Source: Streptomyces sp. NBC_00224 (lineage in GTDB: Bacteria; Actinomycetota; Actinomycetes; Streptomycetales; Streptomycetaceae). Taken from it: DNA of 64,000 nucleotides. Positions within the stretch are counted from its first letter, which is position 1; each line of letters opens with the position of its first letter. A program made the position numbers and the translations under genes. The stretch covers positions 7,639,001 through 7,703,000 of the forward strand of contig NZ_CP108106.1 in the NCBI RefSeq assembly GCF_041435195.1. Direction: 5' to 3'. The notes under the pieces were generated by a model. The model was given only the letters and a program-made list of their open reading frames with translations, ran no database searches and was not told the DNA's origin. Below are positions 1-64,000 of this stretch, piece by piece.

Positions 1-283
1 GCACCGTCTCCGTATGCCCCCAGCACGCCGCCGCGCACAACGGCGTGCCCTCCGCCCCCACACCACTGCTCTCGATGTTGGGAGCAGCCCCGGCCGTCAG
101 CAGCAGGCGGGCGATCTCCGCCTTCCCGTTCACCGCCGCCTCGTAGAGAGGCGTGGTGCCCTCCCTGGCCGGGCGTCCCGGGTCCGCCCCAGCCCTTAGA
201 ACCGCCCTGACACGGACCGCGTCACCCACCACAATCGCTGCGAGGAGACGATGGGAGAGCTTCCTCTGCTGCCGCCGGTTCAT
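1..283 (-). CDS. Ankyrin-repeat protein, N-terminal part (runs off the window)
   Basis: The minus-strand frame opens with ATG at 283-281 (MNRRQQRKLSHRLL) and continues past base 1, so only about 94 N-terminal residues are visible. They show ankyrin-repeat periodicity: the segment GTTPLYEAAVNGKAEIARLL is a near-consensus repeat, followed by GTPLCAAACWGHTETV, the start of another. Ankyrin repeats are protein-interaction scaffolds, and no catalytic domain is visible. A second ankyrin gene lies at 6224-6961 but is not a simple copy. The family call is firm. The partner and role are unknown. Confidence 0.75.
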   Translation of the reverse strand, partial: MNRRQQRKLSHRLLAAIVVGDAVRVRAVLRAGADPGRPAREGTTPLYEAAVNGKAEIARLLLTAGAAPNIESSGVGAEGTPLCAAACWGHTETV

Positions 284-544
284 GACCGCCGAGGCTAGTG
301 AGCGGGCGCGCGGTCGGGCCAGTCATTTCTGCTCCTCGGTGCCCTTGACCAGCAACGTCGCCGCCGACCATCGGGTCGCAGCCCCCGCCCGACGCCCCCT
401 CAGGACCACCCCGCGATCCTCGACGGCCTCATCGCGGACACCGGCCTGCCCCTCTTCTCCAGCCACGCCCTGATCTCACGATTCGGGGCCAGGGGACCGG
501 CCCGCAGCACGAGCTGTCGCTCCCGTCCCCGACATCGTCGCCGC

Positions 545-847
545 TCAAGCCACCGGTTCGGCCTCCACCTCGATCGCCTGCGCTGGCCCCGCCCTGAACG
601 CCGGGCTGGCGGCGTCGGCGGCAACCATGTGCACAGTGACATCGTGGGCCGCCAACGCATCCCGCGACGCCCAAAGCTCGACGAGAACGAACCGATCCGG
701 ATCGTCGACCACCCGGTGCAGGTCGTACTGCAAGCACCCCTGCTCAGCCCGCACGATCGGGGCGAGTCGCTCAAAGGCATCGACCTGCTCCTGGCCGCGG
801 CCCGGAAGGGTGGTGATCAGTATGTGAAGTCGAACAGGCTGTGACAT
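545..847 (-). CDS. Antibiotic biosynthesis monooxygenase (ABM) domain protein
   Basis: This 100-residue protein has the size and pattern of the YgiN-like ABM family, small ferredoxin-like dimers that include quinol monooxygenases. Family hallmarks are the opening VRLHILITTLPGRGQEQVDAF, the CLQYDLHRVVDDPDRFVLVELW strand pair, and the later AHDVTVHM segment that places a conserved histidine in the pocket. Family members act on quinones or aromatic polyketides without a cofactor, or serve as general detoxification proteins. The substrate cannot be read from the sequence. The gene stands alone, with no biosynthetic neighbours. Confidence 0.8.
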   Translation of the reverse strand: MSQPVRLHILITTLPGRGQEQVDAFERLAPIVRAEQGCLQYDLHRVVDDPDRFVLVELWASRDALAAHDVTVHMVAADAASPAFRAGPAQAIEVEAEPVA

Positions 848-1356
848 GCGTGCGAGCGTAGATCAACAGGCACGGCAGGAGAACCGGGGTCTCAGCAGGC
901 AGATAGCAGCGGCACAACCCGCCCCATGCCCAGCTGACATCAACCCGGTCTGCTCAGCAGTGATAACAGCTCAAATGACGTTCCCGCCGGGGGCCTCCGC
1001 GCACTCGGCGGTTTCGCACGTGCCCCGCCATCACCACATCCCGGTACGCCCCCAGCGCCCTCGTGGCCGCCCGCGCCTTGGTGACGACCTCCACAGGAGC
1101 GACGAGTTCCACTCGTACTGGCGCGCGTACGCCGCATCGTCCTGGATCGCGGGCCTGGCCCGCTCAGCCCGTGCCTCCGGCGCGAGCGCGAGAGGACGGC
1201 TTGCCAGCGATATCGCGCAACCAGCGGGTTCGAGGGGAATCTGAAGAGTGCTCTCGCCGGAGCCCGCTGGAGGGGGGCTCTGGCCAGGGGGGCATGCGGG
1301 TTCGACGTCGGCGCGTGCGGCACGATGGGGCTTTCGAACGGTGGAGGGGCGTCGGA
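848..1356. other. 509-bp stretch without a confident gene; possible coding remnants
   Basis: No frame here combines a good start, a ribosome binding site and continuous streptomycete codon use. On the minus strand, protein-like fragments appear in different frames: AIQDDAAYARQYEW near 1135-1180 and VEVVTKARAATRALGAYRDV near 1045-1105. This is what a frameshifted, decaying gene would look like. I could not identify a family for the fragments. The end of the stretch contains the upstream region of the gene starting at 1357. Confidence 0.35.
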
Positions 1357-1824
1357 ATGGGTTATGAACTGCAGGCAGTCATTGCCAAAGGTGAGGTGCT
1401 CCGTGGCGCCTCACGGGACTTGCCTGCCGCTCGGGTGGTCTCTCTCGGCCAGGGCCTGGCGCTGATGCCGATGACGGCCCAGCTCTTCGATGCTGCGACG
1501 GACGGCACCGAGGGCTCTTTGGGGTTCTGGCGGCTCCCGGGAGGGTTCGACAAGCGGCTTGCGGGCTGGTCAGCCGCCGGAGTGGTGGCCTACGTGGAAG
1601 CCGAGTACTTCGGCGGTGTCGGCGAGCAACGCGCTGCCGTCTGGGCTGAGGGGGCCGTCGTACTCGGACCGCTCCACGTACCGGAGGATCAGCCCTTCGG
1701 ATCCGCCGGCAACCCGATCTCGCAGGCTCTCCGGAGGCTGGGGGTGGTGGCAGGTGCGGCCACGGACGAGTTCGCAGCCGTGGGGCTGCATCGCCATCGG
1801 CGCAGCGAGGACTGGATCGCTTAG
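1357..1824 (+). CDS. Conserved-type hypothetical protein, 155 aa
   Basis: I do not recognise a named domain. The protein begins MGYELQAVIAKGEVL, has no signal peptide or membrane segment, and looks like a compact alpha/beta globular protein of 155 residues. A longer version from 1063 is open, but its first ~98 residues are low-complexity and arginine/serine-rich, as expected of read-through of non-coding GC-rich DNA. I therefore chose the ATG at 1357, which has the purine-rich GTGGAGGGG upstream. Proteins of this look are common in streptomycetes, sometimes near toxin-immunity genes, but nothing here shows a function. Confidence 0.6.
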   Translation: MGYELQAVIAKGEVLRGASRDLPAARVVSLGQGLALMPMTAQLFDAATDGTEGSLGFWRLPGGFDKRLAGWSAAGVVAYVEAEYFGGVGEQRAAVWAEGAVVLGPLHVPEDQPFGSAGNPISQALRRLGVVAGAATDEFAAVGLHRHRRSEDWIA

Positions 1825-2085
1825 GCTGCGGCATCCGGATTCCGGATTCCTGCAGCGATGGGCAGGATGCTCGATCCGCTCGCGGAATCTGCCCCTAACC
1901 GTGAGAACTCGATGGCCGGAGGGTGAGGATAGGGAAGGCCTCCCCGTGAACACCGCCGCCTCCCGACTTCCGCCTCCCCGGCCGCCGCACCCTCCCGTCG
2001 GCCGACCAAAAAGGGCCACAGGACATCCACCCCATCAGCCCATCCCCCCGCGCGCCCACCCCACCCCCCACCTTCCAATGAGAAG

Positions 2086-2805
2086 GTGACCGCCGGACAG
2101 CTCACCACGGCGCTGCCGCTCCCCGACGCCGCAGCCCCCCACGACTGCCTCGCGCGCAACGAATGGATCTGCGGTGAGTACCTCTCCACCCGCCGCCAGA
2201 TCCTCTGGGACGCCGTCATCCAGCACCTCCAGCTGACCGCCGTCTCCGTCGTCATCGGGCTGGCGGTCGCCCTGCCGCTCGCCGTCGCCGCGCGGCGGTG
2301 GCGGTGGGCCGCCGGGCCCGTTCTCGGGGTCACCACGGTCCTCTACACCATCCCCTCCCTCGCCATGTTCTCGCTGCTCCTGCCCGTATACGGGCTCTCG
2401 GCGACGCTCGTCGTGGTGGGACTGGTGCTCTACTCGCTCACCCTCCTCGTACGGAACATCCTCGCCGGGCTACGAGCCGTACCCGACGAGACGCGGCAAG
2501 CCGCACGCGGCATGGGATACGGGCCCGTACGGCTGCTCCTCGCCGTCGAACTGCCCCTCGCCCTCCCCGCCGCCATGGCTGGGCTGCGCATCGCGACCGT
2601 CTCCGCCGTCTCCCTCGTCACCGTCGGCGCCATCGTCGGATACGGCGGCCTCGGCAACCTCATCTACTCCGGCATGAACACCTACTTCAAGGCCCAGGTC
2701 CTCACCGCGTCTGTCCTCTGCGTGCTCATCGCCATCGCCGCCGACCTCGTCCTCCTCCTCGCCCAGCGCCTGCTCACTCCCTGGACCCGGGCGGTACGGA
2801 CATGA
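2086..2805 (+). CDS. Osmoprotectant-type ABC transporter permease (OpuCB/ProW-like)
   Basis: This 239-residue membrane protein has about five to six hydrophobic segments and the binding-protein-dependent permease (EAA) loop, seen as RQAARGMGYGPVRLLLAVELPLALPAAMAGLR. That loop docks on the ATPase. The N-terminus reads WICGEYLSTRRQILWDAVIQHLQL, typical of OpuCB/OpuBB permeases for glycine betaine, choline or related quaternary amines. The start is GTG at 2086 in AAGGTGACC. A second permease (2840) and a binding lipoprotein (3511) follow in the same direction. No ATPase gene is adjacent. The likely partner is the OpuCA-type ATPase at 21890-23053. Confidence 0.88.
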   Translation: MTAGQLTTALPLPDAAAPHDCLARNEWICGEYLSTRRQILWDAVIQHLQLTAVSVVIGLAVALPLAVAARRWRWAAGPVLGVTTVLYTIPSLAMFSLLLPVYGLSATLVVVGLVLYSLTLLVRNILAGLRAVPDETRQAARGMGYGPVRLLLAVELPLALPAAMAGLRIATVSAVSLVTVGAIVGYGGLGNLIYSGMNTYFKAQVLTASVLCVLIAIAADLVLLLAQRLLTPWTRAVRT

Positions 2806-2839
2806 CCTCGCGCCCCCAGCCCGCGGTGGTACGACGCCC

Positions 2840-3514
2840 ATGACCACCCTCTCCCACGCCTGGTCCTGGCTCACCACCTCCACCCACTGGCACGGCGAGA
2901 ACGGCATCTGGCACCGCCTCGGCGAGCACCTCTGGCTCACCGCCCTCTGCCTCGTCCTCAGCTGCCTCATCGCGCTGCCCGTCGCCCTCGTACTCGGCCA
3001 CCTCGGCAAAGGCGGTGCCCTCGCCGTCAACCTCTCCAACATCGGCCGAGCCGTGCCCACCTTCGCCGTACTCGTCCTGCTGCTCCTCACCCCGCTCGGC
3101 AGGCACGGCGAGGCGCCGACGATCGTCGCCCTCATCCTCTTCGCCGTACCGCCGCTCCTCACCAACGCCTACGTCGGCATGCGCGAAGTTGACCGTGACG
3201 TCGTCCGGGCCGCCCGGGGCATGGGCATGACCGGCAGCCAGATGCTGTGGCGCGTCGAGCTGCCGCTCGCGCTCCCGCTGCTCCTCACCGGAGTACGCAT
3301 CGCCGCCGTCCAGCTCGTCGCCACCGCCACCCTCGCCGCGCTCGCAGGCGGGGGCGGGCTCGGGCGGATCATCACGGCCGGGTTCAACCTCGCCTCCACA
3401 CCCCAGGTTGTTGCGGGCGCTGTCCTCGTTGCCGTCTTCGCCCTCCTCGTGGAGGCGATCTTCGAGGTCGCCCAGCGCCTCGCACCCGCCTGGGCGAGGG
3501 GCGGCCCCTCATGA
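2840..3514 (+). CDS. Osmoprotectant-type ABC transporter permease, second subunit (OpuCD-like)
   Basis: This 224-residue integral membrane protein is homologous to the preceding permease: it has the EAA loop VVRAARGMGMTGSQMLWRVE and a glycine-rich AALAGGGGLGRIITAGF segment typical of betaine/proline permeases. It begins 34 nt after the upstream permease and ends with an ATGA overlap on the lipoprotein gene at 3511, so the three genes should be translated as one operon. Two different permeases with one binding protein is the OpuC arrangement. The exact substrate (betaine, choline, carnitine or ergothioneine) is not determinable from this protein. Confidence 0.88.
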   Translation: MTTLSHAWSWLTTSTHWHGENGIWHRLGEHLWLTALCLVLSCLIALPVALVLGHLGKGGALAVNLSNIGRAVPTFAVLVLLLLTPLGRHGEAPTIVALILFAVPPLLTNAYVGMREVDRDVVRAARGMGMTGSQMLWRVELPLALPLLLTGVRIAAVQLVATATLAALAGGGGLGRIITAGFNLASTPQVVAGAVLVAVFALLVEAIFEVAQRLAPAWARGGPS

Positions 3515-4452
3515 GAGCCCGACATGTGCTCCCTGCCGCGCTGCTCACCTTCACCGCCTGCACCACCGGCCCCACCCTCGAAACCCAAGGCACCGTCACC
3601 GCACCCCCCGGCGACAGCAAACACCTCACCATCGGCACTGCCGGGTTCACCGAAAGCGACCTGCTCGCCCAGATGTACGCCCTGCTGCTCGGCAAGGCCG
3701 GCTACCGCACCAAGATCCTCTCCGTCACCAACCGCGAGCTGTACGAACCCGCCCTCGAAGCCGGGCAGATCGACGTCGTCCCCGAATACGCCGCCACCTT
3801 CGCCGACTGGCTCAACGCCAAAGCCAACGGGCCCGACGCGCCCCCCGTCGGATCGCCCGACCTCGCCACCACCATGACCGCCCTCCGCCGCCTCGCCGCC
3901 CCACGCGGCCTCACCGTCCTCGACCCCGGCAAAGCCGTCGACCAGAACGCTTTCGCCGTCACCGCCGACTACGCCCGGCAGCACAAACTGCACACCCTCA
4001 GCGACCTCGGCGCCGCCAAACTGCCCGTACGGCTCGCCGCCGGTGACGAATGCGTCCAACGCCCCTACTGCGAACCCGGGCTGAAGAAGACGTACGGCAT
4101 CGACATCACCGCCGTCGACCCCAAAGGCGTAGGCACCACCCAGTCCAAACAAGCCGTCCAGAACGGACAGGACCAGATGGTCCTCACCACCACGACGGAC
4201 GCCACCCTGGACGCCTTCGGGCTCGTCCTCCTCGCCGACGACAAGCACCTCCAGAACGCCGACTACATCGTGCCCGTCGTCAACCGGTCCCGGGCGGGCA
4301 GCAAGGGAGTCACCAAGGCCCTCGGCGCGCTCAACACCGTTCTGACGACCGGCGACTTGGCCAGCCTCAACCAGCAGGTCGACAGCTGGCGGCGGCTGCC
4401 GACAGACGTCGCCAAGGACTACCTGGTGTCGAAGGGACTGCTGCGGTCCTGA
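3511..4452 (+). CDS. Glycine betaine/osmoprotectant-binding lipoprotein (OpuCC-like)
   Basis: This 313-residue exported protein begins MRARHVLPAALLTFTAC. Arg residues, a hydrophobic stretch and the cysteine after FTA form a lipoprotein signal, so it should be anchored outside the membrane. The mature part has the OpuAC-family pattern: LTIGTAGFTESDLLAQMYALLL, then EAGQIDVVPEYAATFADWL, where the E-Y-x-x-T block lines the ligand pocket, and later TTTTDATLDAFGLVLLADD. It overlaps the permease stop by 4 nt (ATGA). The ligand is inferred to be a quaternary ammonium compound. EgtU-type ergothioneine binders share this fold, so that alternative remains open. Confidence 0.88.
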   Translation: MRARHVLPAALLTFTACTTGPTLETQGTVTAPPGDSKHLTIGTAGFTESDLLAQMYALLLGKAGYRTKILSVTNRELYEPALEAGQIDVVPEYAATFADWLNAKANGPDAPPVGSPDLATTMTALRRLAAPRGLTVLDPGKAVDQNAFAVTADYARQHKLHTLSDLGAAKLPVRLAAGDECVQRPYCEPGLKKTYGIDITAVDPKGVGTTQSKQAVQNGQDQMVLTTTTDATLDAFGLVLLADDKHLQNADYIVPVVNRSRAGSKGVTKALGALNTVLTTGDLASLNQQVDSWRRLPTDVAKDYLVSKGLLRS

Positions 4453-4493
4453 CGTCCCTCGCGCACCTAACACCGCTCGCGTCCCTCGCGTCC

Positions 4494-5201
4494 CTAACTG
4501 TCCTGACGCCCCTGACGGCCCGGAATCCTGTCCCGCAGCCGGTCCTTACCTCGCCGGTGCAACCGCCGCTGGACACGCCCGAGTACGTGGTCCGGCGGCA
4601 ACTCCTCCACCAGGTCGTCGGCGCTCTCCTGTACGCACACGTGGACGTGCATGTCGTGCCAGCCGTCCGCGTGCAACTGGGCGCTGCGGCGCGTGCTCTC
4701 CGGGATGAAACCCGACTTCAGCGCCACCCGGCAGGCGGCCTCGTTCGCCATCGGATGCGCGATCTCGATCCGGTGCAGCCCCACCGTGTCCAGCGCCCAC
4801 GACGCGAGCGCGGACACCGCCGCGGGCGCCACTCCCTGGCCGCGGAGCGACGGCAAAATCCAGTACCGGCACTCGGAACGGCCGACCGCCAGGTCCAGGC
4901 AGCACAAGGCGACCCACCCGACCAGCGCGCCGTCGGAGGAACGCACCACCGCCCAGTGCGCATCCGTCTCGGCCCGCCAGCCCTGCCGCCAGCGCGCTAT
5001 CCACTCCCGGGTCTCGATCTCGCAGTCCGCGCGCCGCCGCGTCCAGTGCTGGATCGCCGGATCCTGGTACGCCTCGTAAACGAACGGCGCGTCGTCAAGT
5101 TCCCAGGGCCGCAAAAACAGACCGGTGGACACCGCGAGGGCCGGTTGGTCAGATCGGCCGAGGCGGCCTGCCGGGACAACGGCAGGGACCAGCTGGGGCA
5201 T
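4494..5201 (-). CDS. GNAT family N-acetyltransferase (RimJ-like)
   Basis: This 235-residue protein has the GNAT fold. The N-terminal LFLRPWELDDAPFVYEAYQD is the first strand and helix, WAVVRSSDGALVGWVAL gives the central strands, and CRYWILPSLRGQGVAPAAV contains the acetyl-CoA pyrophosphate loop (R-G-Q-G-V-A). NEAACRVALKSGFIPEST is the family's C-terminal block. It resembles the RimJ/RimL group, which acetylates N-terminal amines of proteins or small molecules. The last ~35 residues are Arg/Gly-rich and may be a disordered extension. It is convergent with the osmoprotectant operon. The substrate is unknown. Confidence 0.85.
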   Translation of the reverse strand: MPQLVPAVVPAGRLGRSDQPALAVSTGLFLRPWELDDAPFVYEAYQDPAIQHWTRRRADCEIETREWIARWRQGWRAETDAHWAVVRSSDGALVGWVALCCLDLAVGRSECRYWILPSLRGQGVAPAAVSALASWALDTVGLHRIEIAHPMANEAACRVALKSGFIPESTRRSAQLHADGWHDMHVHVCVQESADDLVEELPPDHVLGRVQRRLHRRGKDRLRDRIPGRQGRQDS

Positions 5202-5263
5202 GGGCCCATCATGGCAGTGGAGCGCCGCCGGAGGGGGCCGCTCCAGACGGACCGCCCACCCGA

Positions 5264-5325
5264 TTTTTCACGTCCACATTTTCACGTCCCTACGGGACTT
5301 GATTTCACATCCCTACGGGACCTGC
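5264..5325. repeat. Three degenerate copies of a TTTCACGTCC element, two carrying TCCCTACGGGA
   Basis: The motif TTTTCACGTCC occurs at about 5264-5275 and 5279-5289, and as ATTTCACATCC at 5302-5312. The second and third copies continue as TCCCTACGGGAC (5287-5298 and 5310-5321), whose TCCC/GGGA arms form a small dyad. The repeats sit about 90 bp before the RraA-like gene. They could be operator sites or relics of slippage; no regulator is identified. Confidence 0.5.
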
Positions 5326-5409
5326 GCGCCCCGCCCCACCGACTCGACCCCGACAATGACAGCAACAGGAAGAACAAAGAACGAAGAACGGCGAGAGGGA
5401 CACGAGGGT

Positions 5410-6117
5410 ATGGATCACGACGAGCTCCACAGCCGCTTCGCGACACTGACCACCGCACATGTGGCGGACGCCTGCCTCCGCGCGCGCGTGCCGGTGAGGT
5501 GCGCGCCGTCCGTAGTACGTCCCGTGGTGGACGGCGGACGCGTGGCCGGACGGGTGGCACCGGCGCGGCACGTCGGCAGTGTCGACATCTTCCTGGAGGC
5601 GTACGAACAGGCCGCGCCCGGCGACGTACTGGTCGTCGACAACGGCGGACGGCTCGAAGAGGCCTGCGTCGGCGACCTTGCCGTGCTTGAGGCGAAGGAC
5701 GCCGGGCTCGCTGGTGTCGTCATCTGGGGACTGCACCGCGACACCGCCGACATCCGCGCGATCGGGCTGCCCGTCTTCAGTATGGGCGCCACCCCGGCCG
5801 GGCCGCAGCGGCTGGACGGCCGCGCCAAGGACGCACTGGAGGCGGCCACGGTGGGGGAGTGGACCGTCAGCCGCGAGGACGTGGTGTTCGGGGACGACGA
5901 CGGCGTGCTCTTCGTACCCGCCGACCGTGCGGCCGAACTCCTCACCGTGGCCGAGACCATCCGCGACACCGAACGCCGCCAGGCCGACCGCATCCGCGAA
6001 GGCAACTCCCTGCGCGAACAGGTGCAGTTCGCCCGCTACCTCGCCGAGCGCCGCCATAACCCCGCCCTCACGTTCCGTGAACACCTGCGCGCTGTCGGTG
6101 GGGCGATCGAGGAATAG
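5410..6117 (+). CDS. RraA-like / HMG-CHA aldolase family protein
   Basis: This 235-residue protein belongs to the RraA/methyltransferase-like fold family. The opening FATLTTAHVADACLRARV matches the family start, and QAAPGDVLVVDNGG is followed by AKDAGLAGVVIWGLHRDTADI, the block containing the conserved G-x-x-R/H-D signature, then GLPVFSMGATP and DDDGVLFVPADRA. Family members are either metal-dependent aldolases (4-hydroxy-4-methyl-2-oxoglutarate or oxaloacetate) or RNase E regulators. In actinomycetes the aldolase type is more likely. The ATG at 5410 follows GAGAGGGACACGAGGGT. An upstream in-frame extension is low-complexity and was rejected. Confidence 0.8.
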   Translation: MDHDELHSRFATLTTAHVADACLRARVPVRCAPSVVRPVVDGGRVAGRVAPARHVGSVDIFLEAYEQAAPGDVLVVDNGGRLEEACVGDLAVLEAKDAGLAGVVIWGLHRDTADIRAIGLPVFSMGATPAGPQRLDGRAKDALEAATVGEWTVSREDVVFGDDDGVLFVPADRAAELLTVAETIRDTERRQADRIREGNSLREQVQFARYLAERRHNPALTFREHLRAVGGAIEE

Positions 6118-6223
6118 CATGGGGGTGTACATGCGTACGCCACGCATCACCCCACACGCCGCCTCATTCCCCCGCGTGACCTCTCGGCGGAAAGGGAACA
6201 GCGGAAGGAAGCAGGTGCCCCCG

Positions 6224-6961
6224 ATGTCCACGATGCTGATCGGCGCGCACGAGCCGCTGGCCGTCGAGGTGGCCGCGACGATCCGCGCCGGGGACGTCCG
6301 AGGCCTCCAGGAGCTCCTCGCCGCCCACCCCGGTCTCGCGGCCGCGCGGCTGGGCGACGAGCTGGTCAACCGCACCCTGCTGCACGTGGCCACGGACTGG
6401 CCGGGCCACTTCCCGAACGGCCCGGTGGTCGTGGCCGCGCTCGTCGCGGCGGGCGCGGACGTGGGAGCGCGGTTCACCGGCCCGCACGCGGAGACCCCGC
6501 TCCACTGGGCGGCCAGCTGCGACGACGTCGCCGTCCTGGACACGCTGCTCGACCTGGGCGCGGACATCGAGATCGACGGCTCGGTCATCGCGGGCGGCAC
6601 GGCGATCGCGGACGCGGTCGCGTTCGGCCAGTGGCGGGCCGCCCGCCGCCTGTACGAACGCGGCGCCCGCACGACCCTGTGGCAGGCGGCCGGCCTCGGC
6701 GAACTCGACCGGGTCGCCGCCTACTTCGCCCCCGGCACCCCGCCACCGCCCGCCATCGAGATCACCGAAGCCCTGTGGTGCGCCTGCCACGGCGGCCAGC
6801 AATCGACGGCCGCGTACCTGCGCGACCGGGGCGGCGACATCGACTGGGTCGGCTACGACGAGCTGACCCCGCTGGACGCGGCTGTCCGAGGCGACCACGC
6901 CGAAGTGGTCGCGTGGCTGGAGGGGTTGGGGGCGAGGTCGGCGAAGGAGGAGCGGGCGTGA
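6224..6961 (+). CDS. Ankyrin-repeat protein
   Basis: This 245-residue protein consists of about five ankyrin-type helix-turn-helix repeats. Clear ones are NRTLLHVATDWPGHFP, ETPLHWAASCDDVAVLDTLL and LTPLDAAVRGDHAEVVAWLE, with TAIADAVAFGQWRAARRLYE as a degenerate one. No catalytic or membrane domain is present, so it is a cytoplasmic interaction protein. I chose the ATG at 6224 because GGAAGGAAGCAGG lies directly upstream. An in-frame ATG at 6119 would add a basic, non-conserved-looking leader. It is codirectional with the RraA-like gene, about 106 nt downstream. The partner is unknown. Confidence 0.8.
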   Translation: MSTMLIGAHEPLAVEVAATIRAGDVRGLQELLAAHPGLAAARLGDELVNRTLLHVATDWPGHFPNGPVVVAALVAAGADVGARFTGPHAETPLHWAASCDDVAVLDTLLDLGADIEIDGSVIAGGTAIADAVAFGQWRAARRLYERGARTTLWQAAGLGELDRVAAYFAPGTPPPPAIEITEALWCACHGGQQSTAAYLRDRGGDIDWVGYDELTPLDAAVRGDHAEVVAWLEGLGARSAKEERA

Positions 6962-7055
6962 CGGGCGGCCTCTGCCACCGGCTCCGATGCCGCCGGAGTC
7001 GACTCCCGTCGTCGGCCTCTGCCACCCGCCCCGACTCCCACCTCCGCCTCCCCGC

Positions 7056-7178
7056 TCACACACGTGTGATCAGCCATGGAATCGTCGTCGCGACCAGGAT
7101 GATGGCGCACAGCCTGACGGTCATTCCTGTGCTGCTGATGGCCAGTCGGACCGTGCGCCACATCTCCCTGCTGTACAT
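7056..7178 (-). CDS. 40-residue single-span membrane peptide
   Basis: The frame begins MYSREMWRTVRLAISS with ATG at 7178-7176, preceded by the strong ribosome binding site AGGAGGGG eight bases upstream, and ends at TGA 7058-7056. The C-terminal half, VRLCAIILVATTIPWLI, is one hydrophobic span with positive residues before it. It is divergent from the HTH-VWA/kinase pair starting at 7380, with about 200 bp of shared upstream DNA. I do not recognise a family. Size and charge pattern would suit a regulatory membrane peptide or a small toxin, but neither is shown. Confidence 0.6.
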   Translation of the reverse strand: MYSREMWRTVRLAISSTGMTVRLCAIILVATTIPWLITRV

Positions 7179-7379
7179 CCGAAGCCCCTCCTGCCGTGTG
7201 TCCTTAACCGAGCCACGTCCTGGCTCGGCAGCCGAGTGCCTCAGTGTCGGTGGAAAGCGGTGAGCGGAACTGACAAGTGACAGAAAGCGACGAAACTTCG
7301 CTCGCCCTGCCAAGACGGCGCACTGCCTGCCATAATTCCCCCTCTGATCGATGCCTTGCAGTGCCCTGGGGAGGCGCCC

Positions 7380-8495
7380 TTGCCCGGAAGCGAGTTACCC
7401 GGTACCGACGTGCTGCCGCCCGGTCCGTTGCGGACCCTGACGGTGGAGCTGCACGGTCTGCACCGGAAGGCGGGACTGCCCTCGGCCCGCCTGGTGGAGG
7501 CCTGGGTGAAGGCGGACCGGGGATGCGCGGCAACAGTGAGCCACACGACGTTCCGCACGATGCTCCACGGCACGACGCTGGTGAGCTGGATCAAGTGGGC
7601 GAGCGTCGTCCGTGTCCTGGCGGCGAACGCGGTGACGCTGCCCGACCGTGACACGCAGATCGAGCGGTTCCATGCGCTGTGGCTCGATGCGACATCCGCC
7701 CCTGCGGGCTCGCCCGCGCCTCCCGTCGGCCCACAGATCGGCGCGCCTCCCGTCGGCCCACAGAACGGGCCGACGGCCGCCCGAGCCGTGAGTCACCCGC
7801 TCCTGCCCGTACAGGAGTTGTCGTATCCCCAGATGGCGCGACAGTTGTGCATGCCGGTCTACATCGCGGTGGACGCGCCGAGCCCGCCGGGAATCCGGGA
7901 CCGCCAGTTCGACAACGTGCTCGGGGTACTTCACGACCAGCTCGCCTCGGCACCCCGTATCGCCGAGCTGGCCCACGTCTGTGTCGTGGCCTTCTCCGCC
8001 CAGCCGTACGTCGTGGTCGAGCTGACCGACGTCAGCGACCTGATCAGGATGCCGAAGGTGGTCTGTATCGGGGAGGCGGACTACGCGGCGTCCTTCACGC
8101 TGCTACGGGAGCGGATGGAAGCGGACGTCGCCGCTCTCGGTGATCAGGGATGGGCGGTGAGGAGGCCGCTCGTTCTCCTCCTGAGCAACGGCACTCCGAA
8201 GGACGACAGTTGGCGGGCCGCGCTCAGGCGGCTCGTCGATCACCGGCACCGCTCACGGCCCCACATAATCGGGTACGGATTCTCCCCGGCCGCGATGTCG
8301 TTCGTGACCCAGGTCGCCACGCTCGCGGCGTTCCAAGCAGATCTGAACGGGTCGGGCACGGTACCGGGTGGGGAACTGGTCGCCGCGGTGGGGCGCATGC
8401 TGAATTCGATGGTCGCCTCCGCCCACACCCGTCCGCTGACCCTTCCCGAGGCACCCGCCGAGTACCGGTCCATTCCCGTGGAATACCTGGATTGA
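7380..8495 (+). CDS. HTH-like plus VWA-like domain protein
   Basis: The ~371-residue product has two parts. Residues ~15-100 are a helical region resembling streptomycete XRE-type domains (LRTLTVELHGLHRKAGLPSA and following helices). After a proline-rich linker with two copies of PPVGPQ, residues ~155-330 look like a von Willebrand factor A fold: MPVYIAVDA as first strand, VCVVAFSAQPYVVVELTD, and RRPLVLLLSNGTPKDD. The metal-site motif D-x-S-x-S is degenerate (DAPSP). The TTG at 7380 has GGGGAGG five bases upstream. A kinase-like gene follows 14 nt downstream. VWA plus kinase pairs recall TerY-P stress modules, but the PP2C phosphatase is missing. Confidence 0.6.
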   Translation: MPGSELPGTDVLPPGPLRTLTVELHGLHRKAGLPSARLVEAWVKADRGCAATVSHTTFRTMLHGTTLVSWIKWASVVRVLAANAVTLPDRDTQIERFHALWLDATSAPAGSPAPPVGPQIGAPPVGPQNGPTAARAVSHPLLPVQELSYPQMARQLCMPVYIAVDAPSPPGIRDRQFDNVLGVLHDQLASAPRIAELAHVCVVAFSAQPYVVVELTDVSDLIRMPKVVCIGEADYAASFTLLRERMEADVAALGDQGWAVRRPLVLLLSNGTPKDDSWRAALRRLVDHRHRSRPHIIGYGFSPAAMSFVTQVATLAAFQADLNGSGTVPGGELVAAVGRMLNSMVASAHTRPLTLPEAPAEYRSIPVEYLD

Positions 8496-8509
8496 ACGAG
8501 GACACCTTG

Positions 8510-9355
8510 GTGAACCGGCCGGTCCCCGGGGGCGCGCTCCCCCTGGCAGCAGCCTCTGCCGACAGCGGGGTGTTCGACGTGCCCGGGCACGCGGACCTGG
8601 TGGCGAAGGTGTTCCGCGGACCGTGTCCGCCCGGCCGCGCAGAACGGCTCCGCCATCTCATCGAGCTCCCCGACGCCATGAGCGCGGCCGAGCGCGACAT
8701 ACTCCGGACGGCCAGCTGCTGGCCGCTCGCCGCCCTGGTGGACCAGGGCGGCGACGTGGTGGGCTGCCTGCTGCCGAAAGCGCCCGAGAAGTTCGTCTTC
8801 GACCGCACCACCCCCTCGGGTCGGACGCACGCCGGATACCTGGAAATCGACTGGCTGGCCAACCCCGACGACGTGCTGGAACGCCGTGGCATCCCGCCGC
8901 AGGACATGCGGTCGCGGGCCGCGGTGTGCCGAAGCATCACCACCGTGGCCGCGGTGCTGGAAAGACACGACCTGGTCTACTCGGACTGGTCGTACTCGAA
9001 CGCCTTCTGGTGCGTGGAGGACCACTCCGCCTACGTCATCGACGTCGACGGATGCGCCCCGCACAGCAGCCCGAACGTACAACAGCCGGGATGGGAGGAC
9101 CCATTGACACCATCCACCTCGGCAGCCGACAAGTACGTCGACCGGTACCGCCTCGCCCTCTTGGCCGCGCGCTGCCTCACCGGCCGACGCCGGGCCGATC
9201 ACGTGGTGCACGCGCTGGGGCGCGGCACCGACGGCCTGGACGGCGCCCCTGGCCTTCGCACGGTCCTCCTGCGCATGCTCCTGTCGCCCGAGCGGGAGCA
9301 GCGGCCGTCGGCACATCAACTTCTCGTTGAACTGGTGGCCGCAGCAGAGGGTTAG
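8510..9355 (+). CDS. Atypical protein-kinase-fold protein paired with the VWA protein
   Basis: This 281-residue protein shows kinase landmarks. HADLVAKVF has the ATP-anchoring Lys (K33), [11 protein letters not shown] is a catalytic loop with Asp159 and Asn164 in D-x4-N spacing, and [11 protein letters not shown] replaces the DFG motif. [17 protein letters not shown] and [11 protein letters not shown] are C-lobe helices. The glycine loop is not recognisable, but the catalytic residues are retained, so it may be active. The start is GTG at 8510 after ACGAGGA. With the upstream HTH-VWA gene it forms a two-gene unit whose products probably work together. The substrate is unknown. Confidence 0.65.
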
Positions 9356-9392
9356 GCCCCCGTTGTCAGTGGCCCGTGCCAAGGTGGTCCGC

Positions 9393-9929
9393 ATGGGAAC
9401 GACACGGACGACACCTGACGGGCGACCTATCCCGCCACCGCATGCCGATGAGCGCGCCATGCTGGAGAACTGGCTCGACTTCCAGCGGGCCACCCTCGCG
9501 CTGAAGTGCGCGGGGCTCGACGACCGTCGACTGCGGCACGCGGCGGTGGAGCCGTCGTCGATGACCATCCTCGGCCTCGTCCGGCACATGGCGGAGGTCG
9601 AACGGAACTGGTTCCAGCGGGTGTTCACCGGGCAGGACATACCGCGGCTGTTCGGGGAGGGCGGTGACGGCGGGTTCGTGCTCGACCCGGACCAGGGGAT
9701 CGAGGACGCGCTGGCTGTCTGGCGTGCCGAGATCGAGGTCGGGCGCGAGCGTACGGCAGGGGCGTCGCTCGACGCGTCGGGGACGCTCTCGGAGGAGGGC
9801 GCCGCGTTCATGGGCGACCCGACCGTCTCCCTGCGCTGGATCCTCATCCACATGATCGAGGAGTACGCACGGCACAACGGGCACGCCGATCTGCTCAGGG
9901 AGCGCATCGACGGGGTCACGGGGGTGTAG
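9393..9929 (+). CDS. DinB-family (DUF664) protein
   Basis: This 178-residue four-helix-bundle protein has the DUF664/mini-DinB layout. [20 protein letters not shown] is the first helix, [20 protein letters not shown] carries the first conserved metal-site His, and [20 protein letters not shown] supplies the last two (H-x-x-x-E-x-x-x-H-x-x-H). Actinobacterial members are putative metal-dependent thiol transferases of the mycothiol/bacillithiol S-transferase superfamily. The ATG at 9393 was chosen because conservation-like sequence starts there. It stands downstream of the kinase gene with a 37-nt gap but is probably functionally separate. Confidence 0.85.
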
Positions 9930-10014
9930 GGCAGGAGTGGCGTGAGGGGCGGGCGGCGGTGTAACTGCCGTGGGTGAGATCGCGGTGGAAGCCGGATGAC
10001 CACGATCGCAACCG

Positions 10015-10182
10015 TCACGGCCGCGTACGGCCGCCGACCCCGCCGCCCGCCGGCCGCCGCTGCGGGCGGGCCGCGCCTCGTCGACGGGGAAGGGGGCGCT
10101 CCCGTCGTACTCCTGCGACGACGGGTTCACCACCGGCCACCGGTGGGTCGACGGGTGGCGGGGCGGGGGAACTGGCCGACAT
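10015..10182 (-). CDS. Possible small proline/arginine-rich protein, 55 aa
   Basis: The ATG at 10182-10180 has an excellent ribosome binding site (AAGGAG, six bases upstream). The frame runs MSASSPAPPPVDPPVAGGEP and then becomes arginine-rich before TGA at 10017-10015. Low complexity and high GC make a chance reading frame possible. The ribosome binding site is the main argument for translation. No family is recognised. It lies downstream of and codirectional with the slipin operon. Confidence 0.3.
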   Translation of the reverse strand: MSASSPAPPPVDPPVAGGEPVVAGVRRERPLPRRRGAARPQRRPAGGGVGGRTRP

Positions 10183-10350
10183 GTAGGGCTCCTTGACCTC
10201 GGTGGGGGTGCGTGGGCGGTGCGGCCGGGGTCCGGGGCTCTGGGTGTGGGGCGTCGGTGGTGCGGGGCCGGAACGGTTGCGGCTCGGACCAGTTGCGCGT
10301 CAGGCCGGTCCCGAGCTCGGGCCGGTCCCGTGCTCAGGCCGGTCGCGGGC

Positions 10351-11247
10351 TCAGACCGGCTGCTGGATCGCGCCGTTTGCTTTCGGTCCCGGCGCGTGGC
10401 CGGCCTTGGCGAGGTCGACCGGCTCGGGTGCTGGTGCTGGTGCTGGTGCTGGTGCTGGTGCCGGGACCGGTGCGGCGGCTGCGGACTCCCTGCTGAGGAA
10501 GGCACCCAGTTCGCCGATGGTGCTCATCAGCGGGGCGGGGAAGACGACGGTGGTGTTCTTGTCGACACCGATCTCCACGAGGCTTTGCAGGTTGCGGAGT
10601 TGAAGGGCCAGAGGGTGGGCCATCATGGTGTCCGAGGCGTCGCCCAGCGCCGCCGCGGCGAGCGATTCGCCCTCCGCGTTGATGATCTTGGCGCGCTTCT
10701 CCCGCTCCGCCTCGGCCTGCCGGGCCATCGCGCGCTTCATGCTGTCCGGCAGCTGGATGTCCTTGAGCTCGACCAGGGTGACTTCCACGCCCCACTCGGC
10801 GGTGGCGACGTCGAGGATTTCTCGGATGCCCAGGTTGATCCGGTCGGTCTCCGACAGCGTTTCGTCCAGGGTGTGCTGGCCGACGACCTTGCGCAGGGTG
10901 GTCTGGGCGATCTGGTTGGTCGCGGCGTGCACGTTCTCGATGGCGATGACCGACTTCACGGCGTCCACGACACGGAAGTACGCCACGGCCGACACGTCGA
11001 CGCTGACGTTGTCGCGGGTGATGATGCCCTGCGACTGGATCGGCATGGTCACGATGCGCAGCGACACCCGGTGCAGTACGTCGACGATCGGGATGATGGT
11101 CCGCAGGCCGGGCGCGCGGGTGCCGGCCAGGCGGCCGAGCCGGAAGAGGACCCCTTGCTCGTACTGCTTGACGATCTTGAGGGTCATGGCCAGCGCCAGC
11201 AGCGCGAGGAGGCCGACGACGACGATGAGGATGATGAGAAGCTGCAT
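10351..11247 (-). CDS. Slipin / stomatin-like SPFH (band 7) membrane protein
   Basis: This 298-residue protein has an N-terminal membrane span (residues 2-24, LLIILIVVVGLLALLALAM). The SPFH domain follows: VKQYEQGVLFRLGRLAG, TRDNVSVDVSAVAYFRV, and ATAEWGVEVTLVELKDIQLP, the classic slipin signature. A coiled-coil stretch (KRAMARQAEAEREKRAKIINAEGE, about 168-191) should drive oligomerisation. The tail is an alternating Pro-Ala run encoded by a GGTGCT repeat near 10430-10461. Slipins form membrane microdomain scaffolds and are often linked to membrane quality control. It is the third gene of an operon with 11332-11607 and 11604-12209. Confidence 0.92.
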   Translation of the reverse strand: MQLLIILIVVVGLLALLALAMTLKIVKQYEQGVLFRLGRLAGTRAPGLRTIIPIVDVLHRVSLRIVTMPIQSQGIITRDNVSVDVSAVAYFRVVDAVKSVIAIENVHAATNQIAQTTLRKVVGQHTLDETLSETDRINLGIREILDVATAEWGVEVTLVELKDIQLPDSMKRAMARQAEAEREKRAKIINAEGESLAAAALGDASDTMMAHPLALQLRNLQSLVEIGVDKNTTVVFPAPLMSTIGELGAFLSRESAAAAPVPAPAPAPAPAPAPEPVDLAKAGHAPGPKANGAIQQPV

Positions 11248-11331
11248 GTGCCGCTCCTTCGATGAGGACCCTGGCGGGTCCCGAGCGGATTCCGGCTCGT
11301 GTGCTCAGGATCAGTGCCCGTGTGCTCAGGA

Positions 11332-11607
11332 TCAGTGCGCGTGCCGGATCCGGCGCCGGGGGCGCAGACGCCCGCGGCCCCCGTCCCGTTGGTCGCGGCG
11401 GGCGGGGACGGCGGGCGGCTCGGACTTGCCGGGGGCCGGCTGTGTGGTGCGGTCGCGGTCGCTCTGGCGGCCGGGTGCGAACCGGCTGTAGCGGTGCAGG
11501 ACGATCCGCTCGGCGTGCTGGGCGTTGAGCCGGTGGATCAGGCCTGCCGCGCCGATGATCAGGAAGACTATGACGAGGACGGTCAGGGCGGTGGCCATGA
11601 TGGTCAC
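11332..11607 (-). CDS. Small single-span membrane protein in the slipin operon
   Basis: The GTG at 11607-11605 overlaps the TGA of the upstream DUF5994 gene (GTGA), indicating translational coupling. An in-frame ATG at 11598 is the alternative start. The 91-residue product opens with one hydrophobic span, ALTVLVIVFLIIGAAGLIHR, followed by RLNAQHAERIVLHRYSRFAPG and an Arg/Pro-rich cytoplasmic tail. Slipin genes often have a membrane partner such as NfeD, but this protein is not NfeD. Its placement suggests an accessory role. The 3' end carries a 17-bp direct repeat (GTGCTCAGGATCAGTGC at 11301 and 11322). Confidence 0.6.
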   Translation of the reverse strand: MTIMATALTVLVIVFLIIGAAGLIHRLNAQHAERIVLHRYSRFAPGRQSDRDRTTQPAPGKSEPPAVPARRDQRDGGRGRLRPRRRIRHAH

Positions 11608-12209
11608 ATCCCGACCAGGAGGCGGCTGGGCCGGGCCGGCACGCCGACGCGGAACGACGGGGCGCCGCCCTCGTACTCCCATGCCTCTTCCGGTGCCTCT
11701 TCCGGCGCGCCGACATCCCGCGACCGACCGGCGACCGGGGTTCCGCCCAGGCCTTCCTCGGCCGCGATGAGCTCGCTCGCCGTCAGCGGCGGCCCGGTGT
11801 CGGCGGTCGCGGCGGCCATCAGCCGTGCGGCGGCGGCCGCATCGGTCTGCGGCGGGATCACCAGCAGATCCCAGCGGCCGACGCTGTAGGACAGCAGGAG
11901 CAGCTTGTGCGGATCCAGCTCGGGCGTGAACCAGCCGGCCTTCACCACATGCCCGTGTACGGGGATCTTGCGCGGGATGACGGGCCAGTGCTCGGGGTTG
12001 ACGGCGATATGGGTGATCCGGGCCCACGCGGGGTCCAGCACGTCGACCAGAGCGGGGAGTTCGCTCAGCAGGTCGCGGGATCGGGGCCACCAGGCTCCAT
12101 CCAGAAGTCCACGGGAAGCGCCCGTGGCTTTCAGCGCGACGCGGGCGATAGGTGCCGAGTCTGCGGGGCTCTCGCGCCGCGGCCCAGGAAAGTCGATGGT
12201 CGCGGACAT
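11604..12209 (-). CDS. DUF5994 family protein
   Basis: This 201-residue protein has the DUF5994 core LLDGAWWPRSRDLLSELPAL, followed by ARITHIAVNPEHWPVIPRKI and LLLLSYSVGRWDLLVIPPQT. The same core recurs in the divergent gene at 12529 (VLDGAWWPRSRDIAEQLPAL), so the two are paralogues. The biochemical function of the family is not known to me. Related genes are abundant in streptomycetes, often beside stress-response or STAS genes. This copy has a ~60-residue acidic C-terminal extension that the other lacks. I chose the ATG at 12209. The gene leads the slipin operon. Confidence 0.8.
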   Translation of the reverse strand: MSATIDFPGPRRESPADSAPIARVALKATGASRGLLDGAWWPRSRDLLSELPALVDVLDPAWARITHIAVNPEHWPVIPRKIPVHGHVVKAGWFTPELDPHKLLLLSYSVGRWDLLVIPPQTDAAAAARLMAAATADTGPPLTASELIAAEEGLGGTPVAGRSRDVGAPEEAPEEAWEYEGGAPSFRVGVPARPSRLLVGM

Positions 12210-12528
12210 CACGCGAACCCGTCTCCAGGTCGCCGTCCGTGGACAGCGGCCTGGTGTTTTCGCTCGCCGGGAACGACGCCGACACGGAGGCCGGGGTACG
12301 AAGTGCTCTCGGTAACTCCAGCGTACTCCTCGGTGAGGCCGAACCGGCGGGTACGGGGGAGGGAGGACCGGCTTTAGCACGCCATCCGGAGTATCGTGGA
12401 ACAACGGCATCGTTTGTCACTCAGCAACACCCCCCACTCAGTAACACCCCCCACGCAACGACCACACCCCCGATGTCCGTACCGGCGCAGGCCGACGTGT
12501 CGGCACACCCGCAGGCAGGCGAACCATC
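12210..12528. promoter_or_regulatory. Divergent intergenic region between two DUF5994 genes, with a 17-bp tandem repeat
   Basis: The 319-bp gap must hold promoters for both paralogues. It contains two tandem copies of a 17-mer, CACTCAGCAACACCCCC at 12418-12434 and CACTCAGTAACACCCCC at 12435-12451, about 80 bp before the plus-strand start. I see no convincing -35/-10 pair and no protein-coding frame. Confidence 0.4.
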
Positions 12529-12996
12529 ATGGCGGAATCCGACACCCCCACCCCTCCGAGACTCCTTCCGGACGCCATCCACCATGCGGTGAAACCCGGA
12601 ACCGCACTCCTCAGGCTGGAGACGACCCCGTCCCGTGAAGGGGTTCTCGACGGCGCGTGGTGGCCGCGGTCCCGTGACATCGCGGAGCAACTGCCCGCTC
12701 TGATCACCGCGCTGACCGAGCACCTCGGCCCCATCACGCGGGTCGGACTCGATGCCACCGCCTGGCAGGCGATCCCAACACGCCTCGTGATCGACGACCG
12801 CGTCGTGCATCTCGACTCCTTCCCGGTCGGTGACGACACCGTCCTCATCACGCGCGGCGACAACGACCACTTCGCACTGCTCGTGGTCCCTCCGGACACG
12901 AACGCCGACACCGCGCGCATCGCGATGGCCCGGGCGGTCCACGCCGACAACATCACTGAGGCCGCACAGCTCCTCATAGCGACCGTCCCCGACTGA
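12529..12996 (+). CDS. DUF5994 family protein
   Basis: This 155-residue soluble protein has the family core VLDGAWWPRSRDIAEQLPAL at about residues 38-57, then ITRVGLDATAWQAIPTRLVI and DHFALLVVPPDTNADTAR. It is the compact version of the paralogue transcribed in the other direction at 11604-12209. ATG at 12529 is the first start after the 17-bp repeats; upstream is CAGGCGAACCATC. No catalytic residues are recognised. Confidence 0.8.
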   Translation: MAESDTPTPPRLLPDAIHHAVKPGTALLRLETTPSREGVLDGAWWPRSRDIAEQLPALITALTEHLGPITRVGLDATAWQAIPTRLVIDDRVVHLDSFPVGDDTVLITRGDNDHFALLVVPPDTNADTARIAMARAVHADNITEAAQLLIATVPD

Positions 12997-13141
12997 GGCC
13001 GTTCCCACCGTCGGTGCGGCTCCCACTGCCGGTGCGGCGAGCGGAACGGCAGCCCGGCTCCGGCCCGGCGGCGCAGGAACCGCAGGAACCGTGTGAGAGC
13101 CGGAAGCGTTTCAACGCGCCGATCCTGGCCACTCGGTGGGC

Positions 13142-13429
13142 ATGTCCAGACGCTATGGCGGAAACCCCGCCGCGACGATCATCCTCATCATCGCGGACAT
13201 CACCGCGGTCATCCTGATCCTGTGGATCGCCTTCTTCCTGTTGGACGCCAACACCGCGAACGATCTGGTCTCCTGGGTCCACCACGCGGCGAACTGGCTC
13301 TCGGGCTGGTCGCGCGACATGTTCAACGTCGAGTCGGACAACTGGCGCACGGTGCTCAACTACGGTCTGCCCGCGGTCGTCTACCTGCTGATCGGGCACG
13401 CGGTGGCGGGCCGGGTCAACCGTACGTAG
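13142..13429 (+). CDS. Small membrane protein with two spans
   Basis: This 95-residue protein has two hydrophobic segments, ATIILIIADITAVILILWIAF near the N-terminus and LPAVVYLLIGHAVAG near the C-terminus. They are separated by an aromatic, amphipathic loop (LVSWVHHAANWLSGWSRD). The ATG at 13142 gives MSRRYGGNP; a GTG six bases earlier is an alternative start. Such two-span proteins are common in streptomycetes near stress genes. I do not recognise a function. Confidence 0.65.
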   Translation: MSRRYGGNPAATIILIIADITAVILILWIAFFLLDANTANDLVSWVHHAANWLSGWSRDMFNVESDNWRTVLNYGLPAVVYLLIGHAVAGRVNRT

Positions 13430-13598
13430 CCGCCTCGCACGGGACCGGGCCGCGGGCCGGCTTCCATGGCCCGGTGCCCGGTGCCCGGTGCCCGATCCCG
13501 TACGGACTTGGGCTGTTCGTGAGTGAGGGGCAGGACTAGGGTGAGGGCAGCGCCCCAGCCCCCGGCAGCGTGCCCGATCCGCTCCGAGGAGGCCCAGG

Positions 13599-14093
13599 GT
13601 GTCCACCAGTCCCCGAACTTCTCCCTCGCCCGCCGGCGCACTGCGCCTGCACTCCGGCGGGGAGGGTGTCCGTGCGTCCGCACGCGGCCGCCGTTCCCGG
13701 CCCGCGCCGACCGTCCCGGGCGGCCCGCCCCCGCTCCCGCACGTCACCGAGGGATGCGCGGTCATCATCGTCAGCGGACATCTGAACCTCACCACTGTTC
13801 CAAGGCTGCGCGAGCGCCTTCTGCGGGTGGCCCACGGTCCCGGAAACCTCTTGGTCCTCGATCTGTCGGGCGTGACGTCCTGCGACGCCCTCGGCCTCGG
13901 ACTGCTCGTCGCCACCGCACGCCGGGCCCGCTCCTTCGGCGGCGGCCTGTGTCTCCTCGCACCGAGCCCCGGTGCCGCCGCGGCGCTGGGCAGCGCCGGG
14001 CTCACCCGGCTCCTTCACATCTATCCCGATCTCGCCACAGCGACCGGGACCGTGCCCGCCGCGCCTGTCCCGCAGTTCGGGAAAGCGGCATAG
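13599..14093 (+). CDS. STAS-domain anti-sigma factor antagonist-like protein lacking the phospho-serine
   Basis: Residues ~50-150 of this 164-residue protein form a STAS domain: CAVIIVSGHLNLTTVPRLRE, then LLVLDLSGVTSCDALGLGLL and AALGSAGLTRLLHIYPDL. STAS antagonists bind anti-sigma kinases and are switched off by phosphorylation of the first serine after the Asp in a D-S-S/T-G motif. Here that motif reads D-A-L-G, so the phosphosite is absent. A ~48-residue Pro/Arg/Ser-rich N-terminal extension precedes the domain. A later start is possible, but none has a better ribosome binding site than the GAGG region before 13599. It is probably part of general stress signalling. Confidence 0.78.
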   Translation: MSTSPRTSPSPAGALRLHSGGEGVRASARGRRSRPAPTVPGGPPPLPHVTEGCAVIIVSGHLNLTTVPRLRERLLRVAHGPGNLLVLDLSGVTSCDALGLGLLVATARRARSFGGGLCLLAPSPGAAAALGSAGLTRLLHIYPDLATATGTVPAAPVPQFGKAA

Positions 14094-14252
14094 AGGGGCG
14101 CAGGTCAGCATGTGCTCCCGAAGAGCGCGCTAACTGCTCTGCGCTGAGAAGGTCCTGGGCGCGCCCCCGCGCACGTCAGTGCGGTCGGCGCGCTCCGGAC
14201 AGCCACCAAGGCGCCATCTGCGCACTTCACTACCGAAGGGGCTCGGCGGAGA

Positions 14253-14277
14253 GTATCCGCACCCCTCCTGCGGGTCT
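14253..14277 (+). promoter_or_regulatory. Candidate SigB-type stress promoter
   Basis: GTAT at 14253-14256 and GGGTCT at 14272-14277 are separated by 15 bases. This fits the streptomycete SigB-group pattern GNNT-N14-16-GGGTA/T. It lies about 65 bp before the small membrane protein at 14341, and a STAS gene is adjacent. The call rests on pattern matching alone. Confidence 0.4.
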
Positions 14278-14340
14278 ACGCTGCCGAGTGAGGCCCCAGT
14301 CCCCGGTTGCGATGACCCGTTCCACGACCGGAGGCCTGCC

Positions 14341-14610
14341 ATGATCGTGCTGCTCGTTCTTCTCGTCACGGTCCTGTTCGGGCTCGGCTTCCTGAACGGC
14401 ATGTGGTGGGTGGTCGCGGCCGTGGTGGTCTTCGCTCTCCTCCGCTACGGGCGGGACGGATACGACGGCTGGGGCCGCGGTGACGATTCCGGATTCCGGA
14501 ACTACCGTGACTACCGGGATCGCGTGGACCGCTGGGACCGTCGCTACAGTCGCCAGCGCCGGAACCGGTGGACCCGCCAGGACCGTTGGGACCGCGAGCA
14601 CCGCGGTTGA
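14341..14610 (+). CDS. Small membrane protein with Arg/Asp/Tyr-rich tail
   Basis: The 89-residue product has an N-terminal hydrophobic hairpin, LLVLLVTVLFGLGF and MWWVVAAVVVFALL, followed by a highly charged tail built from repeats of the type RDYRD, RWDRRY and RWTRQDRWDRE. The tail should face the cytoplasm and could bind nucleic acid or acidic partners. The ATG at 14341 follows GGAGGCCTGCC. The candidate SigB promoter at 14253 suggests stress induction. The family is not recognised. Confidence 0.65.
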   Translation: MIVLLVLLVTVLFGLGFLNGMWWVVAAVVVFALLRYGRDGYDGWGRGDDSGFRNYRDYRDRVDRWDRRYSRQRRNRWTRQDRWDREHRG

Positions 14611-14745
14611 CCGCGCCGGCGGTGGACAGCCGCGCAGCATGGTGGCGGTCCTCGCACCGTGCTCCCGCGGCGAAGCGACGATGAGGGGCGCACCTGCCCG
14701 GTGCCGCCGGAGGCTGAGGCCACGGCGCGGTCCCGGGCCACTGTC

Positions 14746-15417
14746 CTAGCGGTGAACCGCGGCAGATCTCCGGCGTGGCGAACGGGGTGGTTCGAGGCTG
14801 CTGTCGAAGGGAAAGACCAGAAACCGCCACACGGTCCGACTGGACGGCCGCCGTAGTTCGCCGAGGTCTTCCCATCCCCAGGACCGGAACGCGGCGTGGG
14901 TCGTACGATCGGCCGGGTTCACCAGGGTCGCGCCGAGCGAGGCGTGGCGGGCGGCGAGCAGCTGCTGCTGCAATTGCCGGGCGAGGCCGTGGTCCTGCTC
15001 GTGCGGATGCGCCACGATCTCCGTGACCGCGAGGACACGCCCGGATGTGGCGAGTTGGATGACTCTCCGTGGAAGTGCTCCCTCGAAGCCGAGCCACCAG
15101 ACGCCGTCCGTTCGTACGGGATGGCCGAAGGCGTACCCGGCCAGCGCCGTCGTCTCCGCGATCAGCATGGCGAAGCCCGGCTGTCGGATGTTGGCCGCGA
15201 GACGGCGCAGGAAGCCCTCTCGGCTGGGGAACTCCGCAGCCGACGGGCAACCTGGGTCCACCATGTACAGAAAGGACTCCACATACAGATCCGCGAGGTC
15301 TTCTCGCAGGTCCTCGGCCTGCCACCGGCTCAGCTGCCGCAGACGTATCCCCTCCATGGGGGCTGCGCCCGCACCGGGAGACCTCTGCTGCCGCCCGCGC
15401 CCGGGCCAGGCCGTCAT
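14746..15417 (-). CDS. GNAT family N-acetyltransferase
   Basis: This 223-residue protein has GNAT features: IRLRQLSRWQAEDLREDLAD, PGFAMLIAETTALAGYAFG, VLAVTEIVAHPHEQDHGLAR (the acetyl-CoA loop region, although the R/Q-x-x-G-x-A motif is altered to EQDHGLA), and GATLVNPADRTTHAAFRSWG. The ATG at 15417 overlaps the stop of the upstream short frame (ATGA), which favours that start. The alternative at 15357 (MEGIRLRQL) would give 203 residues. The substrate is unknown. Confidence 0.75.
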   Translation of the reverse strand: MTAWPGRGRQQRSPGAGAAPMEGIRLRQLSRWQAEDLREDLADLYVESFLYMVDPGCPSAAEFPSREGFLRRLAANIRQPGFAMLIAETTALAGYAFGHPVRTDGVWWLGFEGALPRRVIQLATSGRVLAVTEIVAHPHEQDHGLARQLQQQLLAARHASLGATLVNPADRTTHAAFRSWGWEDLGELRRPSSRTVWRFLVFPFDSSLEPPRSPRRRSAAVHR

Positions 15418-15614
15418 CGCACACCGCCCGCGCCCGCGATCGCGACCGGAACGGGCTGACGCGACACCGCGCCGGGCCGGGGGCCGGTTGGATTCGGCGG
15501 GGCGGGCAGGACATGAAGCAGGTCGATCTCACCGGCCAGGGTGCTGAGGGCTCGGGACTTCCGGTCGTGGCGGTAGACGTTCGGCTCGGGGACGGGCATG
15601 GCGCCTCGGTTCAA
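15414..15614 (-). pseudogene. Remnant of a STAS-domain protein
   Basis: The first ~30 codons read MPVPEPNVYRHDRKSRALST and then LAGEIDL, which is how streptomycete STAS antagonists begin. After this the product turns into a Pro/Gly-rich sequence of ~30 residues with no STAS features, and it stops at the ATGA overlap with the GNAT gene. A deletion or frameshift has removed the rest of the domain. The start would be TTG at 15614 or ATG at 15599. It could still be translated as a short leader coupled to the acetyltransferase. Confidence 0.45.
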
Positions 15615-15948
15615 GTGGCCCCCCGCGCAATGCGGTACGGCGGTGCCGGAGTCGGCGCCTCGTCCTGCATGTCGCGGTACGGCTTTCGGTGCGCGCGGAG
15701 GCAGATGACCGGCTTCGGCGATGGGCCCGCATCCAGGCCCGGCACTCCGGGGTCACTCCTCGAAGGATGCGCCTGTCGGGAGGACCGGGGTCCGTTCCGA
15801 CGGGGCATCGTGGTCAACCGACATGTGCCGCCGGGGGCTCGGGCGTCCGTCCAGCAGCATAGCTCGCAGATGGAGCCGACCAGGGGCACGGCAATCGGCC
15901 TTCCGATGCCGTCCGGCATCGCCGACGCGGTGACCTCTCGGGTCCGAG
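15615..15948. other. 334-bp stretch without a confident gene
   Basis: Open frames exist on the minus strand, but they are arginine-rich or lack a ribosome binding site. No repeats or strong hairpins stand out. It may be decayed DNA between the STAS remnant and the small membrane protein. Confidence 0.4.
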
Positions 15949-16119
15949 TCAGCGCAGGGGGCGGCGCCGTGAGCGCCGGAGCCAGCGCCTGGTGAAGAAG
16001 GCGACGTCGGCCACCAGGACGACGACGCCGATGGCCAGCAGATAGCCCAGGCCGTCCGCGACCGCGCCGATCAGTCCCAGGACGACGGCCACGAGGATGA
16101 GGAACAGGAACATCGCCAT
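15949..16119 (-). CDS. Small hydrophobic membrane protein, 56 aa
   Basis: The frame starts MAMFLFLILVAVVLGLIGAV at ATG 16119-16117 and ends at TGA 15951-15949. It has two hydrophobic segments (FLFLILVAVVLGLIGAVADG and LGYLLAIGVVVLVADVAFF) and a basic tail RRWLRRSRRRPLR. AAGGAG lies about eleven bases upstream. It matches the short 'hydrophobic protein' type frequent beside PRC-barrel and stress genes in actinomycetes. It is codirectional with the PRC-barrel gene. Confidence 0.65.
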   Translation of the reverse strand: MAMFLFLILVAVVLGLIGAVADGLGYLLAIGVVVLVADVAFFTRRWLRRSRRRPLR

Positions 16120-16179
16120 GATGTGGCCATCTCCTTCTTCTGTGGAGGACGGTCGGGTCGTGGAAGGAGGTCGGCGCGG

Positions 16180-16536
16180 TCATGGGCGTGCGAGCCGGCG
16201 TTCGCCGGCCGCGCCCGGCCGGTACTCCATCTCGTAGTGCTGGAAGATCGCCTCCTCCTGATCGGCGGGCAGCACGTCGTCCGTCCCGATGGACGGGGCC
16301 TGCCGGACCAGCCCCCGGGGGTACGGGACCTTGACGTAGTGCGGGCCGAGGATCGCCTCGTCGAGGGGGACGAAGACCAGGCGGCGACGGGTCGGCAGGC
16401 CGGTGAGGACGGTGGCCATGGCCGGTTCGTCGGTGCTCGTGTCCACGTACACCGCTTCGAGCACCCCGATCTTGTGTCCTTTCGGGTCGACCACGTCCTG
16501 GTTGCGCCACTCACGGACATCGGCTGCGGTGATCAT
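16180..16536 (-). CDS. PRC-barrel domain protein
   Basis: This 118-residue protein begins MITAADVREWRNQDVVDPKG, continues HKIGVLEAVYVDTSTDEPAM, and has VPLDEAILGPHYVKVPYPRG. This is the typical PRC-barrel pattern of a short beta-barrel with a conserved G-x-V/I. A C-terminal helix (DQEEAIFQHYEMEYRPG) follows, as in streptomycete stress-associated PRC proteins. GGAGGGAACGACC precedes the ATG at 16536. PRC barrels are small adaptor domains; the partner is not known. Confidence 0.85.
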   Translation of the reverse strand: MITAADVREWRNQDVVDPKGHKIGVLEAVYVDTSTDEPAMATVLTGLPTRRRLVFVPLDEAILGPHYVKVPYPRGLVRQAPSIGTDDVLPADQEEAIFQHYEMEYRPGAAGERRLARP

Positions 16537-16655
16537 GGTCGTTCCCTCCGGTCGGGACCCGGATCGGCGGGTCTCCGCCCTTCCAGCCTGCCCCCGATGG
16601 CGTACGACCGCCACGGTCGCCACGCCCACCGGCCCCCGAAGTCACCCGAGTCGCG

Positions 16656-18314
16656 TCACCCGAGCCGCGTCAGCTTCGACCCGAAGGACGGCTCGCGGAG
16701 ATCCTTCTGGAGGGCGACCGGGACCTTCGGCGCGTCGGGACCGGTGCCGATCGCCAGCGTGGCCACCACCGCACCCGCCCCGGCCGAGTGCGGTACGGGC
16801 TTGCCGTTGTCCGTGATCCGCAGGGGCAGCCGCTGACCCGGTACGCCGATCGCCTTGAGGTCCTTGGTGGCGACCAGCGGCGTACGGCCGCCCAGACCGT
16901 CGTCCACGTACCCGACCACCTGGCCCTTCTTCACGGCGACGGCGGAGGTCAGGGCGTCGCGGACCGCCACGATGACCTTCTTGCTGTTCTCCTTCACCAG
17001 CGTGAGGCTGTTGCCGCCGTTGGGATCCGGGCCGTCGACGCGCTGGTCCAGCATCGTCCCGAGGATCAACGGCGTCCGGTCGTCGACCGTCTTGTACGCG
17101 GCCCACATCAGCGCGCCGCCCGCCGCTGTGTTGGATCCCGTCTTGATGCCCTTGATGCTCAGCCCGGCGAGCAGCAGGTTGTCATTGTTGTTGTTGATCG
17201 GCTGCGGCAGACCCTTGATCGTGGCGTTCGGCAGCGCCACGATCGGCCGGAAGGCGTCGAACCTCATCACCGCCTCGGCGAGCTTGAGCTGGTCGACGGC
17301 AGTGCTCACGGTCTTGGCGTCCAGACCGCTCGGATCGGTGTACGTGGTGTCGTTCATGCCGAGCGCCTTGGCGGCCTCGTTCATCTTCGCCACGAACGCC
17401 GTCTCGTCACCGCTTCCCGTGGCCCAACGGGCGAACAGCCGGGCGATGTTGTTGCCCGACGGGATCATCAGCATCTTCAGCATGTCCTGCTGGCTGAACT
17501 TCGCCCCGGCCGTCAGACCCTCGATGCGCGACTCGTCCTTGGCCTCGCCTTCCCGTACGGCTTTCTCGTCGATCTCGATCGTCGGCCCCGTCTCGTCCTT
17601 CTTGAGCGGATGCTCCTTGAGGATCACGTACGCCGTCATCACCTTGGCGACACTCGCCGTCGGCACCGGCTTCTGCTCCCCGAACGTGCCGATGCTCCCC
17701 GAACCCTGGACCTGAACCGCGCCCTGGCCCTTCGCCGGCCAGGGAAGGCCGAAGCGCCCGTCGAAGGTGTACGACGCCGTGTCGGCGCCCAGCTTCAGGG
17801 ACGGGGTCGGCAGAGGGCGGACCGCCTGGACGATCACGAAGACCAGGACCAGGAGGAGGGTGATCGGCACCCAGATCTTGAATCGGCGCGCGAGAGTACG
17901 GGCCGGGGTCTCCGGCGGTTTCGGGGTGTTGGTGAGCTCCGCGAGCAGGTCCAGGGGCGGGAGAGGGGCCGCTGAGGGCTTTTCGGATACGGGCGCGGGG
18001 GGTTCGGTATCGGGGGTGGGCGCGGTCGGTGCGGCCGCCTCAGCCGTGCCCCGGGCGCCGAGCGCGGGACCAGCCGTCACCGGTCGTGGCGGCTTCAGGA
18101 CCGGCATGTCGACCGGCTTCAGCGCCACGAACTCGCTCGTGCGCTCGGCGTCCGATTCGTGGGTCGCCTCGGAGGCGTCGGAGGCTTCGGAGGTGCCGGA
18201 GCTGCTGCCCGAACCGCCCTGCTCCTCCGCCCCGCCGCCTACCTCCTCCACCTCACTCGTCGCCTCCGCGTCGATCTTCCGCTTGCTGCCCTCGTCGGGG
18301 GACTGGTCCGCCAC
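16656..18314 (-). CDS. D-alanyl-D-alanine carboxypeptidase (peptidase S11, DacA/DacC type)
   Basis: This ~552-residue membrane-anchored enzyme trims the terminal D-Ala from peptidoglycan pentapeptides. An acidic cytoplasmic N-terminal region of about 135 residues leads to one membrane span (WVPITLLLVLVFVIVQAV). The extracellular S11 domain follows, with SVAKVM (S-x-x-K nucleophile), SGNNIA (S-x-N) and KTGSNTAAGG (K-T-G). All three catalytic motifs are intact. The start at GTG 18314 was chosen for the AGGAAGAG upstream; an in-frame TTG at 18374 abuts the PBP gene. It lies 66 nt downstream of the PBP gene, on the same strand. Confidence 0.88.
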   Translation of the reverse strand: MADQSPDEGSKRKIDAEATSEVEEVGGGAEEQGGSGSSSGTSEASDASEATHESDAERTSEFVALKPVDMPVLKPPRPVTAGPALGARGTAEAAAPTAPTPDTEPPAPVSEKPSAAPLPPLDLLAELTNTPKPPETPARTLARRFKIWVPITLLLVLVFVIVQAVRPLPTPSLKLGADTASYTFDGRFGLPWPAKGQGAVQVQGSGSIGTFGEQKPVPTASVAKVMTAYVILKEHPLKKDETGPTIEIDEKAVREGEAKDESRIEGLTAGAKFSQQDMLKMLMIPSGNNIARLFARWATGSGDETAFVAKMNEAAKALGMNDTTYTDPSGLDAKTVSTAVDQLKLAEAVMRFDAFRPIVALPNATIKGLPQPINNNNDNLLLAGLSIKGIKTGSNTAAGGALMWAAYKTVDDRTPLILGTMLDQRVDGPDPNGGNSLTLVKENSKKVIVAVRDALTSAVAVKKGQVVGYVDDGLGGRTPLVATKDLKAIGVPGQRLPLRITDNGKPVPHSAGAGAVVATLAIGTGPDAPKVPVALQKDLREPSFGSKLTRLG

Positions 18315-18380
18315 TGCTCTCTTCCTTGTCCGATCTGAAACCGTCGTGGCACCGCCCGTGCCACCCGCCACCAACCGGCG

Positions 18381-19853
18381 CTACTTCTTCAGCACCGCCT
18401 GCATGACCGCCTTCGCGATCGGCGCTCCAAGGCGCCCGCCCGCGATGGCGTCGCGCGAGATGTCCATGTCCTCGGGGTCGACGAGCACCGCCACCGCGAC
18501 CGGCGAAGTGCCGTCGCTCTGCTTGGCGTACGACACGAACCAGGCGTACGGGCGCTCGTCGCGCACATCGGCGCCGTGCTGCGCGGTGCCGGGCTTGCCG
18601 CCGACCGTCACGCCGTCGATCCTCACCTTGCTGCCCGAGCCGTCGGTCACCGTGAACTCCATCATTTCCTGCACCTTCTTCGCGGTGGCCTCGGAGACGG
18701 CCTGGTTCAGCACCTCGGGCCGGGTCTTGGCGAGCGGTGACAGGTCGGGGCCGCGCAGCTCCTCCACCATGTACGGCTTCATCACCTTGCCGTCGTTGGC
18801 GAGCCCGGCCGTGACCATGGCCATCTGCAACGGGGTGCTGGTGAGGCTGCCCTGGCCCATACCGGTCAGCGCGGTCTGCGGCTTGTCCAGCTTGTCGGGG
18901 TAGCCGCTCGCCACCGCGCGTACGGGAGTGAACTGCTCCTTGTTGAAGCCGAACTTCTCCGCCGTCTCACGCATCTTGTCCTTGCCGGTCTTCAGCGCGG
19001 CGTCGAGGAAGACGTTGTTGCAGGACCACTGGAGCCCGGTCTTCATCGAGACCTTGTCGCACTGGGAGTTGGGGACGACGTTGCCGATCTTCGTCGTGCT
19101 CTGCGGCAGCTGGTACGGGGCCGGGGCGCCCGAAGGCGCGTTGATGTCGGTGACCGTGCCGTGCTCCAGGGCGGCCGCCGCCGTGAGGATCTTGAAGGTC
19201 GAGCCGGGCGGATAGATCTCCCGGGTCGCCCGGTTGCTCAGCGGCTTGCCCTTGTCCTGATCGAGCTTCTTGAACACCTCGCCCTCCTTGTGCGAGATGC
19301 CCGCGAAGGCCGACGGGTCGTACGAGGGTGTGCTCGCCATGGCGAGGATCCGGCCGGTACGCGGGTCGAGCGCGACCACCGCGCCCTTCGCCTTCAGGTC
19401 GCTGAGCCCCTTGTACGCGGCCTTCTGCGCCTTCGGGTCGATGGTGGTGATGACGTCGCCGCCGCGCGGCTTGACCCCGGTCAGCATGTCGAGCGGCCCG
19501 GCGAGCAGTCGGCTGTCCTTGCCGCTGAGCACATCGCCGTGGACGCCTTCGAGGAACGTGGCGCCCTGCGCCTGCGAGAGGTAGCCGGTGACCGGCGCGT
19601 ACATCGGGCCGTCCTTGTAGACGCGCTTGTACTTGAGGTCGGAGCCCGGCGTTGCCACCGAGCCGGTGATCGGGGCGCCGCCCACGATGATGTTGCCGCG
19701 CGGCTGGGCGAACGTCTCGATCCGCACCCGGCGGTTGTCGGGGTGGTTGGCGAGGGTGTCGCTCTGCGCGAACTGCACCCAGGTCGCCCTCACGAGCAGG
19801 GCGAGCGTGAGTACCCCGCAGAAGACGGCTATGCGTCGAAGTGGCCGGTTCAT
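18381..19853 (-). CDS. Class B penicillin-binding protein (PbpA/FtsI-like transpeptidase)
   Basis: This 490-residue protein has one N-terminal membrane anchor (IAVFCGVLTLALLVRATWVQ). The PBP dimerisation region follows (RIETFAQPRGNIIVGGAPI). The transpeptidase domain contains GSTFKI (S-x-x-K), SCNNVF (S-x-N) and GGKPGTAQ (K-S/T-G-type motif, here K-P-G-T). It crosslinks peptidoglycan. It resembles streptomycete PbpA homologues, but no RodA/FtsW gene is adjacent. It forms a two-gene unit with the downstream carboxypeptidase and is divergent from the LysR gene, sharing a ~120-bp promoter region. Confidence 0.9.
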   Translation of the reverse strand: MNRPLRRIAVFCGVLTLALLVRATWVQFAQSDTLANHPDNRRVRIETFAQPRGNIIVGGAPITGSVATPGSDLKYKRVYKDGPMYAPVTGYLSQAQGATFLEGVHGDVLSGKDSRLLAGPLDMLTGVKPRGGDVITTIDPKAQKAAYKGLSDLKAKGAVVALDPRTGRILAMASTPSYDPSAFAGISHKEGEVFKKLDQDKGKPLSNRATREIYPPGSTFKILTAAAALEHGTVTDINAPSGAPAPYQLPQSTTKIGNVVPNSQCDKVSMKTGLQWSCNNVFLDAALKTGKDKMRETAEKFGFNKEQFTPVRAVASGYPDKLDKPQTALTGMGQGSLTSTPLQMAMVTAGLANDGKVMKPYMVEELRGPDLSPLAKTRPEVLNQAVSEATAKKVQEMMEFTVTDGSGSKVRIDGVTVGGKPGTAQHGADVRDERPYAWFVSYAKQSDGTSPVAVAVLVDPEDMDISRDAIAGGRLGAPIAKAVMQAVLKK

Positions 19854-19934
19854 CACTCTCCGTCGGGCGTCGTGGGGTCGGCGGTGGGCATAGGAGGAGG
19901 AGAGCAGCACTCTGTGCCGTATGTCCAAGTTCAC

Positions 19935-19953
19935 TATCAGTCCCAGATTGATA
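19935..19953. promoter_or_regulatory. LysR-type operator candidate (TATCA-N9-TGATA)
   Basis: TATCA at 19935-19939 and TGATA at 19949-19953 form a perfect dyad containing the T-N11-A core of LysR boxes. It sits in an AT-rich patch 24 bp before the LysR start and about 80 bp from the divergent PBP start. This is the usual place for autoregulation and control of a divergent target. Confidence 0.5.
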
Positions 19954-19976
19954 AAATTGCGATATCGTCGCTGGTC

Positions 19977-20945
19977 GTGGACTTGATTCGGCATCTGGAA
20001 TGTTTTGCGGCTGTTGCAGAAGAGTCACATTTCGGTCGGGCCGCCGAGCGGCTCGGCATGGCCCAGCCGCCCCTCTCGCAGCGCATCCAGCGCCTGGAGC
20101 GCGAGCTCGGCGTGCGGCTCTTCGAGCGCACCAGCCGACAGGTGACGATCACCAAGGCCGGGACCCTGCTCCTTGAGGAGGCCCGCGAACTGCTCGCCGG
20201 CTCCGAGGCGCTGATGGCCACCGCGCGCCGCATCCGGGACGGTGAGAGCGGGCTGCTGCGCGCCGCGCTGCCGCCGGACATCGCGGGCGAGACCGTCGCC
20301 GCGATCCTCGCGGACTTCGCCCGGCACCACCCCGGCGTGGAGCTGGAACTGCGCGAGCTGACCACCACCCAGCAGCTGGCCCAGTTCGCCTCCCACGACT
20401 TGGACGCCGGGCTCATCTACCACCCCTGCGACGTCTCCGGCCTCGAACTGGGCCCGGTGCTCCGCCGCGAAGTGGGCGTCCTGCTGCCGCGCGAGGCGCC
20501 GGAGGCGGAGCTCGACGCGGTCCCCCTGGCCTCCCTCTCCCCGTACGACCTGATCCTCTTCCACCGCGCCGCCGCGCCCGCGCTCCACGACGACGTCCTG
20601 ACCACCTGCGCGCGCAACGGCTACACGCCCGCGGCCGTACGGCACGGCCAGGGCGCCAGTTTCATCCGCGGCCTGATCCTCTCGGCGAACGCCGTCGCCT
20701 TCAGCCCGAGGGACGCGCACCCCGCGCACACCGCCGACCGGGACCCGGACCTCGTCTGGCGCCCGCTTGCCGGGGCGCCGCTGTCGTGGCGGCTGTCGGT
20801 CGCCTGGCCGCGCGGGCGCAGCGACACGGCGGTGAGCACGTTCGCCGAGGCGGCCACGCGCGCGTTGCGGGAGACTTCGGCCGTGAGCACCGAACTGCCC
20901 CCGCGCCCGCTCCATCTGCGCCCGGCCGCGGAGTACTGGCTGTGA
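19977..20945 (+). CDS. LysR family transcriptional regulator
   Basis: This 322-residue regulator has the N-terminal winged helix-turn-helix LIRHLECFAAVAEESHFGRA and AERLGMAQPPLSQRIQRLER, the standard LysR signature. The effector-binding domain runs from about residue 90 (RAALPPDIAGETVAAILADF) to the C-terminus. GTG at 19977 gives the expected short N-terminus; a TTG two codons later is the alternative. The stop overlaps the next start by 4 nt (GTGA), so the serine hydrolase is co-translated. LysR/beta-lactamase pairs are familiar from streptomycete bla systems. Confidence 0.92.
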   Translation: MDLIRHLECFAAVAEESHFGRAAERLGMAQPPLSQRIQRLERELGVRLFERTSRQVTITKAGTLLLEEARELLAGSEALMATARRIRDGESGLLRAALPPDIAGETVAAILADFARHHPGVELELRELTTTQQLAQFASHDLDAGLIYHPCDVSGLELGPVLRREVGVLLPREAPEAELDAVPLASLSPYDLILFHRAAAPALHDDVLTTCARNGYTPAAVRHGQGASFIRGLILSANAVAFSPRDAHPAHTADRDPDLVWRPLAGAPLSWRLSVAWPRGRSDTAVSTFAEAATRALRETSAVSTELPPRPLHLRPAAEYWL

Positions 20946-21811
20946 CCGCCGCCGCCCGCATCCGCGAGGCCTTCGACGAAGCCGGCGTCACCGGCCGGCT
21001 GCACGCCCTCGACATCGACTCCGGCGCCGAGATCGGCATGGGCGGCGACCAGGCGGTGGTGACGGCGAGCGTGCACAAACTCTGCGTGCTGGTCGCGCTC
21101 CACGAACAGGCGGCGGCGGGGCGGGTCGACCTCACGGAGCAGGTGGAAGTCCCGCTGGCCGACCGTGAGTTGGGCCCCACCGGCGTCGCTGCGATGCTGG
21201 ATCCCGTACGGATGTCGCTACGCGACGCGGCGTACCTCATGATGGCCGTCAGCGACAACACGGCCGCCGAACTCCTCCTGGTCCGCATCGGCCTGGACGC
21301 CGTCAACGCCACCACGGCCCGGCTCGGCCTCGCTCACACCTACGCCGTCCACACCTTCCGCGAACTCCTCGCCACCATCAAGGAGGACGCGGGCCCGGGC
21401 GGTGCCCAGGCGCTGGCCGACCCCTGCGTGATCGCCCGGCTGCGGGCGCTGGACCCCGCCCGCACCAACCGCAGCACACCCCGTGACATGACCCGCCTCC
21501 TGAGCGCGGTGTGGCGGGACGAGGCGTGCACCCCCGAACACGGCGCCGCGATCCGCCGCCTCCTGGGCCTCCAGGTCTGGCCGCACCGGATGGCCTCCGG
21601 CTTCCCCTTCGACGACGTCCACGTGGCGGGCAAGACGGGCAGCCTGCCGACCCTGCGCAACGAGGTCGGCGTCATCGAATACCCCGACGGCGGCCGCTAC
21701 GCCGTCGCGGTCTTCACCCGCGCCGCCAGCACCGCCGCGACACTGCCCCCGGCCGACGCGGTCATCGGCACGACGGCCCGCATCGCGGTGGAGGCGCTGC
21801 GGGCCGGGTAG
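20942..21811 (+). CDS. Class A beta-lactamase-related serine hydrolase, no signal peptide
   Basis: This 289-residue protein has the penicilloyl-serine transferase motifs: SVHK (S43-x-x-K46), SDN at 104-106 and a late KTGSLP. The fold order matches class A beta-lactamases. It lacks a signal peptide, beginning MTAAARIREAFDEAG, and the canonical omega-loop E-x-x-L-N is not evident, so true beta-lactamase activity is uncertain. GTGA overlap with the LysR gene shows coupled expression. A cytoplasmic role in cell-wall fragment or ester hydrolysis is as likely as resistance. Confidence 0.82.
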   Translation: MTAAARIREAFDEAGVTGRLHALDIDSGAEIGMGGDQAVVTASVHKLCVLVALHEQAAAGRVDLTEQVEVPLADRELGPTGVAAMLDPVRMSLRDAAYLMMAVSDNTAAELLLVRIGLDAVNATTARLGLAHTYAVHTFRELLATIKEDAGPGGAQALADPCVIARLRALDPARTNRSTPRDMTRLLSAVWRDEACTPEHGAAIRRLLGLQVWPHRMASGFPFDDVHVAGKTGSLPTLRNEVGVIEYPDGGRYAVAVFTRAASTAATLPPADAVIGTTARIAVEALRAG

Positions 21812-21889
21812 CCGCGCCGGACCCTCAACGGGGTGCGGTGACGGGGAGATCGCGGGCCGTCGCCGACGACCATCACACGGGGACACCCC

Positions 21890-23053
21890 CTACGCATCCG
21901 CCACAGAATCGAACTCCACCTCCCCCCGCCCCACCCCCTGCGCATCCGCGTCCACCGACCGGCGCAGAGCCTCGTGGAGCTTCGCGGGGGTGAGGACGCC
22001 CGCGAAGTGGGTGCCGTCCAGAACCGCCACCCAGCCCGCGTCGTACTGGAGCATCTCGCTGAACGCCTGCTTCAGGGGCGCCCCCACCGGTACCCAGGCG
22101 TCCATGCGGCGGGCCAGGTCCGCCACCGTGGCCGGGGTGCCCGCCAGCGAGAGCTCGTCCGTGGAGACCCAGCCGTGCAGCACGCCCGACGCGTCGAGGA
22201 CGACCGCCCAGCGCGCCCCGGCCTCGCGCAGGTGCGCGGCGGCTGTGTCGGCGGGCTCGTCGAGGCGGGCGAGCGGCGGCTGCTCCAGGTCGGCCTCCTC
22301 GACCGTGGTGACCGACAGCCGCTTCAGGCCCCGGTCGGCGCCCACGAACTGGGCGACGTACGGGGTGGCCGGGGCGCCCAGGACCGCCGCCGGGGTGTCG
22401 AACTGCTCGATGCGGCCCTCTCCGTACACCGCCATCCGGTCGCCCATCCGCACCGCCTCCTCGATGTCGTGCGTGACCAGGAGGACGGTCTTGCGCACGG
22501 TCGCCTGAAGGCTCAGGAACTCGTTCTGGAGCCGCTCGCGCACCACCGGGTCCACCGCGCCGAACGGCTCGTCCATGAGCAGTACGGGCGGATCCGCCGC
22601 CAGCGCCCGGGCGACCCCGACGCGCTGGCGCTGGCCGCCCGAGAGCTGCGCCGGATAGCGGGAGCCGAACGTCTTCGGGTCGAGGCCGACCAGGTCCAGG
22701 AGCTCCGCCGCCCGCGCCCGCGCCTTCGCCCGTTTCCAGCCGACCAGCGCCGGAACCGTCGCGGTGTTGTCCAGAACCGTGCGGTGCGGGAACAGGCCCA
22801 CCTGCTGGATGACGTAGCCGATCCGGCGGCGCAGTTTCACGGGGTCGACCGACGCGATGTCCTCGCCGTCCACCAGGATCCGGCCGGACGTCGGCTCGAT
22901 CAGGCGGTTCACCATCATCATGGTCGTGGTCTTGCCGCAGCCCGAAGGGCCGACCAGAGTGACCAGTTCTCCCTCGGCCACCTCGAAGGACAGGCCGTCG
23001 ACGGCGCTCGTGCCGTCCGGATACACCTTGCTGACCCGCTCGAACCTGATCAT
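21890..23053 (-). CDS. Osmoprotectant ABC transporter ATP-binding protein with CBS-like tail (OpuCA type)
   Basis: This 387-residue ATPase has Walker A GPSGCGKTT (residues 35-43), the signature LSGGQRQRVGVARAL, Walker B VLLMDEPFGAVDP and the H-loop LLVTHDIEEA. Residues ~255-375 form a CBS-pair-like regulatory region (RWAVVLDASGVLHGWVSTDE and AGWVAVLDGTHFAGVLTPAK), as in OpuCA/OpuAA, where it senses ionic strength. No permease or binding-protein gene is adjacent. The matching permeases and lipoprotein are at 2086-4452 in the opposite orientation. The gene is divergent from the hydrolase at 23216. Confidence 0.9.
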   Translation of the reverse strand: MIRFERVSKVYPDGTSAVDGLSFEVAEGELVTLVGPSGCGKTTTMMMVNRLIEPTSGRILVDGEDIASVDPVKLRRRIGYVIQQVGLFPHRTVLDNTATVPALVGWKRAKARARAAELLDLVGLDPKTFGSRYPAQLSGGQRQRVGVARALAADPPVLLMDEPFGAVDPVVRERLQNEFLSLQATVRKTVLLVTHDIEEAVRMGDRMAVYGEGRIEQFDTPAAVLGAPATPYVAQFVGADRGLKRLSVTTVEEADLEQPPLARLDEPADTAAAHLREAGARWAVVLDASGVLHGWVSTDELSLAGTPATVADLARRMDAWVPVGAPLKQAFSEMLQYDAGWVAVLDGTHFAGVLTPAKLHEALRRSVDADAQGVGRGEVEFDSVADA

Positions 23054-23215
23054 GGATCCACGCTAGGAGCCACCGTGGCCGTACGCACACGGACCGCCGC
23101 CGGGGGAGTGCGCTCCCGGTCGGCCGGATGGCAGCGGGCGGGGAAGTGCGCGGACCGGTCGGTGTGATCCACTGGGCCGAGCCGGACGTACGACCGAGAT
23201 CAGGAGCCCGCACCC

Positions 23216-24535
23216 TTGACCACCGCCAGCGCGCCCGCCTACCGCCAGCCCGGAACCGTCCTCGTCGACCACCGGTTCGCCGTACCGCTCGACCACGCCC
23301 GCCCCGACGGCGAGCAGATCGAGCTCTTCGCGCGCGAGGTCGTCGCCGCCGGACGCGCCGCCGACCGGGAGCGGCTGCCCTGGCTGCTCTATCTGGAGGG
23401 CGGCCCCGGCTTCGGCGCCCGGCGTTTCATCGGGCAGCAGGCCTGGCTCGGACGCGCCCTGCGCGACTTCCGGGTGCTCCTGCTCGACCAGCGTGGCACG
23501 GGCCTGTCCACCCCGGCCAACCGCCAGACCCTCCCGCTGCACGGCGGTCCCCACGAACAGGCCGACTACCTCGCCCACTTCCGCGCCGACTCGATCGTCA
23601 AGGACTGCGAGCTGATCCGCCGCAGGCTCACCGGCGGCGCGCCCTGGACCGTCCTCGGCCAGAGCTTCGGCGGCTTCTGCGCCACCCACTACCTCTCCGC
23701 CGCGCCCGAAGGCCTCGCCGCCGTCCTGATCACCGGCGGACTGCCCTCGCTCGACGCCCACGCGGACGACGTGTACCGGGCCGCGTTCCCCCGCATCGAG
23801 CGCAAGAACGCCGCGTACTACGCCCGCTATCCGCAGGACGTCGAGCGGGTGCGCCGGGTCATCGAGCACCTCGCCGGCGAAAACACCGTCCTGACCAGCG
23901 GATACGTGCTGACCCCGGCGGCTTTCCAGTCGCTCGGCATCCTCCTCGGCGGCGGCGACGGCGCCCATCAGCTGCACTACCTCCTCGAAGACGCCTTCGT
24001 GCGCACGGCCGCCGGTCCCGCGCTCTCCGACGCCTTCCAGGAAGGCGTGCACGCGGCCCTCTCGTTCGCCGGGCACCCCCTCTACGCCGTCCTCCACGAG
24101 GCGATCTACGCCCAGGACGCCCGCCCCACCGACTGGTCCGCCGACCGGGTCCGCGCGGAGTTCCCCCAGTTCTCCGCCGAGAAGGCCCTCGCCGGAGACG
24201 GGCCCGTCCTCTTCACCGGCGAATCCGTGCACGCCTGGCACTTCGAGACCGACCCCGCGCTGCGCCGGCTGCGCGAGACCGCCGATCTGCTGGCCGCCCG
24301 CACCGACTGGACCCCGCTGTACGACCCGGCCGCGCTCGCCGCCAACGAGGTGCCGGTGGCGGCCGCCGTCTACCACGACGACATGTACGTCGACACCGCG
24401 CACTCACTGGCCACCGCCCGCGCCGTCCGGGGGCTGCGCACCTGGGTCACCGACGAGTACGAGCACGACGGCGTACGGGCGGGCGGCGAGCGCGTACTGA
24501 ACCGGCTTCTGGGCCTCGTACGGGGAGAGTTGTAG
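23216..24535 (+). CDS. Alpha/beta hydrolase, prolyl aminopeptidase-like (S33)
   Basis: This 439-residue cytoplasmic protein has the S33 signature EGGPGFG (oxyanion loop), VLLLDQRGTGLSTP and the nucleophile elbow GQSFGG with Ser150. A large cap domain sits between ~190 and 370. A late YHDDMYVDTAHS segment supplies candidate His. Length and the family-specific DQRGTG motif point to proline iminopeptidase activity, releasing N-terminal Pro from peptides. The start is TTG at 23216 with CAGGAG ten bases upstream. About 160 bp separate it from the divergent OpuCA gene. Confidence 0.87.
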   Translation: MTTASAPAYRQPGTVLVDHRFAVPLDHARPDGEQIELFAREVVAAGRAADRERLPWLLYLEGGPGFGARRFIGQQAWLGRALRDFRVLLLDQRGTGLSTPANRQTLPLHGGPHEQADYLAHFRADSIVKDCELIRRRLTGGAPWTVLGQSFGGFCATHYLSAAPEGLAAVLITGGLPSLDAHADDVYRAAFPRIERKNAAYYARYPQDVERVRRVIEHLAGENTVLTSGYVLTPAAFQSLGILLGGGDGAHQLHYLLEDAFVRTAAGPALSDAFQEGVHAALSFAGHPLYAVLHEAIYAQDARPTDWSADRVRAEFPQFSAEKALAGDGPVLFTGESVHAWHFETDPALRRLRETADLLAARTDWTPLYDPAALAANEVPVAAAVYHDDMYVDTAHSLATARAVRGLRTWVTDEYEHDGVRAGGERVLNRLLGLVRGEL

Positions 24536-24583
24536 GACAGAGGCGGCGCGGCGGCGCCTCGCCCGGGCTCGTAAGCTGCGGCT

Positions 24584-25324
24584 ATGACAGAGCAGTTGGA
24601 GCAGTTGGAAGAGATGCCCGACGACTGGCAGCGGGCCCTCGCGGTCGTCGCCCACCCGGACGACCTGGAGTACGGGTGCGCCGCCGCGATCGCCGGATGG
24701 ACCGACGCGGGCCGTGAGATCACGTATCTGCTCGCCAGCCGTGGCGAGGCGGGCATCGACGGCATCGAGCCCGCCAAGTGCGGCCCGCTGCGCGAGCAGG
24801 AGCAGCGGGCCAGCGCGGCGGTCGTCGGCGTCTCGGCGGTGGAGTTCCTCGACCACCAGGACGGGGTGATCGAGTACGGGACCGGCCTGCGCCGGGACAT
24901 CGCGGCCGCCATCCGCCGGCACCGCCCCGAACTGGTCATCACGCTCAACCACCGGGACACCTGGGGCGGCGTCATCTGGAACACGCCCGACCACCGGGCC
25001 GTCGGCCGGGCCACCCTCGACGCCGCCGGGGACGCAGGCAACCGCTGGATCTTCCCCGAGCTCACCGAGCAGGGCCTCCAGCCCTGGAACGGTGTGCGAT
25101 GGGTGGCCGTGGCCGGTTCCGACTCCCCGACCCACGCGGTCGACGCGACCGCCGGGCTCGAACGGTCGGTGGACTCGCTCATGGAGCACCGCAGTTACAT
25201 CGAAGGCCTCACGAACGACGAGCCCGAGACGTACTGCCGCAGCTTCCTGACCGCCAACGCCGAGCGCGCGGCCGCCCGCTTCGGGGGCCGCCCGGCGGTG
25301 GCGTTCGAGCTGTTCCCCCGGTAG
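24584..25324 (+). CDS. PIG-L family deacetylase (LmbE-like)
   Basis: This 246-residue protein has the zinc-binding block AHPDDLEYGCAAAIAGW (H24-P-D-D27) and the third ligand in NTPDHRAVGRA. TLNHRDTWGG lies between them. The family removes N-acetyl groups from GlcNAc-linked substrates; actinobacterial relatives include MshB and Mca of mycothiol metabolism. This protein is shorter than MshB and lacks its other hallmarks, so the substrate is open. It follows the hydrolase gene by 48 nt, possibly as one transcript. Confidence 0.87.
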   Translation: MTEQLEQLEEMPDDWQRALAVVAHPDDLEYGCAAAIAGWTDAGREITYLLASRGEAGIDGIEPAKCGPLREQEQRASAAVVGVSAVEFLDHQDGVIEYGTGLRRDIAAAIRRHRPELVITLNHRDTWGGVIWNTPDHRAVGRATLDAAGDAGNRWIFPELTEQGLQPWNGVRWVAVAGSDSPTHAVDATAGLERSVDSLMEHRSYIEGLTNDEPETYCRSFLTANAERAAARFGGRPAVAFELFPR

Positions 25325-25379
25325 GGGAGGGAACGGGAGAGTGGAGCGGTCTCCCCTTTCTGCCTTCGGCTCGCCTATT

Positions 25380-25394
25380 CTGACGGTTCGTCAG
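25380..25394. promoter_or_regulatory. TetR-type operator candidate CTGACG-GTT-CGTCAG
   Basis: A perfect 6-bp inverted repeat with a 3-base spacer lies 35 bp before the enoyl-CoA hydratase start, where it would cover the core promoter. Operators of this CTGACG/CGTCAG type are associated with TetR-family control of acyl-CoA catabolic genes in streptomycetes. No TetR gene is present in the window. Confidence 0.45.
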
Positions 25395-25428
25395 CTGGCT
25401 GTCGTCGTACGGCAATTGGGGGCCCGCG

Positions 25429-26265
25429 ATGATCGACACCCTCGACCGTGAGATTCCGGACGGCGAGGAGCGGATGCGCCTGGAGGTCACCGCCGAAGGG
25501 GTCGGCGTGCTCACCCTCTGCCGCCCCGAGAAGCTGAACGGCTGGAGCTGGGAGTCCAGCCGTCAGCTCGGCCTCCTCGCCGACCGGATCCGCTTCGACG
25601 ACGCGATCCGTGCCGTGCTCCTGCGCGCCGACGGCCGGGCCTTCTGCGCCGGGATCGACGTCACCGCTCCTGGTGGCGCCATCACCGGCCGCTCCCTGGC
25701 CGAGCGCACCCACCGCTACTACGAGGGCATCCGCTGGGTCCACGAGCGCTTCGCCGCGTTCGCCCGGCTGCCGCAGCCCGTGGTCGCGGCCGTCCAGGGC
25801 TACTGCCTCGGCTTCGGCTTCGAGCTCGCGCTGATGGCCGACATCAGGATCGCCGCCGCCGACGCGGTCTTCGCGCTGCCCGAGACCGGGATCGGGGTCG
25901 CCGTGGACGCGGGCGGCGATCTGCGGATCGCCCGGGACGCGGGTGCGGGCTGGGCGAAGCTGCTGGCACTCACCGGCCGCCGCATCGACGCATCCACCGC
26001 CGAGCGACTCGGCCTCGTCCAACAGGTGGTCGCTGAAGCGGATTTGGAGAAGCAAGCGCGAGCGTTGGCGGTGGAGATCGCGGCCAATGCCCCGCTCGCC
26101 GTGCGGGCGGTCAAGCGGAACATCGACGCCTTCGCCGACGCCGGACTGGCCGCCGCCCTCGACCGTACGGCCATGGCCGCCGCCCTCACCCTGACCTCGG
26201 AGGACGCCCGCGAGGGCTACGCGGCGAAGGCGGCCCGCCGCCCGCCGACGTTCGAGGGAAAGTGA
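25429..26265 (+). CDS. Enoyl-CoA hydratase/isomerase (crotonase) family protein
   Basis: This 278-residue protein has the crotonase fold: VGVLTLCRPEKLNGWSW at the N-terminus, AVLLRADGRAFCAGIDV forming the first oxyanion-hole loop (F-C-A-G-I-D), and AAVQGYCLGFGFELALMADI forming the second. FALPETGIGVAVDAGGD is the catalytic region; the aspartate of AVDAGGD suggests a dienoyl-CoA isomerase-like chemistry rather than a classical two-Glu hydratase. It likely acts in fatty-acid or aromatic acid beta-oxidation. A palindromic operator lies upstream. It is convergent with the SDR gene. Confidence 0.87.
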   Translation: MIDTLDREIPDGEERMRLEVTAEGVGVLTLCRPEKLNGWSWESSRQLGLLADRIRFDDAIRAVLLRADGRAFCAGIDVTAPGGAITGRSLAERTHRYYEGIRWVHERFAAFARLPQPVVAAVQGYCLGFGFELALMADIRIAAADAVFALPETGIGVAVDAGGDLRIARDAGAGWAKLLALTGRRIDASTAERLGLVQQVVAEADLEKQARALAVEIAANAPLAVRAVKRNIDAFADAGLAAALDRTAMAAALTLTSEDAREGYAAKAARRPPTFEGK

Positions 26266-26297
26266 CGCCGGTGGCGCTGGTGAGGCACACTCCTGGC

Positions 26298-27212
26298 TCA
26301 CCCCTGGAACGGCCCCCGCCCCAGCTGCTCCCGTACGGGTGTCACCGGCGCGGCGACCACCGTACGGCGCTGCCAGTTGGCGCCGTCGACCACCAAGGTG
26401 TGGCCGCTGATGAAACGGGCGTACGGGGAGGCCAGGAAGGTCGCCGCCCAGCCGAGCTCCCGGGGCTCGCCCACCCGTAACGCGGGCTGGCGGAGGTCCA
26501 GTTCGCCGCGCGCCGCCGCGTCCTCCAGGCCCGACCAGATGGCCTCGGGCATGTCCGGGTGCGGGAAGAGCCCCGGAACGAGCCCGTTGACCTGGATGCC
26601 GTAGGGACCCCACTCCACCGCGAGCGTCTCGACCAGGTTCCGCACCCCGGCCTTCGCCGCCGCCGAATGGGCGTACCCCGGGCCGCCCGTCCAGGCGTAC
26701 GACGCACCCACGTTGATCACCGACCCGGGCGTCCCGGCCGCGAGATGGCGGCGGCCGAACTCGCGGGTCGTGAACCAGGTCCCGGTCAGCGTGATGTCCA
26801 CGACCGCGCGCCAGGCGTTGGGCGACAAGTCCTCGGCGGGGGAGGGGAAGTTGGCGGCGGCGCTGTTGACGAGCACGCCGGGTACCCCGAACTCCCGCTC
26901 GGCCAGGTCGAAGGCCGCGCCGACCCGCTCCGGATCCCGGACGTCGCACACGGCGACGACCACTCGCCCACCCAGCCCCACCAACTCCTCCCGAGCCGCC
27001 TTCAGCCGCTCCTCGGAGCGCCCCACGATCACCAAGTCCGCCCCCAAACGGGCGAATTCGGCGGCCATCGCCTTGCCGAGCCCGGATCCACCGCCGGTCA
27101 CCAGGACCACGGTGTCGTCGTAGGTCCCCGGTGGCAGCGCGCGGGAGCCGGGCGGGGGAGGGGCGGGGAGGCCAGGGAGCGGGGCGGTGGGAGGTGTGGT
27201 GTCGTCCGTCAT
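26298..27212 (-). CDS. SDR family oxidoreductase (2,4-dienoyl-CoA reductase-like)
   Basis: This 304-residue protein has the Rossmann signature VLVTGGGSGLGKAMA, the NVSAA-type block as VLVNSAAANFPSPAEDLSPN, and ASYAWTGGPGYAHSAAAKAG. In this last block the conserved Lys follows a modified Tyr spacing, as in 2,4-dienoyl-CoA reductases. A 28-residue proline-rich N-terminal leader precedes the fold. Together with the convergent enoyl-CoA hydratase-like gene it suggests unsaturated fatty acyl-CoA catabolism. The NADP/NAD preference cannot be settled. Confidence 0.85.
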   Translation of the reverse strand: MTDDTTPPTAPLPGLPAPPPPGSRALPPGTYDDTVVLVTGGGSGLGKAMAAEFARLGADLVIVGRSEERLKAAREELVGLGGRVVVAVCDVRDPERVGAAFDLAEREFGVPGVLVNSAAANFPSPAEDLSPNAWRAVVDITLTGTWFTTREFGRRHLAAGTPGSVINVGASYAWTGGPGYAHSAAAKAGVRNLVETLAVEWGPYGIQVNGLVPGLFPHPDMPEAIWSGLEDAAARGELDLRQPALRVGEPRELGWAATFLASPYARFISGHTLVVDGANWQRRTVVAAPVTPVREQLGRGPFQG

Positions 27213-27283
27213 GGCCGCATCCCTACCGCTGAGACCCCGAATCCACCAGACAAGACCACTGAGGAGCCGTCAAAATCCCTACC

Positions 27284-28171
27284 GTGGCACTGACTCAGGA
27301 CGAATCGGCGATCGCGGCGGTCTGGGACCAGCAGAACGTCTGGTCGCGGAGCGCGGACCGGCTGAAGAAGGCCGTGGAGGGGGCGCGCAGCAAGGCGCTG
27401 CTGCTCGCCATCCTCGCGGCGGTGCTCGGGACCGGCTCCGCCCAGACGATGGGCCACAGCGAGGTGGCCGGCAAGGCGCTCGCCTTCGCCGCGGCCCTGG
27501 CGGCGGGGGCGGCGCCGCTGCTCGCCCAGCGCGGCGGGCCGACCCGGCTCAGCGACTGGATCCGAGTGCGCGCCGTGTCCGAGGCACTGAAGGCCGAGGT
27601 GTACACGTGCCTGGCGCGGGTCGGGCCCTACCGGGACCTGGCGGGCGCGGGCGCGCTGCTGGCCGAGCGCGGGCGTGCGTACCGGACAGACGGCGGCGAC
27701 CTGATCCGGTACACCGCCGGGATCGCCGCCCTCCCGAGGCCGCTGCCGCCGGTGACCGACCTCGACTCGTACGTCGAGTACCGGCTGCGTCGCCAGATCG
27801 AGACGTACTACCGGCCCAAGGCAGAGTGGATGCGCAGGAAGGTCGTGCTGGTGGGCCGCGTGGAACTGGGTCTCGGTGGTCTGGCTGCCGTGCTGGCGGC
27901 GTTCGCGGGCGTGTTCTCGGCCGGGGGGTTCGCCGCGTGGGTGCCGGTGGTGGCGTCGGTCTCGGTCGCGCTGACCGCGCACGCCATCGCCCAGCGGTAC
28001 TCGTATCAGCAGCTGGAATTCATGCGTACGGCTGAGGAGTTGGAGAGGTTGCTGGCTCGCTGGGAGGGTACGGCTGGCGCTACTGGGACGCCCGAGGCGT
28101 TTGTCGCCGAGTGCGAGCACGTCATCTCGATCCAGAACGAGGCGTGGATGATTCGCTGGACGGTGGGCTGA
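27284..28171 (+). CDS. SLATT / DUF4231-type membrane protein
   Basis: This 295-residue protein has two hydrophobic pairs: ALLLAILAAVLGTG with ALAFAAALAAGAAPLL, and LGLGGLAAVLAAFAGVFSAGG with AAWVPVVASVSVALTAHAIA. Between them lies a soluble helical segment containing YVEYRLRRQIETYYRPKAEW, typical of DUF4231. The following QRYSYQQLEFMRTAEELERL is the SLATT-type amphipathic helix. SLATT proteins are predicted pore-forming effectors in bacterial conflict systems (Burroughs and colleagues). The stop overlaps the NACHT start by one base (TGATG), so the two are coupled. The start is GTG at 27284. Confidence 0.82.
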   Translation: MALTQDESAIAAVWDQQNVWSRSADRLKKAVEGARSKALLLAILAAVLGTGSAQTMGHSEVAGKALAFAAALAAGAAPLLAQRGGPTRLSDWIRVRAVSEALKAEVYTCLARVGPYRDLAGAGALLAERGRAYRTDGGDLIRYTAGIAALPRPLPPVTDLDSYVEYRLRRQIETYYRPKAEWMRRKVVLVGRVELGLGGLAAVLAAFAGVFSAGGFAAWVPVVASVSVALTAHAIAQRYSYQQLEFMRTAEELERLLARWEGTAGATGTPEAFVAECEHVISIQNEAWMIRWTVG

Positions 28172-30381
28172 TGGAACCGTCTCCGGTGTTGCTGCGGGAC
28201 GCGGAGTTCGAGAGCCGGTACCTCGACTTCGTGGCCAGGAAGTACGACCGGGTGGAGGTCTTCGGTTTTGACCTCGATTCGAGACGGCCCAGGGGCGGCT
28301 GGCCGTTGCTTGACCTGTACACCGACCTGATGACCGTCGGTGAGGCCGGGGCGCCCGCGGAGATGACGGCGGGGATGGCACTGGCCGGGCGTCGGCGAAC
28401 GCTGGTGCGCGGCGCGGCGGGCTCCGGAAAGACGACGCTGCTGTGGCGCATGGCCGTCTCGGCCGCACAGGGGCAGCGCACCGCGAGGGACCATCTGCAC
28501 GAACACATCCCCTTCGTCCTGCCGATGAGATACATCCAGCTGGGTGGCGGGCTGCCACGCCCCACGGGGTTCCTCGCCTCGGCGGGTCTGATGATCGCGG
28601 ACGAACAGCCTTCGGGCTGGGCGGAGCGCGTCCTCGCGGCAGGGCGGGGCCTCCTGCTCATCGACGGCGTCGATGAGGTGCAGGAGCCCGAGCGGTCCGC
28701 GATCCGCTCCTGGCTGGGCGAGTTACTGACGGCATATCCGCTCTGCTCGTACGTCGTGACCACGCGCACCCAGGCCGTGCCCGAATCATGGCTGGCGGAA
28801 TGGGAGTTCGCCGCCCTCGAACTGGCCCCGTTCGATTCCGAGGACATTCAGCAACTCATCACCCGCTGGTACGCGGTGACCTCGGCGGGCAGGGGCGACC
28901 CGACGGAAACGGCCGCTCTGGAGCGCAGGCGGGACGCACTGCTGGCCGCCGTCGTCGAACGGCCCGACCTGAGGGAGATGGCGAGCAACCCTCTGCTGTG
29001 CTCGTTGCTGTGCGCCGTGCACGACGAGCGCGGCGCCCTACTGCCCCACACCCGTTGGGAGCTCTATGACGCCGTGCTCTCGATGATGCTGAGCCGACGG
29101 GACGAACAGCGGCGCATCTCGGCGCACGACATCACCGAATTCGGGCGAGAACCCCAGATCCAGGTGCTGCAACACCTCGCCTACTGGTTGCAGCGCAACG
29201 GTCAGACCGACGTGGACCTCGCGAGAGCCCACGATCTGATCGCCGGGCTGCTTCCGTCGCTTCCCAGGCTCGCCGCCCAAGGGACCCCCGAGACGCTGCT
29301 CGCGTATCTACGGGAACGCAGCGGCCTCCTCGCGGCGTCCGCACCCGACCGCATCGGCTTCGTACACCGGACCTTCCAGGCCTACCTCGCGGCGAAAGCG
29401 GCCGTCGAGCAGGGGGACTTCGGGCTGCTGTTGGCCAGGTCGGACGACCTGAGCTGGCAGGACGTCGTGCTGATGGCGTTCGGCCATGCCCGGCGGCGCG
29501 ATTCCAGGCAGCTGTTCGTCAACCTTCTGCACCGTGCCGAAGAGAATCCCGCGAGCCGCGTCCGCCTCCAACTGCTGGCCGCGGCGGCGCTGGGTTACAC
29601 CACCGAAGTCGAACCCGAGGTGCGCGAACAGATCGAGCACCGATTGGCCCAGCTGATCCCACCCCGGACGCCCGCCGAGTCGGATGCTCTGGCCGAAGTG
29701 GGCGAACTGGTACTGGAGTTCATGCCGTCGCCCGACAATCTCGACCCCGACGGCCCCGAGGCGCGCATGATCGTGCGCACCGCCCAGCGGATCGGCGGCC
29801 CCGCAGCCCATGAGCTGCTACGACGTTTCGTCGAGGCACGCAGGCTGCGGGCCGCCCAAGTGCAGCGTCCGCCCGCCCGGCCCGCCCCGGATTCCGTCCG
29901 GGTCGATTCGTGGCCCACCGGGCCACGCCAAGTGGCCTCCACACGACGGACATTGGAGCTCTCCGGCACCGATGTCCCGCCAGACCTCGACCGGCTCGCC
30001 GCGACCGTCCACCACGTCGTCTGGCGCGCCGCCGCGCCCCCGTACACCGTCCTGCGTCGACTGCCCCTGCTGCGCACCCTGGTCATTGCGGATACCCCGG
30101 CCCTGACGGACCTCGACGGCCTCGCCCGGCTGCCCCGCCTGCGTGCGCTCCGGATCACCGGCTGTCCGCTCCTCGTCGACCTCACGGCCCTCGCCCTCAC
30201 CGGTGTGGTGTTCCTCGACGTGTCGCCGAACCCCGGGGCCGCCGCACTCGCCGCGCTCGCCGGTGCGCCGCGTTTGCGGGTGCTCGGATTCCCTTGGCCC
30301 GCAGGGGACTTCGACCTGGAGGGGCTGCGGCGCAGTCTGCCGGGAGTGGAGCTGGTGCCGCGTCACGTCGTCCGCATGTGA
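28171..30381 (+). CDS. NACHT-domain NTPase with C-terminal LRR-like repeats (NLR-like)
   Basis: This 736-residue protein has Walker A GAAGSGKTTL (81-90), Walker B LLLIDGVDEV (161-170) with the extra acidic residue typical of NACHT, and VVTTRTQ as sensor. A winged-helix/helical region follows (NPLLCSLLCAVHDERGALLP, VHRTFQAYLAAKAA), as in bNACHT proteins. The last ~115 residues contain leucine-rich repeats: LRRLPLLRTLVIADTPALTD, LARLPRLRALRITGCPLLVD and APRLRVLGFPW. Bacterial NACHT proteins protect against phage. The LRR end is the likely sensor. It is coupled to the upstream SLATT gene and followed after 55 nt by the MoxR gene. Confidence 0.87.
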   Translation: MEPSPVLLRDAEFESRYLDFVARKYDRVEVFGFDLDSRRPRGGWPLLDLYTDLMTVGEAGAPAEMTAGMALAGRRRTLVRGAAGSGKTTLLWRMAVSAAQGQRTARDHLHEHIPFVLPMRYIQLGGGLPRPTGFLASAGLMIADEQPSGWAERVLAAGRGLLLIDGVDEVQEPERSAIRSWLGELLTAYPLCSYVVTTRTQAVPESWLAEWEFAALELAPFDSEDIQQLITRWYAVTSAGRGDPTETAALERRRDALLAAVVERPDLREMASNPLLCSLLCAVHDERGALLPHTRWELYDAVLSMMLSRRDEQRRISAHDITEFGREPQIQVLQHLAYWLQRNGQTDVDLARAHDLIAGLLPSLPRLAAQGTPETLLAYLRERSGLLAASAPDRIGFVHRTFQAYLAAKAAVEQGDFGLLLARSDDLSWQDVVLMAFGHARRRDSRQLFVNLLHRAEENPASRVRLQLLAAAALGYTTEVEPEVREQIEHRLAQLIPPRTPAESDALAEVGELVLEFMPSPDNLDPDGPEARMIVRTAQRIGGPAAHELLRRFVEARRLRAAQVQRPPARPAPDSVRVDSWPTGPRQVASTRRTLELSGTDVPPDLDRLAATVHHVVWRAAAPPYTVLRRLPLLRTLVIADTPALTDLDGLARLPRLRALRITGCPLLVDLTALALTGVVFLDVSPNPGAAALAALAGAPRLRVLGFPWPAGDFDLEGLRRSLPGVELVPRHVVRM

Positions 30382-30436
30382 GGCGGGGCGCGGGCGTGCA
30401 CAATGACTTCCGGACGCACCGTTGAGGGAGGGCCGC

Positions 30437-31336
30437 GTGCTGCGGTACGACAAGGAGTTCGACCCGAGGAGCGACGGTCAGGGGGCCGACGGCCCCGGTG
30501 ATCCGGCCGCGAGCCCGGGGCGGTACGCCGCCGACGACGAGGTGTACGTATTCGACGACGACGAAGTCGTCCTCGCGGTCAACGTCGCGCTCAAGACGGG
30601 GCGCCCCCTGCTGCTGTTCGGCCCGCCGGGCTCCGGCAAGTCCACCCTCGCCCCCAACGTGGCCAGGATCCTGGGCTGGGAGTACTACGCGCACGTGGTC
30701 ACGGCCCGCACCGAGCCGGAGGACCTGCTGTGGCGGTTCGACGCGCTGAAGCGGCTCAACGACGCGCAGGCGCAGCAGTTGGACGACGACATGGGGCACT
30801 ACTACACCAAGGGTCCGCTGTGGCGGGCCTTCGCGGCCCCCGGTGGCAAGCGATCGGTCGTCCTCATCGACGAGATCGACAAGGCGGACCCGGATCTACC
30901 GAACAGCCTGCTGGGACCGCTCGGTTCGCTGTCGTTCCCCGTACCGTGGGACGACGAGGATTCGATTTCCGTACCGCCGGAGCGAGCGCCGTTCGTGGTG
31001 ATCACGACCAACGACGAGCGTGAGCTTCCCCGGCCGTTCCTGCGCCGCTGCATCGTCTTCGAGCTGGGGTCACCGACCAAGAAACACCTGCTGAAGGTCG
31101 CGGGCTCGCACCTCGGGGAGCGGTACGAACCGGAGCTCGCGGACAAGGTCGCCGATCACATTCTGGACGTCCGCAAGAAGCTGGAGGATCCGGCGGCCGG
31201 CCCCAGTACCGCCGAGTACCTGGACGCGCTCAAGGCCAGCCAGCAACTCGGTGTGGTGCCCGGCACGCCCGAGTGGGCCGCGCTGGAGGCGGTGACCCTG
31301 CGCAAACGGCGCGACGGAATGGAGCCCACCGCGTGA
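30437..31336 (+). CDS. MoxR-type AAA+ ATPase
   Basis: This 299-residue ATPase has Walker A FGPPGSGKST (61-70), Walker B VVLIDEIDKADPD (141-153) and sensor-1 VITTNDERELPRPFLRRC (188-205) with the arginine finger. It matches MoxR-like AAA+ proteins, which usually partner with vWA proteins as metal- or nucleotide-dependent chaperone switches. The GTG at 30437 has GAGGGAGGG five bases upstream, better than the TTG at 30422. The GTGA overlap at its end couples it to the vWA-like gene. It is third in the putative conflict operon. Confidence 0.88.
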   Translation: MLRYDKEFDPRSDGQGADGPGDPAASPGRYAADDEVYVFDDDEVVLAVNVALKTGRPLLLFGPPGSGKSTLAPNVARILGWEYYAHVVTARTEPEDLLWRFDALKRLNDAQAQQLDDDMGHYYTKGPLWRAFAAPGGKRSVVLIDEIDKADPDLPNSLLGPLGSLSFPVPWDDEDSISVPPERAPFVVITTNDERELPRPFLRRCIVFELGSPTKKHLLKVAGSHLGERYEPELADKVADHILDVRKKLEDPAAGPSTAEYLDALKASQQLGVVPGTPEWAALEAVTLRKRRDGMEPTA

Positions 31337-32451
31337 GCGGGCGCGGTGAACTCTTCCTCGGCGATCTGGTGCGGGCCATGGCCGAGTTGAAGCCCGCGGA
31401 CCTGGCCACCGCGGTCGCCATGGCCGCTCTGTTGGGGCAGGGGCACCGTACGCCCACGGCCCTGCCGCAGGGCCGCGTCGTCCAGGCCGTCGGCCGGGGC
31501 ACGGGGACCGGTCGAGCCAGGGCCGTACGGCTGGAGGAGGCGTCCGGCGGTCCTCGTCGCGGCACGCCCGCATCACCTCCCCGGGTCGTCACCGCCGAGC
31601 GGGGACCGCGCACGGAGCGGCCGGACGACCCTTCCGGAGCGGAGGGGGAGGACACCGAGCACGGCGGCGGGGAGCGGGCGGTCCTGCTGGCCGACAGGCC
31701 GGTCGACTTCTCGCTCACCGCGATCGGCGGACCTCCGCCGCAGCCTGCGGTGACGGACGGGGCGAACGGTTCAGCCGCCGGCGCCGGGCTGCCGGAGCGC
31801 GGGACCGCCGCCGCCCCGCTCTCCCACGAGCCGCCCTGGAAAGGGGACTGGGCCCGGGGAATCATGTTCGCGGTGGTGGCCACTCCGGTGCAGAGCAGAG
31901 AGGTCGACCAGCGGGCTCTGCTGCGGGGCGTCGCGGGCCGCCAGGCGCTGCGGGCCGTACCGCGTCGACGCCGGTTCAGCACCCGGCGCGGTGCGCAACT
32001 GCTGCTCGACCACGGCCCGGGCATGGCGCCGTTCCGCGACGACGGACTGTGGCTGCGCGAACTGGTGGGCAGCATCGCCGGACGCGACCGGGTCGAGGTG
32101 CTGAGGTTCCGGGGCGCCCCGGGACGCGGGGTGGTGCGCCAGGATCCCCTCACGATCGACCCGTACCGGCCGCCGCCGCCCGGCACACCGGTGATCCTCT
32201 TCTCCGACCTCGGCCGGATGCGGCCACCGTTCGCGGGGCAGGGAGTCGCGGGTCCGCAGGAGTGGCGCGCGTTCGTCCACACGGTGGCGCACTCCGGCTG
32301 CCGCGTCATCTGCCTGACTCCGTACGAGAGCGCCGACTATCCGGCCCTGCTGCGCAAGAAGGTGGCGTTCGTCCCCCTGGACCGGCGTGTGTCGCTGCGG
32401 CACGCACGGGAGGCGACGGCGCGGGTGCGTGGCTGGCTGGAGTGCCCATGA
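31333..32451 (+). CDS. vWA-like protein, MoxR partner, degenerate metal site
   Basis: This is a 372-residue protein. A helical N-terminus (ELFLGDLVRAMAELKPADLA) is followed by a disordered Pro/Gly/Arg-rich linker from about 55 to 165. Residues ~215-360 have the strand pattern of a vWA fold: AQLLLDHGPGMAPF in place of the D-x-S-x-S metal motif, DRVEVLRFRG, PVILFSDLGRM, and GCRVICLTPYE. The aspartate is kept (D226) but the serines are not, so metal binding is doubtful. It overlaps MoxR by GTGA and the next gene by ATGA. The fold assignment is by pattern only. Confidence 0.6.
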   Translation: MSGRGELFLGDLVRAMAELKPADLATAVAMAALLGQGHRTPTALPQGRVVQAVGRGTGTGRARAVRLEEASGGPRRGTPASPPRVVTAERGPRTERPDDPSGAEGEDTEHGGGERAVLLADRPVDFSLTAIGGPPPQPAVTDGANGSAAGAGLPERGTAAAPLSHEPPWKGDWARGIMFAVVATPVQSREVDQRALLRGVAGRQALRAVPRRRRFSTRRGAQLLLDHGPGMAPFRDDGLWLRELVGSIAGRDRVEVLRFRGAPGRGVVRQDPLTIDPYRPPPPGTPVILFSDLGRMRPPFAGQGVAGPQEWRAFVHTVAHSGCRVICLTPYESADYPALLRKKVAFVPLDRRVSLRHAREATARVRGWLECP

Positions 32452-35357
32452 CGAGCCACCCCGAGGTGCCGGAGGCGTACCTGCCGTCACAGGCCGACCG
32501 CGCCATGGAGGAGTACATCCCGCAGCTCGCGCGGAGCCGGCCCCAACTCGTCCATCTCGCCGAGTGCCTGTCGCTCGCGGCCGGAGTGGAGCGGCCGCTG
32601 CTGCGACGCGCCCGGCTGCGCTTCCTGCCGCGTTCGTCGGCCGGTCTGGAGGCCGAGCTGTGGTTCTCCCCGCTGGTGGAGTCGGCGAGCGAGAATTCTC
32701 TGCTGCTCGACCCGGCCGCGGCGGCCGTCCTGCGGCGACGCCTCGCACTCCGGCCTCGTCAATTCGTTCAGGACGTACGGGACTTGATGGTCGAGGCGCA
32801 TCTGGGCGCGCAGCCGGTCGCCCGCTGGTTCGAGGACCTGCTGTGGGCCGACCTCTTCCCGGCCACGTCGACGCCCGAGCACATCGGCGAGCAGTTGCGG
32901 CGGGTGCTGCACGCGGTCACGGCGACCGGGCATGCGGCCGACGAGATCGGGCGCTGGGCGCTGCACTATGTGCCGCGCCTGCCGAGTGGGGTGCGCCGGT
33001 ACGACGACGCCTGGCGGATTCAGGTGGCCTCCTCCGAACGCCTCGGTCTGGCGCCGCCGGAGGACCACTTCCCGCGCCCGTCCGGCACGACGGCCGCGGC
33101 GCGGGCTTTGGTGCAGCGGGACATCCCCGTCGGCGTGGTGGCCCGCTCCGACGGCTTGGTGCTCAGCCGCCCGCCGGTCGAGGGGGCGCGGACGGTTCTG
33201 GCTGCGGGGGTGCGTTCGGCACGGGTCGAGGCGGCGAGTGTGCTCGCGCCCCAATCCGCGCCCGTGCAGCTTGAGTTGATGGATGATCAGAGTGTCCATC
33301 TCCCGTTCACCGTGGTGCAGCGGCTGTCCGTGAGCGGCGAGGCCGTCCAGGGGTTGGCACACGCGGGGGCGGCTTACGAGGTGGCGGTCGCGTCGGGTGC
33401 GGAGGTGCGTGCGCGGTACGCCGTACTGCTGGGGGACTGCACGATCGTGCTGCATGCGGACGACGGGACGGAGACGGGCCGCATCCCGGCCGCTGTCGAC
33501 GGCGTGCCGAGGCGGTCCCTCACGCTGTCGGCGGACGGGGTGGCTGTGGCCTGGACTGAGGGGGGACGGGCGATCGAGTACGAACTGGCCACGGGGAGGA
33601 AGGTCGTCTACGAGTGGCCTCGTGAGGAGGGCGCCGCAGTCCGGGTGCGGTTCCTGACGGATCACGCGGCGGGCTTGGCGCAGCTGTGCGTCCGGGGTGA
33701 TCGGCTCTTCCTGACCGGGCCGACAGGAATGCGGCAGGTCGGCGGCCCCGAGACCACTGGGGCACGGGCGTTGTGGCTGTCGGCACGCGGGGAGTATGCG
33801 GCTGTCGTCGACGGATCGGGCGCGTTGTCGGTGCATGAGGGGGAGGCCTTGGTGACGGAGTTCACGAACCGGGAGGTCACCGCCGTCGCCGGAGCGCCGG
33901 ACGAGGCGCACATCGTCTGGGCGGGCGCGGACGGGACGGTTGAGGGGTGGTTCGTCGGCGATGGTGGCGAGGTGGTGAGCCACGGCGTGGCGCCCTGGCA
34001 GATCACCTCCCTGGCCATGAGCGCGGACGGCCGCCGGATCGCGGCCGTGGGCGGCGACTCCAGGCTCCTCCTCTGGGACCTCGCCAGCGGGACGGCCGTC
34101 GCCAGCGAACGGCGGCTGGCCTTCTGCGCAGACCGAGTCTTCGCCCTACCCGACGGCGAATGGGCGGTCTCCGGCACGGGCGGCCCGGTCGAGCTCACCA
34201 CCGACGACGGCCGTCAGTACGTCATCACCCCGGACACCGAGGCCCTGTCCGCCCCGGTGGGCGTGCCCGGCTGGATTCGGGGCGAGGTGATCGCCGTAGT
34301 ACGGGCGGGCCGGGACCCGGTCACGTTCGTCGATCTGGCGGAGGCGATGGAGTCGATCCGGGCGGCGGGCGTCACGTGCCTGACGGTGGGGCCGATCACC
34401 CCGACCGTCAGGGGCGACGTGGAGGGAATCCCCGGCGACGAGGAAATCCCCGACTCCCTGGGCAACTTCGGAGACTTCGTGTCCCTGCTCATGTCCGCCC
34501 ACCACCACGGCGTGCGGATCGTCGTCGACATGGATCTGCGGGCCGTGTACGCGGTCGGCCGGATCCTCCACTCGATGCGCCAGTGGCTGGACCATGACGT
34601 CGACGGCCTGCGCCTGGTCGGCGACCGCCGCCTCGACGCGGACGTACTGCGCGATGTGCGCCACCTGCTGGACGGCTACGACGACCGGGTGCTCATCGGT
34701 ACGCACACCACCGGGCTCCCCGCCACGGCGGACTCCGACTTCGGCGCCACCGGCGCCTTCGTAGCCTGCGATGTCGTGGTGCGGGCCCTGCAGGGGGAGC
34801 TGATCATTGGTATGACCGAAGGCGCCCTGGTCAGGAACGCGCTGGTCAACGCCCAGTTGCCCCTGGGCGCGGCCAGGCCCGGAGCGCAGTGGGGCCATCT
34901 GCTGCCCGACGACCTGACCGCACCCGGGCGAACGGCGTTGGCCCTGCGCGTGCTGCTCGGCCTGCCGGGATGCCCCATCGTTCCGCTGTCGCTCCTCCAG
35001 AACCAGGACCTGGAGGTGGTGAGAATGCTGGAGCTGCGCCGGGATCACCTCGCCCTGTCGCGGGGCGACTGCCGTGAACTCCCGTTGTCCCGACCGCACT
35101 TGCTCGGATTCGTACGGCGGCACGGCGACGAGATCGTGCTCTGCGTCGCCAATGCGGGGGTGCACCGCGAGACGATCGACGTCACCCCTCGCGCACTGGG
35201 CGCCCCGGGCAACGCACGGCTGCTCGACCTCTTCGACGGAACCGTCGCCCCGTGCACCGACAACACCCCCGCCCCCGTTGCCGTCGACGCCGGCGCCGTC
35301 CGCTGGTACCGGCTGCTCCCGATACCCCGCACCGCCGTCTCCGGCCTCGGGGAGTAG
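32448..35357 (+). CDS. WD40-like propeller fused to an inactive trehalose-synthase-like (GH13) domain
   Basis: This 969-residue protein has three parts. Residues ~1-230 are helical with no known match. Residues ~270-600 show WD40/propeller repeats, for example SLAMSADGRRIAAVGGDSRL followed by LLWDLASG. Residues ~620-960 follow GH13 trehalose synthase order: AEAMESIRAAGVTCLTVGPI, HHHGVRIVVDMDLRAV, HDVDGLRLVGDRRL, DDRVLIGTHT, GAQWGHLLPDDLT, LLGLPGCPIVPLSLL, then the C-terminal beta domain LLGFVRRHGDEIVLCVANAG. The nucleophile Asp (R-x-D) is Val724, the acid Glu is Thr752, and the NHD block reads PDD, so it should be catalytically dead. It overlaps the vWA-like gene by ATGA. Confidence 0.7.
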   Translation: MTSHPEVPEAYLPSQADRAMEEYIPQLARSRPQLVHLAECLSLAAGVERPLLRRARLRFLPRSSAGLEAELWFSPLVESASENSLLLDPAAAAVLRRRLALRPRQFVQDVRDLMVEAHLGAQPVARWFEDLLWADLFPATSTPEHIGEQLRRVLHAVTATGHAADEIGRWALHYVPRLPSGVRRYDDAWRIQVASSERLGLAPPEDHFPRPSGTTAAARALVQRDIPVGVVARSDGLVLSRPPVEGARTVLAAGVRSARVEAASVLAPQSAPVQLELMDDQSVHLPFTVVQRLSVSGEAVQGLAHAGAAYEVAVASGAEVRARYAVLLGDCTIVLHADDGTETGRIPAAVDGVPRRSLTLSADGVAVAWTEGGRAIEYELATGRKVVYEWPREEGAAVRVRFLTDHAAGLAQLCVRGDRLFLTGPTGMRQVGGPETTGARALWLSARGEYAAVVDGSGALSVHEGEALVTEFTNREVTAVAGAPDEAHIVWAGADGTVEGWFVGDGGEVVSHGVAPWQITSLAMSADGRRIAAVGGDSRLLLWDLASGTAVASERRLAFCADRVFALPDGEWAVSGTGGPVELTTDDGRQYVITPDTEALSAPVGVPGWIRGEVIAVVRAGRDPVTFVDLAEAMESIRAAGVTCLTVGPITPTVRGDVEGIPGDEEIPDSLGNFGDFVSLLMSAHHHGVRIVVDMDLRAVYAVGRILHSMRQWLDHDVDGLRLVGDRRLDADVLRDVRHLLDGYDDRVLIGTHTTGLPATADSDFGATGAFVACDVVVRALQGELIIGMTEGALVRNALVNAQLPLGAARPGAQWGHLLPDDLTAPGRTALALRVLLGLPGCPIVPLSLLQNQDLEVVRMLELRRDHLALSRGDCRELPLSRPHLLGFVRRHGDEIVLCVANAGVHRETIDVTPRALGAPGNARLLDLFDGTVAPCTDNTPAPVAVDAGAVRWYRLLPIPRTAVSGLGE

Positions 35358-35362
35358 TGGCC

Positions 35363-36649
35363 ATGGCGCGTCCCCGGATCTTCCTGAGCCACAGTTCGCA
35401 GTGCACCCCCGAGTCCGGGTGCGACTGCCGGGCCTATTTGTTCGCGCTCGAAGCGCATCTCGTCGACCTGGGCTGTGAACCGATCGTCGACAAGGGCATC
35501 CTGAGCGGCGGCGACACCTGGTACGGCAAGGTGCTGACCGAGATCAAGAAGTGCCACGGCATGATCATCCTGCTGTCGCCGCACGCACTCGACTCGTACT
35601 ACGTGATGGTGGAGGCGATCGTCGCCGACGCCGAGCGGGCCGGGACCGGCGACGCCTTCGTGGTCCTGCCCGTGACCCTGCCCGGAGTCCGTCGCCGCCA
35701 GCTACCCGACAGCGGGCTCGGCAAGCTGAACCTCGGGCGCTTCGACATGGTGGACTGGAGACGGCAGTACGGTCCCGACCGGCCCCCGAAGAAGATCGCC
35801 ACGTCGCTGCGGCCGCTGATCGAGCGGCAGGGTGCGGTGCCGTACCCGGAGGTCACCGACTTCATCGCGGGGCGGATCTCCGACCTCTCGGACGCGGCCC
35901 TTGAGCACACGGCCGAGATCCTGGGAGTCGCCACCTTCGCCTACGCACGCGGCCACTCGCGCTACGCGGTGGCCCAGGGGCTGCTGGCGGAGCGGCCGGT
36001 CCAGAACGTCGGCGACAGCTGCGCGATGCGCAAGGCCGTCAAGCACTTCCTGCCCAAGGTGAAGAGCCGGGAGCACCGGCAGGAGATCGTCGACCTCGTC
36101 GTGCCGTTCGCCCGGGTCCCCAAGGAGGCGGCCGATCAGCTGCGCCTGGTGGGGGCGAGCGGCGGCGACCGGGTGGCGCTGCTGGGGTCCACGCTCAAAG
36201 AGACCGCGGACATGTACGTGCGCAGGGCGAGCGAGGCCCCGGACTCGTGGCGGGTGCGCAAACCCGCGCCCCGGCACGACGCGGCGGACTTCGTCGAGGG
36301 CGTGATCGCCGAGGTGCGCGCCTGCGTGGTCGACTCGATCGGGTGGGGCTTCGAGTGCGACGACGAGGCTCTGCGGCGGCTGCTCGCGCGTCACGAGGAG
36401 GAGTCGGGGCCGTTCACGATCGTGCTGTACCAGCCGCCGGACGCCGACCTCCTCGACCGTCTGCTCGTCGCTTTCCCCAGGCTGTTGTTCGTCTTCGCCC
36501 ACCAGCAGGCGGCCGCCGCGCGGGGGCGGGCGGGCTCGGTCCGGCTGGCTGGGCTGACGCCGGGACAGGAGCAGGACATGGTGATCACGCACTGGGAGTT
36601 CCAGGAGCTGGCCGTCGCGCGGGACCAGCGTCCGGCGAGGCAGGATTGA
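35363..36649 (+). CDS. TIR-domain protein with long C-terminal region
   Basis: Residues 1-~150 of this 428-residue protein form a TIR domain: RIFLSHSS at the start, FALEAHLVDLGCEPIVDKGI, KKCHGMIILLSPHALDSYYV, and VEAIVADAERAG with a candidate catalytic Glu84. Bacterial TIR effectors cleave NAD+ or make cyclic signals. Residues ~165-300 contain repeated helices (AVAQGLLAERPVQNVGDSCA, VVPFARVPKEAADQLRLVGA). The end looks like an NTPase-derived or ligand domain (GPFTIVLYQPPDADLLDRLL). The ATG at 35363 lies 8 bases after GGGGAG. It is the last gene of the cluster and the likely effector. Confidence 0.8.
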   Translation: MARPRIFLSHSSQCTPESGCDCRAYLFALEAHLVDLGCEPIVDKGILSGGDTWYGKVLTEIKKCHGMIILLSPHALDSYYVMVEAIVADAERAGTGDAFVVLPVTLPGVRRRQLPDSGLGKLNLGRFDMVDWRRQYGPDRPPKKIATSLRPLIERQGAVPYPEVTDFIAGRISDLSDAALEHTAEILGVATFAYARGHSRYAVAQGLLAERPVQNVGDSCAMRKAVKHFLPKVKSREHRQEIVDLVVPFARVPKEAADQLRLVGASGGDRVALLGSTLKETADMYVRRASEAPDSWRVRKPAPRHDAADFVEGVIAEVRACVVDSIGWGFECDDEALRRLLARHEEESGPFTIVLYQPPDADLLDRLLVAFPRLLFVFAHQQAAAARGRAGSVRLAGLTPGQEQDMVITHWEFQELAVARDQRPARQD

Positions 36650-36674
36650 CAAACCACCTTGCCGATTCTGCAAT
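36646..36674 (+). promoter_or_regulatory. Promoter of the XRE-cupin gene, probably leaderless
   Basis: TTGACA (36646-36651), a 17-base spacer and TGCAAT (36669-36674) match a vegetative promoter. Transcription would begin about 7 bases later, at or next to the ATG at 36681, which has no ribosome binding site. The -35 box overlaps the stop codon of the TIR gene. Confidence 0.6.
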
Positions 36675-36680
36675 GGGTGG

Positions 36681-37271
36681 ATGGATGAGCAACGCGCACT
36701 CGACGACGTGCTGACCGAAGTCGGCCCCCGGCTCCGGCGGATCCGCAAGGAGCGCGGGGCCACGCTCGGGGATCTGTCCGCGGCGACCGGGATCTCCGTC
36801 TCCACGCTCTCCCGCCTGGAGTCCGGGAACCGTCGGCCCAGCCTCGAACTGCTGCTGCCGATCGCCCGCGCCCATCAGGTGCCGCTCGACGATCTGGTGG
36901 GCGCGCCGCCGGTCGGCGACCCCCGGGTGCGGGCCAAGCCGATCGTGCGCGGCGGCAAGACCCTGGTGCCGCTCACCCGCCAACCCGGCGGGCTCCAGGC
37001 GTACAAGGTGGTGGACCGGGAGGTGGGCGGTGCGCCCGAGCCGCGCATCCACGAGGGGTACGAGTGGCTGTACGTCCTGGCGGGGCGGCTGCGGCTGGTG
37101 CTCGCCGGGAACGACGTGGTGCTGGGGGCGGGGGAGGCGGCCGAGTTCGACACCCGGCTGCCGCACTGGTTCGGGCCGGCCGGGGACGCGCCGGTGGAGT
37201 ATCTGAGCCTGTTCGGGCCCCAGGGTGAGCGGATGCACGTACGGGCGCGGCCCCGGGGCGGGAGCTCGTAG
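36681..37271 (+). CDS. XRE-family regulator with cupin domain
   Basis: This 196-residue protein has an N-terminal HTH (LRRIRKERGATLGDLSAATG, ISVSTLSRLESGNRRPS). A C-terminal cupin barrel follows, with HEGYEWLYVLAGRLRLVLAG and FDTRLPHWFGPAG supplying histidines. This architecture is a ligand-sensing repressor or activator. The gene has a strong promoter with no leader. It lies directly after the TIR gene but reads as a separate unit. A perfect hairpin at 37289 should terminate it. The ligand and target are unknown. Confidence 0.9.
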   Translation: MDEQRALDDVLTEVGPRLRRIRKERGATLGDLSAATGISVSTLSRLESGNRRPSLELLLPIARAHQVPLDDLVGAPPVGDPRVRAKPIVRGGKTLVPLTRQPGGLQAYKVVDREVGGAPEPRIHEGYEWLYVLAGRLRLVLAGNDVVLGAGEAAEFDTRLPHWFGPAGDAPVEYLSLFGPQGERMHVRARPRGGSS

Positions 37272-37288
37272 CGGGGCGGTCGCGCGGC

Positions 37289-37311
37289 GCGAGGCGAATT
37301 CGTCGCCTCGC
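37289..37311. terminator. Hairpin terminator after the XRE-cupin gene
   Basis: GCGAGGCGA (37289-37297) and TCGCCTCGC (37303-37311) form a perfect 9-bp stem with a 5-base loop, 17 nt after the stop. There is no U-run, as usual in streptomycetes. Confidence 0.65.
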
Positions 37312-37338
37312 ACCCCCTTCACCTGTTCCCTCAGCCAC

Positions 37339-37350
37339 AAGCGACCGCTT
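37339..37350. promoter_or_regulatory. TetR-like operator candidate AAGCG-AC-CGCTT
   Basis: A perfect 5-bp inverted repeat with a 2-base spacer, followed by AGTATG, lies about 60 bp before the quinone-oxidoreductase/acyl-CoA dehydrogenase operon. The position and AAGCG/CGCTT half-sites resemble those upstream of other streptomycete acyl-CoA dehydrogenase operons. Confidence 0.4.
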
Positions 37351-37408
37351 AGTATGCCGTGCAGCAAGGGTACGCAGCCGTACCGCCTACAGCGCGTGGA
37401 GGCCCCGA

Positions 37409-38377
37409 ATGCAGGCATGGCGAGTGCACGAGAACGGCGAGCCGGGCGAGGTGATGCGGCTCGAAGAGGTCGACCGTCCCACCCCGGGCCCGGGGCAGGT
37501 GCTGCTGAAGGTGCGCGCCGCGAACATCAACTTCCCGGACGCGCTGCTGTGCCGGGGGCAGTACCAGATCAAGCCGCCGCTGCCGTTCACGCCCGGGGTG
37601 GAGATCTGCGGGGAGACCGAGGACGGGCGGCGGGTCATCGCCAACCCCGTGCTGCCGTTCGGCGGGCTCGCGGACCATGTGATCGCCGACGAGCGCGCGC
37701 TGCTGCCCGCGCCCGACGCGCTGGACGACGCCGAGGCAGCCGCCCTGCACATCGGCTACCAGACCGGCATGTTCGGGCTGCACCGCAGGGCCAACCTCCA
37801 GGCGGGCGAGACGCTGCTGGTGCACGCCGCCGCCGGAGGGGTCGGCAGCGCGGCCGTCCAGCTCGGCAAGGCGGCCGGGGCCAGGGTCATCGGCGTGGTC
37901 GGCGGGGCCGAGAAGGCGGAGATCGCCCGGCAGTTGGGGTGCGACCTCGTCATCGACCGGCGCTCCGACGACATCGTGGCCGCCGTGAAGGAGGCCACCG
38001 GCGGGCGCGGCGCGGACGTGATCTACGACCCGGTCGGCGGCGACGCGTACGCCAAGTCCGCCAAGTGCGTCGCCTTCGAGGGCCGCATCCTCGTCGTCGG
38101 CTTCGCCAGCGGCAGCATCCCCGCCCCCGCCCTCAACCACGCGCTGGTGAAGAACTATTCGATCGTCGGTCTGCACTGGGGGCTGTACGCGCAGAAGGAC
38201 CCCGCGTCGATCCTGCGCTGCCACGAGCAGCTGACCGAGCTCGCCGCGAAGGGCGCCGTCAAGCCGTTGATCAGCGAGCGCGTGCCGATGAAGGACGCCG
38301 CCGCCGCCGTTCAGCGGGTCGCCGACGGCACCACCACCGGCCGTGTGGTCGTGCTCCCGGACGGAGCCGCCCGATGA
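37409..38377 (+). CDS. NADPH:quinone oxidoreductase-like MDR protein
   Basis: This 322-residue protein is a zinc-free medium-chain dehydrogenase/reductase. It opens MQAWRVHENGEPGEVMRLEE, has the GroES-like part with INFPDALLCRGQYQIKPPLP, and the nucleotide-binding motif LVHAAAGGVGSAAVQLGKAA (A-x-x-G-x-x-G). The cysteine and histidine zinc ligands of alcohol dehydrogenases are absent. It reduces quinones or enoyl compounds with NADPH. The ATGA overlap with the next gene and the shared operator place it in an acyl-CoA catabolic operon, where it may act on a conjugated enone or enoyl-CoA. Confidence 0.88.
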   Translation: MQAWRVHENGEPGEVMRLEEVDRPTPGPGQVLLKVRAANINFPDALLCRGQYQIKPPLPFTPGVEICGETEDGRRVIANPVLPFGGLADHVIADERALLPAPDALDDAEAAALHIGYQTGMFGLHRRANLQAGETLLVHAAAGGVGSAAVQLGKAAGARVIGVVGGAEKAEIARQLGCDLVIDRRSDDIVAAVKEATGGRGADVIYDPVGGDAYAKSAKCVAFEGRILVVGFASGSIPAPALNHALVKNYSIVGLHWGLYAQKDPASILRCHEQLTELAAKGAVKPLISERVPMKDAAAAVQRVADGTTTGRVVVLPDGAAR

Positions 38378-39567
38378 GCGAGCAGCGGCCCGACGCCGCC
38401 GAACTGCGCGCCCGTACCCAGGAGTTGCTCGCCGCGCACCCGCCCACCACCACTGGGGCGATCGACTTCCTCAAGGCCCGCTTCGACGCCGGGCTCGCCT
38501 GGGTGCACTACCCGGTGGGCCTCGGCGGGCTCGGGGCGCCGCGCTCTCTCCAGCCGGTCGTCGACGCCGAACTGGCGGCGGCCGGTGCGCCCGACAACGA
38601 TCCGCGCCGGATCGGGATCGGGCTCGGCATGGCCGCGCCGACCGTGCTCAAGTACGGCACCGACGAGCAGAAGCGGCGGTTCCTGCGGCCGCTGTGGGTC
38701 GGCGAGGAGGTGTGGTGCCAGCTGTTCAGCGAGCCGGGCGCCGGGTCCGACCTGGCCGCGCTCGGCACCCGGGCCGTCCGTGACGGCGACAGTTGGGTCG
38801 TGACCGGGCAGAAGGTGTGGACGTCCAGCGCCCATCTCGCCCGCTGGGCCATCCTGATCGCCCGCACCGACCCGGACCTGCCCAAGCACCAGGGCATCAC
38901 GTATTTCATCTGCGACATGACCGACCCCGGCGTCGAGGTGCGGCCGCTGCGCCAGATCACCGGCGAGGCCGAGTTCAACGAGGTCTTCCTCACCGATGTC
39001 CGCATCCCCGACGCCCACCGGCTCGGCGCGGTCGGCGACGGCTGGAAGGTCGCGCAGACGACCCTGATGAACGAGCGGGTCTCCATCGGCGGGATGCGGC
39101 TGCCCCGCGAGGGCGGCATGATCGGGCCCGTCGCGCGCACCTGGCGCGAGCGCCCCGAGCTGCGCACCCACGACCTGCACCAGCGGCTGCTCACCCTCTG
39201 GGTGGAGGCCGAGGTCGCCCGTCTCACCGGCGAGCGGCTGCGCCAGCAGCTCGTGGCGGGCCAGCCCGGCCCCGAGGGCTCGGGCATGAAGCTCGCCTTC
39301 GCCCGGCTCAACCAGGAGATCAGCGGTCTGGAGGTCGAACTCCTCGGGCAGGAGGGGCTGTTGTACTCCGACTGGAGCATGCGCCGGCCCGAGCTCGTCG
39401 ACTTCACCGGCCGGGACGCCGGGTACCGGTATCTGCGCTCGAAGGGCAACTCCATCGAGGGCGGCACCAGCGAGGTACTCCTGAACATCGTCGCCGAGCG
39501 CGTCCTCGGGCTGCCCGCCGAGCCGCGCAACGACAAGGACATCGCCTGGAAGGACCTGGCCCGATGA
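38374..39567 (+). CDS. Acyl-CoA dehydrogenase
   Basis: This 397-residue protein has the full acyl-CoA dehydrogenase pattern: QLFSEPGAGSDLAALGTRAV (FAD/substrate motif), WVVTGQKVWTSSAHLARWAI, and the C-terminal YRYLRSKGNSIEGGTSEVLL with the G-G-T-x-E-V flavin contact. It oxidises an acyl-CoA to the enoyl-CoA, passing electrons to ETF. It is translationally coupled at both ends (ATGA). Paired, dissimilar acyl-CoA dehydrogenases like this and the next gene often form heteromeric enzymes for branched, aromatic or steroid side-chain substrates. Confidence 0.92.
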   Translation: MSEQRPDAAELRARTQELLAAHPPTTTGAIDFLKARFDAGLAWVHYPVGLGGLGAPRSLQPVVDAELAAAGAPDNDPRRIGIGLGMAAPTVLKYGTDEQKRRFLRPLWVGEEVWCQLFSEPGAGSDLAALGTRAVRDGDSWVVTGQKVWTSSAHLARWAILIARTDPDLPKHQGITYFICDMTDPGVEVRPLRQITGEAEFNEVFLTDVRIPDAHRLGAVGDGWKVAQTTLMNERVSIGGMRLPREGGMIGPVARTWRERPELRTHDLHQRLLTLWVEAEVARLTGERLRQQLVAGQPGPEGSGMKLAFARLNQEISGLEVELLGQEGLLYSDWSMRRPELVDFTGRDAGYRYLRSKGNSIEGGTSEVLLNIVAERVLGLPAEPRNDKDIAWKDLAR

Positions 39568-40661
39568 CCGAGACCGCCCCCGACCTGCTGTACTCCGAGG
39601 CCGAGGAAGACCTCCGGGCCGCCGTGCGCTCCCTGCTCGCCGACCGCACCGACACCCCGTCCGCGCTCGCCCGCGCCGAGTCCGACACCCCCTACGACCC
39701 CCGCCTTTGGCAGGCGCTCGGCGCCGAAATGGGGCTCGCGGGTCTCCTTGTGCCGGAGAAGCTGGGCGGCCAGGGCGCGGGACACCGCGAGGCGGCCGTG
39801 GTCCTGGAGGAGATCGGCCGGAGCGTCGCCCCGGTTCCGTACCTCACCAGCTCCGTCGTCGCCACCGGGACACTGCTCGGACTCGACATCACAGCCACCG
39901 AAGTCGCCGCGCTCATCGGTGAGTTGGCGGCCGGTCGCAAGACCGCGGCGCTGGTCGTGCCGTTCTCGTACGGGCCCGACTCGCTGCGGCTGCGCGGCGG
40001 GCTCGACGGCGTCACGCGGACCGTGGCCGACGCCGCCACCGCCGACGTGCTGCTCGTGCCGACCGGGCAGGGGCTCTACGCGGTCGAGGCGGGCGAGGCG
40101 GTCATCACTCCGCTCACCCCGCTCGACCTCACCCGTCCGCTGGCCGACGTCGTCCTCGACGGTGCGCGCGGCACGCTGCTCGCCGAGGCGGACACCGGCC
40201 GGGCCGCCGTCCGCCGTGGTCTGCTCGCCGGGGCCGGGCTGCTCGCCTCCGAGCAACTGGGCGTCGCGGAGTGGTGCCTGACCGAGAGCGTCGCGTACAC
40301 CCGGGACCGCAAGCAGTTCAACCGGCCCGTCGGCTCCTTCCAGGCGCTCAAGCACCGGATGGCGCAGCTGTGGCTGGAGGTGGTGTCGGCGCGGGCCGCC
40401 GCGCGCAATGCGGCCGACGCGCTGGCGGCCGGGAGCCCGGACGCGCCGCTCGCGGTGGCGGTCGCGCAGGCGTACTGCTCGCGGGTCGCGGTGCGCGCGG
40501 CCGAGGAGTGCGTCCAGTTGCACGGCGGCATCGGGATGACGTGGGAGCACCCCGCGCACCTCTACCTCAAGCGCGCCAAGTCGGCGCAGAGCGCGCTGGG
40601 TTCGGCCGGTGAGCACCGCGCGTCGGTCGCGGAGATCGTGGGGCTGCCCGGACCCGCATAG
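39564..40661 (+). CDS. Acyl-CoA dehydrogenase, second subunit type
   Basis: This 365-residue acyl-CoA dehydrogenase family protein has a weaker N-terminal half (DLLYSEAEEDLRAAVRSLLA, MGLAGLLVPEKLGGQGAG) and a good C-terminal half (AYTRDRKQFNRPVGSFQALK, CVQLHGGIGMTWEHPAHLYL). The middle FAD/substrate motif found in the preceding gene is not recognisable. This fits the FadE-type alpha2-beta2 arrangement in which each subunit supplies part of the site. The ATGA overlap with the upstream gene supports a 1:1 partner. Confidence 0.9.
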   Translation: MTETAPDLLYSEAEEDLRAAVRSLLADRTDTPSALARAESDTPYDPRLWQALGAEMGLAGLLVPEKLGGQGAGHREAAVVLEEIGRSVAPVPYLTSSVVATGTLLGLDITATEVAALIGELAAGRKTAALVVPFSYGPDSLRLRGGLDGVTRTVADAATADVLLVPTGQGLYAVEAGEAVITPLTPLDLTRPLADVVLDGARGTLLAEADTGRAAVRRGLLAGAGLLASEQLGVAEWCLTESVAYTRDRKQFNRPVGSFQALKHRMAQLWLEVVSARAAARNAADALAAGSPDAPLAVAVAQAYCSRVAVRAAEECVQLHGGIGMTWEHPAHLYLKRAKSAQSALGSAGEHRASVAEIVGLPGPA

Positions 40662-40713
40662 TCTGCGCCGAGTGTCCCGTTTTTGACCGCCCCTTTTGCG
40701 TGCTGTTTAAATG

Positions 40714-40745
40714 GCGAACTGTTGCGATCAGTTCGCAATAACAGT
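40714..40745. promoter_or_regulatory. Nur-box-like operator of the nickel/peptide ABC operon
   Basis: The core TTGCGA-TCAGT-TCGCAA (40722-40738) is a perfect 6-5-6 inverted repeat. It matches the consensus TTGCAA-N5-TTGCAA described for the nickel-responsive Fur-family regulator Nur of Streptomyces coelicolor, with one change per half-site. Flanking arms GCGAACTG (40714) and CAGTTCGC (40729), and ACTGTT/AACAGT (40718 and 40740), add further dyad symmetry. It lies 33-49 bp before the ATG of the binding protein, in an AT-rich patch. Confidence 0.6.
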
Positions 40746-40770
40746 CGATCTTCAATAAGGGGTGTGGGGC

Positions 40771-42378
40771 ATGGTCGCCCGTTCGATCCACGGGGCGATG
40801 CGAGGAGCGGGCGCCGCGGCGCTGGCCGGAGCACTGGCCCTCACCGCGGCCGCCTGCTCGAACCCGGGTGGGGAGAGCGGCGGCCAGGGCGCCAAGGACA
40901 CAGCCGTCGTCGGTATCGCGTACGAGCCCGAGACGCTCAGCCCGCTCCTCGGCTACGGCAAGGACGGCAACTCCAAGATCTTCGACGGGCTGCTCACGCA
41001 GGACGTCGACATGAAGCTCAAGCCCGCGCTCGCCGTCGCCCTGCCCGAGGTGAGCGCCGACCGGCTGACCTACACGTACAAGCTCCGCAAGGGCGTGAAG
41101 TTCAGCGACGGGCAGCCCTTCACCGCCAAGGACGTCGTCTTCACCTACTCGACGATCCTCGCCCCGAAGACCAACAACCCTTCCAAGGGCGAGCTCGACG
41201 CCATCAAGGACGTCCGCGCCGATGGCGACGACACGGTGGTCTTCACGCTCAAGTACCCCTACGCGCCGTTCGCGCAGCGCACCGTGCTGCCGATCGTGCC
41301 CGAGCACGTCGCGGGCAAGCAGGACGTCAACACCGGCGACTTCGCCACCGCTCCCGTCGGCACCGGCCCGTACAAGCTCGCCAAGTGGTCCAGGAGCGAG
41401 AAGATCGCGTTCGAGGCCAACCCGTCGTACTGGGGCGGCGCGCCCAAGGTGAAGAAGTTCACCATGGCGATCATCAAGGACGACGACGTGCGCGCCACCC
41501 GGCTGCGCTCCGGCGACCTCGACGGCGCGATCCTGCCGCCCAACCTCGCCCAGGGCTTCGAGAAGGACAAGCACAAGAAGACCTACACGGCGAAGACCTA
41601 CGACTACCGCAACGTGACCCTGCCCACCGGCAACAAGGTCACCGGCGACACCGCCGTGCGCCGCGCGCTCGACCTCGCCGTGGACCGCAAGGCGATGGTC
41701 GACAAGATCCTCGACGGCGCCGGCAAGCCCGCCTACGGGCCGGTGCCGACCGGCAGCCCCTGGTTCGCCAAGGGCACCGAGCGGCCCCACGACCTGGCCA
41801 TGGCGAAGAAGATCCTCGACGAGGCGGGCTGGAAGCCCGGCGCCGACGGCATCCGCGAGAAGGACGGCGTCCGCGCCGCCTTCCCGCTCTGGTACCTCTC
41901 CGGCGACAAGCTCCGCCAGGACCACGCCCTCGCCTACGCCTCCGACGCCAAGAAGGCGGGCATCGACATCACCACCCAGTCCGGCACCTGGGAGGTCATC
42001 GAGCCGAAGATGAAGGACGAGGCGGTCCTCGCGGGCGGCGGCTCGCCCGGCGACCCCGACTTCGACCAGTACACGCTGCTCAAGTCCTCCCTCGGGGGCG
42101 ACGGCTTCAACAACATGGCGTGGTACGCCGACCCGGCCGTCGACAAGGCGCTCGACGACGGCCGCAAGAGCGGTGACACCGCCGTGCGCAAGGCCGCGTA
42201 CGACACCATCCAGCGCGAGTTGGTGAAGAACCCCGGCTACACCTTCCTCACCCACATCGACCACCTGTACGTCGTGAACGACCGCTGGGACGGGCTCTCC
42301 ACCCAGACCGAGCCGCACGACCACGGACTCGCCTCCGGCCCGTGGTGGAACGTCGAGACCTGGGCGCCGAAGAAGTGA
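40771..42378 (+). CDS. ABC transporter substrate-binding lipoprotein (SBP family 5, NikA/DppA type)
   Basis: This 535-residue exported lipoprotein has its signal in ALAGALALTAAAC. The family-5 signature follows: YKLRKGVKFSDGQPFTAKDV, then APVGTGPYKLAKW and NPSYWGGAPK. The C-terminal region carries several histidines (THIDHLYVV, EPHDHGLAS) that could ligate metal. ATG at 40771 follows AAGGGGTG. It begins a five-gene operon with two permeases and two ATPases, the nikABCDE/dppABCDF layout. The Nur-like operator upstream favours nickel uptake over peptides. Confidence 0.9.
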   Translation: MVARSIHGAMRGAGAAALAGALALTAAACSNPGGESGGQGAKDTAVVGIAYEPETLSPLLGYGKDGNSKIFDGLLTQDVDMKLKPALAVALPEVSADRLTYTYKLRKGVKFSDGQPFTAKDVVFTYSTILAPKTNNPSKGELDAIKDVRADGDDTVVFTLKYPYAPFAQRTVLPIVPEHVAGKQDVNTGDFATAPVGTGPYKLAKWSRSEKIAFEANPSYWGGAPKVKKFTMAIIKDDDVRATRLRSGDLDGAILPPNLAQGFEKDKHKKTYTAKTYDYRNVTLPTGNKVTGDTAVRRALDLAVDRKAMVDKILDGAGKPAYGPVPTGSPWFAKGTERPHDLAMAKKILDEAGWKPGADGIREKDGVRAAFPLWYLSGDKLRQDHALAYASDAKKAGIDITTQSGTWEVIEPKMKDEAVLAGGGSPGDPDFDQYTLLKSSLGGDGFNNMAWYADPAVDKALDDGRKSGDTAVRKAAYDTIQRELVKNPGYTFLTHIDHLYVVNDRWDGLSTQTEPHDHGLASGPWWNVETWAPKK

Positions 42379-43367
42379 GCCGCCGCCTCCCCTGGGGGCC
42401 GATGGCACGGATGGCGGGGCGGCGGACCCTGTTCGCCGCCCCCGTCCTGCTCGTGGTGACCTTCGGCGTCTTCGCCGTGGCCGCCGCCTCGCCCTTCGAC
42501 CCGGTCAAGGCCTACGCGGGCAGTGCCGGGCTCACCGCCTCGCAGGAGAACCTCGACCAGCTGCGCGCCAACCTCGGCGCCGACCAGCCGCTGGTCACCC
42601 GCTGGTGGGACTGGCTGACCGCCGCCCTCACCGGCGACCTCGGCGACTCCAGCGTGCTGCGCCAGCCCGTCGCCGACGTCATCGGCGAACGGCTCGGCTG
42701 GTCGGTGCTGCTCGCCGCCACCGCCTTCCTGGTGGCGATCGTCCTCGGTACCGGGCTCGGCGTGCTCGCCGGGCGCCGCCCGGGCGGCTGGCTCGACCGG
42801 TGCGTCAGCTCCCTCGCGTACACCCTGGAAGCCGCGCCCGCCTTCTGGCTGGGGCTGCTCGCCATCTGGTTCTTCGCGCTGAAGCTCGACGTGCTGCCCG
42901 CCGGCGGACTGACCGACACGGCGAGCGACACGGTCACCTTCGGCCAGGTGGCGAGCCACCTCGTCCTGCCCGCCGCCGTCCTCGGCGTCTCCCAACTGCC
43001 CTGGTTCTACCTGTACGTACGCCAGGGCGTCGCCGACGCCCTGGAGGAGGACCCGGTGCGCGGCGCCCGTGCGCGCGGGCTGAGCGAGCGGACCGTCCTG
43101 CTCGGGCACGCCCTGCGCTCCGGCATGCTGCCGATGCTGACCCTCGTCGGCTCGCGCGTCCCCGAACTCATCACCGGCGCCCTGCTCGTCGAGACCGTCT
43201 TCAGCTGGCCCGGCATCGCCGCCGCCACCGTGCAGGCCGCCACCTCCGTGGACTTCCCGCTGCTGGCCGCGCTGACCGTGCTCGCCACCGCCGCCGTGCT
43301 GCTCGGCAACCTCCTGTCCGATCTGCTCTACGGCATCGCCGACCCGAGGGTGGGCTTCGATGGCTGA
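42375..43367 (+). CDS. ABC transporter permease (NikB/DppB type)
   Basis: This 330-residue permease has about six membrane spans. The first is LFAAPVLLVVTFGVFAVAA and the last is AALTVLATAAVLLGNLLSD. It has the type-I periplasmic segment DQLRANLGADQPLVTRWWDW, typical of peptide/nickel permeases, and the EAA loop GARARGLSERTVLLGHALRS. The GTGA overlap with the binding-protein gene fixes the start at 42375. The neighbouring permease overlaps its end by 8 bases. It forms the channel with the next gene. Confidence 0.9.
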   Translation: MSRRLPWGPMARMAGRRTLFAAPVLLVVTFGVFAVAAASPFDPVKAYAGSAGLTASQENLDQLRANLGADQPLVTRWWDWLTAALTGDLGDSSVLRQPVADVIGERLGWSVLLAATAFLVAIVLGTGLGVLAGRRPGGWLDRCVSSLAYTLEAAPAFWLGLLAIWFFALKLDVLPAGGLTDTASDTVTFGQVASHLVLPAAVLGVSQLPWFYLYVRQGVADALEEDPVRGARARGLSERTVLLGHALRSGMLPMLTLVGSRVPELITGALLVETVFSWPGIAAATVQAATSVDFPLLAALTVLATAAVLLGNLLSDLLYGIADPRVGFDG

Positions 43368-44253
43368 CACCACGCGTCCCGCGGACAGCACAGACATCGT
43401 CTGGCGTCCGCGCGGGCGTACCCGCCGTTCCACCCGGACGCTGCGGGTCCGCATCTCCGCCGTGATCCTCGCGGCGGCGGTCCTCGCGGTGCTCCTCGTA
43501 CCGCCGCTGGTCCACCTCGACCAGCAGGCCGTCGACCTCTCGCACAAGCTCCTTCCACCGTCCTGGGAGCACCCGTTCGGCACCGACGACGTCGGCCGCG
43601 ACCTGCTGCTGCGCTGTGTGTACGGGCTGCGGATCTCGCTCCTCGTCGGCGTCGTGGCAGCCCTCGTCGCCACCGTCGTCGGTACGGTCGTGGGCGCGGC
43701 GGCCGCCGCCCTCGGCGGCTGGACCGACCGTCTGGTGATGCGGCTCGTGGACGTGTTCTCCTCGGTGCCGCACCTGCTGCTCGGCATCTTCGTGGTGGCG
43801 ATGTTCCGGCCCGGGGTGTGGCCGGTGATCGCCTCGGTCGCCGTGACGCACTGGCTGTCCACGGCCCGCATCGTGCGCGCCGAGGTGCTGTCCCTGCGCT
43901 CGCGCCCCTACATCGACGCGGCGATCTCCGGCGGAGCCTCCCGGCTGCGGGTGACACTCCGTCATCTGCTGCCGGGCGTGCTGCCGCAGGCCGGGCTCGC
44001 GGCGGTGCTGATGGTGCCGCACGCCATGTGGCACGAGTCGGCGCTCTCCTTCCTCGGCCTCGGCCTGCCCAGCCACCAGGCCAGCCTCGGCAACCTCGTC
44101 CAGTCCGCGCGCGGCTCGCTGCTCGCCGGGGACTGGTGGCCGACCCTCTTCCCGGGCCTGCTCCTCATAGTCCCGACCCTCGCCGTCGCGGGCCTGGCCG
44201 GCGCCTGGCGCGAACGCCTGGACCCGCGCCGCCGATCGGAGCTGATGCTGTGA
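43360..44253 (+). CDS. ABC transporter permease (NikC/DppC type)
   Basis: This 297-residue permease begins with a 30-residue cytoplasmic leader. The span VILAAAVLAVLLVPPLV and the DppC/NikC signature HPFGTDDVGRDLLLRCVYGL follow. The EAA loop AAISGGASRLRVTLRHLLPG contacts the ATPases. SALSFLGLGLPSHQASLGNL is the late conserved block. It overlaps the preceding permease by 8 nt and the next ATPase by 4 nt (GTGA). Confidence 0.9.
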   Translation: MADTTRPADSTDIVWRPRGRTRRSTRTLRVRISAVILAAAVLAVLLVPPLVHLDQQAVDLSHKLLPPSWEHPFGTDDVGRDLLLRCVYGLRISLLVGVVAALVATVVGTVVGAAAAALGGWTDRLVMRLVDVFSSVPHLLLGIFVVAMFRPGVWPVIASVAVTHWLSTARIVRAEVLSLRSRPYIDAAISGGASRLRVTLRHLLPGVLPQAGLAAVLMVPHAMWHESALSFLGLGLPSHQASLGNLVQSARGSLLAGDWWPTLFPGLLLIVPTLAVAGLAGAWRERLDPRRRSELML

Positions 44254-45221
44254 CCAAGGTTGATGTGACCACGGTCCTTTCGGTGCGCGGCCTGTCCGTG
44301 CGCTTCCGGATGCGCGGCGGCCACCACGTCGCCGCCGTCACCGACGTCTCCTTCGACCTGGCGGCGGGGGAGTGCCTGGCCCTGGTCGGCGAGAGCGGCT
44401 GCGGCAAGTCCGTCCTGGCCTCGGCGCTGCTCGGCCTGCTGCCGGGCAACGCCCAGACGGCGGGCAGCGCGGTGCTGCACGCCGGCGGCGACCCCGTCGA
44501 CCTGCTCGCCGCCGAAGAGCGCACCCTCGCCCGTACGGTCCGGGGGCGCCGCATCGGTCTCGTACCGCAGAGCCCGGCCGCCCACCTCACACCGGTGCGG
44601 ACTGTACGGGCGCAGCTCGCGGAGACCCTGCGCGAGCTCACCCGCACGCCGAGGCGCCAGTTGCGCGCGGCGACCGAGGCGGCCGCCGAGCGGGCCGCGT
44701 TCCCGCTCGGGCACCTGGACCGCTACCCGCACGAACTGTCCGGCGGCCTCGCCCAGCGCGCCGCGACCGCGCTCGCCCTCATCGGGGACGCGCCGCTGCT
44801 GCTCGCCGACGAGCCGACGACCGGGCTCGACCGCGATCTGGTCGACCGTACGGCCGACGAGCTGCGCCGCACCGCCGACGACGGCCGGGCGCTGCTGATG
44901 ATCACCCACGATCTGGCGGCCGCCGAGCGGATCGCCGACCGGGTCGCCGTGATGTATGCGGGGCGCGTCGTCGAACTCGCCGACGCAACCTCGTATTTCG
45001 GCGGGAGCGGACCCCGTCACCCGTATGCTCAAGGCCTGCTCGACGCGCTCCCGGAGCGGGCGTTCGCGCCCATTCCCGGGATGCCGCCCGAGCTGGGCGA
45101 TCTGCCGGACGGCTGTGCGTTCGCGCCCCGCTGCGAACGGGCCACCGGCCAGTGCGGCACCCTGCCGCCGTTCGACGGCAGGGTCGCCTGTCACCACCTG
45201 GAGGAGCCCGGCCGTGCTTGA
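44250..45221 (+). CDS. ABC transporter ATP-binding protein (NikD/DppD type)
   Basis: This 323-residue ATPase has Walker A GESGCGKSV, the signature segment LSGGLAQRAATALAL, Walker B LLLADEPTTGLD and H-loop MITHDLAAAERIAD. The C-terminal oligopeptide/nickel ATPase extension contains four cysteine-centred motifs (CAFAPRCERATGQC, then ACHH), which in this family can bind an iron-sulfur cluster or contact the partner. The GTG at 44250 overlaps the permease stop. It energises uptake together with the next ATPase. Confidence 0.9.
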   Translation: MTKVDVTTVLSVRGLSVRFRMRGGHHVAAVTDVSFDLAAGECLALVGESGCGKSVLASALLGLLPGNAQTAGSAVLHAGGDPVDLLAAEERTLARTVRGRRIGLVPQSPAAHLTPVRTVRAQLAETLRELTRTPRRQLRAATEAAAERAAFPLGHLDRYPHELSGGLAQRAATALALIGDAPLLLADEPTTGLDRDLVDRTADELRRTADDGRALLMITHDLAAAERIADRVAVMYAGRVVELADATSYFGGSGPRHPYAQGLLDALPERAFAPIPGMPPELGDLPDGCAFAPRCERATGQCGTLPPFDGRVACHHLEEPGRA

Positions 45222-45870
45222 CCTGAAGAACATCACCGCAGGGTACGAGCGCGGCACGCCGGTGGTCCGCGAGGTGAGCCTCACCGTCGCCCCCGGCGAG
45301 GCGGTCGGTCTGCTCGGCCCCAGCGGCTGCGGCAAGTCCACCCTGGCTCGGGTCGCGGCGCTGCTGCACCGGCCGGACCACGGCACGGTCACCCTCGACG
45401 GCGCCCTCGTCACCGAGTGGCGCCACCGAGCCCCGCGCGCGCTGCGCACCACCGTCGGCGTCGTCTTCCAGTCGCCCCGGCTCGCCGCCGACCCCCGGCT
45501 GCGGCTGCGCGACATCGTCGCCGAGCCGCTGCGGGCGACCGGCCGCCAGATCGAGGTCCGCGAGCGCGTCGACGAACTCGCGGACCTGGTCGGCCTCGGC
45601 GGGGACCTGCTGAACCGCCGCCCCCACGAGGTCAGCGACGGCCAGCTCCAGCGCGCCTGCCTGGCCCGCGCCCTGGTCCTGCGGCCCCGGCTGCTGGTCT
45701 GCGACGAGATGACGGCGATGCTGGACGCGTCGACGACGGCGGCCCTGGTGGCGGCGGTCGAGCGCTACCGCACGCAGACGACCGCGTCCCTCCTCGCGGT
45801 GGGCCACGACCGGACGCTGCTGTCCCGGTGGTGCGACCGGGCGGCGGAGTGGGGCGAACTCTCGCGGTGA
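45214..45870 (+). CDS. ABC transporter ATP-binding protein (NikE/DppF type), short
   Basis: This 218-residue ATPase has Walker A GPSGCGKSTL, a variant signature VSDGQLQRACLARAL (usual LSGGQ), Walker B LLVCDEMTAMLDAS (Met where Pro is usual) and H-loop AVGHDRTLLSR. It lacks the C-terminal extension of the preceding ATPase and is shorter than DppF. The altered signature suggests that this half-site may be catalytically weaker. The 8-nt overlap with the upstream gene and a strong hairpin downstream mark it as the operon end. Confidence 0.88.
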   Translation: MLDLKNITAGYERGTPVVREVSLTVAPGEAVGLLGPSGCGKSTLARVAALLHRPDHGTVTLDGALVTEWRHRAPRALRTTVGVVFQSPRLAADPRLRLRDIVAEPLRATGRQIEVRERVDELADLVGLGGDLLNRRPHEVSDGQLQRACLARALVLRPRLLVCDEMTAMLDASTTAALVAAVERYRTQTTASLLAVGHDRTLLSRWCDRAAEWGELSR

Positions 45871-45918
45871 CTGACTCGCAGTAACGTCCCTGCGACGGTT
45901 GTTCCCCGTGTGCGGCCC

Positions 45919-45949
45919 CGCCGCCCGGCCACCGGGTGACCGGGCGGCG
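45919..45949. terminator. Terminator after the nickel/peptide ABC operon
   Basis: CGCCGCCCGG (45919-45928) and CCGGGCGGCG (45940-45949) form a perfect 10-bp stem with an 11-base loop about 50 nt after the last stop. Confidence 0.7.
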
Positions 45950-46047
45950 AAGTACCGGCCAACTCTGCGAAGCAGCCTGCCCGTCGGGGCCGGTGCGCCC
46001 GCATACTCGGTCGCGTCCGCCCGTCCCACCGCCCCGGGAGCACCCCC

Positions 46048-46905
46048 ATGGCTCGACTGACCCGCCGCAGCGCCGTCGCCGCCCTCGCCGCGGCCGCCGC
46101 CTCCGCCGCCATCGCGCCCGCCGCCGCGGCCGAGCGCGCCCACCCCGCCGGGCCCAGACCGCTGCGCCGGACCCACGCGCACAACGACTTCGAGCACACG
46201 CACCCCCTCTTCGACGCCCTCGCCCACGGGTTCACCAGCGTCGAGGCCGATGTCTTCCTGGTCGACGGGCAGCTCCTGGTGGCCCACGACCCGACCCAGC
46301 TCGACCCGACCCGTACGCTCGAAACGCTCTACCTCGACCCGCTGTCGGCCCGCGTCCGCGCCAACCACGGCTCGGTGTACCGGGGGCATCACCGCCCCGT
46401 ACAGCTCCTGGTCGACATCAAGACCGACGGCGCCGCCGCCTACCTGGAACTCGACCGGCGGCTGCGCCCGTACCGGCGGATGCTGAGCAGGTACGCGCAC
46501 GGCCGCGTCTCGACCGGCGCCGTCACTCCCGTCATCTCCGGCGACCGCGCCGCCCGGGTGCCCATGGAGGCGCAGAAGGTGCGCCACGCGTTCTACGACG
46601 GACGCCTGGAGGACCTCGGCACGGCCGCCACCGCCGCCTTCATCCCCCTCATCAGCTCCAACTGGACGCAGAGCTTCAGCTGGCTGGGCGCCGGACCGTT
46701 CCCGGCCGCCGAGCGCCAGAAGCTGCGCGGAATCGTGGCGCAGGCCCACGCGCACCGGCAGCGGGTACGGTTCTGGGCGACCCCCGACCTCGCCGGGCCC
46801 GAGCGGGACGCCCTGTGGCGCGAACTGCTCGCCGCCGACGTCGACCACATCAACACCGACGACCTCGCGGGCCTGGAGACCTTCCTCCGCGCGCACGGAG
46901 AGTAG
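46048..46905 (+). CDS. Secreted phosphodiesterase, GDPD/PI-PLC-like
   Basis: The 285-residue protein starts with a signal peptide (MARLTRRSAVAALAAAAASA, cleavage probably after AAAA-E). The catalytic domain opens THAHNDFEHTHPLFDALAHG, giving two conserved histidines, followed by FTSVEADVFLVDGQLLVAHD (E-x-D and H-D), the metal and acid-base residues of the GDPD/PI-PLC TIM barrel. LLVDIKTDG is the next strand. It is likely to hydrolyse glycerophosphodiesters or phosphoinositide-like substrates outside the cell to release phosphate. It has its own upstream gap after the ABC operon terminator. Confidence 0.87.
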   Translation: MARLTRRSAVAALAAAAASAAIAPAAAAERAHPAGPRPLRRTHAHNDFEHTHPLFDALAHGFTSVEADVFLVDGQLLVAHDPTQLDPTRTLETLYLDPLSARVRANHGSVYRGHHRPVQLLVDIKTDGAAAYLELDRRLRPYRRMLSRYAHGRVSTGAVTPVISGDRAARVPMEAQKVRHAFYDGRLEDLGTAATAAFIPLISSNWTQSFSWLGAGPFPAAERQKLRGIVAQAHAHRQRVRFWATPDLAGPERDALWRELLAADVDHINTDDLAGLETFLRAHGE

Positions 46906-47066
46906 TCCCGGGCGCATCCCGGGGTCACCACGCGTCACTCACCTCACGGGCCGTCACCCGCAGTCAACACCCGTACGGCGGACATGCCATACGCCCGACC
47001 GGCCCGCCTCCTCCGCCACACTGGCCGCCGAATGCCGCAATTCCGGCGCGGTGGAGGAGGTTGGCC

Positions 47067-47261
47067 ATGGCCGTTTCGATCTCGGTGGTGCTGTTGCTCG
47101 TGGTGCTGGCGGTGATCTTTCTGCGCAGCGGCGGGCTCAAGGCCTCGCACGCGATGGTCTGCGTGCTGCTCGGCTTCTTCCTCGCCGGGACGAGCATGGC
47201 CCCCACCATCCAGGACGGTCTGAACGCCACCGCGAGTGTGGTCGGTAGCCTCAGGCCATGA
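47067..47261 (+). CDS. Small membrane protein, 64 aa
   Basis: The 64-residue product has two hydrophobic segments: SISVVLLLVVLAVIFLRSGG and AMVCVLLGFFLAGTSMAP. The ATG at 47067 has GGAGGAGG six bases upstream. The stop overlaps the next start (ATGA), so it is co-translated with the HTH_42 protein. The sequence looks like a widely kept streptomycete small membrane protein, but I know no function for it. Confidence 0.7.
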   Translation: MAVSISVVLLLVVLAVIFLRSGGLKASHAMVCVLLGFFLAGTSMAPTIQDGLNATASVVGSLRP

Positions 47262-48427
47262 CGCCGGCCCGCCAGAGGATCACCGCCGAGGCGCGGCGCG
47301 CGCGCCTCGGCACCCGCCACCTCCTCACCCCCGCCGCCCGCGCGGCCACCCCCGAGGCGGTGGCGGACGCACTGGTGGCGCTGCACGCCACCGACCCCGC
47401 CACGGTGTATCTGGCGGTCGCCGCCCGGATGGGGAACGCGTCGGTGGGGGAGCTGGAGCGCGCGCTGTACGAGGACCACTCACTCGTACGGATGCTCTGT
47501 ATGCGCCGCACCATGTTCGTGCTGCCCAGGGCGTTCGCGCCGGTGGCCGACGCGGCGGCCGCGCGGGCCGTCGCCGTCCGTGAGCGCGCGGGTCTCGCCA
47601 AGGTGATCGAGGAGCAACTCGGCTTCGATGCCAAGTGGTTCGCCGCCACCCAGGAAGCGGTCCTCGCCGCCCTCGCCACGCGCGGAGAGGCGACGGCGGC
47701 CCAACTCGCCGACGACGTGCCGGACCTGAAGTCGCAGATCGTCCAGGCCCCGGGCAAGCCCTACGAGGCGAGGCCCCGCATCACCAGCCGCTTCCTCGGG
47801 GTCCTGGCCGCCGAGGGTCGCATCCGGCGCGGCCGCCCGCTGGGCACCTGGGCGTCCAGCCAGTTCCGCTGGACGGTCGCGGAGCCGCACCCCGAACTCG
47901 CGGCCGACGAGGCCAGGGCCGAGCTCGCCACTCGCTACCTCGACGCCTTCGGCCCCGCCACCACCGAGGACGTCAAGTGGTGGACGGGCTGGACACTCAC
48001 CGACACCCGCAAGGCGCTGGCCAGGACCGACGCCGTCGACGTCGACCTGGACGAGGGCCCCGGGCACGCCCTGCCCGGCCAACTCGCCGCGCCGCCCGCC
48101 CCCGAGCCCTGGGCCGCACTGCTCCCGGGCCTCGACCCGACCCCGATGGGCTGGCGCCACCGCGACTGGTACCTCGACACCGCCCACAAGGCCGAACTCT
48201 TCGACGGCACCGGCAACATCGGCCCCTCGGTGTGGTGGAACGGCCGCATCGTCGGCGGCTGGGCCCAGCGCCCGGACGGCGAGATCGCCACGCACGTCTT
48301 CACGGACCAGGGCCGCGAGGCGGGCGCCGCCATCGAGGCGGAGGCGGCCCGCCTGTCCGCCTTCTTCGGTGACACGCGGATCCGGCCGAGCTTCCGCACC
48401 CCGCTCGAACGGCGGCTCTCCGCCTGA
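47258..48427 (+). CDS. Winged-helix (HTH_42) DNA-binding protein, AlkZ-like superfamily
   Basis: This 389-residue protein has the HTH_42 layout. RRARLGTRHLLTPAARAATP and VADALVALHATDPATVYLAV form the first motif, MLCMRRTMFVLPRAFAPVAD the second, and SSQFRWTVAEPHPELA and WWTGWTLTDTRKAL the winged-helix repeats. The superfamily includes AlkZ, a DNA glycosylase that unhooks crosslinks, whose catalytic Q-x-Q/D motif corresponds here to H-x-T-D. Activity is therefore uncertain. Streptomycetes carry several such paralogues, some conferring self-resistance to genotoxic products. Confidence 0.8.
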   Translation: MTPARQRITAEARRARLGTRHLLTPAARAATPEAVADALVALHATDPATVYLAVAARMGNASVGELERALYEDHSLVRMLCMRRTMFVLPRAFAPVADAAAARAVAVRERAGLAKVIEEQLGFDAKWFAATQEAVLAALATRGEATAAQLADDVPDLKSQIVQAPGKPYEARPRITSRFLGVLAAEGRIRRGRPLGTWASSQFRWTVAEPHPELAADEARAELATRYLDAFGPATTEDVKWWTGWTLTDTRKALARTDAVDVDLDEGPGHALPGQLAAPPAPEPWAALLPGLDPTPMGWRHRDWYLDTAHKAELFDGTGNIGPSVWWNGRIVGGWAQRPDGEIATHVFTDQGREAGAAIEAEAARLSAFFGDTRIRPSFRTPLERRLSA

Positions 48428-48526
48428 GAGCTTGTCTTTGAACCCCCGTCTGCGCCCCGACGCCCGGCACGCACGCTCGGCGCACCGGCCGATCATGAAG
48501 CGTGTGTGAAGCGGCCATCGATTCCA

Positions 48527-48555
48527 TGGACACTTCACCCCCGCGGCTCTAGCGT
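48527..48555 (+). promoter_or_regulatory. Vegetative-type promoter of the secreted propeller gene
   Basis: TGGACA (48527-48532) and TAGCGT (48550-48555) are separated by 17 bases. A GTGAAG/CTTCAC inverted repeat (48506 and 48533) surrounds the -35 region and could be an operator. Two copies of a GTGCACG-CGTACG element (48583 and 48609) follow in the leader before the ATG at 48639. Confidence 0.5.
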
Positions 48556-48638
48556 CGGGCGCCGGCGCGACACCCGACGCATGTGCACGGCGTACGTACC
48601 CCACGTGCGTGCACGACGTACGCACCCGGAGGAGCCGT

Positions 48639-50210
48639 ATGTCCCGCAGAGCGCTCGCCCGCGCACTGGCCCTGACGCTCACCGTCTCCGCGACCGCCCT
48701 CGCGGGCCCCACCGGCGCCCGGGCGGACGGGATACCCAAGGCGCCCGGCCACCGCCTGGTCAGCCAGTACGAGGGCGCCCCCGCCACCGCCGCGCCGGTC
48801 CCCGGGCCGGCTCCCGCCCAGCACCCCTACCTCGCCTCCAACGGGCGCAGCGGGATGCACAGCGACGCCTGGGGCAGCGGCACCCACCCGTACGCGGGCC
48901 CGCTGGGCCGGGATCCACAGGTGACCAGCGAGCAGATCGCGGCCCTCGGCGGTGAGTGCGCCACGGCGACGTTCGACGCGGCCGGGCGGCTGATCACCGT
49001 CTGCGGCACCTTCCAGGGCTTCGAACTGAAGCTCCTGGAACCCCGCACGCTCGCCACGCTCGCGGAGTACCGGCTTCCGCAGCGCTCCTCCACCGTCGAG
49101 GCGATCACCCGCCTGGACTTCTCGAAGATCTTCAAGGACACCTCGGGCGGGGCCTACTTCTACCTCGACAACGAGGACCGCGTGGTCCTCGCCGACTCCC
49201 GCCACCACATCCTGCGCATCGCGCACGAGCGGAGCGCGGACGGCAGTTGGCGCTTCGCCGTCGTGGACGACTGGGACCTGACCGGTGCGGTCCCGCACGA
49301 CTGCGTCAGCTGGACCAACCTCTTCCCCAGCGGCATCTGCGACCCGGTCACCTCCGTGATGCCGGACTGGCAGGGCCGCATCTGGTGGGTGACGCGGCTC
49401 GGCCGGGTGGGCACGGTGGACCCCGGCACGGGCCGGATCCGCTCGGTCGAGCTGCCGGGGGAGGAGATCCAGAACTCCTTCTCGGTGGCCGAGGACGGCG
49501 TCTCCATCGTCTCCGACCACGCCCTGTACAGCTTCCGCGCGGGCGCCGACGGCACACCGGTGGTGCGGTGGCGCCAGACGTACGACCGCGGCACGGGCAC
49601 CAAGCCCGGCTCGGTGAACCAGGGTTCGGGCACCACCCCGGACCTCTTCGGCGACGGCTATGTGGCCATCACCGACAACGCGGACGACCGTATGAACGTG
49701 GTCGTCTACCGGCGCGGCACGGACATCCCGGACGACCGGCGCGTGGTCTGCAAGATCCCGGTCTTCGGGTCGGGCCGGTCGACCACGGACAACTCCCTGA
49801 TCACCTGGGGCAACAGCATCGTCGTCGAGAACAACTACGGCTATGAGAACGTCACCTCGCTGACCTTCGGTCGGAGCGTGACCGGCGGGGCGACCCGCAT
49901 CGACGTGCGCCCCGACGGCAGCGGTTGCGACACGGTGTGGGAGAGCGCCGTCCGCTCCCCCTCGACTGTTCCGAAGCTCTCGACGGCGAACGGGCTTCTC
50001 TACTTCTACGAGAAGGAACCCAACGCCCTGGGCATCGACGCCTGGTATCTGACCGCCGTCGACTTCCGTACGGGCGCGGTGCGCTGGAAGCGGCTGACGG
50101 GCACCGGCCCCGCGTACGACAACAACTGGGCGCCCGTGACGATCGGCCCGGACGGCACGGCGTACGTGGGGGTCTTCAACGGGATCGTGGCGGTGCGCGA
50201 CCGGGACTGA
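48639..50210 (+). CDS. Secreted beta-propeller-like protein
   Basis: This 523-residue protein has a Sec signal (MSRRALARALALTLTVSATA, then LAGPTGARA with a cleavage site). The mature part is rich in beta strands with propeller-type repeats: ATATFDAAGRLITVCGTFQG, SVMPDWQGRIWWVTRLGRVG, NSFSVAEDGVSIVSDHALYS and APVTIGPDGTAYVGVFNGIV. The last resembles PQQ-like blades. No PQQ-dependent dehydrogenase active site is evident. GGAGGAG precedes the ATG at 48639. The substrate is unknown. Confidence 0.8.
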   Translation: MSRRALARALALTLTVSATALAGPTGARADGIPKAPGHRLVSQYEGAPATAAPVPGPAPAQHPYLASNGRSGMHSDAWGSGTHPYAGPLGRDPQVTSEQIAALGGECATATFDAAGRLITVCGTFQGFELKLLEPRTLATLAEYRLPQRSSTVEAITRLDFSKIFKDTSGGAYFYLDNEDRVVLADSRHHILRIAHERSADGSWRFAVVDDWDLTGAVPHDCVSWTNLFPSGICDPVTSVMPDWQGRIWWVTRLGRVGTVDPGTGRIRSVELPGEEIQNSFSVAEDGVSIVSDHALYSFRAGADGTPVVRWRQTYDRGTGTKPGSVNQGSGTTPDLFGDGYVAITDNADDRMNVVVYRRGTDIPDDRRVVCKIPVFGSGRSTTDNSLITWGNSIVVENNYGYENVTSLTFGRSVTGGATRIDVRPDGSGCDTVWESAVRSPSTVPKLSTANGLLYFYEKEPNALGIDAWYLTAVDFRTGAVRWKRLTGTGPAYDNNWAPVTIGPDGTAYVGVFNGIVAVRDRD

Positions 50211-50226
50211 ACCGGGGCGCGGCCTG

Positions 50227-50619
50227 TCAGATGAGGCGGGAGCGGATGAGGAAGCGCACGCCTTCCGGGGCCTCAAGAGAGAAGCCGCTGCCGCGCCCCT
50301 CGACGACGTCGACGATCAGCCGGGTGTGCCGCCACACCTCGTGCTGACTCGTCGACATCCAGAACGGGACCGGCTCCTCGACCCCGTCGACGGCGAGGCT
50401 TTCGAGCAGGACGTCCGACCCTCCCGTACGGAACTCGCCGTCCGGGAAGCACATGGGCGCGCTGCCGTCGCAGCAGCCGCCCGACTGGTGGAACATCAGC
50501 GGCCCGTGGGCCGCCCGCAGCCGCCGTAGCAACTCGGCGGCCGCGGGGGTCAGCTCCACGCGCGCGTGGCCCGTGCCCGCGTCGCCCGTACCCGTATCGC
50601 CCGCGTTCCTGTCGGACAT
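50227..50619 (-). CDS. DUF779 family protein
   Basis: This 130-residue protein has the DUF779 core LMFHQSGGCCDGSAPMCFPD, with the conserved C-C-D-G and third cysteine, and VWRHTRLIVDVVEGRGSGFS. The family is usually next to an NAD-dependent aldehyde dehydrogenase gene and may protect or assist it, but no such gene is here. The start is ATG at 50619; the GTG at 50628 is a close alternative with a poorly spaced GAAGGG. It is convergent with the secreted propeller gene. Confidence 0.85.
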   Translation of the reverse strand: MSDRNAGDTGTGDAGTGHARVELTPAAAELLRRLRAAHGPLMFHQSGGCCDGSAPMCFPDGEFRTGGSDVLLESLAVDGVEEPVPFWMSTSQHEVWRHTRLIVDVVEGRGSGFSLEAPEGVRFLIRSRLI

Positions 50620-50707
50620 GAGGTTCACGGCCCTTCGGTCTGCGTGTCGTACCGGCCCCGCCAGCCAAGCACGGGCGGGGTTGCGGCGACGTTGCGGCGG
50701 GGCGGGC

Positions 50708-51823
50708 CTACGCCGGCGCCTGGCGCGGGTGCGGGACCGGAGCCGGGGCGGACATCAGGGAGGAGGGTGTCTGCTCGTCGTGCTGGAGCGAGACCGTCCG
50801 GGTGGGGGCCGGGATCGCGATGCCCTCCGCGCGGTAGCGCTGGTGCAGGCGCTTGATGAACTCGTGCTTGATCCGGTACTGGTCGCTGAACTCGCCCACG
50901 CCCAGGATCACGGTGAAGTTGATCCGCGAGTCGGCGAAGGTGTGGAAGCGGACGGCCGCCTCGTGGTGGGGGAGCGCGCCGGTGATGTCGATCATCACGC
51001 TGTCGATGACGTCGAGGGTCACCCGCTCGACGTGCTCCAGGTCGCTGTCGTACCCGACACCCACCTGGACGAGGATCGACAACTCCTGCTCGGGACGGCT
51101 GTAGTTGGTCATGTTCGTCCGCGCGAGACGGGCGTTGGGGATGATGACCAGGTTGTTCGACAGGTTGCGCACCACGGTGTTGCGCCAGTTGATGTCGACG
51201 ACGTATCCCTCCTCGCCGCTGCTGAGCCGCATGTAGTCACCGGGCTGCACCGTCTTGGAGGCGAGGATGTGCACACCCGCGAAGAGGTTGGCCAGGGTGT
51301 CCTGGAGCGCCAGCGCGACCGCGAGGCCGCCCACGCCGAGGGCGGTGAGCAGCGGGGCTATGGAGATGCCCAGGGTGTCGAGGGCGACCAGCGAGCCCAT
51401 CGCGACCACCACGACCCGGGTGATGTTGACGAAGATGGTGGCCGACCCGGCCACCCCGGTCCGCGACTGCGCCACGGACTGCACCAGGCCTGCGATGACA
51501 CGGGCCGTGGAGAGCGTGGTGACCAGGATGAGCACGGCGGTCAGCGAATGGTTGACGATCGCCGCCATCCGCGTGGTGAGCGGCAGCGCCGAGGCCGCCG
51601 CCGCGGTGCCCGCGATGACGGCGGCCCAGGGGGCGACGGTGCGCAGCGCGTCGACGATGACGTCGTCCCCGCTCCACCGCGTTCTGAGGGCGTGCTTGCC
51701 CAGCCACCGCAGCAGGGCGCGCAGGAGGACCGCGGCGACGAGCCCCGCGGCCAGCGCGATGGCGGCGACCACCCAGTCGTGCACGACCAGGCCCCGGGTC
51801 AACGGACGCCCTCCGAGCCGCAC
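50708..51823 (-). CDS. MscS-family mechanosensitive ion channel
   Basis: This 371-residue protein has about four membrane spans, ending in the pore helix VGGLAVALALQDTLANLFAG, the alanine/glycine-rich MscS TM3. The beta domain that follows opens with TVQPGDYMRLSSGEEGYVVD and includes NLVIIPNARLARTNMTNYSR. The C-terminal domain is DSRINFTVILGVGEF. It should relieve osmotic downshock and may regulate solute loss. The first residues overlap the upstream minus-strand short frame. The 21-bp tandem repeats start at 51825, just upstream. Confidence 0.9.
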   Translation of the reverse strand: MRLGGRPLTRGLVVHDWVVAAIALAAGLVAAVLLRALLRWLGKHALRTRWSGDDVIVDALRTVAPWAAVIAGTAAAASALPLTTRMAAIVNHSLTAVLILVTTLSTARVIAGLVQSVAQSRTGVAGSATIFVNITRVVVVAMGSLVALDTLGISIAPLLTALGVGGLAVALALQDTLANLFAGVHILASKTVQPGDYMRLSSGEEGYVVDINWRNTVVRNLSNNLVIIPNARLARTNMTNYSRPEQELSILVQVGVGYDSDLEHVERVTLDVIDSVMIDITGALPHHEAAVRFHTFADSRINFTVILGVGEFSDQYRIKHEFIKRLHQRYRAEGIAIPAPTRTVSLQHDEQTPSSLMSAPAPVPHPRQAPA

Positions 51824-52023
51824 CGGGCCGGAGAAACACCGTGCGGGGCCGGAGAAACACCGTGCGGGGCCGGAGAGACTCCGCGCCGGGCCGGGGAAAC
51901 GCCGTGGGTGGCCACCGGCCGCCGTATGTGAAGTGTCGCCATCTTGTCACCTGTCAGTTCGTCGTGCGTGAAGCCTCGTTCGGGGTCCGCGTACACGCCG
52001 AACGGGCTGCCATCCTGCCCCAT
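51799..52023 (-). CDS. Possible short protein ending in GVSPAPH heptapeptide repeats
   Basis: The frame starts MGQDGSPFGVYADPERGFTH (ATG 52023-52021; a GTG at 52059 is possible), continues DELTGDKMATLHI, and then has four heptads of the type GVSPARR/GVSPAPH before TGA. The heptads are encoded by the 21-bp tandem repeats at 51825-51908. The non-repeat half looks like genuine protein. The 3' end overlaps the MscS start by 25 bp. Evidence for translation is weak, as there is no clear ribosome binding site. Confidence 0.35.
   Translation of the reverse strand: MGQDGSPFGVYADPERGFTHDELTGDKMATLHIRRPVATHGVSPARRGVSPAPHGVSPAPHGVSPARCGSEGVR
51825..51908. repeat. Four tandem 21-bp repeats
   Basis: GGGCCGGAGAAACACCGTGC recurs exactly in the first two units (51825, 51846). 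It is diverged in units three (51867) and four (51888). A 21-bp period keeps any frame open, so the array either extends a short protein on the minus strand or is a variable-number tandem repeat in the MscS leader. Confidence 0.75.
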
Positions 52024-52070
52024 GGGCAGAGTGACGTCGCAGGTGGGCCGGGGTGACACCGGGCACCCGC

Positions 52071-53135
52071 TCAGCCGCGCAGGGTCTCGCCCAGATCCCG
52101 GGCCACCGGGTCCTCGGGAGCGGTGAGTCCGGCGCGTTCGGCGAGCACACCGCCCTGGAAGCGGCTTTCGGCGCCCAGCTCCTCAAGGAGATCCGCGATG
52201 TGGCGGCGGCAGGTGCGCAGGGACATGCCCATGCGCCGGGCGATCACCTCGTCCTTGGCGCCCTCCGCGAGCAGCCCCACCAGCGCCCGCCGCAGACTGT
52301 GGCCGACCTCCTTGTACGCGGCCTCGCTGGTGCCCAGGAACGGGGTCGCGCCGGACCAGTGCTGCTCGAACACCCGGCAGAGGTAGGCGACCACATCGGG
52401 GTCCCGGACGAGCACCGCGCCCTCGCCCGACCCGCCGTCCGCCCGCCGGGGCAGAAAGGCCACGGCCCGGTCGAACACCACGGCGCGGTCGGGCAGTTCG
52501 GCGGCGGTGCGGTACTCGGCACCGGCCTCGGCGAGCGTCTCCACGTACCCCTGGGTGGACAGGCTGGCGCGCGCCGAGTGCTGGTAGAGCGTGCGCATCC
52601 GGATGCCGCGGCGGAGCATCGCCAGATCGCGGTCGATGGCGTCCCCGAGGCGGTGGGGTGCGCGGCCGCCGCCCGGCTGGATGCTGAACACCTCCTCCCG
52701 GCAGCCCGCCGCCGCCTCGGTGAGCATCGCCGACGCGGCCGACAGGTCGGGCAGCAGGTCGATGCCCTCCTGGTGGTTGCGCCGGCGCCGGGCGGCGCGG
52801 TAGTGCGGCATGAGGGAGTGCAGATCGTCGCGTACGGACTGGGCGTGCGCCGCGTCCTGTGCGAGCCGCGCCTCCAGTGGACCCACCACCTCCGCCGCGG
52901 CGGCGTCGGGACTGACCGGTATGAGCTCCTCGGGTCTGCCCGGAGCGGGGCGCAGCAGCCGGAGCAGCAGCAGGGTCCGGCAGGCCGCCTCGACCTCCTC
53001 CTGGGTCAGGCCGAGTGCCGGGGGCGCGTCGGGCGGCCACCGCTTGAGGCTGCCCCGTGACAGCACGTACTCGAAGACGGCGACGGCTCTCGCGTCCAGC
53101 TGCGGCAGCTCGTCCAAGTTTGCCCCGATAGTCAT
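52071..53135 (-). CDS. LuxR-type HTH regulator next to the lanthipeptide genes
   Basis: This 354-residue protein has a large N-terminal region (LDARAVAVFEYVLSRGSLKR at the start; EVFSIQPGGGRAPHRLGDAI in a phospholipase D-like/effector segment). A C-terminal LuxR helix-turn-helix follows: EVIARRMGMSLRTCRRHIAD. This is the streptomycete TrmB/LuxR hybrid type common beside RiPP and other secondary-metabolite clusters. GGGGGAAACTC precedes the ATG at 53135. It is divergent from the small exported peptide and lanthipeptide synthetase genes and is the best candidate for their regulator. Confidence 0.85.
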   Translation of the reverse strand: MTIGANLDELPQLDARAVAVFEYVLSRGSLKRWPPDAPPALGLTQEEVEAACRTLLLLRLLRPAPGRPEELIPVSPDAAAAEVVGPLEARLAQDAAHAQSVRDDLHSLMPHYRAARRRRNHQEGIDLLPDLSAASAMLTEAAAGCREEVFSIQPGGGRAPHRLGDAIDRDLAMLRRGIRMRTLYQHSARASLSTQGYVETLAEAGAEYRTAAELPDRAVVFDRAVAFLPRRADGGSGEGAVLVRDPDVVAYLCRVFEQHWSGATPFLGTSEAAYKEVGHSLRRALVGLLAEGAKDEVIARRMGMSLRTCRRHIADLLEELGAESRFQGGVLAERAGLTAPEDPVARDLGETLRG

Positions 53136-53320
53136 GAGTTTCCCCCGCAATGCGGCCGTACTACTTCGTTGCCATGCAGGCTATTGCCAGGTCAAAGCGC
53201 TGGACCAACGGGGCCCGCCGGGATGAACTTTGGGCGTCGGGCCGGGCAAACCCCGCCAGGACGACATTTGGGACCCCGCGTGTCCGTGAGTTCATGATCT
53301 CCCGACCCTGGAGCCGTGCC

Positions 53321-53503
53321 ATGCCCGGAGCAGTCCGCTGTCTACTCGTCCTCACAGTCCTGATGGTCGGGGGCGCGTGCGTCACCGCGGCGAACGGCGG
53401 GCCGGGGACGGCGGTCGGAGTGCACGGTGGTGCGACGGCGACGGTCGCCGCGGACATCCTCGACACGAGCTGGGGCGACGACTACATACGGCCCGAGCGC
53501 TAG
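53321..53503 (+). CDS. Small exported peptide upstream of the lanthipeptide synthetase
   Basis: The 60-residue product begins MPGAVRCLLVLTVLMVGGAC, a signal-peptide-like hydrophobic segment, and ends TSWGDDYIRPER. The cysteine after VGGA might be lipidated, but the lipobox is weak. GGAG lies seven bases before the ATG at 53321; an ATG at 53294 is an alternative start. It sits between the divergent LuxR gene and the synthetase, 46 nt before the latter. It lacks the Ser/Thr/Cys-rich tail of a lanthipeptide precursor, so it is probably accessory. Confidence 0.55.
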   Translation: MPGAVRCLLVLTVLMVGGACVTAANGGPGTAVGVHGGATATVAADILDTSWGDDYIRPER

Positions 53504-53549
53504 GCCCAAGACCCCACCCCTTCTTCTGCGAACAGTGAGGTCGAACAGC

Positions 53550-56492
53550 GTGTCCACCCTCCCCGCGGCACCGCCGCCCGCCCCGTTCCCGGCTCTCCCC
53601 GGGCCCCGGCGGGCACGCGCCGAACGTCCGGCGGACCTCGCGCTGTTGCCCGATCTGGTACGCGCGGCCATCGCCCGGTCCGGGGAGGGTTCGGCGCTCC
53701 GGGGCGAGCCCGAGCCTGACGGGGCAGCGGACTGGACCGTGGAGCCGGGCGACTTCTGGTGCCACGTCGTGCCCGCCGGGGCCGCCCGCCGCACCCAGGG
53801 CTGGAAACTCCATGTCTCGGCCACCCCGCTCTCCGCGCCCCTGGCCCTGGCCCGGTCCGCCGAGGTGCTCGTCGCCCACCGGGCCGCCTTCAAGTTCGCG
53901 GGCAGCCCCGCCCGGGTCGCGGCCCTCGTCTCCGGGCGCTACGAGCGCGGTGGGGGCGGCAAGTTCATCACCGTGTACCCGGCCGACGACGACCACTTCC
54001 GGCTGCTCGCCGAGGAACTGCACCTCGCCACCGTCGGGCTGCCCGGCCCCGCGGTCCTCTCCGACCGTCGCTATCTGCCCGGGAGCCAGGTCTACTACCG
54101 GTACGGCGTGTTCGCCGCCGCCCCCGACCTCACCGCCGACGGCTGCTTCGCCACGCGGCTGACCGACCCCGAGGGGCGCCCCGTCGCCGACGAGCGGAAC
54201 GCCTGGTTCAGCCCGCCGGCCTGGGCGGGCGACCCGTTCCCCGACCGTCCGGCGGCCCCGGCCCGCAGCAAGGCCACGGCCAAGCCGGTCCTGCTGAACG
54301 ACCGCTATCTCGTACGCGGCGCGATCCAGCACTCCAACAAGGGCGGGGTGTTCCGGGCCGAGGACACCAGGACCGACACCCAGGTCGTCGTCAAGCAGGC
54401 GCGGCCCCACGTGGGAGCGGGCCTGGAGGGGCTGGACGTCCGCGACCTGCTGCGCCGGGAGGCGGCACTGCTCGACCGCCTCGGGAGGGTCCGCCCGGAC
54501 CGGGTCCCGCGCCTGGTCGAGGTGTTCGAGCAGCAGGGCAGCGAGTTCCTGGCAACCGAGTCGGTACCGGGCGCGACCCTGCGGCGCACCGTCGCCGAGC
54601 GCCTGATCCAGGACGGGACCGGCTGCCCCGACGACCGTACGGCCGACTCCCTGGTCTGGCAGCTCGTCGAACTGGTCGGCACCGCCCATGAACTGGGCGT
54701 CACCCTCCACGACTTCAACCCCAACAACGTGATGGTCACGCCGGACGGCCAACTCCTGCTGATCGACCTGGAGATGGCGGCGCGGGAGGGCGAGCGCTGG
54801 GTACTGGGCGCCACCCCCGGCTACACCGCCCCCGAACTGCGCGCCCTGGACCAGGTGGCGCCCGCGTCGGCGCCGAGCGTCGACCTGTATGCCCTGGGGG
54901 CGACGGTCCTGCACGCGCTCAGCGGCGCCGACCCGCTCTTCGCGCCGGACCGGCCGGGCGCCGGGGCCCGGCCGGAGGAGGAGCGCCTGGCAGGCCTTGT
55001 GGGGCTGCTGGCCCGCGACAACCCGCTGGTACGCCGCTTCTCGCCGCTGATACGGGGGTTGATGCGGGACGACCCCGCCGACCGCTGGACGCTGGAGCGG
55101 GCGCGGCAGTTCGTCACCGGGTCCGCGGCGGCGGACGCGGACGCCGTCGCGGTGCAGGCGGCGCCCGCGGCCTCGGTGTTGCCGCCTGCCACCCGTACGT
55201 CAACCGACGCGGAGCCGACCGATGCCGCGCACACCCGCGCGCGGCTGCTGTACGACGGTGTCGCCCACCTCCTCGCCACCATGCGTCCGCACGACACCGA
55301 GCGGCTCTGGGCCTCGGAGGCGTTCGGCGAGACATGCGACCCGGTGGCCGTGCAGCACGGTTCGGCGGGCGGCGTGAGCGTACTGGCCCGGGCGCTGCGA
55401 CACTGGGACGAAGACGCCGAAGGAACAACAGACATACAGACGACGCCTGTTGGGCTTGCGGCACTCGTCACGCGGGGCGCGCTGCGCGAGGGGCTGCGGT
55501 CCGCCGCGTACTGGACCGCGGACCGGCAGGACGCCCTGCCCGGGGACCTCCCCGGCCTGCACTTCGGCCGCTCGGGCACGGCGTGGGCCCTGCTGGACGC
55601 CGCCCGGGCGCTGGACGACACCGCGCTCGCCGCACGCGCCGCCGCACTCGCCCTGGCGCTCCCGGTCGAGTGGCCCAACCCCGACGTCTGCCACGGCGCG
55701 GCCGGATCCGGTCTGGCCCAGCTGCACTTCTGGCGCACCACCGGGGACCCGCGCTTCCTCGACCGTGTCACGCGGGCCGCCGACGGGCTGCTCGCGGCGG
55801 CCCGGCGCACCCCGGAGGGGATCTTCTGGCCGGTGCCGGAGGACTTCGCGTCCGCCCTCGCGGGAGCCTGGCACTACGGCTTCGCGCACGGCGTGGCCGG
55901 CGTCGGCACCTTCCTGCTGCTCGCGGCCGATGCCACGGGGGAGGAGCGCTTCCTCGGCGCGGCCGTCGAGGCGGGTGCCACGCTGGCCGCCGCGGCCCGC
56001 AGGGGGCCCGCGGGTGCGCTGTGGCCGGTCGACCGCGCCCGCCACCTCGCCGACTCCCCGGAGCTCGCCCGGCACTGGTGCAGCGGCTCGTCCGGAGTGG
56101 GCACCTTCCTGGTCCGGCTCTGGTCGGCCACCGGCGCGCACGACGACGCCCTGCGCGAGCTGGTGGAGGGCGCGGCCCTCGCCGTACGGGCAGGCAGGGT
56201 GACCGACTCGACCTCTACCTGCCACGGGCTTGCGGGCAACGCCGAATTCCTGCTCGACGCGGCGGAGTTGACGGGCGACGCGCACCACCTCGCCGGAGCG
56301 GAGTCGCTGGTCGAGCACCTGGCGGCGCAGGCGGTCCTGCACGACGGCCGTCTGCTGGTGCCCGACGAGAACCGCAAGACGGTGCTCGCCGAGTACGCCA
56401 CCGGCCTGGGCGGAAGCCTCTCGCTGCTGCTGCGCATGCGGTTCGGCGGCCCCCGCGCGTGGCTGCCCGAGGGCGAACGCGCCCACCCCTGA
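53550..56492 (+). CDS. Class IV lanthipeptide synthetase (LanL)
   Basis: This 980-residue tri-functional enzyme installs thioether rings in the precursor. The N-terminal lyase region includes the family block RRTQGWKLHVSATPLSAPLA. The Ser/Thr kinase domain (from NDRYLVRGAIQHSNKGGVF; catalytic loop LHDFNPNNVMV; LLIDLEMA) phosphorylates Ser/Thr. The LanC-like cyclase follows from LLYDGVAHLL onward. The cyclase keeps zinc ligands in RHWCSGSSG and TCHGLAGNAEF, which separates class IV (LanL) from zinc-free class III (LanKC). The GTG at 53550 was chosen for GAGG nine bases upstream. Confidence 0.85.
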   Translation: MSTLPAAPPPAPFPALPGPRRARAERPADLALLPDLVRAAIARSGEGSALRGEPEPDGAADWTVEPGDFWCHVVPAGAARRTQGWKLHVSATPLSAPLALARSAEVLVAHRAAFKFAGSPARVAALVSGRYERGGGGKFITVYPADDDHFRLLAEELHLATVGLPGPAVLSDRRYLPGSQVYYRYGVFAAAPDLTADGCFATRLTDPEGRPVADERNAWFSPPAWAGDPFPDRPAAPARSKATAKPVLLNDRYLVRGAIQHSNKGGVFRAEDTRTDTQVVVKQARPHVGAGLEGLDVRDLLRREAALLDRLGRVRPDRVPRLVEVFEQQGSEFLATESVPGATLRRTVAERLIQDGTGCPDDRTADSLVWQLVELVGTAHELGVTLHDFNPNNVMVTPDGQLLLIDLEMAAREGERWVLGATPGYTAPELRALDQVAPASAPSVDLYALGATVLHALSGADPLFAPDRPGAGARPEEERLAGLVGLLARDNPLVRRFSPLIRGLMRDDPADRWTLERARQFVTGSAAADADAVAVQAAPAASVLPPATRTSTDAEPTDAAHTRARLLYDGVAHLLATMRPHDTERLWASEAFGETCDPVAVQHGSAGGVSVLARALRHWDEDAEGTTDIQTTPVGLAALVTRGALREGLRSAAYWTADRQDALPGDLPGLHFGRSGTAWALLDAARALDDTALAARAAALALALPVEWPNPDVCHGAAGSGLAQLHFWRTTGDPRFLDRVTRAADGLLAAARRTPEGIFWPVPEDFASALAGAWHYGFAHGVAGVGTFLLLAADATGEERFLGAAVEAGATLAAAARRGPAGALWPVDRARHLADSPELARHWCSGSSGVGTFLVRLWSATGAHDDALRELVEGAALAVRAGRVTDSTSTCHGLAGNAEFLLDAAELTGDAHHLAGAESLVEHLAAQAVLHDGRLLVPDENRKTVLAEYATGLGGSLSLLLRMRFGGPRAWLPEGERAHP

Positions 56493-56496
56493 ACGT

Positions 56497-56542
56497 CCGG
56501 TGGCCACCCGGCCACCGGCAGCCGGACCCGCCCGGGTCCGGC
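56497..56542 (+). promoter_or_regulatory. Two consecutive perfect hairpins between lanL and lanA
   Basis: CCGGTGGCC (56497-56505) pairs with GGCCACCGG (56510-56518) across a 4-base loop. GCCGGACC (56521-56528) pairs with GGTCCGGC (56535-56542) across a 6-base loop. They lie after the synthetase stop and 15 nt before the precursor's ribosome binding site. They may attenuate, process or stabilise the RNA so that the precursor is made in different amounts from the enzyme. Confidence 0.6.
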
Positions 56543-56569
56543 CCACCCTCCCGAACGAAGGAGCCCATC

Positions 56570-56695
56570 ATGATGGAGCACGACATCGACGCCCTCCAGG
56601 TCCTGCCCGAGGACCTCCGTACCGAGAGCCTGGGCGGCGAGGAGCACGCCGCCGCGCTGATCACCGCCTGCCGCATCCACACCAGCGGCTGCTGA
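56570..56695 (+). CDS. Lanthipeptide precursor peptide (LanA), 41 aa
   Basis: The peptide starts MMEHDIDALQVLPEDL, an acidic amphipathic leader resembling the D-I-x-x-L...L-P-E leader of venezuelin-type class IV precursors. It ends ITACRIHTSGC, with two Cys and three Ser/Thr as ring partners. GAAGGAG precedes the ATG at 56570. Two rings are possible: Thr33 with Cys35, and Thr38 or Ser39 with Cys41 (or crossed). It is immediately downstream of the synthetase and followed by a strong terminator. The leader cleavage site is not visible. Confidence 0.8.
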   Translation: MMEHDIDALQVLPEDLRTESLGGEEHAAALITACRIHTSGC

Positions 56696-56700
56696 CGCGC

Positions 56701-56738
56701 CGGTGGAGGGGGCGGGGCCCGCCCGGCCCCCTCCACCG
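56701..56738. terminator. 13-bp hairpin between the lanthipeptide and lasso clusters
   Basis: CGGTGGAGGGGGC (56701-56713) pairs perfectly with GCCCCCTCCACCG (56726-56738) with a 12-base loop. It lies 6 nt after the lanA stop and 18 nt after the stop of the convergent transporter gene, so it probably works in both directions. Confidence 0.8.
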
Positions 56739-56755
56739 CACACCGTCTCCAGGCC

Positions 56756-58564
56756 CTAGCGGTGCAGCAGTTGGGTCGTCGCCAGTTCGCGGTACAGGCT
56801 GTCGTTGTCCATCAGCTGGGCGTGGGTCCCCACCGCTCGTACGCGCCCGGCCTCCATGACCACGATGCGGTCGGCCGTCGTCACGGTGGACAGCCGGTGG
56901 GCGACCACCAGGACCGTGGTGGTGCGGGCGGCGTCGGTGACGGTGTCGCGCAGGGCCGCCTCATTGGCCGCGTCGAGCTGCGAGGTGGCCTCGTCCAGTA
57001 GGAGCAGTCTCGGCCGGCGCAGCAGGGCACGGGCGATCGCCACGCGCTGCCGCTCGCCGCCGGAGAGCCGGCAGCCCCGATGGCCGACGTGGGTGTCCAG
57101 GCCGTGGGGCAGACGGTCGGCCACGCCTTCCAGCCGGGCCAGTCGAAGGATGTGCCGGAGCTGGTCCGGCGTCGCCTCGCCGACTCCCAGCGTCAGGTTG
57201 TCGCGCAGGGTGCCCGCGAGGACGGGGGAGTCCTGTTCGACGTAGCCGATGTTCGCCCGCAACTCGGCCAGCGGCCACTCCCGTACGTCCTTGCCGTCCA
57301 GTGACACACGGCCGGCATCGGGCTCGTAGAACCGCTCGATCAGGGAGAACGCGGTGGTCTTGCCCGCCCCCGACGGCCCCACGAACGCGGTCAGGCCGTA
57401 CCCGGGAACCGTGAAGGAGACCCGCCGGTGGACGTCGGGCAGCCCCGGGCGGTAGGCGAAGCGCACCTCGTGGAACGCCACGGTGGCGGGCAGAGGCTTC
57501 CGTTCGCGCACTCCCTCTGCCTCCAGTTCCTCCGCCTCCAGCTCCTCCACCTCCCGGATGCGGGCGGCCGCGGCCGAGCCGATCTGGAACTGGCCGACGC
57601 CTTCCACCAGTTGGCCGATCCGGGGTGCCAGCGCGAAGAGGTAGAGGAGGAAGGCCACCAGCGTGGAGACACCGATCGCGCCGGAGGTGACCCGCGCGCC
57701 CCCCACTCCCAGTACGACGAGGAAGCAGATCTGTACGACCACCGCCGACACGGTCGCGGACAGCGCCTCCCACGCGGCGGCGCGCACACCGGTGCGGCGG
57801 GCGTGTTCGGCCGCCTGGTGCAGTACCGCGGCCTCCCGCTGCTCGGCGCCGGACGCCTTGACCGTACGGAACGCGCCCAGGGCCCGTTCGAGTGCGGCCG
57901 CCATGCGGCCGACCGCCTCCTGGGTGTGCCGGGTGGCACGGCCGATGCGCGGGGAGACCACCGCGACGACGACGCCCACGAACGCGATCACGGCGAGCGT
58001 GACGCCGAGCAGCACGGCGTCCAGCAGCCCCATCATGACGAGCGTCGCCGCGGTGATCAGCGTGCCCGTGACGGCGGCCGACACCGCCTGGGGGGCGGTC
58101 TGACGCAGCAGCGCGGTGTCGGAGGTGGCGCGGGTGATCAGATCGCCCGGCTCGGTGCGCTCCAGCACCGGCACACGCAGCCGCAGGAGGCGGTCGGCCA
58201 GCCGGCGGCGGGCGGCGCAGACGACGGACTCGGCGGACCGGTCCAGTACATAGTGGCCGAGGCCGGCGAGGATTCCGCCCGCCACGACCAGCAGGCTGAG
58301 CGCGAGGACGGGGCCGGCCGCCAGGTGCCCACGGCGGCCCATGTCGTCCATCACGTGCTTCGCCGCGAGGGGTTGCGCCAGTCCCATCAGGCTGCCCAGC
58401 AGGCCGAGGAGGACCCCGGCGAGCATGCGGGCACGCTGTGGACGGAGGTGGCCCATGAGGGCGCGGTGGCCGGACCGGTAGGTGCGCCGCGGTTCGTCCC
58501 GCCGGGCCGTCGCGGGATCGTCGTCGGACGTGCGGCCGGTCTCGACGGGAGGCGCTGCGGTCAC
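56756..58564 (-). CDS. Lasso peptide exporter, ABC transporter permease/ATPase (LasD type)
   Basis: This 602-residue half-transporter has a six-span membrane domain (first spans [20 protein letters not shown] and [19 protein letters not shown]). The NBD has Walker [11 protein letters not shown], signature [15 protein letters not shown], Walker [13 protein letters not shown] and H-loop VVAHRLS. GTG at 58564 is 4 nt after the B2 stop, so it is the last gene of the lasso operon and should export, and possibly confer immunity to, the lasso peptide. It could also serve the neighbouring lanthipeptide, which has no transporter of its own. The linker repeats [12 protein letters not shown]. Confidence 0.85.
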
Positions 58565-58568
58565 GGCC

Positions 58569-58985
58569 TCACTCCACGGCGAAGAAGCGCTGGAAGTAGT
58601 CGGCCGGGGTGCCCTCGCCGACGAGTTCGCCCTCGGCCTCCACCCAGGCGTGTGCGGCGAACGGCGGACGGGTGCGCACCCCCACGCACCAGGTGGGCCA
58701 CTGACCGCGGCAGCGGCAGAGCAGCACGGTGGCCAGCGACCGGGGCAGGCACCCCCGGTGCCCGCCCGCGGCCAGGCTCACGGCGAGCACCGTCTCCCGT
58801 GCCCGCGTCGCCTCGGTGAGGGTCGCGGGCCGGGCTCCTCTGCGCAGCAGCCCCAGGACGGCCCGGATGCGGCCGGGTGGCAGGGTGGCCAGCGCATGCG
58901 CGCAGCCCACCACCAGCCGGGCCGCGACCCGGCGGGCCGGCGGAACGGAGCGAGGGTCGTAGGGAACCGCTTCCGGCGTCGACAT
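58569..58985 (-). CDS. Lasso peptide leader peptidase (B2, transglutaminase-like)
   Basis: This 138-residue protein has the B2 cysteine protease features. [20 protein letters not shown] holds the catalytic Cys, and [17 protein letters not shown] holds the His of the H-A-W-V/A motif. B2 removes the leader from the lasso precursor in concert with B1. ATG at 58985 is preceded by GAGGAACGG. Gene order C-B1-B2-D is standard for actinobacterial lasso clusters, with B split into two proteins. Confidence 0.88.
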
Positions 58986-59053
58986 TCCGTTCCTCTTCTC
59001 TGCGGACCCGCGGACCCGCGGATTCTCTGCGGACGGCCATGGTGTCCACGGGC

Positions 59054-59311
59054 TTACGGGGCGATGAGTCCCGCCGAGCTCAGGTCGTCCACGATGCGCG
59101 TGACGTCCCGCGCCGCCGTCTCCGCGTCGACGCCGTCGTACTGTTCGAGCAGGTTCGCCACCGCCCGCTCGGCGCCGTGGCCGTCCAGCAGGGTCTGCAG
59201 GACCAGTGCCGCGGTGGGGTTGAGGGTCCAGTACTCGGCGCGCTTCTGGTCGAGCAGGGCCATGCCGTACTCGGTCTCGGTGAGCAGGACGTCGGGCTTC
59301 AGCGTGCACAT
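59054..59311 (-). CDS. Lasso peptide recognition protein (B1, RRE/PqqD-like)
   Basis: This 85-residue winged-helix protein matches the RiPP recognition element of lasso systems: ETEYGMALLDQKRAEYWTLN, PTAALVLQTLLDGHGAERAV and VTRIVDDLSSAGLI. It binds the leader, especially its Y-x-x-P-x-L motif, and delivers the peptide to B2 and C. The start ATG (MCTLKPDVLL) lies 4 nt after the cyclase stop, with GAGAAGGGTGAG upstream. It is followed by B2 after 68 nt. Confidence 0.9.
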   Translation of the reverse strand: MCTLKPDVLLTETEYGMALLDQKRAEYWTLNPTAALVLQTLLDGHGAERAVANLLEQYDGVDAETAARDVTRIVDDLSSAGLIAP

Positions 59312-59315
59312 CGGC

Positions 59316-61190
59316 TCACCCTTCTCGGCCGGCCGTGGGTCCGGCCTGGGACGGTGTCATCTCCCGGGAGCGCAGCCACACTTCGCAGGCCACGGTCGAA
59401 TGCAGCAGATAGCTCTCGGTCTCCGCGGACAGGGAGCGGCGGCACCACTCGCGCAGGACCCGCTCGTCGACGAGCCCGAGCCGGGCCAGCCGGGAGTCCT
59501 CGCACAGCGCGAGCAGCCGGGCACGGTGGCGACGCAGCCCCGCCTCTTCCTCGAAGGTGGCATTGGCCTTGGTGCCGCGCGTACGGCTGGCCTCCGGCAC
59601 GATGCCGCGCATGGCCTCGACGATGAGCGGCTTGTAGCGCCAGGGCGTGATCCGCTCCTGCGGCCGCACGGCGAGGGCCGCCTCGATCACGCGGTCGTCG
59701 TAGTACGGCGCCGCCACGGTGATCCCGAGCGGCGCGGCCATCTGCCCGATGTGCCGGGTCCACTGGGAGATGCCGTCCATGGCGACCAGCTCGCGGTGTT
59801 CGCCGTGGTCCCGGCCGCGTGGCCCGACGTCGCGGAGGCGGTCGCGGAGCAGGGCACGCACCGCCTCGACGGCCTCGGGGGTGGCCCAGGGCGGCATCCT
59901 GGGCGGCACCGACCAGTCGAGCAGCGGCTCCTGCACGGGGACGGGCGGCGCGGTCAGGTCGCGGGCGACCCGGCCCAGCCAGGACCGGTACGAGCGGCGG
60001 TCGAGCAGCTGGTGCGCCGTCCGCCCCCGCGCCCACTGGTACTTCGCGCCGTACCCGCGTATGTGGCGCAGGGCGATGAAGGGATGGGTCCGTACCAGGG
60101 CGTGCAGCCGGGCGGGTGTTCCGGCGAGGAGCTCGTCGCCTCCCAGCCCGGTCAGATGCAGCCCGGAGCCCCGGGCCGCCGCCAGCGCCACGATGTGCAT
60201 GCGCCGGTTGCGGTCCACCGTGAGGATGCTGGGGGTGTCCAGGAGGTCGTCGAGCACGTCGATGCCGTCGAAGGTCATGGCCACCTCCCCGGCCGGTACG
60301 ACGTGGTGCTCGATCGTTTCCAGGGCCTGGACGGTCCGCTGCGCCCAGTGCACGTCGTCGCCGAGCTCGTCGTGGAGGGCGGCGGTGTACGCGACGACCT
60401 TCGCACCGCCGCGTGCGGCGGTGCAGCACACGGCGGTGGAGTCAAGCCCGCCCAGGTCCGCCGTCACCAGATCGCGCCCCCGCGTGCGCGCCTCGACAGC
60501 GGCGGTCAGTGCCTCGCGCAGTTCTACGGCACCCTCGGCGAGGGGGATCTCGGGTTCGGGCGGTGACCACCAGCGGGTCGTCCGGGCCCGGCCGCGGGCG
60601 TCCAGGGTGAGGCCGTGGCCGCCGGGCACGGCGTGCACGCCGTGCCACATCGGGGATCCGGAGAGCGGGTACGGCACCGATGCGAGCAGTTCGAGGGCGA
60701 GCCGGTGCTCGTCCAGCTCGGCGCCGACGAGTTCGGCGAGCACATCGGCCCGGTCGGACGCCAGGCTCACGCCCGCGGAGCCCGGCGACGCGGGATCGGT
60801 GTGGAACACGCGCCGCAGACCGACGACACCGCCCCGTACCAGGACCCGCCCGCCGCAACTGGCGACCAGGTGGAAGCTGCCGGTCCAGGCGGCGGCGAAG
60901 CGGTCGAGCGCCGTGAGGGAAGACGCCGCGGAGGTCGCGGTGGCGGCGCGTTGCACCTCCTGGGTCGTGACGGTGTGCTCCCCGATCAGGGCGACACGCA
61001 CGCCGCGGTGCTTCGCCGCGACGATCGTCTCGGGCGCCCAACGGCCCACCAGCCAGGGCCGGCCGGAGGCATGGCACAGACTCCGGTTCGCGTGGGCAAG
61101 CGCTTTGGCGGCGAGGGCGGCGGCCGCGTCCGTATCGGGCAGGACGGCGAACCAGGCGGGCAGAGCCCGCAGGGACAGGAACTCTTGCAC
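59316..61190 (-). CDS. Lasso peptide cyclase (C, asparagine-synthetase-like)
   Basis: This 624-residue enzyme activates the ring Asp/Glu with ATP and forms the macrolactam. The C-terminal asparagine-synthetase B region contains the PP-loop LVTADLGGLDSTAVCCTAAR (canonical S-G-G-x-D-S, here L-G-G-L-D-S) and LTGLGGDELLAG. PYYDDRVIEAALAVRPQERI and PWRYKPLIVEAMRGIVPE form the conserved end. The N-terminal glutaminase-like part lacks the catalytic Cys2, as in all lasso cyclases. GTG at 61190 has CGGAGG eight bases upstream. It follows the precursor gene after ~160 nt. Confidence 0.9.
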   Translation of the reverse strand: MQEFLSLRALPAWFAVLPDTDAAAALAAKALAHANRSLCHASGRPWLVGRWAPETIVAAKHRGVRVALIGEHTVTTQEVQRAATATSAASSLTALDRFAAAWTGSFHLVASCGGRVLVRGGVVGLRRVFHTDPASPGSAGVSLASDRADVLAELVGAELDEHRLALELLASVPYPLSGSPMWHGVHAVPGGHGLTLDARGRARTTRWWSPPEPEIPLAEGAVELREALTAAVEARTRGRDLVTADLGGLDSTAVCCTAARGGAKVVAYTAALHDELGDDVHWAQRTVQALETIEHHVVPAGEVAMTFDGIDVLDDLLDTPSILTVDRNRRMHIVALAAARGSGLHLTGLGGDELLAGTPARLHALVRTHPFIALRHIRGYGAKYQWARGRTAHQLLDRRSYRSWLGRVARDLTAPPVPVQEPLLDWSVPPRMPPWATPEAVEAVRALLRDRLRDVGPRGRDHGEHRELVAMDGISQWTRHIGQMAAPLGITVAAPYYDDRVIEAALAVRPQERITPWRYKPLIVEAMRGIVPEASRTRGTKANATFEEEAGLRRHRARLLALCEDSRLARLGLVDERVLREWCRRSLSAETESYLLHSTVACEVWLRSREMTPSQAGPTAGREG

Positions 61191-61352
61191 GGCTATGGCC
61201 TCCGGTCGGCAGTGTCCAAGGGGGAGGGCTCACGCTTCACGGCAAAGGGATCGGGTGGCGGCTGGATGCCGCCACCCGATGGCCGGGCCGGTTCAGCGAC
61301 CGGCAGGCCTACGGCAGGACTCGCACCGCGCGGCGGTCACGAGCCGCCCGCG

Positions 61353-61460
61353 TCAGAGGAGCTGCTTGCCGCCGAGGACGTCCTTGGGCCCGTGGTCCTT
61401 GATTCCCGTGACCTTGCGGAAACCGCCGGCCTTGGCGAGGGTGGGGCGCTCGTACGTCAT
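61353..61460 (-). CDS. Lasso peptide precursor (A), 35 aa
   Basis: The leader reads MTYERPTLAKAGGFRKVTG and contains the Y-x-x-P-x-L-x-x-x-G-x-F motif bound by B1, with Thr at the penultimate leader position. The core is then IKDHGPKDVLGGKQLL: Ile1 N-terminus, Asp8 acceptor, eight-residue ring, eight-residue tail. If cleavage is one residue earlier, Gly1-Asp9 would give a nine-residue ring. AAAAGGAG seven bases before the ATG at 61460 fixes this start against longer upstream frames. It heads the A-C-B1-B2-D operon. Confidence 0.88.
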   Translation of the reverse strand: MTYERPTLAKAGGFRKVTGIKDHGPKDVLGGKQLL

Positions 61461-61902
61461 GGTGGAACTCCTTTTCCCGTTGGGGATGATGAGATTCACA
61501 GGCGCGCCTGAAGCGGATTCGCGATGCGCGAAAGGGCTGCCGTTTCCGGCTTTCCCGAGCGGTGAAATCCGCATCGCCACCGTAATTACGATAAGAACAT
61601 CATCACAACGAGCGTCCGGGGGTGGTGCGCAGCGCGCGGAGGGCGTGACTTTCGCCCGTGCGACCGTGGTCCGGTCGCACCCGCCCCAGGGTGTGACCAG
61701 TGGGGCTGTGAGGGCCGCTCGGGTTTCTGGTCAATAGAACCGCCCTTCGGCCGAAGAACCGCCCTTCGGCCAAGGACTCATCCGATCGGCAGGTGGAGCC
61801 GGGTCGGCGCCGCGGACCGCGCGTTGGGCTGTCCAACACCGCGCGTCCTCTCTACGGTGGTGGTCGACCGGCCCGACGGGCGGGAGACACGAAGGGGGCC
61901 GG
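61461..61902. promoter_or_regulatory. Divergent region between the lasso operon and the NB-ARC gene
   Basis: The 442-bp gap has an AT-rich patch at about 61578-61610 that is a likely lasso promoter on the minus strand, leaving a ~120-base leader. Two direct copies of GAACCGCCCTTCGGCC (61737-61752 and 61756-61771) enclose the palindrome TTCGGCCGAA, possibly an operator or termination element. No protein-coding frame is convincing. Confidence 0.45.
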
Positions 61903-64000
61903 GTGGAAGCCGAGTTGACCGCGCTCGCGGCATCGGGTGCGACGAGCCTGGTCGGGCTCATGGTCTCGGACTCCTGGGCACAGGCCAGGGAGCGGTTGGG
62001 ACGCTTCCTCGCTCGTCGGCGAGGAGACGCGGACGGCGCGGACGGGACGCGCGGCGCCGGGGACGCGGAGGACTCCGGGGACGCCGAGGACGAGCTCCAG
62101 GCCACCAGTGACGAGCTGGAGGCGGCGCGCGCCGGACGGGACGAGCGTGCTGTGGCGGACCTTGAGGAACGCTGGTCGCGGCGGCTGCTGCAGATCCTCC
62201 GGGAGGACCCGGACGCGGCCGGGGAGTTGCGGCGGCTGCTCGACGAACTCGCCCCGGGACAGCCGCACTCGCCTCGCCCCCGGCCCGAGGTGCGGCCGGA
62301 CCAGGTGCCCGCCCTCACCGTCGCGTTCGTCAACCGCACGGCCGACCTCTCGGCCCTGGACCGGTGCTTCGCGGGCGGCGGGACCCGCGCCGCACAACAC
62401 ATCGGGATCGGCGTGCTCCACGGTCTGCCGGGCGTCGGCAAGACCGCGACCGCCTGCCACTGGGCGGACAGGTCCCGGGAGCTGTACCCCGACGGCCAGA
62501 TGTACGTGGACTTCGCGAGCCTGCACGGGCAGACCGGCGGCGACGTCTCCGAGGCCGTCGCCATGTGCCTCAGGTCGCTCGGGGTGAGCGACGACTGGAT
62601 GCCGCGCTCGCTCGCCGAGCGCACCGCCCTGTTCCGGTCGCGCTCCGCACAGCGCCGCATGCTGGTCGTCCTCGACGACGTCAGCCATCCCGCGCAGGTC
62701 AGACCACTCGTCCCCAAGGGGCCCGGCAGCGCGGTGCTCGTCACCAGCCACGGGAGACTCGGCGAACTGGTCCTGGACGGCGCCCGGTTGATCTCACTCG
62801 ACCCACTGGACGGGGACGGCGGGATGCGACTCCTCGCCGACCGCTGCGGCGAGGACGCCGTGGCCGCGGAGCGGTCGGCGGCCGAGCGGCTGGTGGAGCT
62901 GTGCGGCGGCCTTCCGGTGGCGCTGCACGTGGTGGCGGCCCGGCTGCTCACCGACCGCCGCCTGACCATGACCGGCCTGGCGGAGGAGCTCGCCGACGAG
63001 ACCGGACGGCTCGCCGGAATGTCGATGCGAGGGGAGCGCCCGGTGTCCGCCGTACTCGGCCCGTCGTACCGCATGCTGCCGCCCGACGCGGCCCGGCTCT
63101 ACCGGCTTCTGGGGTGGGCGCCGATGCGCACCTTCGACACCGCGACGGCCGCCGTCGCCGCCGGAATCGACACTCCGCGCGCGGCGGACCTCCTGGACGT
63201 ACTGGAGAGCGCGAGCCTGCTCGAAGGCTCCGCGGACGGCCGGTACCGCCTGCACGACCTCGTGCGGCTGCACGCCCGCGCATGCGCGGAGCGGGAGGAG
63301 GCGGACGGCGAGCGGGCGGCGCTGACGCGGCGCGTCGTCACGCACTACCTCGCCCTCACCGCCTCGGCGGACCGGGCGATCCGGGCGGACCGCCTGCGCA
63401 TCGCGGACCTCTCCGAGCTGCTGACGGAGACCCCCGACCCGTTCGCCGCGTCGGGTGGCCCGGCGCCGCTGGACTGGCTGGAGGCCGAGCGTACGAACAT
63501 CCTCCAGGTGCTCCGGGCGGCCTCGCGGCTGCAATTGCACGAGCACGTATGGCAGTTGGCCGAGGCCTTCACCGTCCTGTTCCTGCACCACCGCCACCTC
63601 GTCATGTGGCGGGAGTCCCTGGAGCTGGGCGCGGCCGCCGCGGCGGCGGAGCTGATGCCGGCGGCCGAGGCACGGCTGCGCAGCCTGCTGTCGCGGCCCC
63701 TCCTCGACCTCGGCGAGGACGACCGGGCGCGCGCGGAGCTGGAAGCGGCCGTCAGCTGCGCCGAGATCGCCGACCATGTCGTCCTGCGGGCGTCCGTGCA
63801 GGAGTTCCTCGGGCGGTCCTGGGACCGCGCCGACCCCGCTCGCGCCATCGAGGCGTACCGGCGCTCCCTCGAACTCAACCGCCGGGCGGGAGAGGCGCGC
63901 GGCGCGGCCATCGCGGCGTACTTCCTGGGATGCGCGCAGGACGCCCACGGCGACCACACCGACGCCCTGGTCACGCTGGGCCGGGCGCGGGAGGAACTGC
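61903..64000 (+). CDS. NB-ARC/TPR STAND protein, truncated by the window end
   Basis: About 699 residues are visible, starting at GTG 61903 (MEAELTALAASGATSLVGLM) with GAAGGGGG upstream. A short helical N-terminus and an acidic linker (~45-95) precede the NB-ARC module: Walker A VLHGLPGVGKTATACHWAD, Walker B MLVVLDDVS, the GLPLA-like motif CGGLPVALHV, and a winged helix with the HD-type segment YRLHDLVRLHARACAER. TPR-like repeats follow (EAYRRSLELNRRAGEARGAA) and continue past 64000. STAND proteins of this kind are regulators or defence switches. It is divergent from the lasso operon. Confidence 0.85.
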   Translation, partial: MEAELTALAASGATSLVGLMVSDSWAQARERLGRFLARRRGDADGADGTRGAGDAEDSGDAEDELQATSDELEAARAGRDERAVADLEERWSRRLLQILREDPDAAGELRRLLDELAPGQPHSPRPRPEVRPDQVPALTVAFVNRTADLSALDRCFAGGGTRAAQHIGIGVLHGLPGVGKTATACHWADRSRELYPDGQMYVDFASLHGQTGGDVSEAVAMCLRSLGVSDDWMPRSLAERTALFRSRSAQRRMLVVLDDVSHPAQVRPLVPKGPGSAVLVTSHGRLGELVLDGARLISLDPLDGDGGMRLLADRCGEDAVAAERSAAERLVELCGGLPVALHVVAARLLTDRRLTMTGLAEELADETGRLAGMSMRGERPVSAVLGPSYRMLPPDAARLYRLLGWAPMRTFDTATAAVAAGIDTPRAADLLDVLESASLLEGSADGRYRLHDLVRLHARACAEREEADGERAALTRRVVTHYLALTASADRAIRADRLRIADLSELLTETPDPFAASGGPAPLDWLEAERTNILQVLRAASRLQLHEHVWQLAEAFTVLFLHHRHLVMWRESLELGAAAAAAELMPAAEARLRSLLSRPLLDLGEDDRARAELEAAVSCAEIADHVVLRASVQEFLGRSWDRADPARAIEAYRRSLELNRRAGEARGAAIAAYFLGCAQDAHGDHTDALVTLGRAREEL

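Follow-up and report, generated by a model that had tools for sequence, protein, structure and literature searches.

A Streptomyces chromosomal island that probably encodes a new sub-type of TERNS3-type MoxR-vWA ternary conflict system

Six genes occupy an island in the window, by which we mean the whole 64,000-nucleotide stretch of Streptomyces sp. NBC_00224 DNA that was analysed. The island is enclosed by an SDR gene and an XRE-cupin gene, and its features, in window coordinates, are as follows:

26298-27212, minus strand: SDR gene, island flank
27213..36680, plus strand: island between the two flanking genes
27284..28171, plus strand: SLATT protein, 295 aa; 1-nt overlap with the NACHT gene
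28171..30381, plus strand: NACHT STAND NTPase with a C-terminal LRR-like region, 736 aa
30437..31336, plus strand: MoxR AAA+ ATPase, 299 aa
31333..32451, plus strand: vWA co-chaperone (gene 4), 372 aa
32448..35357, plus strand: gene 5, 969 aa, with an N-terminal helical domain, a beta-propeller and a pseudo-GH13 domain
32499..33347, plus strand: gene 5 N-domain, residues 18-300; a possible 'vWA-L' linker domain
33405..34232, plus strand: gene 5 WD40-type beta-propeller, residues 320-595
34233..35342, plus strand: gene 5 pseudo-GH13 domain, trehalose synthase-related; catalytic nucleophile gone
35363..36649, plus strand: TIR protein (gene 6), 428 aa; catalytic-type Glu84 conserved
35810..36634, plus strand: TIR protein C-terminal domain, residues 150-424; also present in type C sister loci (below), in their 5' TIR proteins
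36681-37271, plus strand: XRE-cupin gene, island flank

The six plus-strand genes lie where an earlier note on this DNA had placed them. That note counted six junctions, four of them overlaps; there are five: three overlaps, of 1, 4 and 4 nt, and two gaps, one of 5 nt and one of 55 nt, the latter between NACHT and MoxR and the widest in the cluster. Its product calls stand in part: tandem DUF4231/SLATT_1, NACHT, AAA_5/bpMoxR and TIR score over their Pfam cut-offs, the WD40, LRR_4 and amylase pieces fall below cut-off, and gene 4 has no Pfam match. PADLOC gave only weak partial matches on the six-gene cluster. A scan for promoter-like sites found none and one for terminator-like sites a single match, on the minus strand; shuffled sequences gave more.

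The SLATT protein is built of two SLATT-like units in tandem (Pfam DUF4231 at residues 20-118, 67 bits against a cut-off of 25, and SLATT_1 at 163-288, 82 bits against 26). It has hydrophobic stretches at residues 38-56 and 187-236 and is predicted to be a membrane effector. The window NACHT has an intact Walker A motif, GAAGSGKT (residues 81-88), and its relatives are common, with matches at E 1e-30 or better in 90/121 genus genomes; no solved relative was found by sequence. The MoxR Walker A (GPPGSGKS) and Walker B motifs are conserved in 13/13 proteins, and the vWA MIDAS aspartates D226 and D292 are invariant in 21/21. Against solved structures the gene 4 profile gave no usable match. In gene 5, which opens with a mainly helical N-domain, the GH13 catalytic Asp nucleophile is missing at the aligned position in 14/14 sequences, so that the domain does not qualify as a trehalose synthase. 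Gene 6 shows a TIR fold with the catalytic Glu, followed by a C-terminal domain that appears to be alpha+beta. The structure and match lists for gene 5 and the TIR protein are dominated by the GH13 and TIR domains and are uninformative on the N-domain and the TIR C-terminal domain.

The unit is inserted at a recognizable site. In genome G021, orthologues of the SDR and XRE-cupin genes (73 and 76 percent) stand divergently with ~117 bp between the matched ends, forming an empty site. Since the flanking genes lie only ~0.1 kb apart in this related genome, the six-gene unit has been gained or lost as a block. In S. melanogenes, ERV7 (L037) and G242 (L067), island genes lie between matches to the window neighbours on both sides, the SDR gene itself being unmatched in L067. 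L018 has no match to the window neighbours in its available flanks, so the island is located elsewhere there, and in G002 the same site is filled by ~3.1 kb of other genes. Searches within each island end yielded nothing past imperfect GC-rich matches. Between the two ends the longest exact match is 7 nt direct and 8 nt inverted (shuffle mean 7.7), that is, no repeat beyond chance. Carriage as phage or plasmid cargo found no support: gene 4 (vWA) has no match in phages and gene 5 none in plasmids.

We searched for gene 5 in 121 and then in 392 genus genomes. It is rare: a match spanning the N-domain and the propeller occurs in 10/392 genus genomes. A looser tally of 186/392 consists mostly of fragments of ordinary GH13 or WD40 proteins and was not used. 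Scanning named genomes for the pattern gave five rows, every one from Streptomyces; L037, among them, repeats genome G192. The resulting set, the window plus 13 loci, was examined by BLAST and HMM. The full SLATT-NACHT-MoxR-vWA-gene5-TIR order on one strand is present in four of the 14 loci (the window, L036 of S. melanogenes, L018 and L067). In L068 and L040 the five genes from NACHT to TIR are kept and SLATT is on the opposite strand, L038 has five genes with SLATT not found, and L039 has MoxR-vWA-gene5-TIR with neither NACHT nor SLATT found. L037 is a remnant without SLATT, NACHT, MoxR and the vWA N-terminus; for its vWA, BLAST starts at residue 72 while the HMM seems to reach the N-terminus, and BLAST was followed. 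Type B (L069-L073) is a divergent clade with the order NACHT-MoxR-vWA-gene5-TIR, in which SLATT was not found; L070 is cut by the contig end before TIR, and L072 within NACHT. Twelve of the 14 gene-5 loci, the window included and one of them cut by a contig end, have NACHT immediately 5' of MoxR. Conserved synteny, which the earlier note had named as a check, is therefore borne out by both the full order and the NACHT-MoxR adjacency, and the six genes are a conserved unit.

The genes of this unit evolve at different rates. Against S. melanogenes, dN/dS is 0.09 in the TIR domain, 0.15 in MoxR, 0.17 in SLATT and 0.25 in the vWA and pseudo-GH13 domains, and reaches 0.45 in NACHT and 0.71 in the propeller. 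The last two are the fastest-evolving parts of the cluster, and the propeller is the fastest part of gene 5 (dN/dS 0.44-0.81), with the pseudo-GH13 domain no better conserved than the propeller against L067. Because dS is raised in the propeller and NACHT, allele exchange may contribute to these values. In NACHT, dS is 0.51 against 0.21-0.30 in its neighbours, hinting at a separate exchange. Among 6-8 type A loci, 14 of the 15 gene pairs show co-varying pairwise distances (p<0.05), the exception being SLATT-NACHT (p 0.12).

These data bear on the strongest rival explanation, namely that two systems share the island, a bNACHT-like SLATT-NACHT pair and an independent MoxR-vWA-gene5-TIR system. 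The elevated NACHT dS, the SLATT-NACHT distances without significant co-variation, the abundance of related NACHT genes (the 90/121 genomes above) and the position of the widest junction would all suit such a partnership, as would the inversion or apparent absence of SLATT in several loci and of NACHT in L039. We nevertheless consider it unlikely, because NACHT keeps its place directly 5' of MoxR in nearly all gene-5 loci, its distances co-vary with those of MoxR, vWA, gene 5 and TIR (r 0.68-0.90), and in two sister loci, L079 and L081, it is fused to the N-domain that otherwise begins the gene 5 protein.

These and other sister loci were reached through the gene 5 N-domain and a vWA profile. 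Type C (L019, L020, L074, L077, L078, L082) has the order TIR-MoxR-vWA-[N-domain + CHAT], with CHAT found in all four loci scanned (L019, L020, L074, L082). Type D (L075, L076, L080) has SLATT-TIR-MoxR-vWA-[N-domain + TIR-NB-ARC-TPR], two of the three having been scanned. The fused-NACHT loci have no MoxR or vWA and are accompanied by a Schlafen-type helicase in L079 and by AAA/TPR in L081. Eight further loci (L119-L126) were picked by the vWA profile; two of their genomes, G049 and G067, also gave weak gene-5 matches. All eight hold MoxR, vWA and the N-domain in order, and six have an adjacent TIR-domain protein. In L124 the TIR C-terminal domain is present without TIR; L126 has neither TIR nor its C-terminal domain nearby, and its third protein carries EAD1 and TIR. 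Other third-protein modules are TPR (L119), TIR-TPR (L121), NB-ARC-TPR (L123) and FHA-kinase (L125), with kinase matches under cut-off in L124 and L126. The Pfam scan of third proteins covered the sister loci other than L077, L078, L080, L120 and L122.

Across the 32 classified loci, which were chosen by a gene-5 or vWA match so that one of the three genes is present by construction, MoxR, vWA and the N-domain are adjacent in this order in 29; the exceptions are L037, which lost MoxR, and L079 and L081. The N-domain follows directly after the vWA gene in all 29 loci having MoxR and vWA, and is shared between our loci and the sister types (hhalign E 2e-28). A TIR-domain protein adjoins the trio in 26 of these 29 loci. 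It lies 3' in the window and in the type A and B loci holding it, and 5' in types C and D. By hhalign, the window TIR protein and the 5' TIR proteins of type C have homologous C-terminal domains (probability 92.7, E 4e-7); the nine control comparisons reached E 0.2 at best. An HMM search at E 1e-3 detects this domain in 9/17 sister loci and in none of the three of type D. The vWA profile itself matches in 9/121 genus genomes and in 10/394 genomes from the class, three of the latter from one other family.

Sister loci with CHAT, TIR-NB-ARC-TPR and EAD1-TIR modules are as expected of conflict systems, and the earlier note's reading of the cluster as one gains from them. A different function could be envisaged for MoxR and vWA, that of a housekeeping chaperone acting in the assembly of, or cofactor insertion into, an enzyme of the cell envelope or of trehalose/maltose metabolism. 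The available text of Kaur et al. 2020 (PMC7159879) assigns this role to many MoxR-vWA pairs, and gene 5 does carry a trehalose-synthase-like domain. That domain has lost its nucleophile in every sequence, the distribution is rare and patchy, and the partners are TIR, NACHT, SLATT, CHAT and EAD1, all of which make a housekeeping role very improbable.

Taken together, the island probably encodes a new sub-type of TERNS3-type MoxR-vWA ternary conflict system. The MoxR-vWA-[N-domain + variable module] core, the linked TIR protein, the kept MoxR and TIR active sites, the dead GH13 domain and the patchy island occurrence can be read directly from the sequence; every functional step of the cluster we infer from the protein families. 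We predict an abortive-infection-type system, probably one of cell suicide. The NACHT-LRR protein and the fast-evolving propeller/pseudo-trehalose-synthase protein would detect an infection cue, while gene 5 and the TIR protein would be kept inactive in a complex with the MoxR ring and the vWA adaptor. Upon triggering, MoxR-vWA would remodel this complex, in line with the remodelling of a bound partner by MoxR-vWA described in the available parts of PMC7159879. The TIR domain may then cleave NAD+ or make an ADP-ribose-type signal; in the published model, as far as the text of PMC8195603 is available, TIR mainly makes an NAD-derived signal. The tandem SLATT protein, perhaps responding to the TIR-made signal, would open the membrane; SLATT as a nucleotide-responsive pore is likewise described in the accessible text of PMC7159879. 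Growth stop or death of the hypha would block phage spread. The dead trehalose-synthase-like domain is most likely a binding platform or a decoy.

Alternatively, the same biochemistry might serve hyphal development, as a switch for programmed cell death or kin recognition, and not phage defence. The enrichment of MoxR-vWA ternary systems in multicellular bacteria (PMC7159879, in the text available) would fit. The accessory, island-like occurrence and the fast evolution of the propeller and NACHT suit an external antagonist better, and we regard a developmental switch as improbable.

The abortive-infection system that we favour can be extended to a more elaborate scenario, at present doubtful. 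A NACHT receptor would have moved into the sensor slot of a MoxR-vWA ternary system and the TERNS3-like TIR protein would have been displaced to the 3' end, giving a hybrid immune machine. The P-loop, mostly active in type A and lost in type B, would trace how an NLR-like switch turns into a STAND sensor without activity. As an integrated decoy, the dead trehalose synthase would attract a phage protein that targets trehalose/maltose metabolism, and SLATT would be a pore gated by the TIR product.

The locus joins, in compact form, an NLR-like NACHT, a chaperone gate, a TIR enzyme and a membrane protein. Because sister loci differ in single parts, the proposed sensor, gate and effector roles are directly testable. 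With its dead carbohydrate enzyme the locus also extends the range of inactive modules recruited by ternary systems, and it offers two clades that differ in the intactness of the NACHT P-loop. MoxR-vWA ternary systems are, in the available text of the papers describing them, predictions from gene neighbourhoods, and no experimental test of one was found in that text.

VMAP, iSTAND, FtsH and beta-propeller MoxR-vWA systems were defined by Kaur et al. 2020 (PMC7159879), and iSTAND2 and TERNS3 were added by Kaur et al. 2021 (PMC8195603); statements on both papers, here and below, refer to the portions of their text available. The host genome also holds three ordinary VMAP systems (VMAP-C - MoxR - SAV_2336), which share with the window a MoxR-vWA pair and vWA domains related at the profile level. 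Unlike them, the window lacks VMAP-C (PF20028 has three matches in the host genome and none in the island), splits vWA and effector, and carries NACHT as a separate 5' gene. The MoxR motifs WxhapG and PsWRxa are both present in 3/3 VMAP MoxRs of the host genome. The window MoxR has no WxhapG, and its sole P-x-W-R match is PLWR inside the AAA+ domain. Without VMAP-C and the MoxR N-terminal motif pair, the cluster does not belong to the VMAP ternary class. The TIR C-terminal domain does not match VMAP-C either (hhalign E 0.1). SAV_2336 was rejected as a name for genes 4 or 5, being unlisted at E 0.1 in NCBIfam with profile-level vWA similarity only. The gene 5 N-domain shows at best a weak similarity to the post-vWA region of SAV_2336 (E 0.013 with all types, 0.055 with sister types and 0.15 with its own type; seven controls gave E 0.11 or worse); in this comparison 14/15 SAV_2336 and 19/20 VMAP-C loci were kept, the two dropped being too short.

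Beta-propeller systems, described mostly from other phyla (PMC7159879), share with the window a propeller and a MoxR that matches the bpMoxR model (35.5 bits, cut-off 27); the sister MoxRs of L019 and L020 score under that cut-off. In the window, unlike those systems, the propeller is on a different protein than vWA and not C-terminal to it, and the P-loop is GPPGSGKS rather than the GxxxTAKS common there, so we rejected this class. The FtsH class was rejected as none of the six genes encodes FtsH (NCBIfam/Pfam). In VMAP systems, vWA is reported with fused NACHT, propeller and glycosyltransferase modules, and NACHT, propellers and TIR are reported as modules attached to vWA or VMAP; SLATT is reported with GTPase-centred systems (PMC7159879). 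bNACHT proteins, which have antiphage activity, share the central NACHT and an infection-sensing role (PMC12169576, available text); unlike them, the window NACHT stands beside a multi-gene MoxR-vWA cluster.

The iSTAND and iSTAND2 systems resemble the window in having a STAND-type protein 5' of MoxR-vWA (PMC7159879, PMC8195603). In iSTAND the third component is an inactive STAND NTPase. The window instead has a recognisable NACHT with an intact Walker A, as have five other type A loci (Lys is replaced by Arg in L018), and also a TIR protein with its own C-terminal domain. In type B the P-loop Lys is replaced by His in 4/4 loci showing it, two of them near-identical, as expected of an inactive STAND, and both type B NACHT proteins scanned score under the Pfam cut-off.

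In the open-access literature searched, MoxR, SLATT and NACHT were found together only in PMC7159879. 'Amylase' and 'GH13' are absent from its main text, and 'SLATT' and 'amylase' from that of PMC8195603. The six-gene variant was not found in this literature, whose figures or supplementary tables may hold an unlabelled example. This variant combines the NACHT-LRR protein in the 5' slot, TIR at the 3' end, the tandem SLATT and the dead trehalose-synthase-like domain behind a fast-changing propeller. The term undescribed, as the earlier note used it, does not suit the core, which fits the published description of TERNS3. A TERNS3 system has, 5' of MoxR, a protein joining TIR to a novel alpha+beta domain, and it encodes vWA and the vWA-L/effector protein in a gene each (PMC8195603). 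The window likewise has MoxR, vWA as its own gene (as in the 29 loci above), an adjacent gene with an N-terminal domain and a putative C-terminal effector, and TIR fused to a further, apparently alpha+beta domain. It is also actinobacterial, and its relative L126 has EAD1. It differs in the 3' rather than 5' TIR protein, the NACHT-LRR in the 5' slot, the tandem SLATT, and the C-terminal module, which is a propeller plus a pseudo-trehalose synthase. By architecture, the TERNS3 description covers types C and D. Because its TIR gene is not 5', the window cluster, likewise matched by architecture, is best called a TERNS3-type variant rather than a member.

The NACHT gene differs from its neighbours in divergence. 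Compared with the S. melanogenes locus, it (window 28171-30381) has a dS of 0.51, about twice the 0.21-0.30 of the neighbouring genes, as if alleles had been exchanged at this single gene. Elsewhere, the window's genome carries a related pair, whose products are 43 and 36 percent identical to that of gene 2.

L150, chromosome (G000:C1) 5211146-5216490: two adjoining NACHT genes

NACHT and the N-terminal helical domain (N-domain) of gene 5 also occur as a single protein in two loci without MoxR and without vWA. The fusion is followed by a Schlafen-type helicase in the first and by an AAA/TPR region in the second, where SLATT lies close by.

L079, 7749-12227, minus strand: NACHT fused to the gene-5 N-domain
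L081, 6176-11668, minus strand: NACHT fused to the gene-5 N-domain

In another locus, L039, a search for a NACHT gene found none. Its TIR gene is convergent with the gene for a protein whose C-terminal LRR-like region is that of the NACHT protein (HMM E 5e-42). It is possible that the switch domain, NACHT versus GAF-PAS-GGDEF, has been swapped on a common sensor.

L039, 13877-16063, minus strand: GAF-PAS-GGDEF protein (Pfam)

One sister locus, L126, which bears the effector-associated domain EAD1, belongs to another actinobacterial family.

L126, 10345-13407, plus strand: third protein with EAD1 and TIR at its C-terminus

The chromosomal site of the island is variable, since genome G002 has other genes there, which on visual inspection look like genes for membrane proteins and for a regulator resembling TetR. 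In Streptomyces sp. ERV7, gene 5 and TIR are kept, and SLATT, NACHT, MoxR and the vWA start are absent; this appears to be a loss, either a real deletion or an assembly artefact.

L117, 7900-11013, genome G002: other genes at the island's site, about 3.1 kb
L037, near 9102 (L118 comes from this genome too): ERV7 remnant locus

Elsewhere in the window's genome, three VMAP ternary systems of the ordinary kind are present.

L147, G000:C1 6050005 region: ordinary VMAP ternary system
L148, G000:C1 6956199 region: ordinary VMAP ternary system
L149, G000:C1 7150973 region: ordinary VMAP ternary system

In all three, the vWA position is held by a protein for which NCBIfam gives no more than the label 'SAV_2336 N-terminal domain' (NF041121). 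This uninformative name is thereby linked to the vWA component of VMAP systems.
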